NCBI RefSeq assembly: GCF_022834715.1
Contig: NZ_BQKC01000001.1
Location: forward strand, 284,501-348,500
Source of the DNA: Granulimonas faecalis
GTDB lineage: Bacteria > Actinomycetota > Coriobacteriia > Coriobacteriales > Atopobiaceae
Reading direction: 5' to 3'
DNA: 64,000 nt
Shown here: positions 1 to 64,000 of the stretch, one piece after another
Numbering within the stretch: the stretch's first letter is position 1
How the letters are laid out: every line of letters begins with the position of its first letter
Translations under genes and position numbers: made by a program
The notes under the pieces: model-generated
What the model saw: the letters and a program-made list of their open reading frames with translations, nothing else
The model's database searches: none
Told to the model about the DNA's origin: nothing

Positions 1-150
1 GTGACCCTGGAGAACCTTCCCGAGTGGCTGGCGTCCGGCGTGGACTGCTGCGGCTTTGGCGGCCTGCTCGCCACGGGGTCGGTCGAGGCGATCGCCGAGA
101 ACGCCCGGGCCGTGCGCGCGGCAGTGAGGGCGCACCGGGCCGCCCGCTAG
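1..150 (+). CDS. eda: KDPG/KHG aldolase-like protein, C-terminal end only
   Basis: Only the last 49 residues lie in the window; the first codon shown is internal. The fragment has a TLENLPEWLASG segment followed by GFGG and a short Ala/Arg-rich helix. This resembles the end of class I 2-dehydro-3-deoxyphosphogluconate aldolases, where the final strand and phosphate-binding glycines precede the C-terminal helix. Such enzymes split KDPG into pyruvate and glyceraldehyde-3-phosphate in the cytoplasm. The catalytic lysine lies upstream and cannot be checked. It ends 22 bases before an interspersed repeat. The call depends on a short stretch. Confidence 0.6.
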   Translation: MTLENLPEWLASGVDCCGFGGLLATGSVEAIAENARAVRAAVRAHRAAR

Positions 151-171
151 CCCACCTGCCCCACTGTCCCA

Positions 172-214
172 CCACCCGGACACTTTTGTCCCAATGGTCG
201 GGCACTTTTGTCCC
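172..214 (-). repeat. GGGACAAAAG-type interspersed repeat, two units
   Basis: On the minus strand there are two near-palindromic 15-mers, at 178-192 and 200-214, starting 22 bases apart and followed by a GGGTGGTGGGACAG-like tail. The same arrangement recurs in the opposite orientation at 11528-11576, with partial copies at 8312 and 57001. The element lies between the aldolase stop and a GTGACAG-type element at 236. No coding potential is seen. Confidence 0.75.
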
Positions 215-235
215 AGATACCGCCCGCCGCACCGC

Positions 236-278
236 GTGACAGGGGTGCCTGGACCATCTGTCACTTTGTCTATTTAGA
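236..278 (+). repeat. GTGACAG-type interspersed repeat
   Basis: A GTGACAG...CTGTCAC inverted repeat (7-base arms, 15-base loop containing GGTGCCTGG) is followed by a TTTGTCTATTTAG tail. It matches the copies at 11475 and 21743 with a few substitutions. It could form a hairpin upstream of the transaldolase-like gene, but copies elsewhere sit downstream of genes, so a dedicated operator role is unlikely. Confidence 0.75.
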
Positions 279-340
279 AGATGATGTCAAGATGCTCGGG
301 GTGTCCGGCCGACGTGACACCCCAGAGAGGGGATGACCCT

Positions 341-1024
341 ATGAAGTTCTTCATCGACACCGCCGACCTCGGGCAGATCGAGACCGCTTACAGCTGGGGC
401 TGCCTGGCCGGCGTCACCACCAACCCCACCCTCTACGCCCGGACCGGCGGCAGCCTGGCCGATTTCGAGGCCCACATGCTGCGCATCGCCGAGCTCTGCG
501 ACGGCCTGCCCGTCTCGGCCGAATCCACCGCCGCCACCGCCGACGCCATGGTGGAGGAGGGTCTTCGCCTCGCCTCCCTGGCACCCAACATCGTGGTGAA
601 ACTGCCGGTGTGCGCCGAGGGCCTCTCGGCCTGCCGCCGCCTGGCAGACCAAGGCGTGCGGGTCAACATGACCCTGATTTTCTCGGTGCCCCAGGCCCTC
701 ATGGCCGCCAACGCCGGTGCCCGGTATGTGAGCCCGTTCGTGGGCAGGTTCGACGACATCGCCGAGAGCGGCGTGGACCGCCTGGCCGACGTCGTGGCCG
801 CCGTCTCCAACTACGACTGGTCCGGCAAGAACGTCGACGGAGTCTGCGAGGTCATCTCCGCCTCCCTGCGCACGCCCGAGCACGTGGCCCAGGCCGGCCT
901 GATGGGCGCGGACATCGCCACCGTGCCCTTTGCCACGCTCGAGAGGTGCCTGCACCACCCGCTGACCGACGCCGGCCTGGCCGCCTTCGAGGCCGACTGG
1001 GCCAAGGTGTCCGCCGCGGAGTAG
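341..1024 (+). CDS. Transaldolase / fructose-6-phosphate aldolase-like protein
   Basis: A 227-residue TIM-barrel enzyme of the small transaldolase (TalC/FSA/MipB) subfamily. It keeps the N-terminal FFIDTAD motif, GVTTNPTL at residues 24-31, and VVKLPV with the presumed Schiff-base Lys87. It then has NMTLIFS and YVSPFVGR, all family hallmarks. Small members either transfer dihydroxyacetone units in the pentose phosphate pathway or cleave fructose-6-phosphate; sequence alone does not decide which. The ATG at 341 is preceded by an AGAGAGGGG stretch and gives the normal family length, whereas an in-frame ATG at 281 would add 20 residues unlike the family. The split transketolase downstream favours a pentose phosphate role. 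Confidence 0.85.
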   Translation: MKFFIDTADLGQIETAYSWGCLAGVTTNPTLYARTGGSLADFEAHMLRIAELCDGLPVSAESTAATADAMVEEGLRLASLAPNIVVKLPVCAEGLSACRRLADQGVRVNMTLIFSVPQALMAANAGARYVSPFVGRFDDIAESGVDRLADVVAAVSNYDWSGKNVDGVCEVISASLRTPEHVAQAGLMGADIATVPFATLERCLHHPLTDAGLAAFEADWAKVSAAE

Positions 1025-1075
1025 AGCGACGCTCTCCCTGCCGCTGTCGGCCGCCCCCAATCGGCACGCCCATCG

Positions 1076-1210
1076 GTACCTGAATGCGATTGAGGGCGAC
1101 CACCGGTGCCGAACCGTGCGGGAAGTCGCCCTCAAGCGCGTTCAGGGAGGCGGAATCCGCTCTCAGGCGTGTTCAGGTTTGGAGAGGGGCGCCCCCAGGC
1201 GCGTTCAGGT
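1076..1210 (+). repeat. CACCTGAACGCG-type repeat cluster A (four units)
   Basis: One forward unit (ACCTGAATGCG then TTGAGGGCGAC, 1078-1100) faces three inverted units (about 1125-1146, 1154-1178 and 1191-1210), each ending in GCGTTCAGG. The same motif forms clusters at 3192-3330 and 10697-10834. Together with its flanks it fills most of the 299-base gap before the transketolase genes. There is no ORF of its own. Confidence 0.75.
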
Positions 1211-1323
1211 GCTGAGAGGGACGCGCCCGCAGAGGCGCCCCGCCCGCCGCCGTCTTCCCGTCGCGCCCCCGCTCGACGGGTATGCTTGAACCGTCCGTTC
1301 ACCTCGCAGAAGGAGGACCATCC

Positions 1324-2181
1324 TTGGACACGCGAGACCTCAGGCTCGCAGCCAACGCCATGCGCCACGACGTGATCCGCATGCTGGCGCAGAGCAAGTC
1401 GGGCCACCCCGGCGGGTCGCTGTCGGCGGCCGACATTGTGGCCGCCCTGTTCTTCTCGGGCGTCATGGACTATGACGCCGGGAACCCCGACGACCATACC
1501 GGCGACCGCTTCTTCCTCTCCAAAGGTCATGCCGCCCCCATCCTCTATGCCGCCTACCACCGGCTCGGCTGGCTCTCCGACGACGACCTCATGACCCTGC
1601 GCCAGCTCGGCTCCAAGCTCCAGGGCCACCCCGACTCCCACGCCTGCCCCGGCGTGGAGGTCTGTTCCGGCTCCCTCGGCCAGGGCCTCTCGGTCTCCGC
1701 CGGTTGCGCCCTCGGCCTCAAGATCGACGCCGCGGCCGTCGGCGCCACCCCGCGCCAGGTCTTCTGCCTGCTCGGCGACGGCGAGCTGCAGGAGGGGTCC
1801 AACTGGGAGGCGCTCATGTTCGCCGCCCACCGCGGCCTCGACAACCTCTGCGCCATCGTCGACCTCAACAACCTGCAGATCGACGGGCATGTGACCGACG
1901 TCTGCTCCCTCGGTGACATCGACGCCAAGCTCGCGGCCTTCGGCTGGGGCGTCACCCGCGTGGACGGCCACGACGTGGCCGCCGTCGTGACCGCCCTTAC
2001 CGCCGTCAAGGCCGCCGCCGGCGCGCCCCAGGCCGTGGTCTGCGAGACCGTCAAGGGCAAGGGCGTCTCCTTCATGGAGGACCAGGCCTCCTGGCACGGC
2101 AACGCGCCGAGCCCCGAGCAGGCCGCAACCGCCCTCGCCGAGCTCGACGCCGAGCGCGACGCCATCGAGAAGGAGGCTTAA
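1324..2181 (+). CDS. Transketolase, N-terminal (pyrophosphate-domain) subunit
   Basis: A 285-residue protein equal to the first domain of transketolase. It has SGHPGGSLS, FLSKGHAAP, SGSLGQGL and the thiamine diphosphate motif GDGELQEGSNWEA...NN (about residues 152-182). It must pair with the product of the next gene to give an enzyme moving two-carbon units between ketose and aldose phosphates. The TTG at 1324 is chosen because AGGAGGA lies 6 bases upstream and the protein then begins LDTRDLRLAANAMRHD as in the family; an upstream ATG at 1282 has no such site. Only 3 bases separate it from the partner gene, so the two are probably co-translated. Confidence 0.92.
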   Translation: MDTRDLRLAANAMRHDVIRMLAQSKSGHPGGSLSAADIVAALFFSGVMDYDAGNPDDHTGDRFFLSKGHAAPILYAAYHRLGWLSDDDLMTLRQLGSKLQGHPDSHACPGVEVCSGSLGQGLSVSAGCALGLKIDAAAVGATPRQVFCLLGDGELQEGSNWEALMFAAHRGLDNLCAIVDLNNLQIDGHVTDVCSLGDIDAKLAAFGWGVTRVDGHDVAAVVTALTAVKAAAGAPQAVVCETVKGKGVSFMEDQASWHGNAPSPEQAATALAELDAERDAIEKEA

Positions 2182-2184
2182 GGC

Positions 2185-3123
2185 ATGGCTGAGACCAAAC
2201 CCCGCGCCACCCGCGAGGCCTACGGCGCCACGCTCGTGTCGCTCGTCGAGGAAGGTCTGAACGTCTGCGCCGTGGACGCGGACCTCGCCGGCTCCACCAA
2301 GCTGGGGGTCCTCGGCGCCGCCTACCCCGACCGCTTCGTGGACGTGGGCATCGCCGAGCAGGACATGGTGGGCGTGGCCTCGGGCCTGTCGCTCACCGGC
2401 CGCACCGTGTTCTGTGGCTCGTTCGCCGTGTTCGCCACCGGCCGCGCCTACGACCAGATCCGCAACACCGTGTGCGACTCCGGCCTCGACGTGAAGGTGT
2501 GCCCCACCCACGCCGGCATCACGGTGGGCGAGGACGGCGCCACGCACCAGTCGCTCGAGGACATCGGCATGATGCGCGCCCTGCCCCAGATGCGCGTGCT
2601 CGTGCCAGCTGACTACGACAGCGCCGCCGCATGCCTGCGCCTGGCCGCCGCCACGCCCGGCCCCCTCTATGTGCGGATGGGCCGTCATCCCGTCCCCGCC
2701 CTGTACGACGAGGGCTTCGCCGCTGAGCTCGGCGGCTCCCGCGTGCTGCGCGAGGGCCGCGACGTGGCCATCGTGGCCTGCGGCGTCGAGGTCTCCCAGG
2801 CCCTCGCCGCGGCCGACATCCTCGCGTCCGACGGCATCGAGGTCCACGTGGTTGACGCCTACTCCGTGAGCCCGCTAGACGAGGAGGCCGTCCTCGCCGC
2901 CGCCGAACGCTGCGGCCGCGTGGTCACGGTCGAGGAGCACAGCACCGCCACGGGCCTCGGCGCCGCGGTGGCCGAGCTCCTCGGCGAGAGGCGCCCCTGC
3001 CCCGTGCACCGTCTGGGCATGACAACGTTCGGCACCTCCGCTCCGGCGGCCGACCTGCTCGCGCACTTTGGCTTGGACGCCCAGGGCATCGCCCGCCAGG
3101 TCCGGGGGTTCTGTCAAGGCTGA
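2185..3123 (+). CDS. Transketolase, C-terminal (pyrimidine-binding) subunit
   Basis: A 312-residue protein with the second and third transketolase domains. Near residues 50-75 it has FVDVGIAEQDMVGVASGLS with the conserved glutamate that activates thiamine diphosphate. Further on are THAGITVGEDGATHQSLEDIG and a C-terminal domain with VVTVEEHS. Its start lies 3 bases after the N-subunit stop with GGAGG overlapping that gene's end. The pair replaces a single-chain transketolase, a split common in archaea and many anaerobes. The gene is followed by a repeat-rich gap before the leucine operon. Confidence 0.92.
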   Translation: MAETKPRATREAYGATLVSLVEEGLNVCAVDADLAGSTKLGVLGAAYPDRFVDVGIAEQDMVGVASGLSLTGRTVFCGSFAVFATGRAYDQIRNTVCDSGLDVKVCPTHAGITVGEDGATHQSLEDIGMMRALPQMRVLVPADYDSAAACLRLAAATPGPLYVRMGRHPVPALYDEGFAAELGGSRVLREGRDVAIVACGVEVSQALAAADILASDGIEVHVVDAYSVSPLDEEAVLAAAERCGRVVTVEEHSTATGLGAAVAELLGERRPCPVHRLGMTTFGTSAPAADLLAHFGLDAQGIARQVRGFCQG

Positions 3124-3141
3124 TGCCGGCCCGGCTTCTTG

Positions 3142-3330
3142 GCGGCACCCCCCCCTGGCACCCCCCTGGCGGCACCCCCTGGCACCCCCTTGGCACCTGA
3201 ATGCGGTTGAGGGCGCCCCACGGCACGGATTCTGTGCCCGGGGCGCCCTTCTTCGTGTCCATGCGACAGGAATCCGCCCCTAGTCGCGTTCAGGTGCGGG
3301 ATGGGTCGCCCTCAACCGCGTTCAGGTGCG
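3142..3330 (+). repeat. GGCACCCCC mini-tandem plus CACCTGAACGCG repeat cluster B
   Basis: Bases 3142-3194 hold about five imperfect GGCACCCCC(C)T units. They run directly into a forward CACCTGAATGCGGTTGAGGG unit (3194-3213) and two inverted units ending GCGTTCAGGTGC (3271-3297 and 3303-3328). The inverted units come with two different inner ends, CCGCCCCTAG and TCGCCCTCAA, and both types also occur in cluster C. Confidence 0.75.
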
Positions 3331-3378
3331 GAGAAGCTCCGCCCGGTCCCGTTTCTGTTTCCATCTGAAAACGCCCTG

Positions 3379-3407
3379 TTGTCCCCTCCACAGAACCATG
3401 ACATACT
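3379..3407 (+). promoter_or_regulatory. Candidate promoter of the leucine operon
   Basis: A TTGTCC box (3379-3384) and a CATACT box (3402-3407) are separated by 17 bases. This sits about 40 bases upstream of a leader ORF and 190 bases upstream of leuA. Both hexamers are imperfect matches to the housekeeping consensus; spacing and position are the main support. Confidence 0.45.
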
Positions 3408-3447
3408 CCCTCCACAAGCATCAGTCCGCGACCGAGGAGGCGGCCCC

Positions 3448-3495
3448 ATGAACCACGCACCGTCCCCGCGGTCCCTTCTCGCCCTTGCGACCTAG
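3448..3495 (+). CDS. Candidate leucine-operon leader peptide (15 aa)
   Basis: A short ORF starts with ATG 10 bases after a strong GAGGAGG site and encodes [15 protein letters not shown]. Three of its last six residues are Leu, encoded CTT, CTC and CTT; CTT is uncommon in the surrounding genes, which use CTC and CTG. It stops about 28 bases before a terminator-like hairpin and lies between a candidate promoter and leuA. This is the layout of ribosome-mediated attenuation: stalling at Leu codons under leucine shortage would favour readthrough. The peptide would have no function of its own. The Leu content is modest, so this remains a candidate. Confidence 0.5.
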
Positions 3496-3523
3496 CAAGA
3501 CGCGAGCACCCAGCACCATCGAG

Positions 3524-3560
3524 AGCACGCGTCGCCCTTGGGCCCCACGCGTGCTTTCTC
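3524..3560 (+). terminator. Attenuator-like terminator before leuA
   Basis: AGCACGCGT (3524-3532) pairs with ACGCGTGCT (3547-3555), followed by TTCTCTT. An upstream segment CAAGA..GAGCAC (about 3497-3509) can pair with GTGCTT..TCTTG (3552-3563) instead, which would break the terminator. The two mutually exclusive pairings and the leader ORF in front suggest attenuation. Confidence 0.5.
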
Positions 3561-3596
3561 TTGACGCCGCGGGCCCCGGACCCCCAAGGAGGGACC

Positions 3597-5126
3597 ATGA
3601 CCCGCAAGATCGCCATCTTCGACACCACCCTGCGCGACGGCGAGCAGTCGCCCGGCGCCTCCATGAACACCGAGGAGAAGCTCGTGGTGGCCCGCGAGCT
3701 CATCCGCATGAAGGTCGACGTCATCGAGGCCGGCTTCCCCATCTCGAGCCCGGGCGACTTCAAGAGCGTGGCCGAGATCGGCCGCCTGGCCGGCGACGAC
3801 TGCGTGGTGTGCGGCCTCACCCGCGCCGTTGACCGCGACATCGAGGTGGCCGCCGAGGCTCTGGCTACGGCCAAGCGCCCCCGCATCCACACGGGCCTGG
3901 GCGTCTCGCCGTCCCACCTGCGCGACAAGCTGCGCCTCACCGAGGACCAGGCCGTGGAGCGGGCCGTCCATGCCGTGCGCTACGCCAAGAGCTTCGTGGA
4001 CGATGTGGAGTTCTACGCCGAGGATGCCGGCCGCGCTGACATCCCGTTCCTCGTCCGCATCATCCAGGCAGCCGTGGACGCCGGCGCCACCGTGGTGAAC
4101 ATTCCCGACACCACCGGCTACAACCTGCCGTGGGACTTCGGCGCCCGCATCCGCTCCCTCGTGGAGAACGTCCGCGGCATCGAGGACGTCACCGTCTCCG
4201 TGCACACCCACAACGACCTCGGTATGGCCACGGCGCTGGCCATGGAGGCCGTGCGCAACGGCGCCTCTCAGATCGAGTGCACCATAAACGGCCTGGGCGA
4301 GCGGGCCGGCAACACCGCCATGGAGGAGGTGGTCATGGCCATCCGCATGCACGGCGAGGAGCTCGACGCGCACACGGGCGTCGACACACGCGAGCTCACC
4401 CGCGCCAGCCGCCTGGTCTCTTCCATCACCGGCATCAACGTGCAGCCAAACAAGGCCATCGTGGGCGCCAACGCCTTCGCCCACAGCTCGGGCATCCATC
4501 AGGACGGCGTCCTCAAGGCCCGCGACACCTACGAGATCATCGACCCGGCCGACGTGGGCGCCGGCGGCTCCCAGATCATCCTCTCGGCCCGCAGCGGCCA
4601 CGCCGCCCTGCGCCACCGCTACGAGGAGCTGGGCTACGCCTTCACCGACGCCGAGTTCGAGCCCGTTTACGAGGCCTTCCTCGAGGTGGCCGACAAGAAG
4701 AAGGAGGTCTACGACGGCGATCTCGAGTCCATCGTGAACGAGCGCAACCGCGCCGACGAGGCCATCTGGACCCTGGACGCCGTGCAGATCTCCTGCGGCT
4801 TCCCGCTTACCCCCACGGCCACCCTCACCCTCATCGGCGAGGACGGCAACCGCATCACCGAGGTGGCCTACGGAACCGGCCCCGTGGACGCCGTCTACAA
4901 GGCCGTGGACAAGGTCGTGGGCGTGGGCTGCGACCTCTCGGAGTTCTCGGTCAAGGCCGTCACCCGCGGCATCGACGCCCTCGGCGAGGTCACCGTGCGC
5001 GTCACCGGGGGCGACGGCGAGGTCTACATCGGCCGCGGCTCCGACGGCGACATCATCGTCTCGAGCTGCCGCGCCTACCTCAACGCCCTCAACCGCCTCA
5101 TCGCCGACAAGCGCGAGCGTGCCTAG
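3597..5126 (+). CDS. leuA: 2-isopropylmalate synthase
   Basis: A 509-residue enzyme condensing 2-oxoisovalerate with acetyl-CoA, the committed step of leucine synthesis. The N-terminal HMGL-type barrel has [16 protein letters not shown] (residues 8-23), the metal-binding HTHNDLGMA and a GLGERAGN segment. A C-terminal LeuA regulatory domain (about 370-505) has DAVQISCGF and the repeated [10 protein letters not shown] loops through which leucine feedback normally acts. The ATG at 3597 follows CAAGGAGGGACC; an earlier in-frame ATG at 3561 would add 12 non-family residues. It heads a tight leuA-leuC-leuD-leuB operon and is probably controlled by the attenuator just upstream. Confidence 0.95.
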
Positions 5127-5151
5127 GCACGGCGCGAGTTAGGAGACAACC

Positions 5152-6429
5152 ATGCCCAGGCCCATGACCATGGCTGAGAAGATCCTCGCGGCCCACGCGG
5201 GGCTGTCCGAGGCGCATCCCGGGCAGCTCGTGGAGTGCGACCTCGACCTCGTGCTGGCCAACGACATCACGGCCCCCATCGCCATCGACGTGGTGGAGGA
5301 CCTCGGCCACGGCGTGTGGGACGCCGACCGCGTGTGCCTCGTGCCCGACCACTACGCCCCCAACAAGGACATCAAGAGCGCCGGGCAGACCAAGAGGATG
5401 CGCGACTTCGCCCACGCTCAGGGCATCTCCCACTACTGGGAGCAGGGCCGCGCCGGCGTGGAGCACGCGCTGCTCCCTGAGCAGGGCGTCGTGGGCCCCG
5501 GCGACCTCGTGATCGGCGCCGACTCCCACACCTGCACCTACGGCGGCATCGGCGCCTTCTCCACCGGCGTGGGCTCCACCGATGCCGGTGTGGGCATGGC
5601 GAGCGGCCGCGCCTGGTTCCGCGTGCCCGAGACCCTGCGCGTGGAGCTCGTGGGCGAGCTGCCCGCCTATGTCACAGCCAAGGACGTCATCCTGCACCTC
5701 ATCGGGCTCATCGGCGTCGACGGCGCCCTCTACCAGGCCCTCGAGTTCGGCGGCCCCGGTGTGGCCGACCTCTCCGTGGAGGGGCGACTCACCATCGCCA
5801 ACATGGCCATCGAGGCCGGCGCCAAGGCGGGGCTCTTCGAGGTGGACGACGTCTGCCGCACATGGCTCGAGGGCCGCTGCGAGCGCCCGTGGACCGAGTA
5901 CCACCCCGACGCTGACGCCGCCTATGCCCGCACCGTCACCATCGACCTGGCTGAGGTGGAGCCCTGCGTGGCCTGGCCGCACCTGCCCAGCAACGTGCAC
6001 ACCGTGGCCGAGAGCCGCCACATCGCCGTGGACCAGGCCGTGATCGGCAGCTGCACCAACGGCCGCATCGAGGACATGCGCGAGGCCGCCGACGTCCTCG
6101 AGGGCCGCTGCGTGGCCCCGGGCGTCCGCTGCATCGTGTTGCCGTCCACCCAGGACGTCTGGCGCCAGTGCGTGGCAGAAGGCCTCATGGACGTCTTCGT
6201 GGACGCCGGCTGCGTCGTCTCCACGCCCACCTGCGGTCCGTGCCTGGGCGGCTACATGGGCATCCTCGCCGACGGCGAGCGCTGCATCTCCACCACCAAC
6301 CGCAACTTCGTGGGTCGCATGGGCGCCAAGACCAGCGAGGTCTACCTGGCCGCCCCGGCCGTCGCCGCGGCGAGCGCCGTGGCCGGCCGCATCTGCCTGC
6401 CCAGCGATCTCGACCCCCGAGAGGAGTAG
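5152..6429 (+). CDS. leuC: 3-isopropylmalate dehydratase large subunit
   Basis: A 425-residue aconitase-family subunit that isomerises 2- to 3-isopropylmalate with LeuD. Cluster-binding cysteines are visible in SCTNGR (about residue 300) and CGPCLGG (about 362-368); GADSHTCTYGGIGAFSTG is the active-site segment. The length fits the shorter archaeal-type LeuC rather than the 466-residue enterobacterial form. The gene starts 25 bases after leuA behind a TTAGGAGAC site and ends 2 bases before leuD, so the two subunits are made together. It needs a 4Fe-4S cluster, in keeping with an anaerobic host. Confidence 0.95.
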   Translation: MPRPMTMAEKILAAHAGLSEAHPGQLVECDLDLVLANDITAPIAIDVVEDLGHGVWDADRVCLVPDHYAPNKDIKSAGQTKRMRDFAHAQGISHYWEQGRAGVEHALLPEQGVVGPGDLVIGADSHTCTYGGIGAFSTGVGSTDAGVGMASGRAWFRVPETLRVELVGELPAYVTAKDVILHLIGLIGVDGALYQALEFGGPGVADLSVEGRLTIANMAIEAGAKAGLFEVDDVCRTWLEGRCERPWTEYHPDADAAYARTVTIDLAEVEPCVAWPHLPSNVHTVAESRHIAVDQAVIGSCTNGRIEDMREAADVLEGRCVAPGVRCIVLPSTQDVWRQCVAEGLMDVFVDAGCVVSTPTCGPCLGGYMGILADGERCISTTNRNFVGRMGAKTSEVYLAAPAVAAASAVAGRICLPSDLDPREE

Positions 6430-6431
6430 CC

Positions 6432-6938
6432 ATGGAGTTCGAGGGCACCGCCTTCCGCTACGGCCGCGACATCGACACCGACGTCATCATCCCGGCCCGT
6501 TACCTCAACACGTCCGATCCAGCCGAGCTGGCCCGCCATGCCATGGAGGACCTCGACGAGACCTTCGTCGACCGCGTGCGCCCCGGCGACATCGTGGTGG
6601 CCGAGGAGAACTTCGGCTGCGGGTCGTCGCGCGAGCACGCCCCCGTGGCCCTCAAGGCCGCCGGCGTGGCCTGCGTCGTGGCCAAGAGCTTCGCCCGCAT
6701 CTTCTACCGCAACGCCATCAACATGGGACTGCCCATCCTCGAGTGCCCCGCGGCCGTGGACGCCGTGGAGGACGGCCATACCGTTGCCGTGGACACCGAG
6801 GCCGGCACCGTGCGCGACGTCACCACGGGCCAGGAGTTCACCGCCGAACCGTTCCCGCCGTTCCTTGTCGAGATCATGGACGCCGGCGGCCTCGTGGAGC
6901 GCACCCGCCGGGTGCTCGACGCCAGGGAGGGGGAGTGA
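6432..6938 (+). CDS. leuD: 3-isopropylmalate dehydratase small subunit
   Basis: The 168-residue swivel subunit of isopropylmalate isomerase. It has DTDVIIPARYLNTSDP near residue 18, then VAEENFGCGSSREHAPVALKA, containing the substrate-binding GSSREH signature. The short length pairs with the short LeuC type upstream. The ATG at 6432 follows GAGAGGAGTAG, which overlaps the leuC stop, implying translational coupling. Its stop lies 2 bases before the preferred leuB start. Confidence 0.95.
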   Translation: MEFEGTAFRYGRDIDTDVIIPARYLNTSDPAELARHAMEDLDETFVDRVRPGDIVVAEENFGCGSSREHAPVALKAAGVACVVAKSFARIFYRNAINMGLPILECPAAVDAVEDGHTVAVDTEAGTVRDVTTGQEFTAEPFPPFLVEIMDAGGLVERTRRVLDAREGE

Positions 6939-6940
6939 CC

Positions 6941-8050
6941 GTGACCGCCTACACCGTCTGCTGCCTGCCCGGTGACGGCATCGGCCCAGAGATCATGGCG
7001 GCGTCGCGCGCGGTGCTCGACGCCGTGGCCGAGAGGTTCGGCTTCACCGTGGACTGCGAGGGCCACCTCATCGGCGGCGCCGCCATCGACGCCTGCGGCT
7101 GCGCCCTGCCCGACGCCACCCTGGAGGCCGCCCGTGCGGCCGACTCCGTGCTTCTCGCCAGCGTGGGCGGCCCCAGGTGGGACACCACCGACCCCGCCGC
7201 CCCCCGCCCGGAGCAGGGGCTCCTCGCCATCCGCAAGGCTCTTGGCCTCTACTGCAACCTGCGCCCGGTGCACGTGTTCGACGCCCTGGTGGACGCCTCG
7301 AGCCTCAAGCCCGAGCTTGTGCGCGGCGTGGACATGCTCATCGTCCGCGAGCTCACCGGCGGCCTGTACTTTGGGGCCCGCGAGCGCATCGACGACGCTC
7401 CCGGCGCCGGCGCGAACGGCGAGCCCGGCGTGTGGTGCTCCGACGCCCTGGAGTACGGCGAGGGAGAGATCGAGCGCGTGGTGCGCTACGCCTTCGAGGC
7501 CGCGGCCGGGCGCCCGCGGGCCACGGTCTGCTCGGTGGACAAGGCCAACGTGCTGGGCACGAGCAAGCTCTGGCGCGACGTGGCCCACCGCGTGGCGGCT
7601 GAGTACCCGCAGGTGGCCTTCTCCGACATGCTCGTGGACAACTGCGCCATGCAGCTGGTGGCCCGGCCGGCGCAGTTCGACGTCGTGGTGACCGAGAACA
7701 CCTTCGGCGACATCCTGTCCGACGAGGCCTCCATGGTGGCAGGGTCGCTGGGGATGCTCGCCAGCGCGAGCCTGGGCGACGGCACGCCGCTCTTTGAGCC
7801 GAGCCACGGGTCGGCGCCCGACATCGCCGGAAAGGACGTGGCCAACCCCCTGGCCCAGATCCTCTCCGTGGCCCTCATGCTACGTCACGGCTTGGGCCAG
7901 CCCGCGGCCGCCGACGCCGTGGAGGCAGCCGTGGAGCGCGCCCTCGACGACGGCTGGCGCACGGCTGACATCGCCGACGACGCCACCCCGGCCGACCGCG
8001 TGCTGGGATGCGCGGCCATGGGCGAGAGGGTGGCGGCCTACCTGGCCTAG
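6941..8050 (+). CDS. leuB: 3-isopropylmalate dehydrogenase
   Basis: A 369-residue NAD-dependent oxidative decarboxylase making 2-oxoisocaproate, the last dedicated leucine step before transamination. It shows CLPGDGIGPEIM at the N-terminus, VRELTGGLYFG in the middle, and DILSDEASMVAGSLGMLASASLG with FEPSHGSAPDIAGKD near the C-terminus. The GTG at 6941 is chosen because AGGGAGG lies about 10 bases upstream; a GTG at 6935 overlapping the leuD stop is the alternative and adds two residues. It is the last gene of the operon, followed by a tandem-palindrome region and the convergent ilvA. Confidence 0.94.
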   Translation: MTAYTVCCLPGDGIGPEIMAASRAVLDAVAERFGFTVDCEGHLIGGAAIDACGCALPDATLEAARAADSVLLASVGGPRWDTTDPAAPRPEQGLLAIRKALGLYCNLRPVHVFDALVDASSLKPELVRGVDMLIVRELTGGLYFGARERIDDAPGAGANGEPGVWCSDALEYGEGEIERVVRYAFEAAAGRPRATVCSVDKANVLGTSKLWRDVAHRVAAEYPQVAFSDMLVDNCAMQLVARPAQFDVVVTENTFGDILSDEASMVAGSLGMLASASLGDGTPLFEPSHGSAPDIAGKDVANPLAQILSVALMLRHGLGQPAAADAVEAAVERALDDGWRTADIADDATPADRVLGCAAMGERVAAYLA

Positions 8051-8129
8051 GGGCGCCTGCTCCTGTCGCGGCGGTACCCGCGTGCGGCGCCCGAAGCGTC
8101 CGACTGGCGGGACGGCCGTGGCCCTCGGT

Positions 8130-8263
8130 GCCCGCAGAACGTTCTATGGGTGGATAAGCGCCCGTGGAAGCTTCTGCGGGTACCGCCCGGGCGTCCCGTC
8201 ACCCGCAGAAGCTTCCACGGGTGGTTTTTGCCGCTCCCGGCACCCGTAGAACGTTCCGCGGGT
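8130..8263 (+). repeat. Four tandem 22-base palindromes, nested as inverted pairs
   Basis: Four units of the form RCCCGYRGAASSTTCYRYGGGT lie at 8130-8151, 8160-8181, 8201-8222 and 8242-8263. Each is nearly self-complementary around AACGTT (units 1 and 4) or AAGCTT (units 2 and 3). Unit 2 is almost exactly the reverse complement of unit 3, and unit 1 of unit 4, so the whole tract could also fold as one long hairpin. Units 2, 3 and 4 start exactly 41 bases apart. The tract lies in the 366-base gap between convergent leuB and ilvA, where a promoter operator would be out of place. Confidence 0.85.
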
Positions 8264-8311
8264 ACTCTCACCACGGGTGTGGCAGAGGAAGAGTCCGACC
8301 AAAGTGACGGT

Positions 8312-8341
8312 GGGACAAAAGTGTCCGAGTGTTGGGACAGA
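8312..8341 (+). repeat. GGGACAAAAG-type repeat, single unit
   Basis: One copy of the GGGACAAAAGTGTCC 15-mer (8312-8326) is followed by GAGTGTTGGGACAG, a shortened version of the two-unit element at 11528. The rest of the gap to ilvA holds only a possible terminator. Confidence 0.65.
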
Positions 8342-8380
8342 CGAGCGCTGCTCGCCGGGCCCCAACCCCTCCCGTGATGC

Positions 8381-8397
8381 AAAACCCGGGTCCCGGG
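8381..8397 (-). terminator. Possible terminator of ilvA
   Basis: Read on the minus strand, CCCGG pairs with CCGGG across a 3-base loop and is followed by TTTT, 20 bases past the ilvA stop. The stem is short, so confidence is limited. Confidence 0.35.
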
Positions 8398-8416
8398 AGC
8401 CGAAGGCCTCGCGGCC

Positions 8417-9637
8417 CTACAGCTGCGCCTGGACCACCGTCGGTGCGAAGCCGGCGTCGGCCAGGGCGGTCACGATCTGGTCGCGGTGCCCGGCGCCGAA
8501 GGCCTCGATGGTCACCTTGAGCTCCACGGCGGCGTTGCGGTTGGTGCTCACGAACTGGTTGTGGTCCAGCTTGATGACGTTGCCGTTGTTCTCGGCCACC
8601 ACCGAGGCCACCTTCACCAGCATGCCGGGGCGGTCGGGCAGCAGCACGGAGACCGTGAAGATGCGCCCGCGCTGGATGAGGCCGTGCTGCACCACGGAGC
8701 TCATGGTGATCACGTCCATGTTGCCGCCGGAGAGGATCGCCGCCACGCGCTTGCCCTCGGCGGGCAGGTGCTTGGCCGCGGCCACCGTGAGCAGGCCGGA
8801 GTTCTCCACGATCATCTTGTGGTTCTCGACCATGTCGAGGAAGGCGACGATGAGCTCCTCGTCCTCCACGGTGAGTATCTCGTCCACGTTGTCGCGCACG
8901 TAGGGGAAGACCTTGTCGCCGGGCTCGAGCACGGCGGTGCCGTCGGCGATGGTGTCGGCACCGGGGAGCTTGACCACATGGCCGGCCTCCACGCTGGCAC
9001 GCATGCAGGCGGCTCCGGCGGGCTCCACGCCGACGACGCGGATCTTGGGGTTGTACAGCTTGGCGAACGTGGCGACGCCGCAGGCGAGGCCGCCCCCGCC
9101 GATGGGCACGAGGATGGTGTCCACGAGCGGTAGCTCCTGCACGATCTCCATGGCGATGGTGCCCTGGCCCGTGGCCACCGTGGGGTCGTTGAAGGGGTGC
9201 ACGAAGGTGAGGCCCTGCTCCTCGGCCAATTCCAGCGCGCGCTCGCACGACTCGTCGTAGACGTCGCCGGCGAGCACCACCTCGGCCCCCAGGGCCTTGG
9301 TGCGCTCCACCTTGATAAGCGGCGTCGTCGTGGGCATGACCACCACGGAGCGGGCGCCGGCACGGCTCGCGGCATAGGCCACGCCTTGGGCATGGTTGCC
9401 GGCGCTGGCGGTGATGAGGCCGCGGCCCAGCTCCTCGGGGGAGAGGGTCGAGATCTTGTAGTAGGCGCCGCGCACCTTGTAGGCGCCGGTGCGCTGGAGG
9501 TTCTCGGGCTTGAGCCACACGCGGTTGCCTGTGGCGGCCGAGAGCTGCGGGCTCTCCTGCAGCTTGGTCTCCTGCGTGACGTCCTTGACCTTGATCGAGG
9601 CCTCCTCGAAGGCCTCGAGGGTGAGCATCTCTGCCAT
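8417..9637 (-). CDS. ilvA: Threonine dehydratase (threonine ammonia-lyase) with ACT domain
   Basis: A 406-residue PLP enzyme deaminating threonine to 2-oxobutyrate, the entry to isoleucine synthesis, or catabolic in some anaerobes. LKPENLQRTGAYKVRGA carries the PLP lysine near residue 57. ASAGNHAQGVAYAA and the glycine loop PIGGGGLACG follow. The last 80 residues, starting around SVLLPDRPGMLVKVA, form an ACT regulatory domain. One ACT domain and about 400 residues match the shorter TdcB/IlvA type more than the 514-residue biosynthetic enzyme. It faces the leucine operon convergently and starts 148 bases from a divergent ABC gene; a TATAGT box about 85 bases upstream on this strand may be its -10. 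The nearby ilv cluster favours a biosynthetic role. Confidence 0.92.
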   Translation of the reverse strand: MAEMLTLEAFEEASIKVKDVTQETKLQESPQLSAATGNRVWLKPENLQRTGAYKVRGAYYKISTLSPEELGRGLITASAGNHAQGVAYAASRAGARSVVVMPTTTPLIKVERTKALGAEVVLAGDVYDESCERALELAEEQGLTFVHPFNDPTVATGQGTIAMEIVQELPLVDTILVPIGGGGLACGVATFAKLYNPKIRVVGVEPAGAACMRASVEAGHVVKLPGADTIADGTAVLEPGDKVFPYVRDNVDEILTVEDEELIVAFLDMVENHKMIVENSGLLTVAAAKHLPAEGKRVAAILSGGNMDVITMSSVVQHGLIQRGRIFTVSVLLPDRPGMLVKVASVVAENNGNVIKLDHNQFVSTNRNAAVELKVTIEAFGAGHRDQIVTALADAGFAPTVVQAQL

Positions 9638-9785
9638 GGGGCTCCTTCGTGCGGTGCGGTGCGTGGCATCCGGGCGGTCACCGGTCCCACGGGCGGGGGC
9701 CCGGTCCGGCCGTTCTCGACTACTATAGGGAAACCCGCCGCGCCGTCGGCAGGGTGTTTTCAGTCTCGACGCACGGGGAGGGCCC

Positions 9786-10631
9786 ATGGGGGAGCCTGAC
9801 GAGAGGGGCGGGGCCGCGCGGGCCCCGGAGACGCCCGGGGGGAGGCCGCCGCTGTTCGAGCTCCGCGACGCCCAGGTGCGCCGCACGGGAAAGACCATCC
9901 TCTCGGTGGGGTCCTTCTCGCTGGCCGAGGGGGAGTCCGTCGCGCTGCTCGGGCCCAACGGCGCGGGCAAGTCCACGTTCGTGCAGCTGCTCACCCGCGA
10001 GGTACTGCCGCTGCACCGCGACGAGCCGCCCGTGCGCTTCCGCGGCCAGGACCGCCCCGCGCTCTCCGACATCCGCGCCTGCCTGGGGGTGGTGAGCGGC
10101 ACCATGCACGACCAGGTGCGCGTGCACCTGCCGGCGGCCGACGTCGTGGCGGGCGGGCTCTTCGGCACGCTGGGGCTGCCCCTGCGCCGCGAGGTGACCG
10201 AGGGGCACCGCAGGCTGGCGGCCGACGCCCTGGAGCGCCTGGGCATCGCCGACCTGGCCGACCGCGACGTCATGACGCTCTCCACGGGCCAGGTGCGCCG
10301 CGTGCTCGTGGCCCGCGAGCTCGTGCGCGACCCGGGGGTGCTCGTGTTCGACGAGCCCTGCACGGGCCTGGACCCCGAGGGTATGTACCACGTGCGCGAG
10401 GCCATGGCCACGCTGGCCGCCGAGGGGCGCTCCGTGGTGCTCGTGACCCACTACCCTGAGGACATCGTCCCGGCCATCGGGCGTGTGCTGCTCATCGGCA
10501 GCGCCCGGGTGGTGGCCGACGGCCCCAAGGACGAGCTGCTGCGCGACGACGCCATGACGGGGCTCTTCGGCGTGCCTCTGGCCGTGGAGGAGCGCGACGG
10601 CTGGTACTCGCTGCGCGGCGTGTACGGGTGA
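9786..10631 (+). CDS. ABC transporter ATP-binding protein, stand-alone
   Basis: A 281-residue cytoplasmic ATPase. Walker A is LLGPNGAGKST (about residues 57-67), the signature LSTGQVRRV is a variant of LSGGQ, and Walker B is VLVFDEPCTGLD; the switch histidine lies in LVTHYPEDI. Such YlmA/ModF-like single ATPases often lack a neighbouring permease, and none is found here. It may serve a remote permease or act in another ATP-driven process; substrate unknown. The ATG at 9786 follows GGGGAGGG. The first 25 residues are low-complexity and may not be structured. Confidence 0.85.
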   Translation: MGEPDERGGAARAPETPGGRPPLFELRDAQVRRTGKTILSVGSFSLAEGESVALLGPNGAGKSTFVQLLTREVLPLHRDEPPVRFRGQDRPALSDIRACLGVVSGTMHDQVRVHLPAADVVAGGLFGTLGLPLRREVTEGHRRLAADALERLGIADLADRDVMTLSTGQVRRVLVARELVRDPGVLVFDEPCTGLDPEGMYHVREAMATLAAEGRSVVLVTHYPEDIVPAIGRVLLIGSARVVADGPKDELLRDDAMTGLFGVPLAVEERDGWYSLRGVYG

Positions 10632-10696
10632 GCGGGGCGGGCGGCGCCGGCCCGCGGCGGGGCCCGCATACCGGCCTGCTGCGGGTTCCGCGTTGT

Positions 10697-10834
10697 GCAC
10701 CTGAACGCGGATGAGGGCGACCTTCTCGGCACCTGAACGCGTCTAGGGGCGGATTCGGCGCACCTGAACGCGGATGAGGACGGATTCCGGTGCCGAGGAG
10801 CTCCCGAGGTCGCCCCCAGCCGCGTTCAGGTGCC
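10697..10834 (+). repeat. CACCTGAACGCG-type repeat cluster C (four units)
   Basis: Three forward units beginning GCACCTGAACGCG (10697, 10729 and 10758) face one inverted unit (10806-10834). Unit spacing is about 30 bases. Forward units end either in GATGAGGGCGACC or in TAGGGGCGGATTC, the same two end types as in cluster B. The cluster separates the lone ABC gene from the acetyltransferase. Confidence 0.78.
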
Positions 10835-10905
10835 AGGAGAGGGGCCGGTCGGCGACCGGCGACTGAGAGAGGGGCCGGTGGCCCCCGGTGAGGAGGAGAC
10901 GACCC

Positions 10906-11478
10906 ATGACCAAGCTCGACGACGCCATCCCCTACGAGGACCTGCTCATGGTCTGCCCCCGGCCTGCCGTCGGTCCCGCGCCGGGCCTGCCGGAGGGGTA
11001 CCGCTGGGCCGATGAGCCCGGATCGATGGGGGAGGAGTGGGCGGCCCTCATGACGTCGCTCGGGTTTCCGTTCTCGCTTGAGGAGGCCCGAGGCAAGTGG
11101 CGGGAGCTGCAGGCCCCCGACGTCGCGGCGCGCCACTTCTTTGTCCTGGGCCCCGAGGGGGATCTGGCGGCCACCTGCACCCTTTGCGCCGGCAAGTACC
11201 CCGAGGCCGCGCCGCTGCGGATGCACTGGGTCATGACGGCAGAGGGACACCAGCGCCGTGGGCTCTCGCGCACCGTGTGCCGGGCGGCGCTGGCGGCGGC
11301 CGACGGACGGCCCGTGCAGCTCTCCACGCAGGCCCAGTCCTGGCCGGCGGTGGTCCTCTACGAGAGCCTGGGCTTCAGGCCCTGGGAGCGGGCATGGGGC
11401 AACGTCGCCGAGGGAGAGGCCAAGGCCCGCTGGGCCCGCGCGAGGAAGGCGGCCGAGGCCCACGGCGCCCGCCTGTGA
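10906..11478 (+). CDS. GNAT-family N-acetyltransferase
   Basis: A 190-residue protein with a GNAT-like core. The HFFVLGPEGDLAATCTL strand is followed by LRMHWVMTAEGHQRRGLSRTVCRAAL, whose QRRGL resembles the acetyl-CoA pyrophosphate-binding Q/RxxGxG/A loop. The end SWPAVVLYESLGFRPWE matches the family's typical Y..LGF close. Substrate unknown. The ATG at 10906 lies 8 bases after AGGAGGAG. Its stop codon falls inside a GTGACAG-type repeat, so the repeat defines the gene's last bases. It seems to be a single-gene unit. Confidence 0.8.
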   Translation: MTKLDDAIPYEDLLMVCPRPAVGPAPGLPEGYRWADEPGSMGEEWAALMTSLGFPFSLEEARGKWRELQAPDVAARHFFVLGPEGDLAATCTLCAGKYPEAAPLRMHWVMTAEGHQRRGLSRTVCRAALAAADGRPVQLSTQAQSWPAVVLYESLGFRPWERAWGNVAEGEAKARWARARKAAEAHGARL

Positions 11479-11514
11479 CAGCGGTGCCTGGCCCATCTGT
11501 CACTTCGCCTATTG
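11475..11514 (+). repeat. GTGACAG-type interspersed repeat (exact copy of 21743-21782)
   Basis: This 40-base element is identical, in inverted orientation, to bases 21743-21782. It has GTGACAG/CTGTCAC arms and a TTCGCCTATTG tail. It overlaps the stop codon of the acetyltransferase, so insertion or expansion occurred at the gene end. A GGGACAAAAG-type element begins 14 bases later. Confidence 0.85.
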
Positions 11515-11527
11515 CTCGATTGATGTT

Positions 11528-11576
11528 GGGACAAAAGTGTCCGACTGATGGGACAAAAGTGTCCGGGTGGTGGGAC
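11528..11576 (+). repeat. GGGACAAAAG-type repeat, two full units
   Basis: Two identical 15-mers, GGGACAAAAGTGTCC, start at 11528 and 11550, 22 bases apart, and are followed by a GGGTGGTGGGACGG tail. This is the clearest copy of the family, with the GTGACAG element adjacent just as at 172-278 but with both elements in the opposite orientation. Confidence 0.85.
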
Positions 11577-11886
11577 GGGGCCCGCGGCGAGGGCCCGGTC
11601 TGTGACGGATTGGTTTCCGCTTCCTCTGAAATCAATCTAATAAGATACCGTGTCCCTCACTGAGCGATGCGAGGACGGGACGAGTACGGGCCCACCCCAG
11701 CCACACCCCGGATGGGACGGCCCCGAAACACCCCCGAGCAGCTGCGGTGCGGCATTCCGCCAGACCGGGCGACCCCCGGTCCCGGCGGGACGAGCCCCGC
11801 GGCCGGCGGCCCACCGACACCGGGCCTGTGGGCGCCCGCGCCCTCGCGCAGCTCTTGGCCCACGTCCGAGAGAGAAGCGAGGGACC
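11577..11886 (+). other. 310-base leader region upstream of ilvD
   Basis: The region has an AT-rich patch (11610-11646) with a possible promoter: TTCCGC at 11615 and TAATAA at 11638 with a 17-base gap. It is followed by about 240 bases of G/C-rich sequence. ORFs run through it from 11650 and 11667, but they have no family resemblance and no ribosome site. No branched-chain-rich leader peptide and no convincing T-box were found. A long leader before an ilv operon suggests regulation whose form I cannot assign. Confidence 0.4.
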
Positions 11887-13551
11887 ATGAAACTACGCAG
11901 CGACGCCGTCAAGAAGGGGCTGGCCCGCGCACCGCACCGCAGCCTCCTCAAAGCCGACGGTCTCACAGACGAGGAGCTCGAGCGCCCGCTCGTGGCGGTC
12001 GTCTCGGCCCAGAACGAGGTCATTCCCGGCCACATCCACCTCCAGTCCGTCGCCGACGCCGTCAAGGCCGGCGTCCGCATGGCCGGCGGCACGCCGCTGC
12101 AGGTCAACACCATCGGCGTGTGCGACGGCATCGCCATGAACCACGAGGGCATGCGCTACTCGCTCACCAGCCGCGAGGTCATTGCCGACTCCGTGGAGTG
12201 CGCCGTGCAGGGGCACCGGTTCGACGCCATGGTGCTGATCCCCAGCTGCGACAAGATCGTGCCGGGTATGCTCATCGCCGCCTGCCGCCTGGACATCCCC
12301 ACCGTGCTCGTCTCCGGCGGCCCCATGCTTGCGGGCCGCGGCGCCGACGGCTGCCAGACCGACCTCAACAGCCTCTTCGACGCCGTGGGCCAGGTCACCG
12401 CCGGCACCATGACCGTGGAGCAGTGCGCTCGCCTGGAGGAGACCGCCTGCCCCACCTGCGGCAGCTGCTCCGGCATGTTCACCGCCAACTCCATCTGCTG
12501 CCTGGCCGAGGCCCTCGGCATCGCCCTGCCCGGCAACGGCACGGTGCCCGCGGTCTTCTCCGAGCGCATCCGCCTGGCCAAGCGCGCCGGCATGAAGGTC
12601 ATGGAGCTCCTCGAGCAGGGCGTCACCGCCCTGGACATCGTCGACTCCCGGGCCATCCGCAACGGCATGGCCCTCGACATGGCCTTTGGCGGCTCCACCA
12701 ACACCATGCTGCACCTCACCGCCATCGCCCAGGCCGCCGGCTGCCCGGTGACCATGGACGAGTGGGACGAGGTCTCGGCCGCCACCCCCAACATCGTGCG
12801 CATCGCCCCGGCCGGCCCCCGGCACATCGAGGACCTCGACGCCGTGGGCGGCGTCTCCGCCATCGTGGGCGAGCTCGGCCGCACCGGCCACCTCGACCTC
12901 TCGGCCCGTACCTGCCACGGCACGGTGGGCGAGTGGGTCGAGGGGTGCTCGGAGCCCGACGGCGACATCGTGCGCCCGGTGTCGGAGGCCTACTCGCCGG
13001 ACGGTGGCCTCAAGGTGCTCCGTGGCAGCCTCGCCCCCGACTGCGGCGTGGTCAAGAAGAGCGCGGTGGCGCCCGAGATGCGCCGCCACCGCGGTCCGGC
13101 CCGGGTCTTCGAGAGCGAGGAGGAGGCCTGCGAGGCCATCTTCGGCGGCCGCATCCGCCCCGGCGACGTCGTGGTCATCCGCTACGAGGGCCCCTCGGGC
13201 GGCCCTGGCATGCGCGAGATGCTCACCCCCACGTCGGCCATCTGCGGCATGGGACTCGACCGCTCCGTGGCCCTCGTCACCGACGGCCGCTTCTCCGGCG
13301 CCACCAAGGGCCCGGCCATCGGCCACGTGAGCCCCGAGGCCGCGGCCGGCGGCCCCATCGCCCTCGTGGAGGAGGGCGACACCGTCGCCATCGACATCGA
13401 CGCCGGCACCATCGAGCTCGAGGTCGCGCCGGAGGAGCTCGGTCGCCGCCGCGCCGCTTGGGAGCCTCCAGCGCCCAAGTACACCACCGGCGTCCTCTCC
13501 CGCTACGCCAGGCTCGTCACCAGTGCAGACAAGGGGGCCTACCTGTCATGA
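11887..13551 (+). CDS. ilvD: Dihydroxy-acid dehydratase
   Basis: A 554-residue Fe-S enzyme dehydrating dihydroxy acids to 2-oxo acids for valine, isoleucine and leucine. It shows [11 protein letters not shown], the cluster motif [15 protein letters not shown] (about residues 190-204), FGGSTNT and, near the end, [23 protein letters not shown]. The ATG at 11887 follows GAAGCGAGGGACC; the same frame stays open upstream but without family sequence. Its stop overlaps an ATG in the ilvB frame (ATGA at 13548-13551), indicating coupling into ilvB-ilvN-ilvC. Confidence 0.95.
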
Positions 13552-13679
13552 GAGACCAGGACCGTATCCCGGCTCAGGCTGGGTCCAACACCGTCGCCGA
13601 CAAGGTCGCCCGTCGTGCCCGGGCCATCGAGGGCCGCCCCTTCGGCCCCGGAAGCCGCACGGAGCACGAGGGTAGGACC

Positions 13680-15476
13680 ATGACCGGCGCCCAGGCCATC
13701 ATCGCCAGCCTCGAGGCCGAGGGCGTGGACACGATCTTTGGCTACCCGGGCGGCCAGGCCATCAAGATCTACGACGCCCTCTACGACTCACCTAAGATCC
13801 GCCACGTCCTCGCCCGTCACGAGCAGGCCGCCACCCACATGGCCGACGGCTACGCCCGCGCCACGGGCAAGGTGGGCGTGGTGCTCGTCACAAGCGGCCC
13901 GGGCGCCACCAACACCGTCACGGGCATCGCCACCGCCTACATGGACTCCATCCCCCTGGTGGTCATCACGGGCCAGGTGACCCGCGGCGTCATCGGCACG
14001 GACGCCTTCCAGGAGTCCGACATCGTGGGCATCACCATGCCCATCGTCAAGCACAGCTTCCTGCTGCAGTCCACCGACGACCTCACCCGCACGTTCCGCG
14101 AGGCCTTCTACATCGCCTCCACCGGCCGCCCGGGCCCCGTGCTCATCGACGTCCCGAGCGACCTCTCCGGCGCCGAGATGGTCTTCCACTACCCTGACTC
14201 CGTGAACCTGCCCAGCTACCGCCCCACCTACCGGGGCAACGCCAAGCAGGTGCGCTCCTGCGCCGAGCTCATCCGCTCCGCCAAGCGGCCGCTGCTCTAC
14301 GCCGGTGGCGGCGTGGTGGCCAGCCACGCGTGCCAGGAGCTCACGGAGCTGGCCGAGAAGATGCGGATACCCGTCATCACGTCGCTCATGGGCAAGGGCG
14401 CCATGCGCTGCTCCAACCCGCTCAACCTGGGGCCCGTGGGCATGCACGGCTCCAAGTACGCCAACATGGCCGTCATGGAGTGCGACCTGCTCATCGCCTG
14501 CGGCGCGCGCTTCTCCGACCGCATGACCGGCAAGGTCTCGGAGTTCGCGCCCCACGCCAAGATCGTGCACATCGACATCGACCCGGCCGAGATCGGCAAG
14601 ATCGTGAACCCCGACGTTCCCATTGTGGGCGACGTCAAGACCGTGCTGGCCGCCGTCAACCGGCGCCTCGACGAGACCGGCGCCGAGCCCGTGGGCGAGG
14701 CCTGGTGCCGCGAGGTCTTCGGCTGGCGGGAGCGCTGGCCCTTCTACACCTCGGACTTCGCGGACTTCCCTGACAAGATCGCGCCGGAGGTGCTGCTCGG
14801 CCAGCTCTCCGACAAGCTCGACCCCGAGCGCTCCATCGTGACCACCGAGGTGGGTCAGCACCAGATGTGGGCCCTCCAGAACATCCACCGCGAGCACGCC
14901 CGCACGTTCATCTCGTCCGGCGGCCTCGGCACCATGGGCTTCGGGTTCCCCGCGGCCATCGGCGCCAAGCTGGGCTGCCCCGAGGACGAGGTGGTGTGTG
15001 TGGCCGGCGACGGCTCGTTCCAGATGAACAGCCAGGAGATGGCCACGGCCGCGGCCAACCGCGTGCCGGTGAAGGTGCTCATCGTCAACAACCGCGCCCT
15101 CGGCATGGTGCACCAGTGGCAGACCCTCTTCTACGACCGCCGCTACTCGTTCACCGAGCTCGACGCCGTGCCCGACTTCGTGAAGCTCGCCGACGCCTAC
15201 GGCTGGGAGGCCGCCCGCATCTCCCGCCCCGAGGAGGTTTCCGACGCCCTCGACGCCATGCTCGCCGCCGACGGCCCCTACCTCCTGGACGTCCAGATCC
15301 CGGCCGACCAGACCGTCTACCCCATGGTGGCCCCCGGCGCCCCCATCGACGACATCATCGGCGCCCTCGACGTGACCCTGGGCGGCGTACGGGTGAGCGA
15401 GAAGGGCTTCGGGGCCGCCGGCCACCCGCCGGTGTCCGACGACGATGACCGGGTGAGAGGGGATGAGGTCTCATGA
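13680..15476 (+). CDS. ilvB: Acetolactate synthase large (catalytic) subunit
   Basis: A 598-residue thiamine diphosphate enzyme making 2-acetolactate or 2-aceto-2-hydroxybutyrate. It begins MTGAQAIIASLEAEGVDTIFGYPGG, with the catalytic glutamate later in LARHEQAATHMADGYARATG. The cofactor motif GDGSFQMNSQEMATA..NN lies near residues 440-470. The start at 13680 gives the family N-terminus and follows GAGGGTAGG. An ATG at 13548, in the same frame and overlapping the ilvD stop, would add 44 residues rich in charged amino acids; this extension may be real and is noted as the alternative. The stop overlaps ilvN by ATGA. Confidence 0.93.
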   Translation: MTGAQAIIASLEAEGVDTIFGYPGGQAIKIYDALYDSPKIRHVLARHEQAATHMADGYARATGKVGVVLVTSGPGATNTVTGIATAYMDSIPLVVITGQVTRGVIGTDAFQESDIVGITMPIVKHSFLLQSTDDLTRTFREAFYIASTGRPGPVLIDVPSDLSGAEMVFHYPDSVNLPSYRPTYRGNAKQVRSCAELIRSAKRPLLYAGGGVVASHACQELTELAEKMRIPVITSLMGKGAMRCSNPLNLGPVGMHGSKYANMAVMECDLLIACGARFSDRMTGKVSEFAPHAKIVHIDIDPAEIGKIVNPDVPIVGDVKTVLAAVNRRLDETGAEPVGEAWCREVFGWRERWPFYTSDFADFPDKIAPEVLLGQLSDKLDPERSIVTTEVGQHQMWALQNIHREHARTFISSGGLGTMGFGFPAAIGAKLGCPEDEVVCVAGDGSFQMNSQEMATAAANRVPVKVLIVNNRALGMVHQWQTLFYDRRYSFTELDAVPDFVKLADAYGWEAARISRPEEVSDALDAMLAADGPYLLDVQIPADQTVYPMVAPGAPIDDIIGALDVTLGGVRVSEKGFGAAGHPPVSDDDDRVRGDEVS

Positions 15477-15958
15477 ACTACCTGCTGTCCATCCTGGTGG
15501 AGAACAAGCCCGGTGTGCTGTCGCGGATCACCGGCCTGTTCAGCCGCCGCGGCTTCAACATCGAGTCCCTGTCGGTGGCCCCCACCGAGGACGAGTCGCT
15601 CTCCCGCATGACCGTCATCGTGGAGGCCGACGAGGTGGGCTTCGAGCAGATAACCAAGCAGCTCCACAAGCTCGTGAGCGTCTTCAAGATCTCCGACCTC
15701 ACCTTTGAGGGGGCCGTGGAGCGCGAGCTGGTGCTCTTCAAGGTGCAGGCGCCACCCGAGCGCCGCCACGAGGTCATCGAGATAGCCAACGTCTTCAGGG
15801 CCAACGTCGTCGACGTGGGCCACGCCACTCTCACCATCGAGGCCACGGGCACTGCCAGCAAGCTCGACGCCATGGAGGACCTGTTCCGCGCCTACGGCAT
15901 CAAGCAGCTCACCCGTACAGGCAAGGTGGCCCAGACTCGCGGCTCCCGCGACGCCTGA
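15473..15958 (+). CDS. ilvN: Acetolactate synthase small (regulatory) subunit
   Basis: A 161-residue protein with an N-terminal ACT domain (YLLSILVENKPGVLSRITGLFSRRGFNIESL within residues 2-35) and a C-terminal small-subunit domain (about 80-158). It binds IlvB, raises its activity and carries valine feedback inhibition. The ATGA overlap with ilvB (15473-15476) and GAGAGGGGATGAGG upstream suggest near-equimolar production. Length is typical. Confidence 0.95.
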   Translation: MNYLLSILVENKPGVLSRITGLFSRRGFNIESLSVAPTEDESLSRMTVIVEADEVGFEQITKQLHKLVSVFKISDLTFEGAVERELVLFKVQAPPERRHEVIEIANVFRANVVDVGHATLTIEATGTASKLDAMEDLFRAYGIKQLTRTGKVAQTRGSRDA

Positions 15959-16051
15959 CCCCCCGAGCCCCGGCACGGCAGGGGCGTCCCAACCGGTTCA
16001 ACCCGCCCGGCCGGGCGGAGAACGTGTCACCAGAAGCACAAAGGAGAGAAC

Positions 16052-17047
16052 ATGGCCGTCACCATCTGCTACGAGAACGACTGCGACCCCAACGTCATCC
16101 GGGGCAAGAAGGTCGCCGTCCTGGGCTACGGTTCCCAGGGCCACGCCCACGCCCTCAACCTCATGGACTCCGGTGTGGATGTCCGCGTGGGCCTGCGCGA
16201 GGGTTCCTCCAGCGCCCAGGCCGCCGAGGAGGCCGGCCTCAAGGTCGTGCCCATGGACCAGGCCGTCAAAGAGGCCGATGTCGTCATGATCCTCACCCCC
16301 GACGAGACCCAGCCCGCGGTCTACGAGAGGTACGTGGCACCCAACCTCAAGCCCGGCGACACCCTGGCCTTCGCCCACGGCTTCAACATCCACTACGGCT
16401 ACATCAAGGCCCCCGAGGACGTGAACGTCATCATGTGCGCCCCCAAGGGCCCCGGCCACATCGTGCGCCGCCAGTATACCGAGGGCTCCGGCGTGCCCGA
16501 CCTCGCCTGCGTCTACCAGGACGCCACCGGCGACGCATGGGACATCGCCCTGTCCTACTGTTGGGGCGTGGGCGGCGCCCGCTCCGGCATCATCAAGTCC
16601 ACCTTCAAGGACGAGACCGAGGAGGACCTCTTCGGCGAGCAGGCCGTGCTCTGCGGCGGCCTCGTGGAGCTCGTGAAGGCGGGCTTCGAGACCCTGACCG
16701 AGGCCGGATACCCGCCCGAGCTGGCGTACTTCGAGGTCTACCACGAGATGAAGATGATCGTGGACCTCATGTACGAGAGCGGCATCCACTTCATGAACTA
16801 CTCCATCTCCAATACCGCGGAGTACGGCGAGTACTACGCCGGTCCCAAAGTGATCAACGAGGAGAGCCGCGCCGCCATGCGCCAGATCCTCGCCCGCATC
16901 CAGGACGGCTCCTTCGCCGAGGAGTTTGTGGCCGACTGCAACGACGGCCACCGCTGGCTGCTCGAGCAGCGCGAGGCCATCAACAGCCACCCCATCGAGG
17001 AGACCGGCGAGTCCATCCGCTCCATGTTCAGCTGGATCAAGAAGTAG
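16052..17047 (+). CDS. ilvC: Ketol-acid reductoisomerase
   Basis: A 331-residue class I enzyme turning 2-acetolactate into dihydroxyisovalerate with NADPH and magnesium. The nucleotide-binding loop is [21 protein letters not shown] (about residues 19-39). The C-terminal knotted domain has [24 protein letters not shown] and [15 protein letters not shown] with acidic metal ligands. It starts behind AAAGGAGAGAAC, 93 bases after ilvN; a small GC palindrome (about 16005-16018) lies between. It is followed by two terminator-like hairpins, closing the ilv operon. Confidence 0.95.
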
Positions 17048-17114
17048 GAGGTTGCGGCGGCCCTGGTGGCAGTGCTCGGACCCGGCGGCCAAGCACGATC
17101 CCCCTGCCGGTCGC

Positions 17115-17136
17115 GCTCCTTATCAAAGGAGCATTT
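17115..17136 (+). terminator. Possible first terminator after ilvC
   Basis: GCTCCTT (17115-17121) pairs with AAGGAGC (17126-17132) across a 4-base loop and is followed by ATTTT. Short but perfect stem 68 bases past the ilvC stop; it may act with the longer hairpin at 17157. Confidence 0.45.
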
Positions 17137-17156
17137 TCCCGACAATATGCACCACA

Positions 17157-17196
17157 AGCGCCTGTACCGGCATTTTTATCCGGTATGGGCGCTTTT
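17157..17196 (+). terminator. Rho-independent terminator of the ilv operon
   Basis: AGCGCCTGTACCGG (17157-17170) pairs with CCGGTATGGGCGCT (17180-17193), a 14-pair stem with two G-U pairs and a 9-base loop, followed by TTT. This is a strong intrinsic terminator. Confidence 0.75.
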
Positions 17197-17319
17197 CCAT
17201 TCACGATAAGAGATTGATAAGGAGCACGGGAGGTGCGGCTGTCCGGGTCGGGCACCATTGTTCGGTTCTCGACAAGGTGCCGTCTCGCCAGGCAACGCTT
17301 CGGCACGGTGAGTCCCTTC

Positions 17320-17348
17320 TTGACGAGAGACCAATGTGATATCACAAT
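17320..17348 (+). promoter_or_regulatory. Candidate promoter with palindromic operator for the SPFH gene
   Basis: TTGACG (17320-17325) and CACAAT (17343-17348) are 17 bases apart. A perfect 12-base palindrome, TGTGATATCACA (17335-17346), covers the end of the spacer and most of the -10 box, where a repressor would block polymerase. It lies 50 bases upstream of the SPFH start. The ribbon-helix-helix-like protein encoded downstream is a possible binder (inference). Confidence 0.5.
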
Positions 17349-17397
17349 GACTTCAGTCAGCGGCCAGTGGGGCCGCGACCTCGAAAGGAGACCCTCC

Positions 17398-18390
17398 ATG
17401 ACCGTTGAGAAGAAGGCCACGGCCCTGTCTGGATGGCCGATGCTTGGCCCAGTGGCCCTCCTCGTCCTTGGCGACGCCGCCCTCTATGCCGTAGCCATTC
17501 CCGGCCTCGTCGAAGAGACCGAGTCCATAGTTCCCGTCTTTATGCTTGTCGGAGCCATCCTCCTCACCCTTGTCATTGCCGTGCTCGCCGGGGGATTCTT
17601 CACCGTGCAGCCCGGCCAGGCCCGGGTGTGCGTGCTGTTCGGCCATTACGTGGGCACGGTGCGCTCCGAGGGGTTCCATTGGGCCAACCCCTTCTACAGC
17701 CGCCGTCTCGACTCCAACATCTCGGCAGCAGAGGTGGTCAAGGTCGCTTCGGACGACGACAAAAGCGTCTCGTTGTCCGAAGGCCTCTCCACCAAGGTGA
17801 GCGTGCGCGCCCGCACCCTCAACGGCGAGCGCCTCAAGGTCAACGACAAGGTGGGCAACCCCATCGAGATCGCCGACGTCGTGGTGTGGCACGTGGAGGA
17901 CACGGCCAAGGCCCTGTTCGACGTGGACGACTACCCCAGCTACGTGGCCATGCAGGCCGAGACGGCCCTGCGCCACGTGGCGAGCATCTACCCCTACGAC
18001 CATGCGGGCGACTCCTCCGACTCCTCCGACGTCATCACCCTGCGCTCCAACGTCGAGGAGGTCTCGGCGGCCCTCCGCGAGGAGCTCTCCTGCCGTCTCG
18101 AGCCCGCGGGCGTGGTGGTGGACGACGCCAGGCTCACCCACCTGGCCTACGCCTCCGAGATCGCCCAGGCGATGCTGCGGCGCCAGCAGGCCGAGGCCGT
18201 CATCGCCGCCCGCCGCAAGATCGTGGAGGGCGCCGTGGGCATGGTGGAGATGGCCGTCAACGAGCTGGCCCGCGGAGGGGCGGTGGACCTCGACGACGAG
18301 CGCCGCGCCACCATGGCCTCCAACCTCATGGTGGTGCTCTGCGGTGACTCCGAGGCCCATCCCGTGGTCAACACCGGATCGCTCTACTGA
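17398..18390 (+). CDS. SPFH/Band 7 domain membrane protein
   Basis: A 330-residue protein with two N-terminal membrane segments (about residues 12-33 and 40-62). Then comes an SPFH core beginning [31 protein letters not shown], with [11 protein letters not shown] and later a basic/acidic helix ([22 protein letters not shown]). Stomatin/flotillin relatives form oligomeric membrane scaffolds; the exact role here is unknown. The ATG at 17398 follows AAAGGAG; an upstream ATG at 17347 falls in the promoter. It is followed after 6 bases by a small DNA-binding-like gene, so the two are likely co-expressed. Confidence 0.85.
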
Positions 18391-18396
18391 CACCCC

Positions 18397-18591
18397 ATGG
18401 CCAGAAAGCAGTACCCCCTGCGCGTGGACCCGGAGGTGTGGGCGGCGGTCCAGAAGTGGGCCGACGACGAGATGCGCAGTGCGAACGGACAGGTGGAGTG
18501 GATCTTGCGCGACGCCCTGCGCCGCGCGGGACGGCTGCCGAAGGACCGCCCGGGCGACAGGCCCGACGGCGGCGCGGCCGAAGGGAGCTAG
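18397..18591 (+). CDS. Small Arc-like (ribbon-helix-helix) protein
   Basis: A 64-residue protein, MARKQYPLRVDPEVWAAVQKWADDEMRSANGQVEWILRDALRRAGR plus a polar tail. The pattern of a short basic strand (KQYPLRVD), a helix and a second helix starting after SANGQVEWILRDAL matches Arc/MetJ-type ribbon-helix-helix proteins. It starts 6 bases after the SPFH stop, with no gap for another promoter. It could bind DNA, perhaps the palindrome at 17335 (inference), or serve as a cytoplasmic partner of the SPFH protein. No toxin gene is adjacent. Confidence 0.7.
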   Translation: MARKQYPLRVDPEVWAAVQKWADDEMRSANGQVEWILRDALRRAGRLPKDRPGDRPDGGAAEGS

Positions 18592-18676
18592 CCCGGACGG
18601 CCGGCCCGGTATGACAGGTTCTTTTCCTGCTCCTGAATAATTCCCAATCCCACTCTCCGCGGGGCTACCGTGGGGA

Positions 18677-18713
18677 GCCGGGCATGCCCCTCCGTTTGCA
18701 GGGGTGCCCGGCC
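18677..18713 (+). other. Hairpin in the leader of the ABC exporter
   Basis: GCCGGGCATGCCC pairs with GGGTGCCCGGC with a 2-base bulge. No T-run follows, so it is not an obvious terminator. It lies 50 bases before the ATPase start and may stabilise or mask the leader. Confidence 0.35.
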
Positions 18714-18759
18714 GTGGCGCCGGAGGGCGGCGCAGCCCGATCAAGAAGGAAGGTGTTCC

Positions 18760-19497
18760 GTGTCCCAGCCGATTCTCGAAGTCCGTGACTTCACCAAGAC
18801 CTACGGGGCCAAGGTGGCCGCGAACGGCTACTCCCTCGAGGTCGACTCCGGCCAGATCCTGGGCCTCGTGGGCCCCAACGGCGCCGGCAAGACCACGCTC
18901 ATCTCCTCCGTCGTGGGCATCCAGGGCTTCGACGGCGGGTCCATCGCCGTCTGCGGCCACGACGTGGCGTCCGACCCCGTCGCCGCCAAGGCCGGCCTCG
19001 CCTTCGTCCCCGACACGCCCTCGGTCTACGGCTTCATGACCGGCATGGGGTACCTCGACTACGTCTGCGACGTCTTCGGGGTCCCCGCCCCGGAGCGGGC
19101 CGGACGCATCGGGGGGCTGGCCGACCGCCTGGCCATGGCCGACGCCCTGGGCTCCAAGGCCTCCTCCTACAGCCACGGCATGCAGCAGAAGCTGGTGCTC
19201 ATGGGCGCCTTCGTCCACAGGCCGGCCCTCCTCGTCCTCGACGAGCCCTTCGTGGGCCTCGACCCGGTGGCGACCCGCACCCTCAGGGCCATGCTCCGCG
19301 AGCACGCCGACGGCGGCGGCGCCGTGCTCTTCTCGTCCCACGTGCTCGAGGTGGTGGAGCGGCTCTGCGACACCGTGGCCATCGTGCGCGGCGGCGCGGT
19401 GCGGGCCCAGGGCCCCATCGAGGCCGTGATGGGCGACGAGACCCTCGAGGACGTCTTCATGGACGTCATGGCCGACGGCGCGGGGGAGGGGCGATGA
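18760..19497 (+). CDS. ABC transporter ATP-binding protein (exporter type)
   Basis: A 245-residue ATPase with Walker A GLVGPNGAGKTT (about residues 35-46) and a degenerate signature region SYSHGMQQKLVLMGAF. Walker B is LLVLDEPFVGLD, with VLFSSHVLEVVERLC carrying the switch histidine. The pattern matches CcmA/Ecs-type exporters. The GTG at 18760 follows AAGGAAGG by 6 bases. The gene overlaps the permease gene by 4 bases (ATGA, 19494-19497), so the two make one transporter. Substrate unknown. Confidence 0.88.
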   Translation: MSQPILEVRDFTKTYGAKVAANGYSLEVDSGQILGLVGPNGAGKTTLISSVVGIQGFDGGSIAVCGHDVASDPVAAKAGLAFVPDTPSVYGFMTGMGYLDYVCDVFGVPAPERAGRIGGLADRLAMADALGSKASSYSHGMQQKLVLMGAFVHRPALLVLDEPFVGLDPVATRTLRAMLREHADGGGAVLFSSHVLEVVERLCDTVAIVRGGAVRAQGPIEAVMGDETLEDVFMDVMADGAGEGR

Positions 19498-21143
19498 GGC
19501 TGTTTGCCCGGGTGGTGTCGGTGCAGCTCCGCTGCCTCGTCTCATCCGTCTCCCGGCAGGACCGGGGCTGCGGCGTCAGGGTGCTCGTGGGCCTGGCCTA
19601 CGGGGTGCTGGCCGTGCTGCTGGCCACCTACTCGGCGTTTCTGGGCATGGGCCTGGAGATCATGGGCGCGGACGGGGCGGTGCCCGTCTTCTGCGTGGCG
19701 GTGGGCACCGTGGCGGGCGTGGCCTTCACCCTCTACAAGGCCTCGGGCCTGCTCTATGAGGCCGGCGACTACGGCCTCATGATGAGCTGGCCCATTCCCG
19801 AGCGCGTCCAGGTGGCCGCGCGGACCGCCTCCCTGGTCCTGGCCAACGTGGCCATGACCGCCCTCGTGGCCCTGCCCATGGGCATCGCCGCCATGGCCTT
19901 GGGCGCCTCTTTCGGGGTGGGCCCCACGGCGGTAAAGGTGCTGGCCCTCGTGGCCTGCGTGGCCCTTGCCTCCCTGCCCGGCACGGGGGTGGCGGTGCTC
20001 GTGGCCGCCGCCGTGACCATGGCCACGGCCCGTCTGACCCACGCCAAGGCGGTCTACACCGTCTTCATGGTGGCGCTCGCCCTGGTGTTCATGGTGGCCT
20101 ACTTCGCTCTGGTGGGGTCGTCCCCCTCCATCTCGGGGGAGGGTGAGGTCCAGGCCGTGGCCGGGGTCCTGGCCGCTGCTACGGACGGCATCTGCGCCGC
20201 GTGGCCCCCGGCCGCCCTGCTCCGCTCCGCGTGGGTGTCCCCGGAGGCGGCGGGGGTGGTGCCCCTCGTGCTATTCTGCGCGGTCTGTGTGGCCGTGGGG
20301 GCCCTCTGTCTCGAGGTGGTGGCCCGCACCTACCGCCGCACCATGGCAGCCCTCGCCTCCGTGTCCGGCCCGCGGAGGGCCGCCCGGGTTGGGGCTGCCC
20401 GGAGCGCCTTCGCCGCCCTCTGCCGCAAGGAGGTGGGCCAGGTCTTCGACACCACGTCGGTGGTGGTCAACGACCTGCTCGGCCTCCTGCTGATGGTGGT
20501 GCTGGCCGGGGCCGTGGCCGCGGTGGGCCTCGAGGGCGTCATGGGCGCCCTCGACATCCCCGCCTCCTTCCATGGCGAGATGGGGCCTGTCATGGCGGCG
20601 GCTGTGCCGTGGGCCCTTGCGTTCTGCGCCTCCATGGCGCCGGTGCCGGCGGTCTCGGTCTCCCTCGAGGGGCGCTGCTCGTGGATCATGGAGACGCTGC
20701 CCGTGCCGGTGCCCGTTCTCATGGCGTCCAAGGTGGTCCCGTGGGCCGTCGCATGCCTGGGTGCCTCGGCGGTGTCGGCCGTGCTCGTGGCCGTGGCGGG
20801 GCTCCCTTGGACCGCCTCGGTCCTCAGCCTGGCGGTCCCCTGCGCCACGTTCTGGCTCACGGCTAACATCGGCCTGTTCCTCGACGGCCGCAGGCCCGAC
20901 TTCCAGTGGACGAGCCCTGCGGCCCTGGCCAAACGGGGCCTGCCCATCACGGTCTCGGTGGTGGTGTCGATGGTGGCCTGCATCATCATGGCGGGCCTTG
21001 TGGTCGCCGGTCCCTTGCTTCTGGGGTGGCCCGACGGAGGGGCCGCCATGGCCAGCCTCGTCGTTGCGGCGGTCTTTGCGGTCGTGGGCTCCCTGCTCTT
21101 TTGGGCGTCGTGCCGTCGGCCGGTGCCCCGGGAGCGGTTGTAG
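19494..21143 (+). CDS. ABC transporter permease, multi-pass
   Basis: A 549-residue, strongly hydrophobic protein with roughly 12 membrane segments, e.g. residues 33-58, 65-85, 107-130, 145-175 and 185-205, then further groups near 335-365, 380-400, 430-460 and 475-540. There is no recognisable signature beyond an ABC-2/EcsB-like layout of two six-span halves. A hydrophilic stretch near residues 280-330 separates the halves. Its start overlaps the ATPase stop. A strong terminator follows 16 bases after the gene, closing a two-gene operon. It probably exports a small peptide, lipid or drug; the sequence does not say which. Confidence 0.8.
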   Translation: MRLFARVVSVQLRCLVSSVSRQDRGCGVRVLVGLAYGVLAVLLATYSAFLGMGLEIMGADGAVPVFCVAVGTVAGVAFTLYKASGLLYEAGDYGLMMSWPIPERVQVAARTASLVLANVAMTALVALPMGIAAMALGASFGVGPTAVKVLALVACVALASLPGTGVAVLVAAAVTMATARLTHAKAVYTVFMVALALVFMVAYFALVGSSPSISGEGEVQAVAGVLAAATDGICAAWPPAALLRSAWVSPEAAGVVPLVLFCAVCVAVGALCLEVVARTYRRTMAALASVSGPRRAARVGAARSAFAALCRKEVGQVFDTTSVVVNDLLGLLLMVVLAGAVAAVGLEGVMGALDIPASFHGEMGPVMAAAVPWALAFCASMAPVPAVSVSLEGRCSWIMETLPVPVPVLMASKVVPWAVACLGASAVSAVLVAVAGLPWTASVLSLAVPCATFWLTANIGLFLDGRRPDFQWTSPAALAKRGLPITVSVVVSMVACIIMAGLVVAGPLLLGWPDGGAAMASLVVAAVFAVVGSLLFWASCRRPVPRERL

Positions 21144-21159
21144 CTGGATGGTTTTTCAG

Positions 21160-21196
21160 GCCCCGGTGTGCCCTCTGGTGCGCCGGGGCTTCTTTT
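21160..21196 (+). terminator. Rho-independent terminator of the ABC exporter operon
   Basis: GCCCCGGTGTGCC (21160-21172) pairs with GGTGCGCCGGGGC (21177-21189) with a CTCT loop and three G-U pairs, followed by TTCTTTT. Confidence 0.8.
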
Positions 21197-21249
21197 ATGC
21201 ACCCTCGGGGTGTCTTGTGGATGAAAAACCGCCACCTGTGGTAAAGACC

Positions 21250-21278
21250 TCGACAACCATCGATGCATCATCTACGAT
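21250..21278 (+). promoter_or_regulatory. Near-consensus promoter in a gene-poor gap
   Basis: TCGACA (21250-21255) and TACGAT (21273-21278) are exactly 17 bases apart, each one or two bases from consensus. No large gene follows in this orientation, only a 53-residue Arg-rich ORF at 21317. Transcription should start near 21285. Confidence 0.55.
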
Positions 21279-21316
21279 TATTTGTTAGAAAGAGTCTGAA
21301 AGAGATTGGGGGTGCC

Positions 21317-21478
21317 ATGGGTCGTTACCGTTCGGAGTGGAGTTCGACGCGTCGGCGTCACCCGTTTCTGGCGCGCCTGACGTCGCTGCGCTCGCGGGTG
21401 ATCGCCCGCCTTTGGCGCCACGGCCTCCGCGATCGGTACTCCCATGCCCCGCTGAAATTCGGTCGCTCCCCATTTTAA
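21317..21478 (+). CDS. Small arginine-rich hypothetical protein (53 aa)
   Basis: A 53-residue ORF, MGRYRSEWSSTRRRHPFLARL onward, ending KFGRSPF, with about a quarter of residues Arg and no acidic cluster or membrane segment. The ATG at 21317 follows GGGGGTG by a few bases and lies about 30 bases after the expected start of the promoter at 21250. An in-frame ATG at 21263 lies inside that promoter and is unlikely. No family is recognised. It could be a nucleic-acid-binding peptide or a chance ORF in a transcribed non-coding RNA. The next 215 bases (21479-21694) show no gene. Confidence 0.4.
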   Translation: MGRYRSEWSSTRRRHPFLARLTSLRSRVIARLWRHGLRDRYSHAPLKFGRSPF

Positions 21479-21694
21479 GGATTATCGTCTTTTTTCTGCC
21501 CTCTAACCCTCGGTATGCATCCGGTGTCCCCTGTGGCGCGTCATGTCCGGCCGAGGCACCCGCCATAACCGGCCGTCCTGCCGCTCCCTCTGGCATGAGT
21601 GACGAGCCCGCCGCGCCGCCGTGACTCGGTCGGGAAGCCATTGGGGCCGATAAGCGCGCCACCGTGGCGCGTCGTCCGTGTCGCCGCGGCATGG

Positions 21695-21731
21695 AAAGGG
21701 GTCAGGAGGCGTGCGGCCCCTCGACCCCTTT
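21695..21731 (-). terminator. Probable terminator of the dehydratase operon
   Basis: AAAGGGGTC (21695-21703) and GACCCCTTT (21723-21731) form a 9-base perfect stem with a G/C-rich loop. Read on the minus strand it ends in TTTCC, about 70 bases past the stop at 21799. Confidence 0.5.
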
Positions 21732-21742
21732 GATCGACTGTT

Positions 21743-21782
21743 CAATAGGCGAAGTGACAGATGGGCCAGGCACCGCTGTCAC
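21743..21782 (-). repeat. GTGACAG-type interspersed repeat (exact copy of 11475-11514)
   Basis: The 40 bases match the element at 11475-11514 exactly in inverted orientation. It lies 16 bases downstream of the stop of the minus-strand gene at 21799, just as the other copy touches the end of the acetyltransferase gene. Confidence 0.85.
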
Positions 21783-21798
21783 GCGCGCCGGTGGCGGC

Positions 21799-23616
21799 TC
21801 AGTCCAGGGCCTCCAGGCCCAGCAGGGCCGCACCCAGGGCGCCGCAGAGCTGGGAGTCCTCGCTCGTGGTCACCGGCGCCCCCAGGGCCTCGCCGATGGC
21901 GGCCACAACGCCCTCGTTGTTGGCGACGCCGCCGGTCATGAGGTAGGGCGGCTCTGCCTTCACCCGCTTGGCCAGGCTGCGGATCTTGCTGGCGACCGAC
22001 TGGTCGAGGCCGTGGATGATGTCGGGCACCGGCGTGTCGTCGGCCACGAGGGAGACCACCTCGCTCTCGGCGAACACGGTGCACATGGAGCTGATCTTCA
22101 CGTCCTTCTTCCACTCGAGGCCCTGGCGGCAGAACTCGTCGAGGGGCAGCTCCATGGTGCGGGCCATCATCTCGAGGAACCGGCCCGTGCCGGCGGCGCA
22201 CTTGTCGTTCATGACGAAGTTCACCACGCCGCCGTCACGGTCGAGCTTGATGACCTTGGAGTCCTGGCCACCGATGTCCACGATGGTCATGGCCTCGGGG
22301 GCCAGGGCATGGGCGCCCCGGGCATGGCAGGTGATCTCGGTGATGGAGGTGTCCATGTCGGGGATGGAGTCGCGGCCGTAGCCCGTGGCCACGGCGAGCG
22401 TCACCTGGTCGCGGGAGATGCCGGCCTTCTCGAGCACCTGATCGATGGCCTTGCGGGCGCTCTCGGTGGCCTTGGAGCCGGTGGGCAGGATGACGCTGGC
22501 CACCACGGTGCCCTCGCCGTCCACCACCACGGCGTCGGTCGAGGTGGACCCGGAGTCCACGCCCATCACGTACACGGGGCCGTTGCCGGCCGAGAACCTC
22601 ATCTGGTCTGTCATACCCACCAACGTTTCGTCGAAGGCCTTGAGCCTGGTGCTGAGCTGGCCCGCGCTCTGACGCGTGCCGTCCGTCTCCACCTTGAGCA
22701 TGGGGACGGGGGAGTCGGCCGAGACGGACAGGTACTCGAAGCCGTAGTAGTCGCAGAACTTCATCGTGTGGTACACGATGCCGCGCTGTCCCGCGGTGCC
22801 GATCTGCTCGGAGCGCCGCTCGACGTCGGCCATGCGCAGGCACGGCACCTGGTCGAGCAGGGCACCGGCGTACCACTGCACGAAGGAGTCCATGGGGTCG
22901 GGGCCGGGCGCCTGGGCGTCGCAGGCCTCGTGGCACGGGCGCTGCTGGGGCACGCGGCCCAGGCGGGCCGGGGGAGAGGCCACACGGCGGCCGCCGGTGC
23001 AGGTGAGGTTCTCCACCGGCACGTCGAAGGCCTCTGCGGCCGCCTCGAGGAGCGAGTCGGGCCCGTGGGCGCCCAGCAGGGTCACGCGGGCGTCCTGGCG
23101 CGCCACCGGCGGCTCGAACGACGCGAGGGCGCGACCCACGTCGAAGCTCGCGCCCGTGAAGCCCTCCCAGGCCGATGCCAGCCGGCGGAGCTCCGCCTCC
23201 AGGCGGTGCCGCTCGGCCGGGCCCGTGAGGTGCGGCAGGTCCACGAGGAACAGGAAGTCCAGGCACTGCTCGGCCTCGAGCACGTCGTAGATGCGGCGCA
23301 TGACGTCGCAGCAGCTTGTGAGCACGAGGGCGCGGACGTCGTCGCGCAGGGCGTAGGAGATGAGCGACTTGCCGAACCCGCACAGGTTGGGGTGGGCGAG
23401 GCGGTCGGCCTCCTCGAAGCTGTCGGCCTCGTAGGTCACCGGCTCGCAGGCGGCCCCGTAGCCGGCGAGCAGCTCCACCGGGGCGTACTTGCAGGCGTAG
23501 TGGACCACGGGCGCCCGGTCGAGGGCGCGCGTGCGCACCGACTCGGGGGCCTCGTCACGGGCGCCCGGGGTGTCCACCGGCGTGGGGCGCGGCACGGCCG
23601 CGCGGCGCGGGCTCAC
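21799..23616 (-). CDS. 2-hydroxyacyl-CoA dehydratase subunit fused to BadF/HgdC-type activator ATPase
   Basis: A 605-residue fusion. Residues about 30-320 resemble an HgdB/D-type dehydratase component, with HYACKYAPVELLAGYGA, CGFGKSLISYAL and TSCCDVMRRIYDV. Residues about 340-605 are an activator ATPase of the BadF/BadG/BcrA/BcrD family, with MGVDSGSTSTDAVVVD, TGYGRDSI, DIGGQDSKVIKLD and NDKCAAGTGRFLE. The activator uses ATP to inject an electron through an Fe-S cluster into the dehydratase. The GTG at 23616 overlaps the stop of the upstream gene (GTGA), so the two are coupled. Substrate unknown; a 2-hydroxyacyl-CoA or a benzoyl-CoA-reductase-like role cannot be told apart here. Confidence 0.85.
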   Translation of the reverse strand: MSPRRAAVPRPTPVDTPGARDEAPESVRTRALDRAPVVHYACKYAPVELLAGYGAACEPVTYEADSFEEADRLAHPNLCGFGKSLISYALRDDVRALVLTSCCDVMRRIYDVLEAEQCLDFLFLVDLPHLTGPAERHRLEAELRRLASAWEGFTGASFDVGRALASFEPPVARQDARVTLLGAHGPDSLLEAAAEAFDVPVENLTCTGGRRVASPPARLGRVPQQRPCHEACDAQAPGPDPMDSFVQWYAGALLDQVPCLRMADVERRSEQIGTAGQRGIVYHTMKFCDYYGFEYLSVSADSPVPMLKVETDGTRQSAGQLSTRLKAFDETLVGMTDQMRFSAGNGPVYVMGVDSGSTSTDAVVVDGEGTVVASVILPTGSKATESARKAIDQVLEKAGISRDQVTLAVATGYGRDSIPDMDTSITEITCHARGAHALAPEAMTIVDIGGQDSKVIKLDRDGGVVNFVMNDKCAAGTGRFLEMMARTMELPLDEFCRQGLEWKKDVKISSMCTVFAESEVVSLVADDTPVPDIIHGLDQSVASKIRSLAKRVKAEPPYLMTGGVANNEGVVAAIGEALGAPVTTSEDSQLCGALGAALLGLEALD

Positions 23617-24965
23617 GCCACCGTCCTTCTCGCGGGCGTGCCGTGGTCCCGGCGCTTGTGGAGCATCTCGAGGAACGCCCCCAGACGCGTGGCGGCCTGG
23701 CCGCCGGGGAACTTGCCGCGGTTGCAGCCGTCGCCGTCCAGGGACAGGCACGGGTAGCCGTCGGCCTCCAGGGTGCGGCGCATGAGCTGCGAGCAGCCCA
23801 TGGTCTCCTTGCAGCCCCAGTGGCAGAACACCACGGCGCCGTCGGCCCCGGTGCGCTCGCAGAGCTCGCGCATGCGCTCCACGCGGCGAGACGCCGGGCC
23901 GTTGTAGGAGTTGCGGATGAGGCGCTCGGCCATGGCCAGGTAGGGCTCGTGGGCGCCGTCGTGGTGCCAGCCGTCGAGGCTGGGCTGGTCGAAGCACATG
24001 TCGCTGGCGATGACCTGCTGGTCGGTGTTCACGTCGATCAGCTTTTGGAGCGGCACCGAGAAGAACGGCGCCGTGGCGCTCCACACGAGGTCGATGCCGT
24101 CGTAGGGCTCGGCCGCCGCGAGGTCGGCCGCCAGGGCGTCCACCATGTCCTCGGCCACCTCGGTGCCCAGCATGGTGTGGAGCACGAGGGCGTACTGCAT
24201 CTCGAGGCCCATATTGTTGCGGACGAACCGCCCGCGGCGGAGCGGGAGCGTGCCCACGAGGGTGTCGAGCGTGCGCTGGGAGCGGGCCACGCGGGCGCGG
24301 AGCTCGTCGCCGTCCACCGATCCGCCGTAGACCTCGCAGAGCCGGGCCTCGAGGTCGCGGAGCTGGTCGGCCACGTAGGCGCAGCCCTCCTCGGTGTACT
24401 CGGCCGGCACGTCGATGTAGCTCTGGGGGCAGCCGTAGCGGTCCGCGAGGAGCCGAAACGACAGGTTGTTGGCGTCGCAGGCCACCGAGCAGTTGGCGAT
24501 GAGGCGCGGGGGCGCCAGCACGCCGGCGAGGGCGCCGCCGAGCAGTACCTTGTGGAAGGAACAGTAGGTCTCGGGGATGCCGCTCTTCTCGGCACTCTCG
24601 ATGAACGCGCTCTCGGCGTGGGCCCCCGCCACGAAGTTCGCGGCCGCCTCGGCGATGAGGGGGTAGAGGCCCAGGCACTGGAAGATCTCGTTGGGCATGA
24701 AGATCGAGGTGAGCACCACGCGGTCGGGGTGCTCGAGGGCGCAGGTCACCGAGTCCAGCGCATGGCGTGCGGCCATGCGCGAGGACCTGGGGGCCCAGCG
24801 GTCGGGCAGGAAGCGCGTCTGGGCGCGCTTGACCTGGAACGCCTTGAGGAGCCAGAACCCGGTGATGTCGGGCCGCTCCTCCATGACGTCGTCGATGGCG
24901 GCGGCCCAGGCGTCCAGGATCTTGATCCCGAGCTTCTGGTCGTCGCTCTTGGTGGTTTGAGCCAT
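23613..24965 (-). CDS. 2-hydroxyacyl-CoA dehydratase-type subunit (HgdB-like)
   Basis: A 450-residue protein of the 2-hydroxyglutaryl-CoA dehydratase D-component family. It has HALDSVTCALEHPDRVVLTSIFMPNEIFQCLG and FHKVLLGGALAG, then NCSVACDANNL and YNGPASRRVERMRELCE. It also has VVFCHWGCKETMG and LDGDGCNRGKFPGGQAATRLGAFLEML, whose cysteines would hold a 4Fe-4S cluster. It probably pairs with the dehydratase half of the downstream fusion as two catalytic subunits. It starts 21 bases after the M16 peptidase gene behind an AAGGAGGACC site. Confidence 0.85.
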   Translation of the reverse strand: MAQTTKSDDQKLGIKILDAWAAAIDDVMEERPDITGFWLLKAFQVKRAQTRFLPDRWAPRSSRMAARHALDSVTCALEHPDRVVLTSIFMPNEIFQCLGLYPLIAEAAANFVAGAHAESAFIESAEKSGIPETYCSFHKVLLGGALAGVLAPPRLIANCSVACDANNLSFRLLADRYGCPQSYIDVPAEYTEEGCAYVADQLRDLEARLCEVYGGSVDGDELRARVARSQRTLDTLVGTLPLRRGRFVRNNMGLEMQYALVLHTMLGTEVAEDMVDALAADLAAAEPYDGIDLVWSATAPFFSVPLQKLIDVNTDQQVIASDMCFDQPSLDGWHHDGAHEPYLAMAERLIRNSYNGPASRRVERMRELCERTGADGAVVFCHWGCKETMGCSQLMRRTLEADGYPCLSLDGDGCNRGKFPGGQAATRLGAFLEMLHKRRDHGTPARRTVA

Positions 24966-24986
24966 GGTCCTCCTTGGTACGCGGCC

Positions 24987-27917
24987 TCAGACGAGGCGCG
25001 ACACCTCGAGCTCGGCCGTGGATGCCGCTATGATGTCCGCGCCTCCGATGACGCAGACGCCGCCCGTCTCGCCCACCTGGGCCACGGCGGCGCCGAGGGC
25101 GCGCACCGTGTCGACCGACGAGTCGAGCACCTCCTGCCTGACCTGGGCGCGCCACGCGGGCCCGCGGCCCGAGATGCGCAGCTTGTCCTCGCGCCGCATG
25201 GCGGCACGGGGCTTCACCGGCGCGTCGAGGCCCGCCACCGTGGAGATGACGAAGCCCTCCAGGTCGGAGGCGGCGGGGTCCCACCCGGAAAGCCACGCGC
25301 CCGCGCCGGCATATGCGGCGAGGGTCGGGTCCACCGCAGGGTCGCGGTAGGAGTAGAACCCCATCACCGAGGCCGGCGTCCCGCTGAAGCCGGCCCCGTA
25401 GGCGCCGCCCAGGACGCGCACCTCGTTCCAGAGGTACCCATAACTAAGGGCCCGGGACGCGACGAGCCAGGAGCCGTTATAGGCAACCGGGTCCCGGGGC
25501 AGCGTGAGGCCGGCGGCGGCGCGGCCCACGAAGCACACGTTGGCAGGGATGGTGAACGCCTCGCGGGCGGGCTCGGGCTCGGGGACCTCCAGCTGGGTCT
25601 TGGTGGCATGGCCGTCGTTCATGAGGCCGAGGTCGCCCGCCGCCTCCCAGTAGCGCTCCACGTCGCCGGGGGCGCCGGCGAACGAGGTCTCCAGCCCGTC
25701 GCCCTTGAAGATGCGGCCCTGGAGGTTGCGGAGCACCTCGCAGAGCGACGCGGCGCGGCGGTCGAAGGAGTCGAGCAGCGACACGAGGAACCGGTAGAAG
25801 CCGATGCCCGAGACGGCGTCGGCCACGAGGGCCCCGCGGGAGTAGTAGCTGCGGCAGCGGGCGAGCGCGGCGCTGTGGCCGGAGCCGATGAAGCCCTGCT
25901 CCATGGCCACACGGCGCTGGGTGAGGATGGCGCGGATGCGCTCGGTGTCCTTGAAGAGCGTCTCGAGGCACACCTCCATGGGCAGGCTCGCGAGGCCGTC
26001 GACCTTCTCGGAGAGGGAGGCCGCGCCCACCACGAACCTGGGCCGCGCCACGCCCAGGGGGTCGTCGGCGTCGCCGTAGGTCTCGATGAAGGTGGAGAAG
26101 TCGCCCAGGGTCGACTCGAGCAGGCAGTCGAGCTCGGCCGCCGTGTGGCGCCGGGTGTCGAGCTTGCCGAGCAGGCAGGCGAGCACCTGGGCGTAGGGGA
26201 GCTCGGGCCACGCGAGGCGCTCGAGGTCGAAGTACGCATAGGTGTAGTCGATGCGGTGCGTGTCGAGGTCGTACACATGGCAGGGGTAGGGCGCCTCGAC
26301 CTCGCGGGAGGTCACGGGCGCCGGGGCCTCGGCGATGTCCGCTAGCGTGAGGTGGGGCAGCTTGGCGACGTCGGCGGGGTCGTCGGGGCGCTGCTGCTCC
26401 TCCTTGAGGGCCCGGGCCTCCTCCATGACGTCCTCGAGCCACGCGGTGTCCATGGCCTCCTTGATGCGGGCCAGGTGCTCGGCCTCGCGGGCCGTGCCGG
26501 TGCCCTCCTGGGGCTCCACGCACACGAGGGCGCTGTGGGGGTTCTCCACCACGGCCTCGCGCAGCAGGCGGTCGAAGATGCCGAGGCCCATGGAGTCGCC
26601 GAGGTCGCGGCAGGCGTCCTCGTAGCGCACGTAGGAGAGCGGGTCGTCCTCGTCGTAGAGCCAGCTGCCCATGGCGCACACGGCCAGGGCCACGCCGTCC
26701 GGGTAGCCGAAGTCGCCCTCGCGCAGGTTGAACTCTGCCTGGGCCAGGGAGGCCTGGAGGCGGTCGCAGGGCACCCCGGCGTCGGCCAGCTCGGCGCAGG
26801 CACCCTCCACGAGGGCGCGGAGCCTCTCGGCGACGCCGGGCTTGGCGCCCTTGAGCTCGAAGACGACCATGGGCTGTGCCATGCCGTCCACCACGAACGC
26901 GCAGGCGTCGTCGCCCAGGTCGGCGTCGATGATGCGGCGCATGAGCGGGGCCTCGTTGGAGCCCATGAGGGTGTCGAGCAGGATGTCGGCGGCCAGCACG
27001 CGCTCGCGGTCGGCCCATGTGCCGATCACGTAGCCCAGGCCCACGCAGCGGTTGTCGGGGGCGGTGGCCAGCGGCACCTCGAGGGGCGCGGGCGACACGG
27101 GCCCTTGCATCGCGAGCTCGTTGGGGCCCTCCTCGCCGCGCACCTCGGCGGCCGAGAAGCGCTCGTCGAGGAAGGCGAGCTCACGGTCGATGTCGATGTC
27201 GCCGTAGAGCACGGTGTGGGAGTTGTCGAGGCGGTAGTGGCGCCGGTGGGCGTCCACGAACTCCTCGTAGCAGAGGTCGGGGATGGCCTCGGGGTTGCCG
27301 CCCGACTCGTGGCGGTAGCAGGTGTCGGGGAAGAGCTGGCGCTTGAGCTCCATGAACAGCACGTCCTCGGGGTCCGAGAGCGCGCCCTTCATCTCGTTGA
27401 ACACGACGCCGTTGATGGTGAGCGGCGCGTCGGGCGACTCCAGCTCGTAGTGCCAGCCCTCCTGCTCGAAGATGCGGGGGCGGCGGTAGATGTTAGGGTC
27501 GAGCACGGCGTCCAGGTAGACGTCCATGAGGTTCTCGAGGTCGGCCACGTTGGTGGAGGCCACCGGGTACATGGTCTTGTCCGGGAAGGTCATGGCGTTG
27601 AGAAACGTCTGCATGGAGCTCTTGAGCAGGTTGACGAAGGGCTCCTTCACCGGGTACTTGGCCGAGCCGTCGAGTACGGAGTGCTCGAGGATGTGGAAGA
27701 CGCCCGTGTCGTCCGCGGGCGGCGTCTTGAAGGCGATGGAGAAGGCGCGGTTCTCGTCCGCGTTGGCGAGCCACAGGAGCCGGGCCCCGGTGGCGCGGTG
27801 GGTGAGGACGTAGGCCCAGCCGTCGACCTCGGGCACCTCCTCGGCGCTCACGACCTCGAAGCCGGCGTGCACCTCGCCCGGGGCGAGCTCGTCTGCGTGG
27901 GTGGTCTTGGGGTCCAT
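24987..27917 (-). CDS. Insulinase-family (M16C, PreP-like) zinc metallopeptidase
   Basis: A 976-residue peptidase with the inverted zinc motif HILEH (about residues 75-79) in DDTGVFHILEHSVLDGS, followed by KYPVKEPFVNLLKSSMQTFLNAMTFPDKTMYPVAS. The distal glutamate lies in NLMDVYLDAVLDPNI. Length and the two-half, four-domain layout match presequence-protease/falcilysin-type enzymes that degrade short peptides in a closed chamber. There is no signal peptide, so it is probably cytoplasmic and fits peptide catabolism. The ATG at 27917 follows GAGGAGGACCC. Only 21 bases separate it from the dehydratase gene, suggesting one operon. A TATAGT box about 35-40 bases upstream on this strand may be its -10. 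Confidence 0.92.
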   Translation of the reverse strand: MDPKTTHADELAPGEVHAGFEVVSAEEVPEVDGWAYVLTHRATGARLLWLANADENRAFSIAFKTPPADDTGVFHILEHSVLDGSAKYPVKEPFVNLLKSSMQTFLNAMTFPDKTMYPVASTNVADLENLMDVYLDAVLDPNIYRRPRIFEQEGWHYELESPDAPLTINGVVFNEMKGALSDPEDVLFMELKRQLFPDTCYRHESGGNPEAIPDLCYEEFVDAHRRHYRLDNSHTVLYGDIDIDRELAFLDERFSAAEVRGEEGPNELAMQGPVSPAPLEVPLATAPDNRCVGLGYVIGTWADRERVLAADILLDTLMGSNEAPLMRRIIDADLGDDACAFVVDGMAQPMVVFELKGAKPGVAERLRALVEGACAELADAGVPCDRLQASLAQAEFNLREGDFGYPDGVALAVCAMGSWLYDEDDPLSYVRYEDACRDLGDSMGLGIFDRLLREAVVENPHSALVCVEPQEGTGTAREAEHLARIKEAMDTAWLEDVMEEARALKEEQQRPDDPADVAKLPHLTLADIAEAPAPVTSREVEAPYPCHVYDLDTHRIDYTYAYFDLERLAWPELPYAQVLACLLGKLDTRRHTAAELDCLLESTLGDFSTFIETYGDADDPLGVARPRFVVGAASLSEKVDGLASLPMEVCLETLFKDTERIRAILTQRRVAMEQGFIGSGHSAALARCRSYYSRGALVADAVSGIGFYRFLVSLLDSFDRRAASLCEVLRNLQGRIFKGDGLETSFAGAPGDVERYWEAAGDLGLMNDGHATKTQLEVPEPEPAREAFTIPANVCFVGRAAAGLTLPRDPVAYNGSWLVASRALSYGYLWNEVRVLGGAYGAGFSGTPASVMGFYSYRDPAVDPTLAAYAGAGAWLSGWDPAASDLEGFVISTVAGLDAPVKPRAAMRREDKLRISGRGPAWRAQVRQEVLDSSVDTVRALGAAVAQVGETGGVCVIGGADIIAASTAELEVSRLV

Positions 27918-28004
27918 GGGTCCTCCTCGGGGTTCGCGGTATCTAGGAGACTATAGCCCTACGGGGTGCGCCCCCGAGCGAGGGGCGGCCGGTGATGTGC
28001 CTGT

Positions 28005-28982
28005 TCAGCTGGTGAGGAACACCATGACGAGGATGGCCGCGAAGCCCGCGAGCTCCGCCGGGACGAAGGCCGTACCGGTGAGCAGCACGCTGGCCACGGT
28101 GGCCGTGACCGGCTCGACGGTGCCGAGGAGGTTGGCCTTGTAGGCACCGAGGTTCTTGACGCCCTGGAAGAACAGGCCGTAGGCGAGGACCGTGCCGGCC
28201 ACCACGGTGAAGGCGAGGAGGCCCCAGCCGCCCGCGTCGAAGGCGGGCATGCTCTCCCAGGGCCGCACGGCGACGCACAGCGAGCCGCCCACGATCACCA
28301 TCTCCATGCCCACGATGGCCATGGAGCCGTACTCGGCCAGGAGGCGGCGGGACAGCACGGCCACGACGGCCGCGCCCGTGGCGCAGCCGATGCCGAACGC
28401 CAGGCCGGCGGGCGAGATGTGGAGCGCCCCGAGGTCGCCGTGGGTGGCCACGAGGTACACGCCGGCCAGGGCCAGGACGAGGCCGGCGAGCTCCCGGCGG
28501 CGCGGCGCGCGGCGGGTGCGCAGGCACACGTAGACCAGCACCATGGGGATGGAGAGCGACTGCAGGATGGTGGCCGTGCCGGAGTCCGTGAGGTCCACGG
28601 CGTAGAGGTAGCAGCAGGAGTTGAGGAACATCCCCAGGAGGGCCGAGGCCAGGAGCTGGAGCACGTCGCGGCGGCGGCGCGCGAGGTCGCTCACCACGCG
28701 GGGGTTGCGTACGAGGGCCATGGCCAGGAGCAGCACGCCGGCGAGCACCTGGCGCACGCAGACGAGCCAGAGGGGCTCGATGCCCCAGGCGCCCATGAGG
28801 ATCTTGGAGCAGGTGCCCGAGAGGCCCCAGAGCATGCCACCCACGAGGGTGCAGGCCACGCCCGTGGCCGCGACGGAGCGCGGGGAGGGCGCGTCCGGAC
28901 CCGTCTCGCCGAGGGGCTCGCCCGGGACGGCCCGGACCTCGTCGCCGTTCTCTGCGAGTGCGGGCTGGGTGTCTTGGGCCAC
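28005..28982 (-). CDS. DMT-superfamily (EamA) transporter
   Basis: A 325-residue protein with about ten membrane segments in two EamA repeats after a 45-residue polar N-terminus. The first repeat opens CTLVGGMLWGLSGTCSKILM and the second opens LAFGIGCATGAAVVAVLSRRLLA. It has GTVLAYGLFFQGVKNLGAYKANLLGTVEPVTA, typical of YdcZ/RhaT-like exporters. It probably exports a small metabolite or amino acid. The GTG at 28982 follows AGGGGGACC. There is an 87-base gap to the M16 gene, so the two might share a transcript; the upstream wall-hydrolase gene is cut off by a terminator. Confidence 0.85.
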   Translation of the reverse strand: MAQDTQPALAENGDEVRAVPGEPLGETGPDAPSPRSVAATGVACTLVGGMLWGLSGTCSKILMGAWGIEPLWLVCVRQVLAGVLLLAMALVRNPRVVSDLARRRRDVLQLLASALLGMFLNSCCYLYAVDLTDSGTATILQSLSIPMVLVYVCLRTRRAPRRRELAGLVLALAGVYLVATHGDLGALHISPAGLAFGIGCATGAAVVAVLSRRLLAEYGSMAIVGMEMVIVGGSLCVAVRPWESMPAFDAGGWGLLAFTVVAGTVLAYGLFFQGVKNLGAYKANLLGTVEPVTATVASVLLTGTAFVPAELAGFAAILVMVFLTS

Positions 28983-29085
28983 AGGTCCCCCTTCGGTTTC
29001 GGTCTGGTTACGCAAGGAGCGATTGTACCCCCGGCGTGGTCCTGGAGAAACTGGGGGACAGACACCGCGCCGCCACCGCGGCGAG

Positions 29086-29119
29086 GAAAAAGGCCGGCAC
29101 CCGGTGGGGGTGCCGGCCT
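29086..29119 (-). terminator. Rho-independent terminator of the coiled-coil wall-protein gene
   Basis: On the minus strand AGGCCGGCACCC pairs perfectly over 12 bases with GGGTGCCGGCCT and runs into TTTTTCC. It lies 41 bases past the stop at 29161 and separates that gene from the EamA transporter. Confidence 0.85.
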
Positions 29120-29160
29120 CGGATGCCGGTGGTGTGTGCCGCAGGGCGCCCCTCCGGGCG

Positions 29161-30207
29161 CTAGATGCGCTCCATCTCGGCCAGGGTGGCGCTGTACCAG
29201 TGGTCCGCGTTGGGCGGGCAGTACTTGCGGGCGGCCTCCATGGAGATGGTGGGGCCGTAGATGCGGGCGAGGCCGGCCACGTGGTCGCGGATGGCCTCCT
29301 CCCAGCTGCCCCAGCTGGAGCTGCCCCAGCCCCAGGCGTTGTGGGGCTTGAAGCAGTAGAGGCCCTTGGAGCTCTCCGTGTTGGAGATGGCGGGCGACCA
29401 GCGCGGGTCCACGCCGTAGTCCCAGGCGGCGTCGGCGAAGGTCTTGCCCTGGCCGCCGAGGGGCGAGCCTGCGAGGTAAGCGTCGATGCGCGGGGCCCAG
29501 TGGCCCACGAAGGCCTGCTTGTCCTGGCTCCAGTCGACGGAGCTGGGCGTGGCCTGGGAGGGGGCGGCGAGCTGGGCCTCCTGGCCGGCCTGGGCCTGGG
29601 CGGCGGCCACGGCGGCGGCAGCCTCCTCGGTCTCGCGGCGGGCCTTCTCCTCGGCCTGGCGCTGGGCCTCCTCGCGGGCGGCCTTGGCCTCCTGGAGCGC
29701 GGTCTCGGCCTCCTCCTTCTGCTCCTCGGCCTCGGAGAGCTTCTGCTCGAGCTCGCTCTGGTTGCGGTCGAGCTCGTCCTGGAGGTCGGCCAGGCGCTGC
29801 ACCTGGTCGACGTTGTGGTCCTCCACGGCGTTGAGGTAGGTGATGGTGGCGAGGAGCTCGTTGAAGTCGTTGGACGAGAGCACGAGGCCGAGCAGGCCCG
29901 GGCTGTCCTGGTGCATCTTGTAGCTGGCGTTGATGGCGGCCGAGGCCTTCTCGCGCTGGCCGGGGAGCTGTGCCTCGACCTCGTCGATGCGCTTCTGGTT
30001 CTCCGCCGCCTGCTGCTCGAGCTCGGCGGCCTTGGCGGTGGCCTCGTCGAACGCGGCGCCGGACGACTCGATGCGCTCCTGGAGCTCCGAAAGGTCGGCC
30101 TCGGGGGCGTCGGCGTCGGCGAGGGCGCTGCAGGGCACGAGTGCGCCCGCAAGAAGCAGCGCGAGGGCCGTGCCGAGAAGGCGCGACGCGATCGAAGGTC
30201 TCTCCAT
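29161..30207 (-). CDS. Secreted coiled-coil protein with C-terminal lysozyme-like domain
   Basis: A 348-residue protein with an N-terminal signal peptide (ASRLLGTALALLLAGALVPCSALADA, cleavage near residue 32). A long coiled coil follows at about 35-210, rich in Glu, Ala and Gln and like the N-termini of CwlO/FtsX-linked hydrolases. After a linker, the C-terminal 110 residues have DYGVDPRWSPAISNTESSKG, a Trp/Ser-rich WGWGSSSWGSWEEAI and a YCPPNADHWY ending. The ISNTESS stretch places a glutamate as in lysozyme/transglycosylase folds. It probably acts in or on the cell wall. The ATG at 30207 follows GGAGTGTGGC; an earlier in-frame ATG at 30270 would spoil the signal peptide. Confidence 0.8.
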   Translation of the reverse strand: MERPSIASRLLGTALALLLAGALVPCSALADADAPEADLSELQERIESSGAAFDEATAKAAELEQQAAENQKRIDEVEAQLPGQREKASAAINASYKMHQDSPGLLGLVLSSNDFNELLATITYLNAVEDHNVDQVQRLADLQDELDRNQSELEQKLSEAEEQKEEAETALQEAKAAREEAQRQAEEKARRETEEAAAAVAAAQAQAGQEAQLAAPSQATPSSVDWSQDKQAFVGHWAPRIDAYLAGSPLGGQGKTFADAAWDYGVDPRWSPAISNTESSKGLYCFKPHNAWGWGSSSWGSWEEAIRDHVAGLARIYGPTISMEAARKYCPPNADHWYSATLAEMERI

Positions 30208-30599
30208 GCCACACTCCTCCGGTTGGGGACAGGGGCTCGCGGCGCAGGGCCGGCGAGGGGCGCCTCCCAAGGTGCGGGCCGGCGCGGGGCGGGCGACGCC
30301 CGCAGGGCCCGGGGGTGTCCCGGGTTATGCAACCATACACTCATCCAGAAAGGTCCATGAACTCCGCATATGCCTTAACCGGCGGGAATTGCATAAACAT
30401 CAAACGATATGCCGCACGATGGAAAAACGGGGCATCGTTTTTGCGCCCCGCTTCCACCGGTCCCTACCAAACGGTGCTCGCGTTTTTGCATGGGGCCCCG
30501 GCGCCGCCCGCGGGAGGGGCGGCGCCGGGGCCCGGTTATCGCGGCCTCTCGGGCAGCGGCGGGGTCGTGCCGGCGACGGGCCGGGGCCCGTCTCGGGAC
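30208..30599. other. 392-base intergenic region with two large hairpins
   Basis: No gene is seen. At 30493-30509 a 17-base arm pairs perfectly with 30517-30533 across a 7-base loop, the strongest simple hairpin in the window, but no T-run follows on either strand. Around 30401-30446 an AAACGAT.GCC / GGCATCGTTTTT pair makes a second hairpin with a T-run on the plus strand. The part from about 30330 to 30450 is distinctly AT-richer. The 17-base hairpin lies just downstream of the minus-strand stress-protein gene and may protect its 3' end. Confidence 0.5.
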
Positions 30600-31049
30600 C
30601 TACTTGACCACGAGCACGTCGCAGTCGCTCTCGCGCACCAGGAAGGTGGAGATGGAGCCGAGGAGCGCGTACTTGATGTTGGAGAGCCCACGGGCGCCGC
30701 AGACCACGATGTCGGGGTGCACGGCGTCGAGCATCTTGTCCTTGAGGGTCTCGCGCACGCGGCCCAGCTCCACCACGACCTCGTACTCCTCCAGCCCGCC
30801 GTGGGCCTGGGCCTCCTCGAGCACCGGCGTCACGGACTCCTTGAACGCGGCCGTGCGCTTCTCGACGTAGCCGTCATGGGGCTCGCCGGCGGCCTCGAGG
30901 GCCGAGGTGTCCACCACGTGGCCCACCACGAGCCTGGCGCCGTTGTTTACGGCGACGGTGATGGCGCGCTCGAGCACGACCCCCTGCTGGTCGGAGCCGT
31001 CGAGCGAGACGAAGACCAGCTTGTAACCCATATCCTTGTACGAAACCAT
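30600..31049 (-). CDS. Universal stress protein (UspA family)
   Basis: A 149-residue single-domain Usp. It has YKLVFVSLDGSDQQGVVLERAI at the N-terminus, a central VVELGRVRETLKDKMLDAVHPDIVVCGARG, and the ATP-binding-type ending GLSNIKYALLGSISTFLVRESDCDVLVVK. Such proteins bind ATP or remain free and help survival under stress. The ATG at 31049 has AAGGAGGG just upstream with short spacing; an internal ATG at 31031 is possible. It is divergent from uppP across about 217 bases. Confidence 0.88.
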   Translation of the reverse strand: MVSYKDMGYKLVFVSLDGSDQQGVVLERAITVAVNNGARLVVGHVVDTSALEAAGEPHDGYVEKRTAAFKESVTPVLEEAQAHGGLEEYEVVVELGRVRETLKDKMLDAVHPDIVVCGARGLSNIKYALLGSISTFLVRESDCDVLVVK

Positions 31050-31266
31050 GACCCTCCTTATCGGCCCTCGGGCCGAGCGATGGCGCCGGCTGGCGACGCG
31101 TCCGACGGACAAAATACTACGCTGCCTGAAAGCCCTTGCGCACGGGGCCGTTGAGAGAAACGGTGAAAAGGCTAGTGCATGCCAACCGAGGGTCCATCAT
31201 GGATAGGCCCGGAACCGGTTGCCCGTGGACGAGCCTGTGGGCGCCAACGATGGTTAAGGAGTGAGC

Positions 31267-32208
31267 GTGGACATCGTCGAGTTGCTCAAGGCGGCACTGT
31301 TCGGCCTGGTGGAGGGGGTCACAGAGTGGCTGCCCATCTCCTCCACGGGGCACATGCTGCTCCTCGACCAGTTTGTGTCGCTGGACGTCTCCGAGGACTT
31401 CTGGAACATGTTCCTCGTGGTCATCCAGCTGGGGGCCATCCTGGCTGTATGCGTGCTGTACTTCCGGCAGCTGAACCCCTTCGCCCCGTCCAAGACGCCC
31501 GAGGAGCGCCGCGGCACGTGGTCGCTCTGGGCCAAGATCGTGGTGGCCTGCATCCCGGCGGCCGTGGTGGGCATCCCGCTGGACGACTGGATGGAGGAGC
31601 ACCTCTCCGGCCCCTTCGTCATCGCCGCCGCCCTCATCGTCTACGGTGTGGCCTTCATCGCCATCGAGCACGTGCGCGAGGGCCGCGCCATGGCCCGGGC
31701 CGCGGAGCTTGCCGACGCCCCCCATCCCAGGCACCTCAAGGTGCAGGAGGAGGCCGTGCTGCCCCAGGCCACCAAGGCCGAGCTCGCGGACGCCGACCAG
31801 CCCGTGCAGACCATCGAGGAGCTCGACATGGGGCGGGCCGTGGGCATCGGCTGCTTCCAGATCCTGTCGCTCGTGCCCGGCACGTCGCGCTCCGGCTCCA
31901 CCATCATCGGCGGCCTGCTTCTGGGCTGCACCCGCACCGTGGCGGCCGAGTTCACGTTCTACCTGGCCATCCCCGTGATGTTCGGCGCCTCCGTGTTGCG
32001 CCTGGCCAAGTACTTCCTGGCCGGCAACGCCCTCACGGCCGCCGAGGGGTCGGTGCTGGCCGTGGGCTGCATCGTGGCCTTCGTGGTGTCGATCCTGGCC
32101 ATCCGGTTCCTCATGGACTTCGTGCGCAGGCACGACTTCCAGGCGTTCGGCTGGTACCGCATCGTCCTGGGCGCGCTGGTCATCCTGTACTTCCTCGTGG
32201 TGAGGTAG
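31267..32208 (+). CDS. uppP: Undecaprenyl-diphosphatase
   Basis: A 313-residue, multi-pass membrane enzyme that recycles the lipid carrier of wall synthesis and confers bacitracin tolerance. It has the two family motifs LVEGVTEWLPISSTGHMLL (about residues 14-32) and SLVPGTSRSGSTIIGGLLLG (about 203-222). Between residues 135 and 195 lies a hydrophilic insert (REGRAMARAAELADAPHPRH onward), a cytoplasmic loop longer than in E. coli. GTG at 31267 is chosen because AAGGAG lies 6-7 bases upstream; GTG at 31261 directly abuts that site. It is followed by a strong terminator. Confidence 0.93.
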   Translation: MDIVELLKAALFGLVEGVTEWLPISSTGHMLLLDQFVSLDVSEDFWNMFLVVIQLGAILAVCVLYFRQLNPFAPSKTPEERRGTWSLWAKIVVACIPAAVVGIPLDDWMEEHLSGPFVIAAALIVYGVAFIAIEHVREGRAMARAAELADAPHPRHLKVQEEAVLPQATKAELADADQPVQTIEELDMGRAVGIGCFQILSLVPGTSRSGSTIIGGLLLGCTRTVAAEFTFYLAIPVMFGASVLRLAKYFLAGNALTAAEGSVLAVGCIVAFVVSILAIRFLMDFVRRHDFQAFGWYRIVLGALVILYFLVVR

Positions 32209-32226
32209 GGGAGCGTTCCGGTTGCG

Positions 32227-32265
32227 AGGCCCCGTCGCGGATGCGCCCGCGGCGGGGCCTTCTTC
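32227..32265 (+). terminator. Rho-independent terminator of uppP
   Basis: AGGCCCCGTCGCG (32227-32239) pairs with CGCGGCGGGGCCT (32248-32260), one G-U pair, 8-base loop, followed by TCTTC. It lies 18 bases past the stop. Confidence 0.8.
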
Positions 32266-32269
32266 GTGG

Positions 32270-32572
32270 GGAGGGGGCGCGGATGCGCGACAGGGGCGCC
32301 GCGAACGGCCTCGAGTGCGCGGCCGTTGCGCCGCGAGTGGCAGTGGATGCGCGACAGGGGCGCGAACGGCCTCCGATGCGCGACGTGCACGCTGCGAACG
32401 GCATCGAGTGCGCGACGGTGGCGTGAACGGCCCCCGATGCGCGGCCGAACTGCCGTGAGCGGCCTCGAGTGCGTGAAACGGGCCGAGAATCGCGCACTGG
32501 AGGCCGTTCGTGGCGATGAAATCGCGCACTGGAGGGCTTTCGCGTTTTCATCGCGCATCGGAGGCCCTTCGC
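32270..32572 (+). repeat. Degenerate tandem array of about 30-base units
   Basis: About nine imperfect units share GATGCGCGAC or GAGTGCGCGAC followed 8-12 bases later by GCGAACGGCC. Six or seven run forward (about 32280-32470). The last two or three are inverted (about 32487-32572) and appear as CGCGCACTGGAGG...TTCG. Unit length varies from 28 to 40 bases and the spacers are not unique, so it is not a CRISPR. Readable frames through it exist in several directions but match nothing. It fills the gap between the uppP terminator and a convergent small membrane-protein gene. Confidence 0.7.
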
Positions 32573-32624
32573 GGCGGCCCCGGCACGGACCCGGGGTTGA
32601 CGGTCTCGGGATCGACGACCCTTC

Positions 32625-33074
32625 CTACCGGTCGAGGTAAATCGAGCTGATGATCAAGGCGCCATGGGGGTCGGTGTCGTTCCATGAGTAGATGGCGACG
32701 TGGCTGCCGACGGTCATCCCTTGGCCGTCCGGCGATTCGGTGGCGCTGCGGGGAGGGGAGAAGGTGAAGGTGAGCGTGTCTCCGTCGTCCGTCGTCACGG
32801 TCAGCGAATCGTCGTCGATCTCGGCAATCGTCCCGAGGTAAAGCGTGCGCACCGCGGTGCCGGTCACCAGGCCCTTCTGGTCGGCTGGGTCCGCCGGGGG
32901 TGGGTCTGTTCGCTGTGTTTGACCGTGGTCTTCGAAAACTGGCATTGATTTTCTTTCGGTATGATGGCTTATTTCAGAAGGATCACTTGATACCAGTGCT
33001 ATCAGAATAAAAACAATGGATCCCCCTATCAGGATCAGGAGGACCCCTTGTTGTTTGGTTATTTGACTGGCCAT
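32625..33074 (-). CDS. Hypothetical membrane-anchored protein (149 aa)
   Basis: One N-terminal membrane segment (residues 8-29, QGVLLILIGGSIVFILIALVS) is followed by a polar linker rich in Pro, Asp and Gln. Then comes a small beta-rich domain (about 68-149) with YLGTIAEIDDDSLTVTTDDGDTLTFTF and VGSHVAIYSW, like OB-type or DUF5666-like folds. No function is recognised. The first third is distinctly AT-richer than neighbouring genes, and the sequence upstream (to 33140) is too, hinting at recent acquisition. The ATG at 33074 has only a weak GGTGAT site. Confidence 0.6.
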   Translation of the reverse strand: MASQITKQQGVLLILIGGSIVFILIALVSSDPSEISHHTERKSMPVFEDHGQTQRTDPPPADPADQKGLVTGTAVRTLYLGTIAEIDDDSLTVTTDDGDTLTFTFSPPRSATESPDGQGMTVGSHVAIYSWNDTDPHGALIISSIYLDR

Positions 33075-33124
33075 GACGTATCACCGTGTAGTCGGTCATA
33101 GCTTCGCATGCCATGGCGTGACCC

Positions 33125-33140
33125 GACCTATTATAAGTGC
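33125..33140. promoter_or_regulatory. Candidate divergent promoter region
   Basis: A TATTATAA patch gives a consensus TATAAT on the minus strand (33135-33130), about 56 bases upstream of the 149-aa gene, and TATAAG on the plus strand upstream of metF. Good -35 partners are not seen for either. Confidence 0.35.
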
Positions 33141-33263
33141 TCGAGTCTAATGCGAGGAGCCGGTGTGTGCCCCGCGTCCCTTTTCGGCTTCGTTGCAACC
33201 GTCCCGGCCCCGGCCCCCATGGCCTACCCTAGGCAAAACGCCGCCGTGCCCGGAGGAGCCGCA

Positions 33264-34133
33264 ATGACCGCAGACCGCACCGTAGCCCAGATCTTCCGCG
33301 ATTTCAGGCAGCCCGTCTCGTTCGAGATCTTCCCGCCCAAGGGGGAGCTCTCCGCCGAGGAGGCCCGCTCCCTGGCCGCCGACCTCGCGCCCCTCGACCC
33401 CGCGTTCGTCTCGGTGACCTACTCCGCCGGCGGCTCCGGCAACGCCGGCCCCACCGTGGAGGTCGCCTCCATGATCCAGCGTGACCACGGCATCCCCACG
33501 GTGGCCCACCTCACCTGCCAGGGGCTCACCCGCGCCGCTCTGGCCGAGAAGTGCGCCCAGATGCGCGCCGCCGGCATCCGCAACGTGCTCGCCCTGCGCG
33601 GCGACCCGCGGCCCGATGTGGGGCCCGGGGACTTCGAGCACGCCAGCGACATGATCCCCTTCCTGGTGGATGAGGGCTTCTGCGTGGGGGCGGCCGCCTA
33701 CCCCGAGGGGCACATCTCGTGCCTGGACCCTGAGGTGGACGTGGCCTACCTCCGCGCCAAGCAGGACGCCGGCGCGAGCTTCCTCCTCACCCAGCTCTGC
33801 TTTGACAACGAGGCCTGCTGCCGCTTCCGCGAGCGCTGCGACAAGGCGGGCGTCACGGTGCCCGTCTCCTTCGGCATCATGCCGTTCATGTCCAAGTCCC
33901 AGGTGAGCCGCATGGTCTTCATGTGCGCGGCCAGCATGCCCGCGGCCGTGGTCAAGCTCCTGGCCCGCTATGAGGACGACCCCGAGGCCCTGCGCGCGGC
34001 CGGCGTGGAGTACGCCTGCGACCAGCTGGCCGACCTCGCGGCCCACGGCGTGGACGGCCTGCACGTCTACACCATGAACCGCCCCGGGGTGGCCGCCGCC
34101 TGCGCCGCCGCCGCGCGCGGCGAGGGCCGATGA
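33264..34133 (+). CDS. metF: Methylenetetrahydrofolate reductase
   Basis: A 289-residue flavoprotein reducing 5,10-methylene- to 5-methyl-tetrahydrofolate, the methyl donor for MetH. The barrel starts PVSFEIFPPKGELSAEE, with the catalytic glutamate in FEIFPPK (about residue 20). It continues with HLTCQG, NVLALRGDPR, GAAYPEGHISC and FFxTQ-like FLLTQLCFDN. The ATG at 33264 follows CGGAGGAGCC. Its stop overlaps the next start by ATGA. Together with the next two genes it forms a complete methionine methylation module. Confidence 0.93.
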   Translation: MTADRTVAQIFRDFRQPVSFEIFPPKGELSAEEARSLAADLAPLDPAFVSVTYSAGGSGNAGPTVEVASMIQRDHGIPTVAHLTCQGLTRAALAEKCAQMRAAGIRNVLALRGDPRPDVGPGDFEHASDMIPFLVDEGFCVGAAAYPEGHISCLDPEVDVAYLRAKQDAGASFLLTQLCFDNEACCRFRERCDKAGVTVPVSFGIMPFMSKSQVSRMVFMCAASMPAAVVKLLARYEDDPEALRAAGVEYACDQLADLAAHGVDGLHVYTMNRPGVAAACAAAARGEGR

Positions 34134-34762
34134 GCGCCGCCTGCGCCGCCGCCACAGGCATCCTGGCGGGCGCGGGGTCGTTCTCGCCCGATCGCTCGGA
34201 GGTGCTCCGCTACTTGGGGCACAGGGGGCAGGAGCTGGGCCCCGAGCTGGAGGGGCGCCTCTCGGCCGTCATGGCCCGCGCCGCCGCCGAGGTGCGCCCC
34301 CGTTGGGTGTGGCGCGCATGCCCCGTGGCGCCGGGCCCCGAGGGGTTCGTCGTGGGCGGCACGGGCCTGGTGCTGCCCGGCCGCTCCATGGAGGTGCTGC
34401 TCGGGGACGCCCGGGCCGTGGCGCTCCTGGCCGTGACGTGCGGGCCCGGACCCGACGCCGTGGCCGTCCGCGACGCCTCCCGCGACCCGGTGGGGGCGCT
34501 CGTCTACGACGCCTGCGCCATCGACCTCGTGGAGCAGGGCGCCGACGCCTGCAACGACGCCGTGGACGCCTGGGCCGCGGCCCGGGGCCTCGTGCCCACG
34601 CGCCGCTACAGCCCCGGCTACGGGGACCTGCCGCTCTCGGTGCAGCCCGCCTTGCTCGACGCCCTGGATGCAGGCCGGCGCCTGGGCGTCACGCTGACCG
34701 AGAGCCTGCTGATGGTGCCGATGAAGTCCGTGACGGCCGTGGTGGGGATCGGGCCCGCCTGA
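34130..34762 (+). CDS. Stand-alone methionine synthase reactivation-domain protein
   Basis: A 210-residue protein resembling the C-terminal activation domain of cobalamin-dependent methionine synthase. The hallmark RYSPGYGDLPLSVQ (about residues 162-175) contains the RxxPGY S-adenosylmethionine-binding motif, followed by GVTLTESLLMVPMKSVTAVVG. In this organism the domain is a separate gene and the adjacent metH lacks it, so the protein probably binds MetH to remethylate oxidised cob(II)alamin. It is coupled to metF by an ATGA overlap and lies 32 bases before metH. Confidence 0.85.
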   Translation: MSAACAAATGILAGAGSFSPDRSEVLRYLGHRGQELGPELEGRLSAVMARAAAEVRPRWVWRACPVAPGPEGFVVGGTGLVLPGRSMEVLLGDARAVALLAVTCGPGPDAVAVRDASRDPVGALVYDACAIDLVEQGADACNDAVDAWAAARGLVPTRRYSPGYGDLPLSVQPALLDALDAGRRLGVTLTESLLMVPMKSVTAVVGIGPA

Positions 34763-34794
34763 CCCGCCACGCGCCCACCGAGGAGGGTGACCCC

Positions 34795-37227
34795 ATGACC
34801 GACGAGAAGCCCGCCGACCTGCTCGGCGCCGCCCTGGCCCGCGAGGCCTTCCTGCTCTTCGATGGCGGCCTGGGCACCATGCTCCAGGCCCGGGGCATGG
34901 CCCCCGGCGCCGTGCCCGAGCTGCTGGTGCTCTCGGACCCCGACCTCGTGGCCGGCGTGCACCGCGCCTACGTGGAGGCCGGCGCCGACGTGGTCACGGC
35001 CTGCACCTTCGGCGCCAACGCCGCCAAGCTGGCCGGGCGCGCCACCGTGGCCGAGGTCTTCTCGGCGGCCGTGGCCCTGGCCCGCGGCGCCGGCGCGCGC
35101 TACGTGGCGGCCGACATGGGGCCCACGGGCGCCCTGCTCGAGCCCCTGGGGCCCATGACGCTGGACGAGTGCGAGGCGCTCTACCGCGAGCAGGCCGAGG
35201 CCGTGGCCGCCACCGACGCCGACCTCGTGGTCATCGAGACCATGGGCGACCTCCTGGAGGCCAAGTGCGCGCTCCGGGTGTGCCGCGAGGTCCTGGACAT
35301 CCCGGTGGTCGTGACCATGACCTTTGGTGAGGACGGTCTCACGTTCCTGGGCACGCCGCCCGACGTGGCCGCGGCCACGCTGTCCGCCGCCGGGGCCGCC
35401 GCGGTGGGTGTCAACTGCTCCCTGGGGCCCGACCGCCTGGTGCCTGTGGTGGAGGCCATGGCCCGGGTGTCGCGCGTGCCCGTGGTGTGCCAGGCCAACG
35501 CCGGCCTGCCCCACATGGAGGGGGACCGCACGGTATTCTCCGTGGGGCCCGAGGAGTACGTGGCCGCCGCCGCCGACCTCGTGGCCGCCGGCGCCACCGT
35601 CCTGGGCGGCTGCTGCGGCACCACCGGTAGCCACATCGCCGGGCTCCGGCGCCTCCTGGACGGGGCCGAGCTGCCGGCGCCCGCCTACGTGCCGGCCTTC
35701 ACCGTGGCGAGCGCCCGCCGGCTCGTGGGGCTGCCGGTGGGCGGGCACCGGGTGGCCGTGGTGGGCGAGCGGATCAACCCCACGGGCAAGCGCCGTCTCA
35801 AGGAGGCGCTGCGCGCCGGCGACCTCGACTACCTGGTGGCCGAGGCCCTCGACCAGCGCGACGCCGGCGCCGACCTCCTCGACGTCAACTGCGGCCTGCC
35901 CGAGCTGGACGAGCCCGCCGTGCTCGCCGCTGCCGTGGGCGCCGTGCAGGCAGCCTGCGACCTGCCGCTGCAGGTGGACTCCACCGACCCGGCGGCCCTC
36001 GACGCCGCCTGCCGCGCCTACGCCGGCAAGCCGCTCATCAACTCCGTCAACGGCTCCGAGGAGTCCCTGGCCGCCGTGCTGCCCGTGGCCGCCCGCCACG
36101 GCGCCGCCGTCGTGGGCCTCACGCTGGACGAGGACGGCATTCCGTCCACGGCCGGGGAGCGCGCGGCCATCGCGCGGCGCATTGTTGCCCGGGCCGAGGA
36201 GGCCGGCATCGCCCCGGAGGACGTCTCCATAGACTGCCTGGCCATGGCCGCCTCCACCGACCAGGGTGGCGTGGCCCAGATCCTCGAGGCCCTGCGCCTC
36301 GTGCGCGCGTCCCTGCCGGTGCAGACCATGCTCGGCGTCTCCAACATATCGTTCGGCCTGCCCCTGCGGCCGCTCGTGAACGCGACGTTCCTGGCCGAGG
36401 CCCTCTCGGCAGGCCTCACCATGCCGATCATGAACCCGCTGGACACCCGCAGCGCCGACGTCGTGGCCGTGCACCGGGTGCTCGACGGCGAGGACGGCGG
36501 CGCCCGGGCCTACATCGAGGGCTGCGCCGGCCGCACCGACGCCGCGGCGGCCACGGCGCCCGGGCCGGCCACGGCTGTCGGCGGGGCGGGGGAGGGGGCG
36601 CCCGCCACCGACGAGGACCTGGCCCGGCAGCTGATCCTCTCGGGCCGAAAGGGCCCCATGGGAGAGGTCGTCCGCCGCCTGCTGGGGAGCCGCGACGCCC
36701 TGGACCTCATCGACTCCGTGCTCATCCCCGCGCTGGACGAGGTGGGTGAGCGCTTCGAGGCGGGCACCATGTTCCTGCCGCAGCTCATGGCCTCGGCCGA
36801 GGCCGCCGGCGCGGGCTTCGACGTCATCAGGGCCGCCATGCCCGAGGGCTCCTCGGGCGGCAAGGGCGGCGTGATTCTCGCCACGGTGAGGGGCGACATC
36901 CACGACATCGGCAAGAACATCGTGAGGATGCTGCTGGAGAACTACGGCTACGACGTCGTTGACCTGGGCCGCGACGTGCCCCCGGAGGCCGTGCTCGCCG
37001 CCGTGGAGGAGACCGGCATCCGCGTGGTGGGCCTCTCGGCGCTCATGACCACCACGGTCAAGGCCATGGCCGAGACCGTCGAGCTCCTGCGCGAGAGGGC
37101 CCCGGGCACCTTCGTCTTCGTGGGCGGCGCCGTGCTCAACCCCGAGTACGCCGAGATGGTGGGCGCCGACGCCTACGCCAAGGACGCGGCGGAGAGCGCG
37201 CGGATCCTCTCGGAGGTCTACGCGTAG
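34795..37227 (+). CDS. metH: Cobalamin-dependent methionine synthase (without activation domain)
   Basis: An 810-residue enzyme transferring a methyl group from methyl-tetrahydrofolate to homocysteine. The homocysteine domain ends in GGCCGTTGSHI (about residue 280), with FDGGLGTMLQARG at the start. A pterin-binding domain begins VVGERINPTGKRRLKEAL. A cap region (about 600-690) leads to the B12 domain with DIHDIGKNIV (about residues 700-709), whose histidine is the lower cobalt ligand. The usual 330-residue activation domain is missing and is supplied by the previous gene. The ATG at 34795 follows GAGGAGGGTGACC. Requires B12. Confidence 0.94.
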   Translation: MTDEKPADLLGAALAREAFLLFDGGLGTMLQARGMAPGAVPELLVLSDPDLVAGVHRAYVEAGADVVTACTFGANAAKLAGRATVAEVFSAAVALARGAGARYVAADMGPTGALLEPLGPMTLDECEALYREQAEAVAATDADLVVIETMGDLLEAKCALRVCREVLDIPVVVTMTFGEDGLTFLGTPPDVAAATLSAAGAAAVGVNCSLGPDRLVPVVEAMARVSRVPVVCQANAGLPHMEGDRTVFSVGPEEYVAAAADLVAAGATVLGGCCGTTGSHIAGLRRLLDGAELPAPAYVPAFTVASARRLVGLPVGGHRVAVVGERINPTGKRRLKEALRAGDLDYLVAEALDQRDAGADLLDVNCGLPELDEPAVLAAAVGAVQAACDLPLQVDSTDPAALDAACRAYAGKPLINSVNGSEESLAAVLPVAARHGAAVVGLTLDEDGIPSTAGERAAIARRIVARAEEAGIAPEDVSIDCLAMAASTDQGGVAQILEALRLVRASLPVQTMLGVSNISFGLPLRPLVNATFLAEALSAGLTMPIMNPLDTRSADVVAVHRVLDGEDGGARAYIEGCAGRTDAAAATAPGPATAVGGAGEGAPATDEDLARQLILSGRKGPMGEVVRRLLGSRDALDLIDSVLIPALDEVGERFEAGTMFLPQLMASAEAAGAGFDVIRAAMPEGSSGGKGGVILATVRGDIHDIGKNIVRMLLENYGYDVVDLGRDVPPEAVLAAVEETGIRVVGLSALMTTTVKAMAETVELLRERAPGTFVFVGGAVLNPEYAEMVGADAYAKDAAESARILSEVYA

Positions 37228-37283
37228 CGGCCCTCCCCATCGAAGGCCGTCCCACCGAACCGCCGCCCCGCCCTCCCGGCGTC

Positions 37284-37315
37284 GTACCGGCCGGGCCCGC
37301 CCTCCCGGCCGGTAC
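37284..37315 (+). other. Perfect 12-base hairpin between metH and the helicase gene
   Basis: GTACCGGCCGGG (37284-37295) pairs with CCCGGCCGGTAC (37304-37315) with an 8-base loop. No T-run follows, so it may be a weak or Rho-assisted stop or a 3'-end protector. Confidence 0.5.
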
Positions 37316-37340
37316 CCGTCGCCGACGCGCCGCCCGCCAC

Positions 37341-37349
37341 TGCTAGACT
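37341..37349 (+). promoter_or_regulatory. Extended -10 element before the helicase gene
   Basis: TGCTAGACT has a TG one base before a TAGACT hexamer, the extended -10 arrangement, about 40 bases upstream of the start codon at 37390. No clear -35 box. Confidence 0.4.
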
Positions 37350-37389
37350 GGAGGGCCGCACCGCACCCAGCCGCGCCCGGAGGGACCCC

Positions 37390-39837
37390 ATGCAAGAAAG
37401 CGCCATCGACATCGACTCGCTCAACGACGCCCAGCGCGAGGCGGTCCTCACCTGCGAGGGCCCGCTCCTCGTGCTCGCCGGCGCCGGCTCGGGCAAGACC
37501 CGCGTGCTCACGCACCGCATCGCGCACATGGTGGCCGACCTCGGCGTGGCCCCCTGGCAGGTCCTGGCCATCACGTTCACCAACAAGGCCGCCGCGGAGA
37601 TGCGCGAGCGCCTGGGCGCCCTGCTCCCCGGGGGCACACGCGGCATGTGGGTGTGCACGTTCCACGCCATGGCCGTGCGCATCCTGCGCGACGACGCCGA
37701 GCTCCTGGGCTACCGTCCCAACTTCACCATCTACGACGACGACGACTCCAAGCGCCTGGTCAAGGCCATCATGGCCGACCTCGACATCGACACCAAGCAG
37801 TTTCCCGTCAACATGGTCCGTTCCAAGATCAGTGCCGCCAAGAACGCCATGGTGGACGCCGACGAGATGGCCGCCCAGGCGGCCGACCCCGCCACCCAGA
37901 AGGCGGCCCGGGTCTACGCCGAGCTCCAGCGCCGCCTCATGGTGGCCAACGCCATGGACTTCGACGACCTGCTCGTGAACACGCTCCTCCTGTTCGAGAG
38001 GCACCCCGAGGTGCTGGCCCGCTACCAGCGGCGCTTCGTCCAGATCTCGGTGGACGAGTACCAGGACACCAACCATGTGCAGTACCTCATCACCAAGAGG
38101 CTGGCCGAGCTCCACCGCAACCTCATGGTGGTGGGCGACGACGACCAGTCCATCTACTCTTGGCGCGGCGCCGACATCCAGAACATCCTGGACTTCGAGA
38201 AGGACTACCCCGACGCCCGCGTGGTGAAGCTGCAGCAGAACTACCGTTCCACGGGCCACATCCTGGCCGCGGCCAACGCCGTGGTGGCCAACAACTCCCA
38301 CCGAAAGCCCAAGCGCCTGTTCACCGACGAGGGCGACGGCGAGCCCATCTCGGCCTACCAGGCCGCCGACGAGCGCGACGAGGGCCGCTGGGTGGCTGCC
38401 GAGATCGAGCGCCTGCACGCCGCCGGCACCCCCTACGACGACATGGCGGTCTTCTACCGCACCAACGCCCAGAGCCGCATCCTCGAGGACATGTTCCTGC
38501 GTGCCGGCGTGCCCTACAAGATCGTGGGCGGCACGCGCTTCTTCGACCGCGCCGAGATCCGCGACGTCATGGCCTACCTCAAGCTCGTGCTCAACCCGGC
38601 CGACGACGTCTCGGCCCGCCGCGTGGTCAACGTGCCCCGCCGCGGCATCGGTGCCACCTCCCAGGACAAGATAGCCGCCTACGCCGCGACCCACGGCACC
38701 CCGTTCTTCTCGGCCGCCCAGGCCTGCGTGGCCGAGGCCGGGCTCCTCTCGCCCAAGGTGCGCAACGCCCTGGCGGCCTGGACGAGCGCTGTGGAGGAGG
38801 CCCGCCACTACGAGGGCGAGCTCTCCCGCGTGGTGGAGCTCATCGTGGAGCGCTCCGGGCTCGTGGCCGCCCTCGAGGCCGAGCGCACGCCCGAGGCCGA
38901 GGGACGAATCGAGAACATCCGCGAGTTCCTGCTCATCGCCCAGGAGTTCGACGAGAGCCACGACGACGTGGTCTCGGCCCTGGAGTCGCTGGCGGAGCTC
39001 CGCGAGGCCGGCGTGGCCGGTGCCGAGGCCGCCGACGACCCCGGCGCCGTACCCGCCCCGCAGCCCGTGGACGACGACGGCCAGGGCGCCCTGTTCGCCG
39101 CGCCGGACGAGGGCGCCGCGCCCGCGGCCGACGGCGGCTTCGGCGCCGTGGCCTCCTCCCAGCTGCCCGCCTTCATGGAGTGGCTGGCCCTCCGCAGCGA
39201 CCTCGACAGCCTCTCGGGCCAGACGAGCGCCATCACGATGATGACCATCCACTCCGCCAAGGGCCTGGAGTTCCCCGTGGTGTTCGTCTGCGGCATGGAG
39301 GAGGGGCTGTTCCCCAACCTGACGCACGACTCCGACCCGGCCCGCCTGGAGGAGGAGCGCCGCCTGGCCTACGTGGCCATCACCCGGGCCCGCAAGCGCC
39401 TCTACCTCACCTATGCCGCCACGCGGCGCACCTGGGGCGCCACCCAGGCCAACCCCCGCAGCCGCTTCGTGAACGAGATCCCCGAGAGCCACATCAAGGT
39501 GACCGGCGTGGGTTCGGCGGGCTTCTCGGGCACCGGCTGGGAGAAGCGCGGCGACCGCCGCGGCACCTTCGGCTCCGGCACGGGCTCCTCGGTGTACGGG
39601 GGCTCGGTCTTTGGCAACCAGACGCGCTCCTCGGGCACGGCCCGGCCGGCTCCGGTGCGCAAGGATCCCCGCAAAGCCGCCGAGAGCTTCGAGCCGGGCG
39701 ACCGCGTGCACCACAAGACGTTCGGCTCCGGCACCGTGGTGGCGGTGAAGGGCGACACCCTCGAGGTGCGCTTCGCCAAGAGCGGCCAGACCAAGAAGCT
39801 CATGAAGGGCTTCGCCCCCATCGTCAAGGTGCAGTGA
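37390..39837 (+). CDS. pcrA: UvrD/PcrA-type superfamily 1 DNA helicase
   Basis: An 815-residue 3'-5' helicase. Motif I is VLAGAGSGKTRVL (about residues 32-44), motif II VDEYQDTN, motif III VVGDDDQSIYSWRGAD, motif IV QNYRS, motif V MMTIHSAKGLEFPVVF and motif VI YVAITRARKRLYLTY. After a disordered Gly/Ser stretch the last 60 residues (DRVHHKTFGSGTVVAVKGD onward) form the Tudor-like RNA-polymerase-binding tail seen in PcrA. It acts in repair, removal of stalled polymerase and plasmid replication. The ATG at 37390 follows CCGGAGGGACCCC. It has two bases less spacing to a channel gene than most neighbours (1 base). Confidence 0.93.
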   Translation: MQESAIDIDSLNDAQREAVLTCEGPLLVLAGAGSGKTRVLTHRIAHMVADLGVAPWQVLAITFTNKAAAEMRERLGALLPGGTRGMWVCTFHAMAVRILRDDAELLGYRPNFTIYDDDDSKRLVKAIMADLDIDTKQFPVNMVRSKISAAKNAMVDADEMAAQAADPATQKAARVYAELQRRLMVANAMDFDDLLVNTLLLFERHPEVLARYQRRFVQISVDEYQDTNHVQYLITKRLAELHRNLMVVGDDDQSIYSWRGADIQNILDFEKDYPDARVVKLQQNYRSTGHILAAANAVVANNSHRKPKRLFTDEGDGEPISAYQAADERDEGRWVAAEIERLHAAGTPYDDMAVFYRTNAQSRILEDMFLRAGVPYKIVGGTRFFDRAEIRDVMAYLKLVLNPADDVSARRVVNVPRRGIGATSQDKIAAYAATHGTPFFSAAQACVAEAGLLSPKVRNALAAWTSAVEEARHYEGELSRVVELIVERSGLVAALEAERTPEAEGRIENIREFLLIAQEFDESHDDVVSALESLAELREAGVAGAEAADDPGAVPAPQPVDDDGQGALFAAPDEGAAPAADGGFGAVASSQLPAFMEWLALRSDLDSLSGQTSAITMMTIHSAKGLEFPVVFVCGMEEGLFPNLTHDSDPARLEEERRLAYVAITRARKRLYLTYAATRRTWGATQANPRSRFVNEIPESHIKVTGVGSAGFSGTGWEKRGDRRGTFGSGTGSSVYGGSVFGNQTRSSGTARPAPVRKDPRKAAESFEPGDRVHHKTFGSGTVVAVKGDTLEVRFAKSGQTKKLMKGFAPIVKVQ

Positions 39838-39838
39838 C

Positions 39839-40621
39839 ATGGGTGTCGGGACGATGACGGCCGACGTGGCGACGTTCTTCAAGAGCGACCTCGGCGTGCT
39901 GGTGGGCAAGGTCATCCTCGTGGCGGTGATGGCGGTCGTCGCCCGGTGCGTGGAGCGCGTGCTCACCCGCATGACCCGGGAGGGCCTGGAGAAGGCCGAC
40001 GTCCCCAACGCGTCGATCTTCGTCAACGTCGTGCGCGGGACGGTATGGATCATCGCGCTGCTCATGATCCTGCAGCCGGTCTTCGGCGTCGCCCCCAACG
40101 CCCTCATCACGTCCCTCGGCGCCGCCTCCATCGCCGTCTCCCTGGGCCTTCAGACCACCATCTCCAACCTGGTGGGCGGCCTCACGCTCATGGTCACCAA
40201 GACCATCAAGCCGGGCGACTACATCACCGTCAACGGCATCACCGGCCAGGTGACCGACGTCAGTTGGCGCGACACCACGGTGCGCGACCGTCTGGGCAAC
40301 GCCGTGGTGGTGCCAAACTCCCAGCTCAACTCGTCGGCCATCACCAAGATCGCGGTGCGCCAGGCCAACATGACCAGCCTTGACGTCACCCTCAAGGCCG
40401 GGTGCGACGTGGCCGACGCCTGTGCCAAGATCCGGGAGGCCGCCGACAAGGCCCTCGGCCGCACCGCCGACCCGGCGAGCGCCACCCGGGTGGTGTGCAC
40501 CGCCACGGGCAGCGACGGCACCAAGGTGAGCGTCTACTTCGACGTCGACCCGTCGGTGACCTTCCAGGCCGCCACCGACGCCGTGGTCCGTGCCCTCGAA
40601 GGGGCGAGCTACCTGGCCTGA
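39839..40621 (+). CDS. Small-conductance mechanosensitive channel (MscS family)
   Basis: A 260-residue protein with three membrane segments. The third is the pore helix, ITSLGAASIAVSLGLQTTISNLVGGLTLM (about residues 88-116), with Ala/Gly packing. It continues into the beta domain TKTIKPGDYITVNGITGQVTDVSWRDTTVRDRLGNAVVVPNSQ. The C-terminal domain is the short cytoplasmic cage. It opens under membrane tension to release solutes on hypo-osmotic shock. It starts 1 base after the helicase stop, with the ribosome site inside that gene, and is followed after 65 bases by a nucleoid-protein gene. Confidence 0.9.
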   Translation: MGVGTMTADVATFFKSDLGVLVGKVILVAVMAVVARCVERVLTRMTREGLEKADVPNASIFVNVVRGTVWIIALLMILQPVFGVAPNALITSLGAASIAVSLGLQTTISNLVGGLTLMVTKTIKPGDYITVNGITGQVTDVSWRDTTVRDRLGNAVVVPNSQLNSSAITKIAVRQANMTSLDVTLKAGCDVADACAKIREAADKALGRTADPASATRVVCTATGSDGTKVSVYFDVDPSVTFQAATDAVVRALEGASYLA

Positions 40622-40686
40622 CCCCTCCCCCAACCCCGCAGCGGCGTCCCGCCGTCTCCGCCCCGACTTCCGAGGAAGGAACACCC

Positions 40687-41745
40687 ATGCGCGTCAACCA
40701 GGCCATTCTCCACAGCTACGAGGGCAAGTCCTGCGTCAAGGTCTTCTCCGAGGCACCCATGGACCTCGCCGACGACGAGGTCAAGCGCTATGTGACCTCC
40801 CAGGCCCGCCGCGCCCTCTCCAACCTGGACGCCCGCCGCGGGGCCTTCCTGCCCGACAGCGCCTTCGCCAAGGAGGCCGTGGCCTTCTTCCGCGGCAACG
40901 CCGACTTCGCCCCGTTCACGGCCGTCGCCGCCGAGTTCCTCATCGGCCAGATGGGCCAGATGGAGGAGACCCCCTCGTTCGACCTGCTCTTCATCGACTT
41001 CGAGGGCCGCGAGGAGGAGACCGTGGACGGCCTGGGCGAGGAGGACATCGAGATGATGTACCGCTCCCAGGCGCCGCGGTACCTGGCCATCGTGATGTTG
41101 GAGAGCCGCCGCGCCTACATGCACGAGGTGGGCCGCGACGAGCTGGGCCACACCCTGGCCTCCATCGCCCGGCATCACGCCATCCTGCCCAACCCCTCCC
41201 AGAAGGTGCGGTCGTTCGCCGTGGTGTCGGCCACGGGCGACGTGCGCTTCTGCGACGAGCCCCGGGTGGTGGCCGGCCGCAGCGTGGAGCTGCTGCCCGA
41301 GGCCCTGCTCCAGTGCACGAGCGAGGCCTCGAGCAAGGAGGTCGTGCAGGGGGTGTGCGACCTCGTGGGGGCCGTGGCCGACGAGTTCGGCGCCAACCCC
41401 GCCGCCGCCGTGGCCCGGGCCAAGGCCTATGTCTCCGAGAACGCCGAGACCGACGAGGTCCTGGTCCCCGAGCAGCTGGCCCGCGACGTCTTCGCCGACG
41501 CCCCGCAGATGCACGACCGCTTCGTCGAGGAGGCCGCCGAGCAGAACCTGCCCGACCGTGTGTCGGTGGAGCCCGAGGTGGCCCGCCGCGTGGCCGCCAA
41601 GCACAAGATCCGCACCGACACGGGCATCGACATCACGTTCCCGGCCGAGTACGGCAAGAACCCCGACTTCCTGGAGTTCGAGAGCAACCTCGACGGCACG
41701 CTGAGCATCCGCATCAAGAACGTGGGGGCCATCGAGAACCGGTAG
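40687..41745 (+). CDS. Nucleoid-associated protein (NdpA/YejK family)
   Basis: A 352-residue protein matching the 37-kDa nucleoid-associated family. It opens MRVNQAILHSYEGKSCVKVFSE and has DLADDEVKRYVTSQARRALSNLDARRG. The central HHAILPNPSQKVRSFAVV and C-terminal DIAFPAEYGKN-like segment (ITFPAEYGKNPDFLEFESNLDGTLSIRIKN) are both typical. Its role in the cell is poorly defined even in model species. The ATG at 40687 follows GAGGAAGGAACACCC. It ends 10 bases before the convergent DegV gene; no clear terminator lies between. Confidence 0.85.
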   Translation: MRVNQAILHSYEGKSCVKVFSEAPMDLADDEVKRYVTSQARRALSNLDARRGAFLPDSAFAKEAVAFFRGNADFAPFTAVAAEFLIGQMGQMEETPSFDLLFIDFEGREEETVDGLGEEDIEMMYRSQAPRYLAIVMLESRRAYMHEVGRDELGHTLASIARHHAILPNPSQKVRSFAVVSATGDVRFCDEPRVVAGRSVELLPEALLQCTSEASSKEVVQGVCDLVGAVADEFGANPAAAVARAKAYVSENAETDEVLVPEQLARDVFADAPQMHDRFVEEAAEQNLPDRVSVEPEVARRVAAKHKIRTDTGIDITFPAEYGKNPDFLEFESNLDGTLSIRIKNVGAIENR

Positions 41746-41755
41746 GACCCAGCGC

Positions 41756-42649
41756 CTACGCCCGGGCCGCCATCCACTCCGCCATCTCGGGCATCGCCGG
41801 CTGCACCGCCATGCCGATGAGCGTGGGGCCGGTGTGCACCAGCAGGTCCGGCGAGAGCCTGGAGCGGATGAGCCCGCAGGCGTTGCCCACCTTCTCCTGG
41901 AGCAGGGCCACGTAGCGCTCGGGCATCGGGTCGTCGCCGGTGGCGGAGGCGCAGGCCAGCACCACGTCCTTGTAGAGCCTCGCGCGCTCGGCGATGAGGT
42001 CCACCGTGGCCTTGAGGGCACGCTCGCGGCCGCGGCACTTCTTGACCGTGCGGTACCTGCCCTCCTCGTCGCACTCGAAGATCGGCTTGATGTTGAGGGC
42101 GGAGCCCAGGCGGTAGGTGGCCTCGGAGATGCGACCGCCGTGGCGCAGGAACGAGAGCTCGTCGAGCGAGAAGAGCACCCACGTCTGCTCGGCCTCGGCG
42201 TTGAGGCGCTCCTCCAGCAGGTCGAAGTCCACGCCGGCCTCGACCATGAGGGCGCAGTCCATGACGGTCATGCCGGCGGCCACGCCGATGGACCTGGTGT
42301 CCACCACGGCCACGGGGAAGTCCTCCATCTGCTTGGCCACGAGGTGGCAGGTCTGGTTGGTGGCCGAGAGCCCCGAGGAGATGGTCACGACGACGGCCTT
42401 CTCGTAGCCGTCGGCTCTGGCCTGCTCCAAGGTCTCCCTGATGGAGGCGGGGCTCGGCAGCGAGGTGGTGGGGATCTCGGTGGAGAACCGCTCGATCACC
42501 TCCTCGGCCGTGATGTCCACGCCGGAGCGGAAGCTGCCCTCGGTGTAGTTGATCTGGAGGGGGATCTGTCTGATGTCGTGCGCTTCGGCGAAGTCCGCTG
42601 GCACGTTGGTGCCGGTGTCGGTCACGACGGCTATCTTCTGGGCGTTCAT
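41756..42649 (-). CDS. DegV-family fatty-acid-binding protein
   Basis: A 297-residue DegV protein with IAVVTDTGTNVPADFAEAHDIRQIPLQINYTEGSFRSGVDIT at the N-terminus. PTTSLPSPASI contains the serine that contacts the fatty acid, and later come TISSGLSATNQTC and LDELSFLRHGGRISEATYRLGSALNIKPIF. Family members bind one acyl chain and, as FakB subunits, present it to the FakA kinase; no fakA is in this window. The ATG at 42649 follows GAAAGGGTGACACGCC. Expressed divergently from nhaA. Confidence 0.9.
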   Translation of the reverse strand: MNAQKIAVVTDTGTNVPADFAEAHDIRQIPLQINYTEGSFRSGVDITAEEVIERFSTEIPTTSLPSPASIRETLEQARADGYEKAVVVTISSGLSATNQTCHLVAKQMEDFPVAVVDTRSIGVAAGMTVMDCALMVEAGVDFDLLEERLNAEAEQTWVLFSLDELSFLRHGGRISEATYRLGSALNIKPIFECDEEGRYRTVKKCRGRERALKATVDLIAERARLYKDVVLACASATGDDPMPERYVALLQEKVGNACGLIRSRLSPDLLVHTGPTLIGMAVQPAMPEMAEWMAARA

Positions 42650-42844
42650 GGAGGCGTGTCACCCTTTCGGTTGTGCAGGGGCAGGTGCTCGGTGGCCATG
42701 CCCCCGGGTACCTACCCCGTGTTCGCGGTGGATTTGCCGACGGGGCCCTCCGTTCCGGAGTCCCCGAGGCCTCCATACTATCTGTTAGCGAGCTGATAAA
42801 ATCGACGTTCGATGAATCGACGGCGTACTAAGGAGCCGCTTGCC

Positions 42845-44236
42845 ATGGCACAGAACCAGCACGTCGACGGTGGGGAGAAGCCCATCGTCATCATCTCGGA
42901 GCCCAAGGTCAGGGAGCGCCGCAGGAAGCGCCTCCGCCGCCAGAAGCTGACGTCCAACGGCACCGTGGCCGCGGCGGTCATGGTCTTCGCGGCCCTCGTG
43001 GCCGTCGTGGTGGCCAACACCCCGGCCTACGAGGCGGTGCACCACTTCCTCATGGAGCCCCTCACGCTGGGCGTGGGTCCCCTCGTGGGCACCCTCTCGG
43101 TGGAGGTGTTCGTCAACGACTTCCTCATGGCCGTCTTCTTCCTGCTCGTGGGCATAGAGCTCAAGTACGAGATGACCGTCGGCGAGCTCAAGAACCCGCG
43201 CCAGGCCGCCCTGCCCATGCTGGCGGCTGTGGGCGGCGTGGTCGTGCCCGCCCTCATCTACGTCGCCTTCAACGTGGGCGGCCCCGGCATCGGCGGCTGG
43301 GCCATCCCCATGGCCACCGACATCGCCTTCGCCCTGGGCGTCATGAGCCTGCTGGGAGATCGCGTGGCCCCCGCCACCAAGGTCTTCTTCTCCACCCTGG
43401 CCATCGCCGACGACATCCTCGCCATCGTGGTCATCGCCCTGTTCTACGGCCACGCCCCGTCCATCCCCTGGCTCGCGGCCTCCCTGGCCTGCGTCCTGGT
43501 CCTCGCGCTGCTCAACTACGCCCGCGTCTACACCGCGCGCAGCTACGTGGTGGTGGGCCTGGCCCTGTGGTTCTGCATGTTCAACTCGGGCATCCACGCC
43601 ACGCTCGCCGGCGTGGTGCTGGCGCTGTTCCTGCCCTGCACGAGCGACATCCGCCTCACGGCCCTGCGCCCCTGGCTCGAGTCCAAGAGCCGCGAGCTCG
43701 ACAACGCCTACGACGGCGACCTGGACGTCCTCGGCCAGCACGGGTTCACCCGCATCGCCTCGGGCGTCGAGCGCGTCATGCACCGTGTGACCCCGCCGCT
43801 CCAGCGCATGGAGCACGCCATCACGGTGCCGGTGAACTTCGTCATCCTGCCGATTTTCGCCTTCGTGAACGCCCAGGTGCGCCTCATCGGCGTCGATCCC
43901 ATGGCCATCGTCTCCGACCCGGTGACCCTCGGCTCGTTCTTCGGCGCCCTCGTGGGCAAGCCGGTGGGCATCATCCTCGTCACCTGGGTGCTGGTGAAGG
44001 TGGGCTTCGCCCGGCTGCCCCGCGGCGTCGACTGGCACCAGGTCACCGGCGTGGGCATCATGGGCGGCCTCGGCTTCACCATGTCCATCCTCATCTCGGG
44101 CCTGGCCTTCACCGAGCCCGCCGAGGTGCTGGCGGCCAAGTGCGCAATCCTGTCGTGCTCGGTGGTCGCCGCCGTCGTGGGCTGCGTCTACATGATGGCC
44201 ACGGGCCGCAAGGGGAGGGCGTCGTCCGAGGGGTGA
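42845..44236 (+). CDS. nhaA: Na+/H+ antiporter NhaA
   Basis: A 463-residue transporter with about 11-12 membrane segments. It has VNDFLMAVFFLLVGIELKYEM, PMATDIAFALGVMSLLG and the ion-binding LAIADDILAIVVIALFY with its paired aspartates. MGGLGFTMSILISGLAF is near the end. The first 35 residues are highly basic (KVRERRRKRLRRQKL) and lie inside the cytoplasm. It exports sodium in exchange for protons and helps pH control. The ATG at 42845 has AAGGAG 9-10 bases upstream; an ATG at 42812 lacks a ribosome site. It ends in a strong terminator. Confidence 0.93.
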   Translation: MAQNQHVDGGEKPIVIISEPKVRERRRKRLRRQKLTSNGTVAAAVMVFAALVAVVVANTPAYEAVHHFLMEPLTLGVGPLVGTLSVEVFVNDFLMAVFFLLVGIELKYEMTVGELKNPRQAALPMLAAVGGVVVPALIYVAFNVGGPGIGGWAIPMATDIAFALGVMSLLGDRVAPATKVFFSTLAIADDILAIVVIALFYGHAPSIPWLAASLACVLVLALLNYARVYTARSYVVVGLALWFCMFNSGIHATLAGVVLALFLPCTSDIRLTALRPWLESKSRELDNAYDGDLDVLGQHGFTRIASGVERVMHRVTPPLQRMEHAITVPVNFVILPIFAFVNAQVRLIGVDPMAIVSDPVTLGSFFGALVGKPVGIILVTWVLVKVGFARLPRGVDWHQVTGVGIMGGLGFTMSILISGLAFTEPAEVLAAKCAILSCSVVAAVVGCVYMMATGRKGRASSEG

Positions 44237-44262
44237 CGTCGCCTCCCATGTCCTGCCAACAA

Positions 44263-44310
44263 GGCGCGCCCTCCCCGGCACCGGTCCGGGGAGGGCGCGT
44301 CCCTTTTCTT
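44263..44310 (+). terminator. Rho-independent terminator of nhaA
   Basis: A 16-base arm (44263-44278) pairs with 44286-44301 (one G-U), 7-base loop, followed by CCTTTTCTT. It lies 26 bases past the nhaA stop. Confidence 0.85.
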
Positions 44311-44338
44311 CGCGATAGGGGCATCCCGCGGGGGCGAC

Positions 44339-44593
44339 TCAGCTCACGATGCCGTAGCGGCGCCCCCAGCCGTGGGCGGCCAGGGTGGAGTTGATCTGGT
44401 CGCAGAACTGCGGCCGCGTGAGCCCCATGGGCGGCAGGAGCGAGACCACCTCCACGAGGTCCTCGGAGAGGTCGTGGGACTGGGCCAGGACCAGGGCGTC
44501 CAAGCGGTCTGCGCGCGTCTCGGTCGCGAAGAGCAGGTCCACGAGGCGCTGGAGCTCCCCGTGCTCGGGCGATTCCTGCCAGGTCTCCGACAT
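44339..44593 (-). CDS. Small acidic hypothetical protein (84 aa)
   Basis: An 84-residue protein, MSETWQESPEHGELQRLVDLLF onward, mostly helical, with an acidic middle (DLSEDLVEVV) and the ending SLLPPMGLTRPQFCDQINSTLAAHGWGRRYGIVS. No family is recognised; the conserved-looking GLTRPQFCDQIN segment suggests a real small protein. The ATG at 44593 follows AAAGGGG; the frame is open further upstream but the extra sequence resembles non-coding DNA. It is divergent from the aminotransferase gene and convergent with nhaA. Confidence 0.6.
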   Translation of the reverse strand: MSETWQESPEHGELQRLVDLLFATETRADRLDALVLAQSHDLSEDLVEVVSLLPPMGLTRPQFCDQINSTLAAHGWGRRYGIVS

Positions 44594-44730
44594 CGCTGCG
44601 CCCCTTTCCCCGGCGGCCTGTTTCGGGCGCGCGAACACGCCCGCCGACCGGGCCATCATAGCAAGCCGCTCGGCGCCGGGCCGTCTATACTTCTCTGTCA
44701 GCCGAAGCCCACCGGACCCGAGGGGGACCC

Positions 44731-46017
44731 ATGGACAACGTGTACCTCGCACTGGACGACGCGGCCCTCGCCGCGGAGGTCGACCGCCTGCAGGCCGACG
44801 TCGACGCCCTGGCCGCCAAGGGGCTCTCCTTGGACATGGCCCGCGGCAAGCCCTCGCGCGAGCAGGTGGACCTCTCCCGGTCCATGCTCGACGCCCTCGA
44901 CTCCGGTTCCTGCCTGGAGGACCAGGGCCAGGACGCCGCCAACTACGGCGTGCCCGACGGCCTTCCCTCGGCCCGCGCCCTCATGGCCTCCCTCATGGGC
45001 GTCCCGGCGTCCCAGGTGGTCGTGGCGGGGTCCTCCTCGCTCAACCTCATGTTCGACTGCGTGGCCCACGGCTTCGTCCGCGGCGTCCGCGGCGCCAAGC
45101 CCCAGTGTGCCCAGGGTCCGCTGCGCTTCCTCTGCCCGGCCCCGGGCTACGACCGGCACTTTGCCGTCACCGAGCACTTCGGCTTCGAGAACGTGCCCGT
45201 GCCCATGACGCCGGAGGGCCCCGACATGGACGTCGTGGAGGGGCTCGTGGCCGACCCGTCGGTCAAGGGCATCTGGTGCGTGCCCAAGTACCAGAATCCC
45301 TGCGGCATCACCTACTCCGACGAGACCGTGCGCCGCATGGCGGCCCTTCGCCCCGCCGCACCCGACTTCCGCGTGTACTGGGACAACGCCTACGCGGTCC
45401 ACAACCTCTACGACGAGGGCGACGAGCTGCTGAACATCTTCGACGTGCTGGCCGGGGAGGGCCGGGATGCGCTCGTCTACGAGTTCGCCTCCACCAGCAA
45501 GGTGACGTTCCCCGGCTCCGGCATCGCCGCCGTGGCCGCCAGCCCGGCCGACATCGCCGACCTCAAGGGCTCCTTCGCCGTGGAGCGCGTGTGCCCCGAC
45601 AAGATGTCCCAGCTCATGCACGTGCGCTCCTTCCCCGACGTCGACGCCGTGCGCGCCCACATGGCCCGGCTGGCCGAGGTCCTGCGCCCGCGCTTCGAGC
45701 TCGTGGAGCGGCGCCTCTCCGAGGGCCTCGGCGAGACCGGCTGCGCCACGTGGACCACGCCCCGCGGCGGCTACTTCGTCTCCTTCGAGGGCCCCGAGGG
45801 CTCGGCCTCGCGCATCGTGGAGCTCTGCCGTCGGACCGGTGTGACCCTCACCGGTGCCGGCGCCACCTGGCCCGGCGACGATCCCAGGGACTCCAACATC
45901 CGCATCGCTCCCAGCTACCCCACGCTGGAGGAGCTCGACGCCGCCCTCGAGGTCTTCTGCGCCTGCGCCCGCCTTGTGAGCGCACAGCTGGCCGCCGAGG
46001 CCCGCGGACTTCGTTGA
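44731..46017 (+). CDS. PLP aminotransferase (aspartate/alanine aminotransferase, MocR-like subfamily)
   Basis: A 428-residue fold type I aminotransferase. LSLDMARGKPSREQVDLS (about residues 32-49) opens the domain as in the subgroup Ic aspartate aminotransferases. VVAGSSSLNLMFDCV binds the phosphate, WCVPKYQNPCGITYS the substrate carboxylate, VYWDNAYAVHNL the ring, and FASTSKVTFPGSGIA carries the PLP lysine (about residue 254). It probably interconverts aspartate and oxaloacetate. It may also finish branched-chain synthesis, since no ilvE is in the window, but that is only a possibility. The ATG at 44731 follows CCGAGGGGGACCC; a TATACT box lies 40 bases upstream. Confidence 0.88.
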   Translation: MDNVYLALDDAALAAEVDRLQADVDALAAKGLSLDMARGKPSREQVDLSRSMLDALDSGSCLEDQGQDAANYGVPDGLPSARALMASLMGVPASQVVVAGSSSLNLMFDCVAHGFVRGVRGAKPQCAQGPLRFLCPAPGYDRHFAVTEHFGFENVPVPMTPEGPDMDVVEGLVADPSVKGIWCVPKYQNPCGITYSDETVRRMAALRPAAPDFRVYWDNAYAVHNLYDEGDELLNIFDVLAGEGRDALVYEFASTSKVTFPGSGIAAVAASPADIADLKGSFAVERVCPDKMSQLMHVRSFPDVDAVRAHMARLAEVLRPRFELVERRLSEGLGETGCATWTTPRGGYFVSFEGPEGSASRIVELCRRTGVTLTGAGATWPGDDPRDSNIRIAPSYPTLEELDAALEVFCACARLVSAQLAAEARGLR

Positions 46018-46059
46018 AGTTCTGGAGAATGGGTTGCATCTGATTGAAGCGCCGGGGGT

Positions 46060-46068
46060 TGGTATAAG
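46060..46068 (+). promoter_or_regulatory. Extended -10 promoter before the TPR gene
   Basis: TTGGTATAAG gives a TATAAG hexamer (46063-46068) preceded by TGG, the extended -10 form, about 52 bases before the start codon. The nearby TTGAAG (46044) is too close (13 bases) to act as its -35. Confidence 0.45.
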
Positions 46069-46119
46069 CTTCCCCCTTGCTTCGAGAAGTCTCGTTACGG
46101 ACCTATGCGTGGAGGTGCT

Positions 46120-46839
46120 GTGGCCGGTTCCAAGAAGGGCCGTAAGAAGCCCACGGGCAAGGAGGTCGCCGTCGTCGTGGTGTCGGTGATCATGGTCGTG
46201 TCCATCCTGCTGCCCTCCTTCTCCCAGATATTCGCGTCCCAGCCCACCACCTCGTCAGCACCCACGTCCTTCGACGGGGCGGCCTCCAAGTACCGGCCCG
46301 AGGTGGACAGCGCCAAGGAGGCCGTGGACCGCGACGGCGGCGACAAGGCCGCCCAGCTCAAGCTCGCCCAGGCCTACTACCAGTGGGGCATCTACGCTGA
46401 GTCCTACGCCGGCAACGACGACGAGCAGTCCGAGGCCAAGGAGCTCCTCGACCAGGCCCGGCAGGCCTTCGGCGCCTACCTGAACCTCGAGGGCTCCCTC
46501 GAGAGCGACGAGGCCAGGAACGCCGCCGTGGACCGCGCCCTGTGTGACTACTACGCCGGGGACACCGCGGCTTGTATCGAAAGCCTTAAATCCGTTGCGG
46601 ACGAGACCAATTACGCGCCCGCGTGGGCCAACCTCGGTATGATGTATCAGAATCAGGGAAGCACCCAGGACGCCATGGACGCCTACCAGCACGGCATCGA
46701 CGCGGATCCCGACGGCGCCGCGGGCGTCAAGAGCTACTGCGAGCAGATGCTCTCGAGCCTCAAGGGCTCGGCCGCCAGCGAGTCCGGCGGCGCCGAGGCG
46801 CTCTCCCAGAAGTTGGACACGACCCAGCCCTCCTCGTGA
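46120..46839 (+). CDS. Membrane-anchored TPR protein
   Basis: A 239-residue protein with a basic N-terminus (AGSKKGRKKPTGKE), one membrane segment (about residues 16-40, VAVVVVSVIMVVSILLPSFSQIF) and an outward domain. That domain contains tetratricopeptide-type helices: LKLAQAYYQWGIYAESY, LLDQARQAFGAYLNL, and the clear repeat APAWANLGMMYQNQGSTQDAMDAYQHGIDADP. It may act as an assembly scaffold at the membrane. GTG at 46120 follows GGAGGT; an ATG at 46105, five codons upstream, is the alternative. It lies 74 bases before a STAS gene and 500 bases before tatA, so it may work with one of them. Confidence 0.78.
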   Translation: MAGSKKGRKKPTGKEVAVVVVSVIMVVSILLPSFSQIFASQPTTSSAPTSFDGAASKYRPEVDSAKEAVDRDGGDKAAQLKLAQAYYQWGIYAESYAGNDDEQSEAKELLDQARQAFGAYLNLEGSLESDEARNAAVDRALCDYYAGDTAACIESLKSVADETNYAPAWANLGMMYQNQGSTQDAMDAYQHGIDADPDGAAGVKSYCEQMLSSLKGSAASESGGAEALSQKLDTTQPSS

Positions 46840-46913
46840 CCGAGGGATGTACCACCCGCACCGTTGGCTGATCCGCGCCCGAGGCGCATGAAGAGGAAGA
46901 AGAGGAAGGCCCC

Positions 46914-47228
46914 ATGTCTCTCTCTGTGAAGACCGAAAAGACGGGATCCCACGTCGACGTCGTCATCCTCGGCGAGGTGGACGTCTCCTGCGCCCCCGAC
47001 CTCACCGAGGCCCTGGCCAGCGTCCTGGAGGACGACGTCGCCACCATCGACGTCGACATGGCTCAGGTGCCCTACATCGACTCAACCGGCATCGGCGTGC
47101 TCGTGGCCGCCGCGCACCGCGCCCAAGACGCGGGCTCCGAGCTCACCGTGAGCCGCCCCCAGCCCAACGTCCTGCGCGTCCTCACGCTCCTCGGCGTGGG
47201 CTCCGAGTTCAACGTCAACGAGGCCTAG
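46914..47228 (+). CDS. STAS-domain anti-sigma factor antagonist-like protein
   Basis: A 104-residue single STAS domain: GEVDVSCAPDLTEALASVL, then YIDSTGIGVLVAAAHRAQDAG with the phosphorylatable serine at residue 57. In RsbV/SpoIIAA partners an RsbW-type kinase phosphorylates this serine and releases a sigma factor. No kinase or sigma gene is nearby, so the partner must lie elsewhere. It follows a GAGGAAGAAGAGGAAGG site and ends before a strong terminator. Confidence 0.87.
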   Translation: MSLSVKTEKTGSHVDVVILGEVDVSCAPDLTEALASVLEDDVATIDVDMAQVPYIDSTGIGVLVAAAHRAQDAGSELTVSRPQPNVLRVLTLLGVGSEFNVNEA

Positions 47229-47315
47229 GCGGTCTCTTCAATTCTCAACTCTTAAGGGAATCTTGCACCCAGGTTGCCTAAGCCTTAAAGTATGGGCTTA
47301 CATGCGCTGAACCCG

Positions 47316-47347
47316 TGGGGACCGCCGCATCCGACGGTCCCCATTTC
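47316..47347 (+). terminator. Terminator or attenuator between the STAS gene and tatA
   Basis: TGGGGACCG (47316-47324) pairs with CGGTCCCCA (47335-47343), 10-base loop, then TTTCT. A possible promoter (TTGCAC at 47263, TAAAGT at 47286, 17-base gap) lies upstream, so the hairpin may sit in the tatA leader as well as closing the STAS transcript. Confidence 0.6.
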
Positions 47348-47370
47348 TATGTAGGGAGGGGGTGCCCCGA

Positions 47371-47955
47371 TTGTTTGGCATCGGAGACACCGAGTTCGTC
47401 CTCATCGTCATCTTCGCGTTCCTGCTCTTCGGGCCCGACAAGCTGCCGGGCATGGGGCGCACCATCGGCCGCGGCCTCAGGCAGTTCCGCGAGGCACAGG
47501 ACTCGGTCACCAAGGTGGTCCAGTCCGAGGTCATCGATCCCATGACCAAGGCGGCCTCCGCCGGTGCCGACGGCGTCAAGGCCAAGGTGGCCACCGACGA
47601 GGACGCCGACATCGAGGCGGCCGACCTCACCCGGCGGAGCGCCGAGACCTTCGCCGAGCGCAAGGCGCGCCTGGCCGCCGAGAAGGCCGCCCGCGACGGG
47701 GCCGCGGCCGGCGGCGCCGCCGCGGCCGCGAACGACGCGGCCGATGCGCCCGCCGTTCCCGCGTCGGCCGAGGAGCCCGAGTCCGAGGCGGCTCCCGCCT
47801 CCGAGCCCGGGGCCAACCCCCGCAGCGCCGCCTCCCTCTACGGCCTCGCGCCCAAGGCGCCCGCGGCCGATCCCAGTACCGCCGCCCCCGAGGACCCGGC
47901 ACCCGCCGGGGCCGCAGACCCCGCAGCCGGAGAGGAGGGAGGGAGCCGCGCCTAG
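47371..47955 (+). CDS. tatA: Sec-independent translocase subunit TatA/TatB
   Basis: A 194-residue protein opening MFGIGDTEFVLIVIFAFLLF, a single membrane helix, then the hinge GPDKLPGMG and an amphipathic helix (RTIGRGLRQFREA). A long charged and Ala/Pro-rich tail of about 120 residues follows, more TatB-like than the short TatA. With only tatA and tatC here it may serve both functions. TTG at 47371 is chosen because GGGAGGGGG lies about 10 bases upstream; GTG at 47362 overlaps that site. Next is tatC, 15 bases on. Confidence 0.88.
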   Translation: MFGIGDTEFVLIVIFAFLLFGPDKLPGMGRTIGRGLRQFREAQDSVTKVVQSEVIDPMTKAASAGADGVKAKVATDEDADIEAADLTRRSAETFAERKARLAAEKAARDGAAAGGAAAAANDAADAPAVPASAEEPESEAAPASEPGANPRSAASLYGLAPKAPAADPSTAAPEDPAPAGAADPAAGEEGGSRA

Positions 47956-47970
47956 CGCTCCCGTCCGCCC

Positions 47971-48765
47971 ATGCCCATCGGACCCGCACGCATGCCCTTG
48001 ATGGACCACCTCGGCGAGCTGCGCCGCCGGCTCACCATCATCGTGGTGGCCGTCGTCGTCTGCGCCGTGGCCGTCTACATGGCCACGCCCACCATCATCG
48101 ACATCGTCATCGACCCCATCCGCGGCTTCCTGCCCAACGGCGGCAAGCTCGCCATCATGAGCTCTCTCGGCGGCTTCACCATCCGCTTCAAGGTGGCCTG
48201 CTTCGCGGCCGTCATCATCACGTGCCCCATCATCATCTGGGAGGTCCTGGCGTTCTTCCTGCCGGCGCTCAAGCCCAACGAGCAGCGCTGGGTGGTGCCC
48301 ACGGTGGGGGCCATGGTGGCGCTGTTCTTCCTCGGCATGGTGTTCTGCTACTTCGTCATCCTGCCGGCGGCCTTCGGCTGGATGATCGACCAGTCGAGCG
48401 CCTTCGCCACGGTGCTGCCCAACGCCGAGGACTACATCTCCATCATCATGCTGCTGGAGATAGGCTTCGGCATCGCCTTCCAGGTGCCCCTCGTGATCTT
48501 CTACCTGTCGATCCTGCACCTGGTGACCTACAAGACGTTCCGCGAGAACTGGCGCTTCATCTATGTCGGGCTCCTGGTCTTCTCGGCCGTGGTCACGCCC
48601 GACGCCAGCCCGGTTACCATGTTCTTCATGTTCGCCGCGCTCGTCATGCTCTACGAGGCGTCCCTCGCCGTGGCCCGCGTGGTGTTGGTGCGGCAGGACG
48701 GGCCGGAGTCGCTCCGGTGGACCCGCGAGGACTACGAGCTCCACGCGGAGCGCGCCGACGACTAG
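47971..48765 (+). CDS. tatC: Sec-independent translocase subunit TatC
   Basis: A 264-residue protein with six membrane spans and the family motifs MDHLGELRRRL (about residues 11-21) and LKPNEQRW after the third span. The ending is acidic. TatC recognises the twin-arginine signal and, with TatA, exports folded proteins. Clients in this window are probably the two binding proteins at 57402 and 60165, which have RRGFL motifs, and the Tat-signal protein at 63607. The start at 47971 has no strong ribosome site of its own, suggesting coupling to tatA. Confidence 0.93.
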   Translation: MPIGPARMPLMDHLGELRRRLTIIVVAVVVCAVAVYMATPTIIDIVIDPIRGFLPNGGKLAIMSSLGGFTIRFKVACFAAVIITCPIIIWEVLAFFLPALKPNEQRWVVPTVGAMVALFFLGMVFCYFVILPAAFGWMIDQSSAFATVLPNAEDYISIIMLLEIGFGIAFQVPLVIFYLSILHLVTYKTFRENWRFIYVGLLVFSAVVTPDASPVTMFFMFAALVMLYEASLAVARVVLVRQDGPESLRWTREDYELHAERADD

Positions 48766-48781
48766 AGGAACCGCAACCGCC

Positions 48782-48812
48782 GGGGGTCCGCACGATGGGC
48801 GGGCCCCCTTGA
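48782..48812 (+). terminator. Possible terminator of the tat genes
   Basis: GGGGGTCCGC pairs with GCGGGCCCCC (one G-U pair, 7-base loop), followed by TTGAA. The T-run is weak and topA starts 22 bases later, so partial readthrough is likely. Confidence 0.4.
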
Positions 48813-48833
48813 ACCTATGAGGGAGTGAGAGCC

Positions 48834-51350
48834 GTGGTACTCGTCATCGCCGAGAAGAACGACGCGGCCAAGCAGATAGCCCGGCTCCTGAGCGAGTCCG
48901 GGAGGCCCGAGAACGACAAGGTCTACGACACGCCGGTTTACCGCTTCCGCCGCGGGGGCGACGACTGGGTGGCCGTCGGCCTGCGCGGCCACATCCTGGC
49001 CCCCGACTTCCCGCGGGAGCTGCACTACGCCGACGGCGAGGGCTGGTTCGCCGTGGACGAGGACGGCGAGGTCCTGGCCGCCGACGTCCCCGACACCCTG
49101 CCGAGGCCCCCGTTCGACGGCGGTCTCAAGAAGGACGGCACCCCCAAGAAACCCCGCAAGCCCTACCTGCCCGACGGCATCGACATCAAGGGCTGGAAGG
49201 TGCCGAGCCTGCCGTACCTCGTGTGGGCCCCGGTGGAGAAGAAGCCGGCCGAGAAGGGCATCATCCGCGCCCTCAAGAACCTGGCCAAGAAGGCCGACGA
49301 GGTGGTCATCGCCACGGACTTCGACCGCGAGGGCGAGCTCATCGGCTCCGACGCCCTCTCCCAGGTGCGCATGGTCAACCCCGACGTCCCGGTGACCCGC
49401 GCCCGCTACTCCGCCTACACCAAGGCCGAGATCGACCACGCCTTCGACAACCTCGTGGAGCTCGACCAGGACCTCGCCGACGCCGGCGAGAGCCGTCAGT
49501 ACATCGACCTCATCTGGGGTGCCGCCCTCACGCGCTACCTCACCATGGCCCGCTACGGCGGCTTCGGCAACGTGCGCAGCGCCGGTCGCGTGCAGACCCC
49601 CACGCTCGCCCTCGTGGTGGAGCGCGAGCGCGAGCGCCAGGCGTTCGTGCCCGAGGACTACTGGGTCATCCAGGGCATGGGCGAGAAGGACGGCGAGGAG
49701 TTCAGGATCTCCCACGCCAAGGGTCGCTTCTGGAAGGCCGAGGAGGCCGAGGAGGCCTTCGCCGCCGTGAAGGGGGCCACCGAGGGCACCGTGTGCGCCG
49801 TCACCCGCAAGAGCCGTACCTCCAAGCCCCCCGCGCCCTTCAACACCACGTCGCTCCAGGCCGCGGCCGCGGCCGAGGGGCTCGCGCCCGGCCGCACCAT
49901 GCGCCTCGCAGAGTCGCTCTACATGGACGGCCTCATCTCCTACCCCCGCGTGGACAACACGGTCTACCCGTCGTCGCTCGACCTCGCCGCCACGGCCAAG
50001 GCCCTCAGGAAGGTGCCGGCCTACGCCCCTGTGGTCGACCAGATCCTCTCGGGCGGCCCCGTCAAGGCCACCCGCGGCAAGCAGGAGACCACCGACCACC
50101 CGCCCATCTACCCCACGGCCCCGGCCGACCCCGACAAGCTCGAGCCCGCGGCCTGGAAGCTCTACAACCTCGTCGCCCGCCGCTTCCTCGCCACCCTCAT
50201 GGGCCCCGCCGTCATCGAGGGCACCAAGGTGGAGATCGACGTGGCCGGCCAGCCGTTCCTGGCCTCCGGCGACGTGCTCAAGACCAAGGGCTACCGCGCC
50301 ATCTACCCCTACGGCCTCAAGAAGGACGAGCAGCTGCCCGCCATGGCCGAGGGCGACGCCGTAGCCGTGCGCGACGTGGCCTGCGAGGCCAAGCAGACCG
50401 AGCCGCCGGCGCGCTACAGCCAGGGCCGCCTCATCCAGGAGATGGAGAGGCGCGGCCTGGGCACCAAGTCCACCCGTGCCTCCATCATCGACCGCCTCTT
50501 CCAGGTGAAGTACCTCAAGAACAACCCCGTGGAGCCGAGCCAGCTGGGCATGGCCATTATCGACGCCCTCGACCGGTTCGCCCCCACCATCACCACGCCG
50601 GAGATGACGAGCACCCTCGAGGACGACATGACCCGCGTGTCCGAGGGCGCCACGAGCGAGGCCGCCGTGGTGGACCGCTCCCGCGCGCTGCTTGCCGGCA
50701 TGATGGACGACCTCATCGAGCACACCGACGACCTCGGTGAGGCCATCGCCGACGCCGTGACCGCCGACGCCCGCGTGGGCGCCTGCCCTAAGTGCGGCAA
50801 GGACCTCGTGCTCAAGAACTCCGCCAAGACCCGCTCCCGGTTCATCGGCTGCATGGGCTGGCCTGACTGCGACGTCACCTACCCGGTGCCGGGCCGCAAC
50901 ACCGACAAGATCGAGCCGCTCGAGGAGCCGTGCCCCGAGTGCGGCGCCCCGCGCCTCAAGGTGTGGCCGTTCCGCTCCAAGCCCTACGAGCAGTGCGTGA
51001 ACCCCGTGTGTCCCACCAACCGCGAGCCCGATGTCGTGGTGGGCACCTGCCCGGTGTGCGCCGAGGCCGGCCGCCACGGCGACCTCGTGGCCCACAAGAG
51101 CGAGAAGACCGGCAAGCGTTTCATCCGGTGCACCAACTACGACGAGTGCGGTGTGAGCTACCCGCTGCCCCAGCGCGGCAAGCTGTCGGCCACGGGCGAG
51201 ACCTGCCCCCACTGCGGGGCCCCCGTGGTGGAGGTGGAGACCGACCGCGGCCCCTGGCGCATCTGCGTGAACATGGACTGCCCCGGCAAGGAGAAGAGGG
51301 GCAAGGGCGCGCCCCGCGGCCGCGCCCGCACCGCCCGCAAGCGCTCGTAG
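48834..51350 (+). CDS. topA: Type IA DNA topoisomerase, archaeal-like TopA
   Basis: An 838-residue enzyme relaxing negative supercoils. It starts MVLVIAEKNDAAKQIARLL, as in archaeal TopA (bacterial TopA normally opens with LVIVESPAKAKTI). The TOPRIM aspartates lie in VVIATDFDREGELIG, the catalytic tyrosine in YMDGLISYPRVDNTVYP, and SAGRVQTPTLALVVERERER is clear. The C-terminus has four Cys4 zinc ribbons: CPKC...GC..DC, CPEC...CVNPVC, CPVC...CTNYDEC and CPHC...CVNMDC. GTG at 48834 follows GAGGGAG by 8 bases; a GTG at 48825 overlaps that site. Presumably the cell's main topoisomerase I. Confidence 0.92.
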   Translation: MVLVIAEKNDAAKQIARLLSESGRPENDKVYDTPVYRFRRGGDDWVAVGLRGHILAPDFPRELHYADGEGWFAVDEDGEVLAADVPDTLPRPPFDGGLKKDGTPKKPRKPYLPDGIDIKGWKVPSLPYLVWAPVEKKPAEKGIIRALKNLAKKADEVVIATDFDREGELIGSDALSQVRMVNPDVPVTRARYSAYTKAEIDHAFDNLVELDQDLADAGESRQYIDLIWGAALTRYLTMARYGGFGNVRSAGRVQTPTLALVVERERERQAFVPEDYWVIQGMGEKDGEEFRISHAKGRFWKAEEAEEAFAAVKGATEGTVCAVTRKSRTSKPPAPFNTTSLQAAAAAEGLAPGRTMRLAESLYMDGLISYPRVDNTVYPSSLDLAATAKALRKVPAYAPVVDQILSGGPVKATRGKQETTDHPPIYPTAPADPDKLEPAAWKLYNLVARRFLATLMGPAVIEGTKVEIDVAGQPFLASGDVLKTKGYRAIYPYGLKKDEQLPAMAEGDAVAVRDVACEAKQTEPPARYSQGRLIQEMERRGLGTKSTRASIIDRLFQVKYLKNNPVEPSQLGMAIIDALDRFAPTITTPEMTSTLEDDMTRVSEGATSEAAVVDRSRALLAGMMDDLIEHTDDLGEAIADAVTADARVGACPKCGKDLVLKNSAKTRSRFIGCMGWPDCDVTYPVPGRNTDKIEPLEEPCPECGAPRLKVWPFRSKPYEQCVNPVCPTNREPDVVVGTCPVCAEAGRHGDLVAHKSEKTGKRFIRCTNYDECGVSYPLPQRGKLSATGETCPHCGAPVVEVETDRGPWRICVNMDCPGKEKRGKGAPRGRARTARKRS

Positions 51351-51378
51351 CCGCACCCCACACCATGGGAGGTCTGTC

Positions 51379-52002
51379 ATGAAGGTCCTGCTCATCAACG
51401 GGAGCCCCCACGCCGGCGGGTGCACGCGCACCGCCCTCAACGAGGTGGCCGGCGTCCTCAACGAGTGCGGAGTCGAGACCCAGGTCAAGAACGTGGGCGC
51501 CTCGGTGCGCTCCGGCTGCCTCGCCTGCGGCCGCTGCAAGCGGACGGGCCTCTGCGCCGTCGACGACGTGGTCAACGAGGTCATCGAGCTCCTGCCGGGG
51601 GCCGACGGCCTCGTCGTGGGCTCGCCGGTCTACTACTCCGGCGCCAACGGCGGCCTCTGCGCGTTCATGGACCGCCTGTTCTACGCGGCCTCCAACCGCC
51701 TGGCCTTCAAGCCGGCGGCCGCCGTGTGCAGCGCGCGCCGCGCCGGCACCACGGCCACGTTGGAGCGGCTCAACCAGTACTTCCTCATCAACAATATGCC
51801 CGTGGTGCCGTCCCAGTACTGGAACATGGTCCACGGCAACAGCCCCGAGCAGGTGCGCCGCGACGCCGAGGGCCTGCAGACCATGCGCACCCTCGGCCGC
51901 AACATGGCCTGGATGCTCCGCTGCATCGCCGCGGGCCAGGAGGCGGGCGTCGACCGTCCGCTCCACGAGCCGGGCGTGCGCACCAACTTCATCGGCGACT
52001 GA
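51379..52002 (+). CDS. NADPH-dependent FMN reductase / flavodoxin-fold oxidoreductase
   Basis: A 207-residue flavodoxin-like protein. It opens MKVLLINGSPHAGGCTRTALNEV, the FMN phosphate-binding loop. CLACGRCKRTGLC is a cysteine cluster typical of multimeric flavodoxin/iron-sulfur flavoprotein-like reductases. GADGLVVGSPVYYSGANGGLCAFMDRLFY is the second FMN contact. The cysteines may be redox active or bind a metal. Likely a cytoplasmic reductase of small molecules. The ATG at 51379 follows GGGAGGTCTGTC; it is 28 bases after topA and 39 bases before the next gene. Confidence 0.85.
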   Translation: MKVLLINGSPHAGGCTRTALNEVAGVLNECGVETQVKNVGASVRSGCLACGRCKRTGLCAVDDVVNEVIELLPGADGLVVGSPVYYSGANGGLCAFMDRLFYAASNRLAFKPAAAVCSARRAGTTATLERLNQYFLINNMPVVPSQYWNMVHGNSPEQVRRDAEGLQTMRTLGRNMAWMLRCIAAGQEAGVDRPLHEPGVRTNFIGD

Positions 52003-52041
52003 CGTGGCGGCGGGACGCCGCCGTCGTTGGAAGGAGACCCC

Positions 52042-52926
52042 ATGTCCAGGAGAAATCTCGTCATCACCGGCGCCAACGGCTACATCGCGAGCCTCGTGGC
52101 CCTGTACAACGCGGACCGGTTCGACATCGTGCCCGTGACCCGCGCCGACGTCGATTTCGCCGACCCCGAGGCCGTGCGCGCGCACTTCTCGGCGCTGGAC
52201 TTCGACCTGCTCCTCCACACCGCCGCCGTGGCCGCCACGGCCCTCTGCGAGAACGATCCCGAGATGACCCACCGGGTGAACGTGGAGTCGCCCATCGCCC
52301 TAGCCGAGGTGTGCCGCGACAAGGGTGCGAGGTTCCTGTTCATCACCACCGAGCAGACCTTCAACGCCAAGACCTCCGGCGCGCCCTTCGCCGAGGACGC
52401 CGAGCCCGAGAGCCACTCCCATTACGGCCGCCAGAAGACCGAGGTGGACGCTTGGCTCGCCGCCTCCGATGTCGACCATGTGACCCTGCGCCTCTCCTGG
52501 ATGATGGGCATGCCCCTCCACGGCGTGCGCCCGAGCCCCAACGTGGCGCTCCAGGTGCTCGAGGCCGTGCGCACCGGCACCCCGGCCTCGTTCAAGGTCC
52601 ACGACCGCCGCTGCCTCACCTACGCTCAGAACCTGGCGGACTCCTTCACCCAGGTCTGCGAGCTGCCCCGGGGCACCTACAACTTCGCGGCCGAGACCGA
52701 CGGCTCCGTGTACCAGTGCGCCCGGCGCCTGGCCGCGGCCTTCGGCGCGACGCCCGAGGAGGTCGACGCCCTCATTCGCCCGGACCTCGAGAGCTACGCC
52801 GACCAGCCCCGCGACTATCGCCTCGACTCCTCCAAGATCCGCGCCGCGGGCATCGACCCCGGCACCTTCGAGGGCAACGTGGCCGCCATCATGGCCGACT
52901 TCGGCTTCCCCGAGAAGCCCTTCTAG
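52042..52926 (+). CDS. Extended SDR protein, RmlD-like (dTDP-4-dehydrorhamnose reductase family)
   Basis: A 294-residue Rossmann protein: NLVITGANGYIASLVAL near the N-terminus, HTAAVAATALCENDPEMTHRVNVESPIALAEVC and the catalytic Tyr-Lys in SHYGRQKTEVD (about residues 135-145), then RLSWMMGM. The layout resembles RmlD and related sugar-nucleotide or MAT2B-like reductases. No other rhamnose or sugar-nucleotide genes are nearby, so the true substrate is unknown. The ATG at 52042 follows GGAAGGAGACCCC. The gene ends 9 bases before tmk. Confidence 0.82.
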   Translation: MSRRNLVITGANGYIASLVALYNADRFDIVPVTRADVDFADPEAVRAHFSALDFDLLLHTAAVAATALCENDPEMTHRVNVESPIALAEVCRDKGARFLFITTEQTFNAKTSGAPFAEDAEPESHSHYGRQKTEVDAWLAASDVDHVTLRLSWMMGMPLHGVRPSPNVALQVLEAVRTGTPASFKVHDRRCLTYAQNLADSFTQVCELPRGTYNFAAETDGSVYQCARRLAAAFGATPEEVDALIRPDLESYADQPRDYRLDSSKIRAAGIDPGTFEGNVAAIMADFGFPEKPF

Positions 52927-52935
52927 GAGGCCGTC

Positions 52936-53562
52936 GTGGAGCGGGGAACGTTCATAACCCTGGAGGGGACCGACGGGTCGGGCAAGACCACCCAGGCGGC
53001 ACGGCTGGCGGCGGCCCTCGAGGCCGCGGGCCGCGAGGTCGTGCGCCTGCGGGAGCCCGGCGGCACCGCGATCTCAGAGAAGGTGCGGGCCCTCCTGCTG
53101 GACCCTGCCAACGGGGCCATGACGGCGCCGTGCGAGCTCCTCCTCTACGAGGCCTCCCGCGCCCAGCTGGTGGGGGAGGTCGTGGGGCCGGCCCTGGCCT
53201 GCGGCGCCTGGGTGGTGTGCGACCGGTTCGCCGACTCCACGACGGCCTACCAGCGCGCCGGCCGAGGCCTGCCCGCCTCCATGGTGGAGGGGGCCAACGC
53301 CCTGGCCTGCGGCGACTGCGTGCCCGACGTCACGCTCTGGCTCGACGTCAGCCCGCGTCGCGCCTTGGGGCGCGCCCTGTCCGGGGGTTGCGACCGCATC
53401 GAGGCCGAGGGCCTCGCCTTTCAGGAGCGCGTGCGCGCCGGCTACGAGGACGTCTGGCGCCGCCACGGCGACCGCGTGGCGCGCGTGGACGCGTCGGGCA
53501 CCCCCGACGAGGTCTGGGGCGCCGTGGTGGCGGCCCTCGCCGAGAGGGGCGTCCATGTCTGA
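52936..53562 (+). CDS. tmk: Thymidylate kinase
   Basis: A 208-residue P-loop kinase phosphorylating dTMP. The P-loop is LEGTDGSGKTTQ (about residues 8-19), followed by VRLREPGGTAISEKVR, with the DR motif in CDRFADSTTAYQ and the family-typical GRGLP after it. The GTG at 52936 follows CTAGGAGG at the end of the previous gene. The stop overlaps holB by 8 bases, so the two are coupled. Confidence 0.95.
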   Translation: MERGTFITLEGTDGSGKTTQAARLAAALEAAGREVVRLREPGGTAISEKVRALLLDPANGAMTAPCELLLYEASRAQLVGEVVGPALACGAWVVCDRFADSTTAYQRAGRGLPASMVEGANALACGDCVPDVTLWLDVSPRRALGRALSGGCDRIEAEGLAFQERVRAGYEDVWRRHGDRVARVDASGTPDEVWGAVVAALAERGVHV

Positions 53563-54715
53563 GACCGCCGTGCCCCCGTGCCTCTCCGCCCTCGACGGCC
53601 AGCCCCGGGTGAGGCGCTTCCTCGCCGACGCTCTGGCCCAGGGGCGCGTGGGGGCCGCCTACCTGTTCTGCGGCACTGCGGGCGAGGAGGCCCACAGGGC
53701 CGCCGTGGCCCTGGCCCAGGCCCTCGTGTGCCCCCGCGGCGGCTGCGGCGACACGGCCTCCTGCGACGACTGCCGCCTCGTGGCGGCCGGCGACCACCCC
53801 GACGTGACGATCCTGTCGCCCGACTCCGCCACGGGCTACCGCATCGAGCAGGTGCGCGACGAGGTCATCGCCCGCGCCCAGAAGACGCCGGTGCGCTCGC
53901 CGGCGAAGGTGTTCGTGCTGGAGCGGGCCGACCAGCTCCGCGGCGTCTCGGCCAACGCCCTGCTCAAGACCATCGAGGAGCCCCCGGGCGACACCCACTT
54001 CATCCTCTGCTCCCCCGCCCCCGACCTCGTGTTGCCCACCATCGTGAGCCGCTGCCAGGTGGTGCCCTTCGCGCCCGCGGCCGCAAGCGCCGTCGCCGAG
54101 GCGGCCGCCGCGGCCGGAGTCTCCGAGGCCGAGGCCGCCTGGGCGCTCTTCGTGTGCCCCGCGGCCGCCGACGCCGCGGCCCTGCTCGCCAGCGCGCCCC
54201 GCCGGGCCGTGCGCGACGCCGTGCTCGACACCCTCGGTCGCCTGGGGTCGCTCGACGGCTGGGGCGTCCTCCAGGCGGCCGACACCGTCGCCGAGGCGGC
54301 CGCCGTGTCGTTCTCGGACGGGGAGGGCGCGATGACCGACGGGGAGCGCGAGGAGCGGGACCGCCTGCTCGAGGAGTACCTCACCCGCGGCGCCCTCAAG
54401 GCCGTCAAGGAGCAGGAGAAGCGCGAGGATGCGGCCAAGGAGCGCTCGGGTATCATGGAGGCCGTCGCCATCTGCGAGTCCGTGCTGCGCGACGCCTTTG
54501 TCGCCACCCAGGACCGCGCCGCCACGCCCGTCAACGCCGACGCCGCCCCCATCGTGGAGGCCCTGGCCGCGGCCGGTGCCGAGCGCGTCGCCGCCGCCTG
54601 CGAGGCGGCCGAGCGCGCCGCCGCGGACATCGCGCACAACGTCACCCCCCGCCTGGCCGTCGAGGCCATGCTGCTCGCCTTCAAGGAGGCCCTATGCCCC
54701 GCGTCATCCCGGTGA
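53555..54715 (+). CDS. holB: DNA polymerase III subunit delta-prime
   Basis: A 386-residue clamp-loader subunit. The P-loop is degenerate (YLFCGTAGEEAHRAAVAL), which fits delta-prime proteins that do not hydrolyse ATP. Zinc cysteines lie in CPRGGCGDTASCDDC. VLERADQLRGVSANALLKTIEEPPGDTHFIL and SRCQVVPFAP are the sensor regions. It loads the sliding clamp with the other tau/gamma and delta subunits. It overlaps tmk by 8 bases and the next gene by 22 bases, a compact tmk-holB-ricT unit as in many Gram-positives. Confidence 0.93.
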   Translation: MSETAVPPCLSALDGQPRVRRFLADALAQGRVGAAYLFCGTAGEEAHRAAVALAQALVCPRGGCGDTASCDDCRLVAAGDHPDVTILSPDSATGYRIEQVRDEVIARAQKTPVRSPAKVFVLERADQLRGVSANALLKTIEEPPGDTHFILCSPAPDLVLPTIVSRCQVVPFAPAAASAVAEAAAAAGVSEAEAAWALFVCPAAADAAALLASAPRRAVRDAVLDTLGRLGSLDGWGVLQAADTVAEAAAVSFSDGEGAMTDGEREERDRLLEEYLTRGALKAVKEQEKREDAAKERSGIMEAVAICESVLRDAFVATQDRAATPVNADAAPIVEALAAAGAERVAAACEAAERAAADIAHNVTPRLAVEAMLLAFKEALCPASSR

Positions 54716-56199
54716 AGTTCACCTTCGCCTTCTCCGACCTGTGGTTCGACCCCGCGGGGGCCCAGATCGAGGCCGGCGATCACGCCATCTGCGAGACGGA
54801 GCGCGGCCTGGAGATGGGGCTCGTGACCGAGGGCGTCCGCGAGGTCTCGGAGACCGAGCTCAGGGAGACCATCGGCGACGCCACCCTCAAGCCCATCGTG
54901 CGCAAGGCCACCGACGAGGACTACGACCGCGCCGAGGAACTCGCCGCCAAGGGCGACGAGGCACTGCCGGTGTTCCGCCGCCTGGCCAAGGAGTCAGGCC
55001 TGCCCATCAAGCCCGTGGGCGTGGAGTACCTCTTTGGCGGAGAGCGCTGCGTGTGCTACTTCGCCGCCGAGGAGCGTGTGGACTTCCGCCAGCTCGTGCG
55101 CGACCTCTCCCGGGCCCTCCACGAGCGCATCGACATGCGCCAGATCGGCGTGCGCGAGGAGGCCGCCCTCATGGGCGGCTATGCCGGCTGCGGCCAGGAG
55201 CTCTGCTGCGCCCGCTGGGAGACCCGCTTCGAGCCCGTCTCCATCCGCATGGCCAAGGAGCAGGACCTCCCGCTCAACAGCCCCAAGATCAGCGGTGTCT
55301 GCGGCCGTCTCATGTGCTGCCTGCGCTACGAGTTCGAGGCCTACCGTGACTTCAAGGGCCGCGCCCCCAAGAAGAACGCCGTGATCGACACCCCGCTCGG
55401 CAAGGCCAGGATCTGCGAGTACGACACCCCCCGCGAGATGCTGGGCCTGCGCCTGGAGAACGGCAAGTCCATCAAGGTGCCCCTGGCCGGCATGGAGTGC
55501 TCCGAGCGCGCCTGCAAGAAGGCCGAGGAGAATCACTGCCCGTGCCGCCCCGACACCGTGACCCGCTCCATGCTCGAGGCCCTGGAGTCCTCCGAGGTGC
55601 AGGTGGCCCTCGCCGAGCTCGACCGCGCCAACGGCGTGGGGCAGCAGGACTTCGACGACAGCGACATCGTGTTCGTGAGCGAGCAGCGCCGCCGTAGGCG
55701 CCGGGCGCAGGTGGCCGAGAAGAAGGAGGAGGCCGCCGCCAAGGAGGCCGAGCGCGCCAAGCGGGCCGCCCGCAAGGCCGCCAAGGGAGAGAGCGCCGGT
55801 GGCGACGGGCAGCGCCCGGGGCGCCGCCGCAGGCGCCACCACGCTGGCGAGGGCGCGGAGATGCAGGAGTGCCGCGGGGCCGAGGCCCGGCAGGACACCC
55901 GCGGGGGAGGGGCCGGCGCGCCCAAGGCGACGCGTAGGCGCCGCCCCGGCGACGGCGGTGGCCGCCAGGACCGGCAGAGCCGTCCCGGCCAGGGCCAAGG
56001 TCAGGGCGCCGAGGTGCGCGCGCCCAAGGAGCGCGGCACCAAGGAGCGCCGCGACCGGGGTGCCGACAGGCCCCGCGCCCAGCGCCCGCAGCAGGATGCC
56101 AAGGGCCAGCCCCAGGGGGGCCAGGGTGCGGAGAAACCGCGTCGCAGGCGCAGGCGCCGCTCCAACCGGCCCAAGGGCGGCGGCCCCGCCGCCGAGTAG
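54694..56199 (+). CDS. ricT: PSP1/RicT-domain protein with basic tail
   Basis: A 501-residue protein. Residues about 1-290 match PSP1/RicT: VPVKFTFAFSDLWFDP at the start, EYLFGGERCVCYFAAEERVDFRQLVRDLS, then YAGCGQELCCARWE and VCGRLMCCLRYEFEAYRDFKG. The shared cysteines bind an Fe-S cluster in the RicAFT complex that helps RNase Y process mRNA. The last 170 residues are Arg/Gly/Gln-rich and low-complexity, with many short basic runs; such a tail may bind RNA and is unusual in length. The ATG at 54694 follows AAGGAGG inside holB. Confidence 0.88.
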   Translation: MPRVIPVKFTFAFSDLWFDPAGAQIEAGDHAICETERGLEMGLVTEGVREVSETELRETIGDATLKPIVRKATDEDYDRAEELAAKGDEALPVFRRLAKESGLPIKPVGVEYLFGGERCVCYFAAEERVDFRQLVRDLSRALHERIDMRQIGVREEAALMGGYAGCGQELCCARWETRFEPVSIRMAKEQDLPLNSPKISGVCGRLMCCLRYEFEAYRDFKGRAPKKNAVIDTPLGKARICEYDTPREMLGLRLENGKSIKVPLAGMECSERACKKAEENHCPCRPDTVTRSMLEALESSEVQVALAELDRANGVGQQDFDDSDIVFVSEQRRRRRRAQVAEKKEEAAAKEAERAKRAARKAAKGESAGGDGQRPGRRRRRHHAGEGAEMQECRGAEARQDTRGGGAGAPKATRRRRPGDGGGRQDRQSRPGQGQGQGAEVRAPKERGTKERRDRGADRPRAQRPQQDAKGQPQGGQGAEKPRRRRRRRSNRPKGGGPAAE

Positions 56200-56253
56200 C
56201 GGCCGCGGCCGGCGGTGCCGACCGGCCGTCGGCGAGGGTACGTGCGACGAAGA

Positions 56254-56285
56254 AGGCCCCCGCACCCGGTGGGATGCGGGGGCCT
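56254..56285. terminator. Bidirectional terminator between ricT and crr
   Basis: AGGCCCCCGCA (56254-56264) pairs perfectly with TGCGGGGGCCT (56275-56285). On the minus strand a TTCTTCG tail follows, so it stops the crr transcript; the plus-strand tail (CTCCG) is weaker. Confidence 0.75.
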
Positions 56286-56331
56286 CTCCGTCCCGGTGCG
56301 GGACAGGCGGTCTTCTCGGTTCTCGGTGGCG

Positions 56332-56865
56332 CTAGTCGGTGATCTCCAGGAGGATCTGGCCGGCGTCCACGTGGCCGTGCTGCACGAGCTCCACGCGCTC
56401 GAAGTCGTCGGCGTTCACGACGGCGACGGTCACGATGTCGTCGTAGCCGGCCTCGGCGATGGCCTCGCGGGAGAAGGCGAGCACGGGCTGCCCGGCCTTC
56501 ACGCCGTCGCCCTGCTCCACGAGGTAGGTGAAGCCCTTGCCCTCCATGGCCACCGTGTCGATGCCCACGTGCACGATCACCTGGGCGCCGCCCTCGCTCA
56601 CGAAGCCGATGGCGTGCTGGCTGCCGGCGTACTCCACGGTGACGGTGCCGTTGACGGGGGCGTAGACGACCTCGTTCTGGGGCTTGATGCCGCAGCCACA
56701 GCCGAGGAGGCCCTCGGAGAAGATGTCGCGCTCAACATCCGTGCGCTCGATGACGGCACCTGTCACAGGGGCGGCGATGGTGGTGGGGTTGGCCATGGCC
56801 TCGATGGGCTCAATGCCCTCGAGGTTGGGCTCGTTGTTCTTGTTGAACAGGCCGAAGAGGCTCAT
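56332..56865 (-). CDS. crr: PTS glucose-type EIIA component
   Basis: A 177-residue IIA-Glc protein. NPTTIAAPVTGAVIERTDV is the classic start of the fold and APVNGTVTVEYAGSQHAIGF has one active histidine. GGAQVIVHVGIDTVAMEGKGF has the other, the phosphorylation site in VHVGIDTV (about residue 118). It passes phosphate from HPr to a sugar EIIBC made elsewhere and may regulate other transporters. The ATG at 56865 follows TAGGAGCACCC. It stands alone, with no EIIBC in the window. Confidence 0.92.
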   Translation of the reverse strand: MSLFGLFNKNNEPNLEGIEPIEAMANPTTIAAPVTGAVIERTDVERDIFSEGLLGCGCGIKPQNEVVYAPVNGTVTVEYAGSQHAIGFVSEGGAQVIVHVGIDTVAMEGKGFTYLVEQGDGVKAGQPVLAFSREAIAEAGYDDIVTVAVVNADDFERVELVQHGHVDAGQILLEITD

Positions 56866-57000
56866 GGGTGCTCCTATCTGGCAAAGGGGTAGTCCTCTAG
56901 TCCCTTTATTCCCAGCGTGACTCTGCTGTGGCACGGTCGCGTCAAAAACCACAGGCCCGTCGGTGCGCGGCAGGTTGTCATGCCAGCCGCCCGCCGCCCT

Positions 57001-57039
57001 GTTCGACTGATGGGACGGGACACGACCGGTGGGACAGGG
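57001..57039 (+). repeat. Degenerate GGGACAAAAG-type repeat
   Basis: GTTCGACTGATGGGAC followed by CCGGTGGGACAGGG matches the middle and end of the 11528 element with the second 15-mer damaged. The surrounding gap (56866-57401) also holds an AT-rich patch, a hairpin and a regulatory inverted repeat, but no gene. Confidence 0.55.
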
Positions 57040-57192
57040 CGGCGGTTCCCAAAGGGCGTCCCTGCGGCCCCGTATTCATTGCCGGGCGGCGATGGGTTCA
57101 AACCCCGCCCCTTTCACGCCGAAGTATGCAATTGATAGCAACCTGAATGTATGAATCACCGCATGGATTCGCCCAAAAACGGAGGAAGCAAG

Positions 57193-57233
57193 GCCGGTTA
57201 TACGTTTGGATAGGTACATTTACCGGCTTTTTT
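57193..57233 (+). terminator. Candidate hairpin with T6 tail upstream of binding-protein gene 1
   Basis: GCCGGT (57193-57198) pairs with ACCGGC (57222-57227), with a long AT-rich loop that can add a TAC/GTA pair, followed by six Ts. It lies 170 bases before the gene. It may end an unidentified short transcript in the AT-rich patch. Confidence 0.4.
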
Positions 57234-57241
57234 GCTGACAT

Positions 57242-57297
57242 TTGACCCCATACGCCCATGGATGCATAGAAACAAGAGCGAATTTTATTTCTATACA
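57242..57297 (+). promoter_or_regulatory. Candidate promoter and inverted-repeat operator for binding-protein gene 1
   Basis: TTGACC (57242-57247) and CATAGA (57265-57270) are 17 bases apart. An inverted repeat, TGCATAGAAA (57263-57272) and TTTCTATACA (57288-57297), covers the -10 box. A similar pair occurs before the paralogous gene at 60165, which supports a shared operator. Confidence 0.5.
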
Positions 57298-57401
57298 TCG
57301 ACTGTTGCCCCGGCCGTGGCCGCAGGGATCCGGGGGACGTCGTACCCTTTCGTGCCAACGGCGGCCGGAAAGGTGCCGTCCCCGGATGCGAAGGAGCGGC
57401 C

Positions 57402-58328
57402 ATGACCGAGAGCAGCGCCCCCGCGGTGCAGCAGTCCACAGCGAACGGCGGGCTGCCCAAGCGCCCCGCCGCCCGCGTCCTCACACGCAGGGGGTTCCTG
57501 TCCGCCGGCGCCCTCGCGGCGGCGACGGTCGCGCTCGCCGGCTGCGGCGCGGCGCCCGACGGCGCCCAGGCCGAGGCGGCCGAGGGCGGGTCCGGGTCCC
57601 AGACGCTGCGGGTGGGCATGGAGGCGGCCTACGCCCCCTACAACTGGCAGGTGACGGAGGCGTCGGACACCACCATCCCCATCGAGAACGTCTCCGGCGC
57701 CTATGCGGACGGCTACGACGTCCAGGTCGCCAAGCATGTGGCCGCCGCCCTCGACCGTGAGCCCGTGGCCGTCAAGCTCTCGTTCGACGGCCTCATCGAC
57801 GCCCTGGCCTCGGGTCAGATCGACGTCATCATCGCCGGTATGGCCCCCACCGAGGAGCGCCGCCAGTCCATCGACTTCTCCGACCCCTACTTCGAGGGCA
57901 CCTACGGCCTGTTCGTGCGCGAGGGTTCGCCCTATGAGGACGCCAAGACCCTCGTGGACCTCTCCGGCGCCTCCGTCGTGGGTCAGAAGGGCACCAAGCT
58001 CGACGACATCATCGACGAGATCCCCGGCGTGGTGCACATGACCCCGCTGCCCTCCGTGCCCAACGTGCTCGCCGCCCTCCAGCAGGGCGCCGCGGACGCC
58101 GCCACCTACAACATGGAGAACGAGGCTGCCTACCTGCGGAGCAACCCCGGCATCGTGCCGGTGCGGTTCGATGAGGGCGAGGGCTTCCCCGATGTGGTGA
58201 CCACCGGCGTGGGTGTGGCCAAGGGCAACGACGACATGCTCGCCGTCATCAACGGGGCCCTGGCCGACCTCTCCGACGCGGAGCGCCAGGAGCTGTGGGA
58301 CGGCGCCGTCGAGCGCCAGCCGGAGTGA
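57402..58328 (+). CDS. Amino-acid ABC transporter substrate-binding lipoprotein 1 (Tat-dependent)
   Basis: A 308-residue family 3 solute-binding protein. A twin-arginine motif, TRRGFLSAGAL (residues 28-38), precedes the lipobox LAGC with Cys48, so it is probably exported folded by Tat and then lipidated. The mature part has LRVGMEAAYAPYNWQ, DGYDVQVAKHVA, IDVIIAGMAPTEERRQSIDFSDPYFEG and a duplicated-lobe layout binding a polar amino acid. It is about 65% similar to the protein at 60165, clearly a duplicate with the same Cys48 and signal. The start follows GCGAAGGAGCGGCC. The M20 peptidase gene overlaps or abuts its stop. Confidence 0.92.
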   Translation: MTESSAPAVQQSTANGGLPKRPAARVLTRRGFLSAGALAAATVALAGCGAAPDGAQAEAAEGGSGSQTLRVGMEAAYAPYNWQVTEASDTTIPIENVSGAYADGYDVQVAKHVAAALDREPVAVKLSFDGLIDALASGQIDVIIAGMAPTEERRQSIDFSDPYFEGTYGLFVREGSPYEDAKTLVDLSGASVVGQKGTKLDDIIDEIPGVVHMTPLPSVPNVLAALQQGAADAATYNMENEAAYLRSNPGIVPVRFDEGEGFPDVVTTGVGVAKGNDDMLAVINGALADLSDAERQELWDGAVERQPE

Positions 58329-58330
58329 CC

Positions 58331-59803
58331 GTGGGTGCCCATGGAGCGCCGCCCGCGGGTGGCGACGGCGTCCTCGCGTTCCTCGCCGGCGACGGCTGCC
58401 CCGGGCTCGACGGCCCGGCGGCCGCCCGGCGCCTGGCCGGCCTCCTGTCGTTTCCCACCGTGGCCACGGGGGCGTACGGGTCGGGTGACTGGGGCGCCTT
58501 CGAGGAGCAGCGCGCCTACCTGAGGTCCCACTACCCCCGCGTCTTCTCCGCGGCCACCGAGACCCTCGTGGAGGGCGCGGCCGGCGGCGGTCCCCAGGCG
58601 CTGCTGCTGGAGCTGCCCGGCCGCGACCCGGGCCTCGACCCCGTGATGCTCATGGCCCACCAGGACGTGGTGCCCTGTATGCCGGGGACGGAGGACCACT
58701 GGACCCACGGCCCCTTCTCGGGGACCGCCGACGGCACATGGGTCTGGGGTCGCGGCGCCATCGACATGAAGGTGCAGCTCGCCGGCATCCTCGAGGCCCT
58801 GGAACTCGTGCTCGCCGAAGGCCGCCCCCTCCGCCGCGGCGTGGTGGTGGCGTGCGGCCACGACGAGGAGTGCCTCCAGGAGGGTGCCCGCGCCCTCGCG
58901 CGCACCCTCGGATCCCGCGGCGTGCGTCCGGTGTTCCTCGTCGACGAGGGCGACTACCTGGTGCACGACCTCGCCGGCCTCGGCGGCGACGGGCATTGGA
59001 TGGGGGTCGCCGTGGCCGAGAAGGGCTACGCCGACCTGTGGCTCTCCGCGGCGTCGGCGGGAGGCCACTCCTCCAACCCCGTGGGCGGCACCTCCCTCGG
59101 CAGGCTCTGCCGGGCGGTGTCCCGCATTCTGGACGCCGTGGGGGAGCCCCGGCTCACCGGGCCCGTGGCGGCCATGTTCCGAGAGCTCGCGCCCCGCATC
59201 TCCCGCGGGCCGGTGGCGGACCTCCTCCAAGGGGACCCGGGCCGCGTGGACGCCTGCGCCACCGAGCTCGCCACCCTGCTGGCCCGGGACCCCGAGACCT
59301 ACCCCCTCGTGTGCACCACGGCCGCGCCCACGATGATGGAGGGCGGCGCCTCCGTGCCCAACGTGATGCCGCAGGACATGGGGGCGGCCGTGAACTTCCG
59401 CCTGCTGCCGGGTGAGACCCTGGAGGGCCTCGTGTCCGCGGTTCGGGAACTCGTGGCCGACCTCGGCGTGGAGGTGGCCCTCATGGGCGGCTCCAATCCG
59501 CCCTCCGCGGTCTCGCGTTGGGACGGCTGGGGCATGGAGCGTCTGCGCCAGGCCGCCGCACCCCTCTTCACGGAGCCCGACGGCACCCCCGTGCCGCTCG
59601 TGCCGACCCTGGCCGTCGGCGCCAGCGACGCCCGCATGTACGAGGGCGTCTGCGACCAGTGCCTGCGGTTCTCGGCATTCGTGGTGGACGCGGGGGAGAG
59701 CTCCCGCGGCGTCCACGGCACGGACGAGCGTGTCCTGGAGCGGTCCTTCACCCAAGGGGCGGCGTTCCTGCGCCGCCTCGTGGAGGCCTGCTGCCTCCAC
59801 TGA
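58331..59803 (+). CDS. M20-family metallopeptidase
   Basis: A 490-residue peptidase with LMAHQDVVP (about residues 110-118), VWGRGAIDMK, VVACGHDEECLQEGA and, in the lid domain, SAGGHSSNPVGGTS. The histidine, aspartates and glutamates fit two zinc ions. Length fits the carboxypeptidase S-like branch. It has no signal, so it probably cleaves imported di- or tripeptides or acylated amino acids inside the cell. GTG at 58331 has GGAG 5 bases upstream; GTG at 58325 overlapping the previous stop (GTGA) is the alternative. It lies between two binding-protein genes, linking peptide breakdown to import. Confidence 0.88.
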   Translation: MGAHGAPPAGGDGVLAFLAGDGCPGLDGPAAARRLAGLLSFPTVATGAYGSGDWGAFEEQRAYLRSHYPRVFSAATETLVEGAAGGGPQALLLELPGRDPGLDPVMLMAHQDVVPCMPGTEDHWTHGPFSGTADGTWVWGRGAIDMKVQLAGILEALELVLAEGRPLRRGVVVACGHDEECLQEGARALARTLGSRGVRPVFLVDEGDYLVHDLAGLGGDGHWMGVAVAEKGYADLWLSAASAGGHSSNPVGGTSLGRLCRAVSRILDAVGEPRLTGPVAAMFRELAPRISRGPVADLLQGDPGRVDACATELATLLARDPETYPLVCTTAAPTMMEGGASVPNVMPQDMGAAVNFRLLPGETLEGLVSAVRELVADLGVEVALMGGSNPPSAVSRWDGWGMERLRQAAAPLFTEPDGTPVPLVPTLAVGASDARMYEGVCDQCLRFSAFVVDAGESSRGVHGTDERVLERSFTQGAAFLRRLVEACCLH

Positions 59804-60164
59804 CTTACAGGTTGTATACAGAAACAGCTGACATATACGCCGCTTGGCTCATGGGTGTGATAAATGATAGTAAATCTACCAGCTATTATTCAAATAGGTG
59901 GTCAATAGAGCCGTATCTTTTGACGGATAGAGCCGATTGAAAAGCGCTGTGATACGCGTTTCTATTCACGGATTCATGCACTTTACCAGCTACTTTATAC
60001 CCGTGTTCCCCTATCCGGCCTATGATGCATAGGATTGCGGGTGCATACTGTTTCTATGCAGTGAAAGGGAGGCACCGCGTCCTACCTCGGTATTCGTCTT
60101 TATCGTACTCTGGGACCCACCGACGGGCATAGGGCCCGTCCCGTCTGGATGCGAAGGAGCAGCC
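59804..60164 (+). other. 361-base AT-rich intergenic region with operator-like inverted repeat
   Basis: Bases 59804-60060 are far AT-richer than the flanking genes and hold no ORF of note. TACCAGCTA occurs twice (about 59878 and 59984) and ATAGAGCCG twice (59905 and 59927). At 60026-60034 TGCATAGGA faces TTTCTATGCA (60051-60060), matching the inverted repeat at 57263-57297. From TTTACC(A/G)GCT to the inverted repeat, the order of short blocks is the same as at 57222-57297, so this leader was duplicated together with the gene. Confidence 0.55.
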
Positions 60165-61088
60165 ATGAACGACCAGAACACCTCCCCGGTGCGCCAGTCC
60201 TCGACGAACGGCGGGCTGCCCAAGCGCACCGCCTCCGGCTTCCTCACCCGCCGCGGCTTCCTTGCCGCCGGCGCCCTCACCGTCGCCGCCACGGCCCTTG
60301 CGGGCTGCGGCACCGCCCCCGACGGCGCCCAGGCCGAGGCCACCGAGGGCGGCTCCGGCACCACCCTGCGTGTGGGCATGGAGGCCGCCTACGCCCCCTA
60401 CAACTGGCAGGCCACCGAGGAGACCGAGTTCACCATCCCCATCGAGAACGTCTCCGGCGCCTACGCCGACGGCTACGACGTTCAGATCGCCAAGCGCGTG
60501 GCCGAGGCCCTCGGCGCCGAGCCCGTGGCCGTGAAGCTCTCCTTCGACGGCTTGGTGGACGCCCTCAACAACGGCCAGATCGACCTCATCATCGCCGGCA
60601 TGAGCGACACGCCGGAGCGTCGTCAGTCCATCGACTTCTCCGACCCCTACATCGAGGACAGCATCGGCATCTTCGTCATGAAGGGCTCTCCCTACGAGAA
60701 CGCCACCAGCCTGGCCGACTTCGCCGGCGCCACCGTCATGGGCCAGAAGGCCACCCTCTACGACGACGTCATTGGCGAGGAGATGCCCGACTCCACCCAC
60801 GCCAACCCCGTTGACACCATGCCCGCCGTTCTCTCTCAGCTGGCCCAGGGCGCTGTGGACGCGGTCACCTACCCCAAGATGAACGAGGAGGGCTACATGC
60901 GCTCCAACGAGAACCTCGTTCCCATCCAGTTCGCCGAGGGCAAGGGCTTTGCCACCACCAACCCCGCTTCGGTGGGCTACGCCAAGGGCTATGAGAAGGC
61001 CGACGCCGTGAACGACGCCGTGAACGCCATCTCCGACACCGAGCGCCAGGAGATCTGGACGGCTGCCTGCGACCGTCAGCCCGCCTAG
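60165..61088 (+). CDS. Amino-acid ABC transporter substrate-binding lipoprotein 2 (Tat-dependent)
   Basis: A 307-residue paralogue of the protein at 57402. It has the same TRRGFLAAGAL twin-arginine region and lipobox Cys48, then LRVGMEAAYAPYNWQATEE, ENVSGAYADGYDVQIAKRVAEALG and IDLIIAGMSDTPERRQSIDFSDPY. The ligand-contacting part after FSDPY differs more (IEDSIGIFVMKGSPYEN against FEGTYGLFVREGSPYED), suggesting a different preferred amino acid. The ribosome site, ATGCGAAGGAGCAGCC, is nearly identical to that of gene 1. It is followed by a hairpin and then the permease and ATPase genes, so it is probably the main partner of the transporter. Confidence 0.92.
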   Translation: MNDQNTSPVRQSSTNGGLPKRTASGFLTRRGFLAAGALTVAATALAGCGTAPDGAQAEATEGGSGTTLRVGMEAAYAPYNWQATEETEFTIPIENVSGAYADGYDVQIAKRVAEALGAEPVAVKLSFDGLVDALNNGQIDLIIAGMSDTPERRQSIDFSDPYIEDSIGIFVMKGSPYENATSLADFAGATVMGQKATLYDDVIGEEMPDSTHANPVDTMPAVLSQLAQGAVDAVTYPKMNEEGYMRSNENLVPIQFAEGKGFATTNPASVGYAKGYEKADAVNDAVNAISDTERQEIWTAACDRQPA

Positions 61089-61126
61089 CCCAGGCTGCTC
61101 GGCCATCCAGGCCACCTGCCTTTGAG

Positions 61127-61157
61127 AGCGCCGGACGCCCGAGGTGCGTCCGGCGCT
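61127..61157 (+). other. Intercistronic hairpin between binding protein 2 and permease
   Basis: AGCGCCGGACGC pairs perfectly with GCGTCCGGCGCT across a 7-base loop, followed by CCTTCG. With a weak T-run it probably causes partial termination or protects the upstream mRNA, giving more binding protein than permease. Confidence 0.65.
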
Positions 61158-61182
61158 CCTTCGCCATCGATAAGGAGTTGCC

Positions 61183-62436
61183 ATGGCACTTGGAGTACCC
61201 GATCCCAGGCTCGAGGAGGCCGTCCTCGGCGAGGAGGAAAACCTCCACCCCTATGCCGAGCCTCTGCCCGAGGGGGCCGGCTTTTTCCGCCGCCTGGCCC
61301 GCTTCGTCAAGAGCGACCATCCCTACGTGCTGCTCGGCACGAGCGCCGTGGCCGCCTTCTCGCTTGCCTGCACTGCCACCTTGCCGCTCGGGGCGGCCGG
61401 GCGCGTGCTCACCGTTGCGTGCCTTGCCTGGCTCGCGTTCTCGGCCGTGGCGCTCGTGGCCAAGGCGGTCCTGCGCGGCGCCTACCGCAGCCGGTGCCCG
61501 CTGGCCCGCGTCACGCTGAGAAAGCCCTTGCGCTATCTCAGCTACCTTGTGTGGGCCTGCGCCATAGCGCTGTTCTGCCTGGGACCCGTGGCCCACTTCG
61601 TGGCCCTCTGCCAGGGCGCCATCGCCAGCCCCACCAACCCTTCTGGCTTTCTCGAGAGTGCCGTCTACATGCTCTACAACGGTCGCCAGCTCTTTGTCAC
61701 CGGCGTGACCACCACCATTGAGCTGGCCCTTTTCGGCACGGTCATCGCTTTCTTCCTGGCGCTGCTCCTCGTGTTCCTGCGCATCCAGACGCCCGACCGC
61801 GGCGAGAACGACGCCGTGCGCTTCTTCAAGGCCGTGGGTGCAGGTTTCGCCCGTCTCTACTCCACCGTGGTGCGCGGTACGCCCATGATGGTGCAGGGTG
61901 CCATCGTCTACTTCGCCGGCCTCGCGGTGTTTCGCGGCATGGGCTGGGAGACGGCCCACATCAACGCGGTGTGGTCTCCGTTCTGGGCCGGCCTCGTCAC
62001 CATCAGCCTCAACTCCACGGCCTACATGATGGAGGTGCTGCGCGGTGGCATCGAGGCCGTCGACCCCGGCCAGCTCGAGGCGGCGCGCTCTTTGGGCCTC
62101 TCCCAGTGGCAGGCCATGCGCCGCGTCGTTTTCCCCCAGGGCGTGAAGAACTCCATCCCGGCCCTGTCCAACGAGCTCATCGTCAACATCAAGGACTCCT
62201 CGGTCCTCTCCATCATCGGCGTGTTCGACCTGATGTTTGCCACCACGAGCGTCATCGGCATCTACTACAAGGGCCTCGAGGCCTACTGCATCGCGGCCGT
62301 GGTCTACCTGATTCTCACCATGGTGTTCTCCAAGGTCCTCACCATGCTCGCCGCCCGCCTCGACGTGGAGGCCCCGGGTCCCGTGGGCTCCACCACCGAT
62401 CCCGCCGCCGCGCCCGCCCGCGCGCGCCAGTCCTAA
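61183..62436 (+). CDS. Amino-acid ABC transporter permease
   Basis: A 417-residue protein. The first 140 residues carry extra membrane segments not usual in GlnP/HisM proteins (e.g. 45-65, 70-95 and 113-140). The core begins TTTIELALFGTVIAFFLALLLVF, and the EAA loop that contacts the ATPase is EAARSLGLSQWQAMRRVVFP (about residues 300-319), followed by NSIPALSNELIVNIKDSSVLSIIG. It should form a homodimer. The ATG at 61183 follows TAAGGAG. It lies 12 bases before the ATPase gene. Confidence 0.92.
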   Translation: MALGVPDPRLEEAVLGEEENLHPYAEPLPEGAGFFRRLARFVKSDHPYVLLGTSAVAAFSLACTATLPLGAAGRVLTVACLAWLAFSAVALVAKAVLRGAYRSRCPLARVTLRKPLRYLSYLVWACAIALFCLGPVAHFVALCQGAIASPTNPSGFLESAVYMLYNGRQLFVTGVTTTIELALFGTVIAFFLALLLVFLRIQTPDRGENDAVRFFKAVGAGFARLYSTVVRGTPMMVQGAIVYFAGLAVFRGMGWETAHINAVWSPFWAGLVTISLNSTAYMMEVLRGGIEAVDPGQLEAARSLGLSQWQAMRRVVFPQGVKNSIPALSNELIVNIKDSSVLSIIGVFDLMFATTSVIGIYYKGLEAYCIAAVVYLILTMVFSKVLTMLAARLDVEAPGPVGSTTDPAAAPARARQS

Positions 62437-62448
62437 GGAGGGGCGACC

Positions 62449-63216
<768 letters not shown>

Positions 63217-63232
63217 CCAGGCGTCGCGTGTC

Positions 63233-63273
63233 GTGACAATGGGGACGGTGACATCTTTCACTTATCCTATTTG
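63233..63273 (+). repeat. Degenerate GTGACAG-type repeat
   Basis: GTGACA, then CATCTTTCACTT and CCTATTTGA, line up with the copy at 236-278 (GTGACA...CATCTGTCACTT...CTATTTAG), with the middle changed. Its left arm no longer matches the right arm, so the hairpin is mostly lost. Confidence 0.5.
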
Positions 63274-63287
63274 AACCTATATGTAAT

Positions 63288-63340
63288 CGGCAGGCGCCCC
63301 CACCCCTCCGGAAGGGGTGGGGGCGCCTGCCGTCGTTCTC
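63288..63340 (+). terminator. Strong terminator of the amino-acid transporter operon
   Basis: A 20-base arm (63288-63307) pairs perfectly with 63313-63332 across a 5-base loop, followed by TCGTTCTCC. The longest perfect stem in the window. Confidence 0.8.
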
Positions 63341-63606
63341 CTGCCACCGGCCACGGATGGGTTGGTAAGTCTGCTGTGCAGGCGACCGGGAGCGGCCTAA
63401 CTCATCGTTGTCGCGGTTCAAGGCGATGTGGTCGAATCTGCTTGTTTGTGGCCAAGAACAAAGTGTGCGGCAATCGAATGACAATGGATAAACGATGCGC
63501 CGTTTACCACTTTATAGATACCGTTCAGCATAAGTGTGCAATCTGCTAATGAATCTAATCAAGACGTTTGATTGAATGACGGTATCGACAAAAGAAAGGA
63601 GTTAAA
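63341..63606 (+). promoter_or_regulatory. AT-rich leader upstream of the terminal Tat-signal gene
   Basis: The G/C bias drops sharply from about 63400. TAAACG (63489-63494) and CGTTTA (63501-63506) form an inverted repeat just before TTTATAGATA, a possible -10 region. GATACCGT (63517-63524) is repeated inverted as ACGGTATC (63579-63586). The latter lies about 20 bases before the start codon. No gene is seen in it. Confidence 0.4.
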
Positions 63607-64000
63607 ATGAGTTCAATTGACTTGACAAGGCGCGGGCTGTTCGGCCTGGCGAGTGTATGTGCGGTTGCGTCACTGGCACCAAAGATGGCCCATGCGGCTC
63701 CATCAAACGCGTCTTCAACGGATACCTGCAAAGCTATTGTGCTCGATGACTCCACCGGTGATTTGGCAGAAGCACTGGTTTCTCAAGAGCGTGTAACTGT
63801 TAGCTTGAATGGTGCGCCATATATTGAGAGCTCAATTGGATTCGATGGGAGTGGGCGGGCTATTCGCAGGATTCCTGCTGGATATCAATATAATAGTACA
63901 ATGTATCTTGGCAATATTATGCCCTGGGCTAGCTTCGCCGCAACTTTGATAGGACTCGGGATTGGTTCGGGGAAAGTACGAGAAGTATACAATGCAATTG
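63607..64000 (+). CDS. Tat-exported hypothetical protein, low GC, cut by the window end
   Basis: The first 131 codons are present and the frame stays open to the window end. It starts with a twin-arginine signal, LTRRGLFGLASVCAVASLAP, with likely cleavage near AHAAP (residue 32). The mature part includes TCKAIVLDDSTGDLAEALVSQERVTVSLNG and a later hydrophobic stretch (WASFAATLIGLGIGSG). No family is recognised. Base composition and codons (ATT, TTG, AAT, TAT) differ strongly from the rest of the window, which suggests acquisition by transfer. A clear AAAGGAG lies 5 bases upstream. Confidence 0.7.
   Translation, partial: MSSIDLTRRGLFGLASVCAVASLAPKMAHAAPSNASSTDTCKAIVLDDSTGDLAEALVSQERVTVSLNGAPYIESSIGFDGSGRAIRRIPAGYQYNSTMYLGNIMPWASFAATLIGLGIGSGKVREVYNAI

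Follow-up and report, generated by a model that had tools for sequence, protein, structure and literature searches.

A tethered activator ATPase in a candidate low-potential reductase of Granulimonas faecalis and other gut anaerobes

The superfamily that holds the 2-hydroxyacyl-CoA dehydratases and the benzoyl-CoA reductases (BCR) contains enzymes that attain potentials which, outside it, are known from nitrogenase-like systems. A central question is how their activator ATPase associates with its target, and whether this happens one time in the life of the enzyme or anew for each electron. A CoA-transferase gene is usual for the 2-hydroxyacyl-CoA dehydratases, and DCCP forms a homodimer whose reductase is a protein of its own. 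According to one source (PMC11971306), a dehydratase uses the same activated electron again through many turnovers, whereas every electron costs a class I benzoyl-CoA reductase ATP hydrolysis; the BCR and MBR types stay permanently complexed with their activators.

The window, a stretch of 64,000 nucleotides of the Granulimonas faecalis genome (contig NZ_BQKC01000001.1), carries two adjoining genes of this superfamily, here called A and B, with the following features:

21799..23616, minus strand: gene B, a fusion of 605 aa with a GTG start (from Pfam matches and the open reading frame)
22612..23505, minus strand: front half of B, residues 38-335, BzdN/DCCP-like and predicted to be of the double-cubane type
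22576..22611, minus strand: linker of B, residues 336-347, between the front half and the activator half
21802..22575, minus strand: back half of B, residues 348-605, an activator ATPase of the HgdC/HadI/BzdQ type
23613..24965, minus strand: gene A, an HGD-D subunit of 450 aa, HadB/BzdO-like active-site subunit
24969..24975, minus strand: clean Shine-Dalgarno (SD) sequence AAGGAGG of gene A
24987..27917, minus strand: gene of an M16C (PreP-like) peptidase, just upstream of A

The HGD-D match of B falls into two pieces (residues 42-162 and about 235-332), and A has a full HGD-D match (E 1e-53). The GTG start of B overlaps the stop of A by four bases (GTGA), so that the second, overlapping subunit gene described by the first-pass annotation is indeed present. 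Downstream of B, at window positions 21694-21731, lies an inverted repeat (AAAGGGGTC...GACCCCTTT) that has no T run and is possibly a terminator.

The 605-residue fusion of a subunit and its activator, which had been proposed from the letters of this one stretch, is real. A profile found 118 full-length fusions in the loci examined, belonging to many genera, with the same joint and a single open frame through it, which rules out the removal of a stop codon between the halves by a sequencing error and leaves a sequencing or assembly artefact with a negligible probability. Most of these loci had been picked for their similarity to the complete fusion (80 of 565 matches), a choice that favours fused forms, and a fairer survey used the front half of B as the sole query against 299 genomes of a Blautia genome's phylum. 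There, 31 of the 299 genomes matched at E 1e-20 or better: 18 with fused forms (open frames of 539-605 aa), three with broken forms, and ten with unfused or distant forms. The subunit-activator fusion occurs in many gut anaerobes, and the genome survey that the first-pass annotation suggested thus found it widely. The phylogeny that it also suggested, built for the activator half, gave no single clean fused clade, as stand-alone activators fall inside the fused rows (L133 and L134 are fused, though labelled stand-alone). A search by title and abstract, mostly outside subscription journals, returned no paper on this fusion or its internal start.

A and B mostly occur together: in 60 genomes, a full B was found in 20, A in 20 (E 1e-30), and both in 19, with genome G032 having B without a detected A and genome G046 having A without B. 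The G032 locus (L024), in which B directly follows the M16C gene and forms the longest branch of the tree, has no gene A match at E 1e-8, so this genome of 1.0 Mb possibly holds B without A. In G046, the gene A match (G046:C79:11225-12511, 46%) comes with no full B found in the genome, which may be an assembly gap. Selenocysteine at in-frame TGA codons was considered and rejected for L136, L138, L139, L123, and L124, where the visible TGAs are the stop of A or parts of broken frames.

The label of a dehydratase subunit first given to the front half of B is not supported, and this half resembles the reductases BzdN and DCCP rather than HadC. Seven cysteines (C42, C79, C102, C103, C206, C259, and C288) are invariant in 80/80 aligned B sequences, and six of these (C42, C79, C103, C206, C259, and C288) align with the DCCP cysteines of the double-cubane [8Fe-9S] site. 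Five of the six are also aligned in BzdN, whereas HadC has no cysteine at the position of C206 and so has at least one of the six absent. Loss of cluster cysteines in homologues, which would have pointed to a non-enzymatic role, is refuted by their invariance in 80/80 A and 80/80 B sequences (split frames kept L074 out of the A alignment and L113 out of the B alignment). In the AlphaFold model of B (mean pLDDT 83.6), the front half matches BzdN (Z 23.9, rmsd 3.1, 280 aligned), DCCP (Z 23.8, rmsd 3.1, 280 aligned), and HadC (Z 22.8, rmsd 2.8, 276 aligned); these model-based scores are nearly tied and alone do not separate BzdN, DCCP, and HadC, or a reductase from a dehydratase. It is the cysteines that speak for the double-cubane type. 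The intermediate helical domain, which helps to form the CoA channel in BzdNO according to a passage of the same source (PMC11971306), is mostly lost in B, so that CoA binding may differ and the likeness to benzoyl-CoA reductase may not extend to the substrate.

In gene A, C135, C163, and C385 are invariant (80/80 aligned sequences), S87 is kept in 79/80 and E106 in 80/80, and H138, H382, and W383 are conserved too. The three cysteines are the predicted ligands of a [4Fe-4S] cluster in which one site is open. S87 and E106 align in HMMER with S37 and E55 of HadB, which are catalytic. The equivalent pair of BzdO, Ser44 and Glu65, lies at the water ligand of the cluster (from a passage of PMC11971306). 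At the acid/base His131 of BzdO, the A subunits of the fused family have Asn166 and those of the unfused sisters Ala. The AlphaFold model of A (mean pLDDT 90.5) matches HadB (Z 37.2, rmsd 2.7, 375 aligned) and BzdO (Z 35.2, rmsd 2.8, 385 aligned). The window's genome also holds a second gene A (L149:4316-5653, minus strand, 445 aa), which keeps the HWGC/CSYH signature, has Asn in place of S87, and has no B nearby; it is possibly an alternative subunit that shares the genome's one B. Comparable distant second A matches were found in G002, G019, and G022, and second matches close to the first in G005, G020, and G031. Near one B, loci L045, L047, L048, and L049 each have two gene-A-like ORFs, a tandem duplication of the active-site subunit.

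The activator identity of the C-terminal half, also part of the original proposal, is borne out by the BcrAD_BadFG match (residues 352-600, E 2e-63) and by a TIGR00241 score above the curated cut-off (251.1 vs 125.4 bits). C473 (NDKCAAGTG) and C512 (CTVFAES), presumably the two cluster-binding cysteines of the activator, are invariant (80/80). The activator half is 42-43% identical to HadI/HgdC and nearest to HadI by sequence score, and its model matches MbdQ (Z 36.4), HgdC (Z 36.1), and HadI (Z 34.4). No other stand-alone activator was found among the PF01869 matches in the window's genome, which is 96% complete, and a missed one is possible. The other PF01869 matches there are a kinase-like ORF, in whose translation both cluster-cysteine motifs are absent, and a 1537-aa activase (L150) with two BcrAD_BadFG stretches and DUF2229. 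Like B, the latter holds an activator-type ATPase inside a long multi-domain protein; unlike B, it has no HGD-D match at E 0.001 and another architecture.

Unfused relatives exist as well. Among nine of the ten unfused or distant front-half matches (G227 left out), A stands beside B in 9/9 and an activator gene adjoins the pair in 7/9 (L151-L155, L157, and L159), the remaining two loci having partial activator matches only. The unfused operons of Bacillota are ordered B-A-C, as three separate genes, and share with the fusion the A signature (CSxH, CDA, HWGC) and the six B cysteines (each kept in at least 8 of the 9 rows, one of which is cut at a contig end). They differ from it in a Ser at the position of C102 and in a longer intermediate region of B: about 60 (59) alignment columns of unfused B, in or near the intermediate helical domain, are missing in fused B. 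In five genomes of another Actinomycetota family (L166-L170), unfused B and A lie side by side, with no activator within 8-10 kb around them.

Among the tested genes adjoining A-B in the window (M16C peptidase, ABC ATPase, EamA transporter, and one without a Pfam match), no CoA-transferase was found, in agreement with what had been noted before. The M16C peptidase gene adjoins A-B in 27/27 Atopobiaceae-type loci and in 0/54 others. As a partner of A-B it was rejected: the gene is near-universal in the window's family (35/37 genomes) though B is present in only 17/37, which speaks for position rather than partnership, and the peptidase is probably just a positional neighbour. The gene neighbourhood was likewise rejected as a guide to the substrate, since the clostridial genes outside A-B vary (by appearance, we take them to be DegV-like, ammonium transporter, FtsW/RodA-like, and recombinase genes) and no pathway can be read from them.

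Most clostridial relatives have an in-frame ATG in the linker, 7-11 codons before the activator core, at the natural start point of a stand-alone activator. For the analysis of this putative internal start, the 118 rows were thinned to 85 at 88% identity. An ATG lies at -13 to -5 in 48 of these 85, counting the weak one of the window. Pairing with the 16S tail upstream of the linker ATGs averages -7.2 kcal/mol, vs -3.5 kcal/mol at 1399 in-frame ATGs elsewhere in these genes. Measured against synonymous recodings of the same peptides, the SD has a mean z of -0.75 (48 rows), and a repeat with controls gave -0.70 for 49 linker ATGs vs 0.03 for 1334 others (Mann-Whitney p 1e-8, overstated because the rows share ancestry). 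At least 5/7 matches to AAGGAGG at a spacing of 4-11 precede 30/40 linker ATGs vs 107/872 controls. The signal is strongest in the main clostridial clade (linker ATG in 32/33; SD core in 29/32 vs 72/670 other in-frame ATGs) and is also seen in a second clade (8/11 and 7/8); the corresponding counts are 5/26 and 2/5 in the Atopobiaceae-type rows, and 3/15 and 1/3 in the diverged fused rows. In one row (L112), the linker SD is much weaker than its own recodings (z +5.4). Parsimony on the linker-start state needs nine changes, with the window row scored as positive at the cut-off of -5, which we judged to be noise.

An internal in-frame start that gives a separate subunit is established for Cas11, made from cas8/cas10 genes (from a passage of PMC11899642). 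A conserved in-frame start with its SD is present in most clostridial relatives, where to judge from these signals the gene probably yields both the fusion and a free activator, but not in the window, whose linker has ATG, GTG, and TTG codons, none with more than 4/7 SD matches. The window's nearest relative (L010) has no ATG in the linker. The internal start looks to have been lost in the window's lineage and, with no other stand-alone activator seen in the genome, the tether looks permanent here. The clostridial ATG and SD could instead be a relic of the fusion event or cause a translational pause between the domains, with no free activator made. They would then simply mark where a stand-alone activator would begin, the SD strength does come in good part with a K/E/G-rich peptide (recodings often reach about -6 kcal/mol), and the diverged fused clade is mostly without both. 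A relic should decay, however, and the ATG is retained almost throughout the main clade although it stands at varying distances from the activator core and agreement across the seven preceding residues is no more than 19-62%; codon choice favours the SD beyond the peptide, as the difference from the control ATGs indicates, and a pause requires no ATG. We regard a relic or pause as rather unlikely.

Taken together, A and B appear closest to the two catalytic subunits of class I benzoyl-CoA reductase, or to DCCP. The NCBIfam scores are far below every equivalog cut-off (HadB and HadC, 33.1 of 750 and 21.5 of 700 bits; bzdQ, 187 of 380 bits; DCCP NF040772, 59.2 for B and 45.9 for A against 350 bits; the curated cut-offs for BcrA, BcrB, and BcrD are not reached either), so that no known enzyme name is allowed. 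In place of the separate, transient activator and the beta subunit without the double-cubane cysteine set that define HAD, A-B has an activator fused in frame and a B with all six cysteines. At the level of cysteine positions, it has the pair of a six-cysteine subunit and a three-cysteine open-site subunit that would mark a class I BCR, without the active-site histidine of the latter. The six cysteines of DCCP are found in B only.

On balance we lean towards A-B being an ATP-driven low-potential reductase with a tethered activator, which in most clostridial relatives would also have a free activator and in the window would be an (A B)2 assembly. We infer a route in which two activator domains, the back halves of B, would dimerize around one [4Fe-4S] cluster and be reduced by ferredoxin or flavodoxin. 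On ATP hydrolysis, the activator would push electrons into the putative double-cubane [8Fe-9S] site of the front half of B, which would store them before passing them on to A; substrate reduction would take place there, at the open-site [4Fe-4S] cluster. The tether would keep the activator docked, which would suit an enzyme that needs an ATP-energized electron at every turnover. In most clostridial relatives, the free activator from the linker start would complete a 1:1:1 complex of A, fusion, and activator; in the window's lineage, with the internal start lost, two fusion chains would have to supply the activator dimer, for an (A B)2 assembly in which one dimer serves two catalytic pairs. We see about even chances that all of the following hold: one gene making both fusion and free activator in a 1:1:1 complex with A, an obligate tether in the window's lineage, and, in the window's genome and its nearest relatives, an orphan second gene A whose product may swap in and so change the substrate.

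The first-pass annotation expected a permanent tether to change the usual electron-injection cycle. The tether is real, but it is less of a paradox than it may seem, as BCR and MBR activators are permanently complexed; together with the use of ATP for each electron, this would make a tether more fitting for a reductase than for a dehydratase. A true (R)-2-hydroxyacyl-CoA dehydratase with a tethered activator, in which the double-cubane would merely store the injected electron, would account for the likeness of A to HadB, which is no weaker than that to BzdO (Z 37.2 vs 35.2), for the S37/E55 pair of HadB that A keeps, and for an activator half nearest to HadI. We nevertheless consider it unlikely in view of the HadC position without a counterpart to C206, the very low HadB and HadC scores, the CoA-transferase not found beside A-B, and a B in which the intermediate helical domain is mostly missing. 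That A-B has no small-molecule substrate and serves as an ATP-driven activase for the metal centre of another protein, or as a sensor, is improbable: the full active-site set of A (three Cys, Ser, Glu, His, and Trp) is kept over wide divergence, even though there are no pathway neighbours, four genomes have an orphan second gene A, and corrinoid systems provide a case of ATP-driven reductive activation of other proteins.

The preferred reading of A-B as a reductase would add to the superfamily a reductase-type member with a tethered activator, encoded in relatives by a probable two-product gene. If the two-product reading is true, A, fusion, and activator at 1:1:1 would parallel, with two genes, the benzoyl-CoA reductase that is built from four. 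The data point to a fairly widespread candidate low-potential reductase of gut bacteria under an ill-fitting dehydratase name. With the natural tether present both in lineages that probably have a free activator and in lineages that lack one, the mode of association can be put to a direct test by comparing obligate-tether with two-product forms.

Among the described systems, the class I BCR enzymes BzdNOPQ/MbdONPQ would share with A-B a double-cubane subunit, an open-site [4Fe-4S] subunit, and a pair of activator ATPases, but they consist of four separate proteins with two different activator subunits, whereas A-B consists of two proteins. Their intermediate domain is present in both subunits and mostly missing in fused B, and BzdO has His131 in the active site where gene A has Asn166. 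DCCP and DCCP-R (6ENO, 7YYL) have six cysteines that align with the front half of B, and the ATPase partner of DCCP is homologous to the back half; DCCP is a homodimer, in contrast to the predicted A-B heterodimer, in which A has only three of the cysteines. Compared with HadBC + HadI and HgdAB + HgdC, A resembles HadB, but the activator that is separate in those systems is fused in B.
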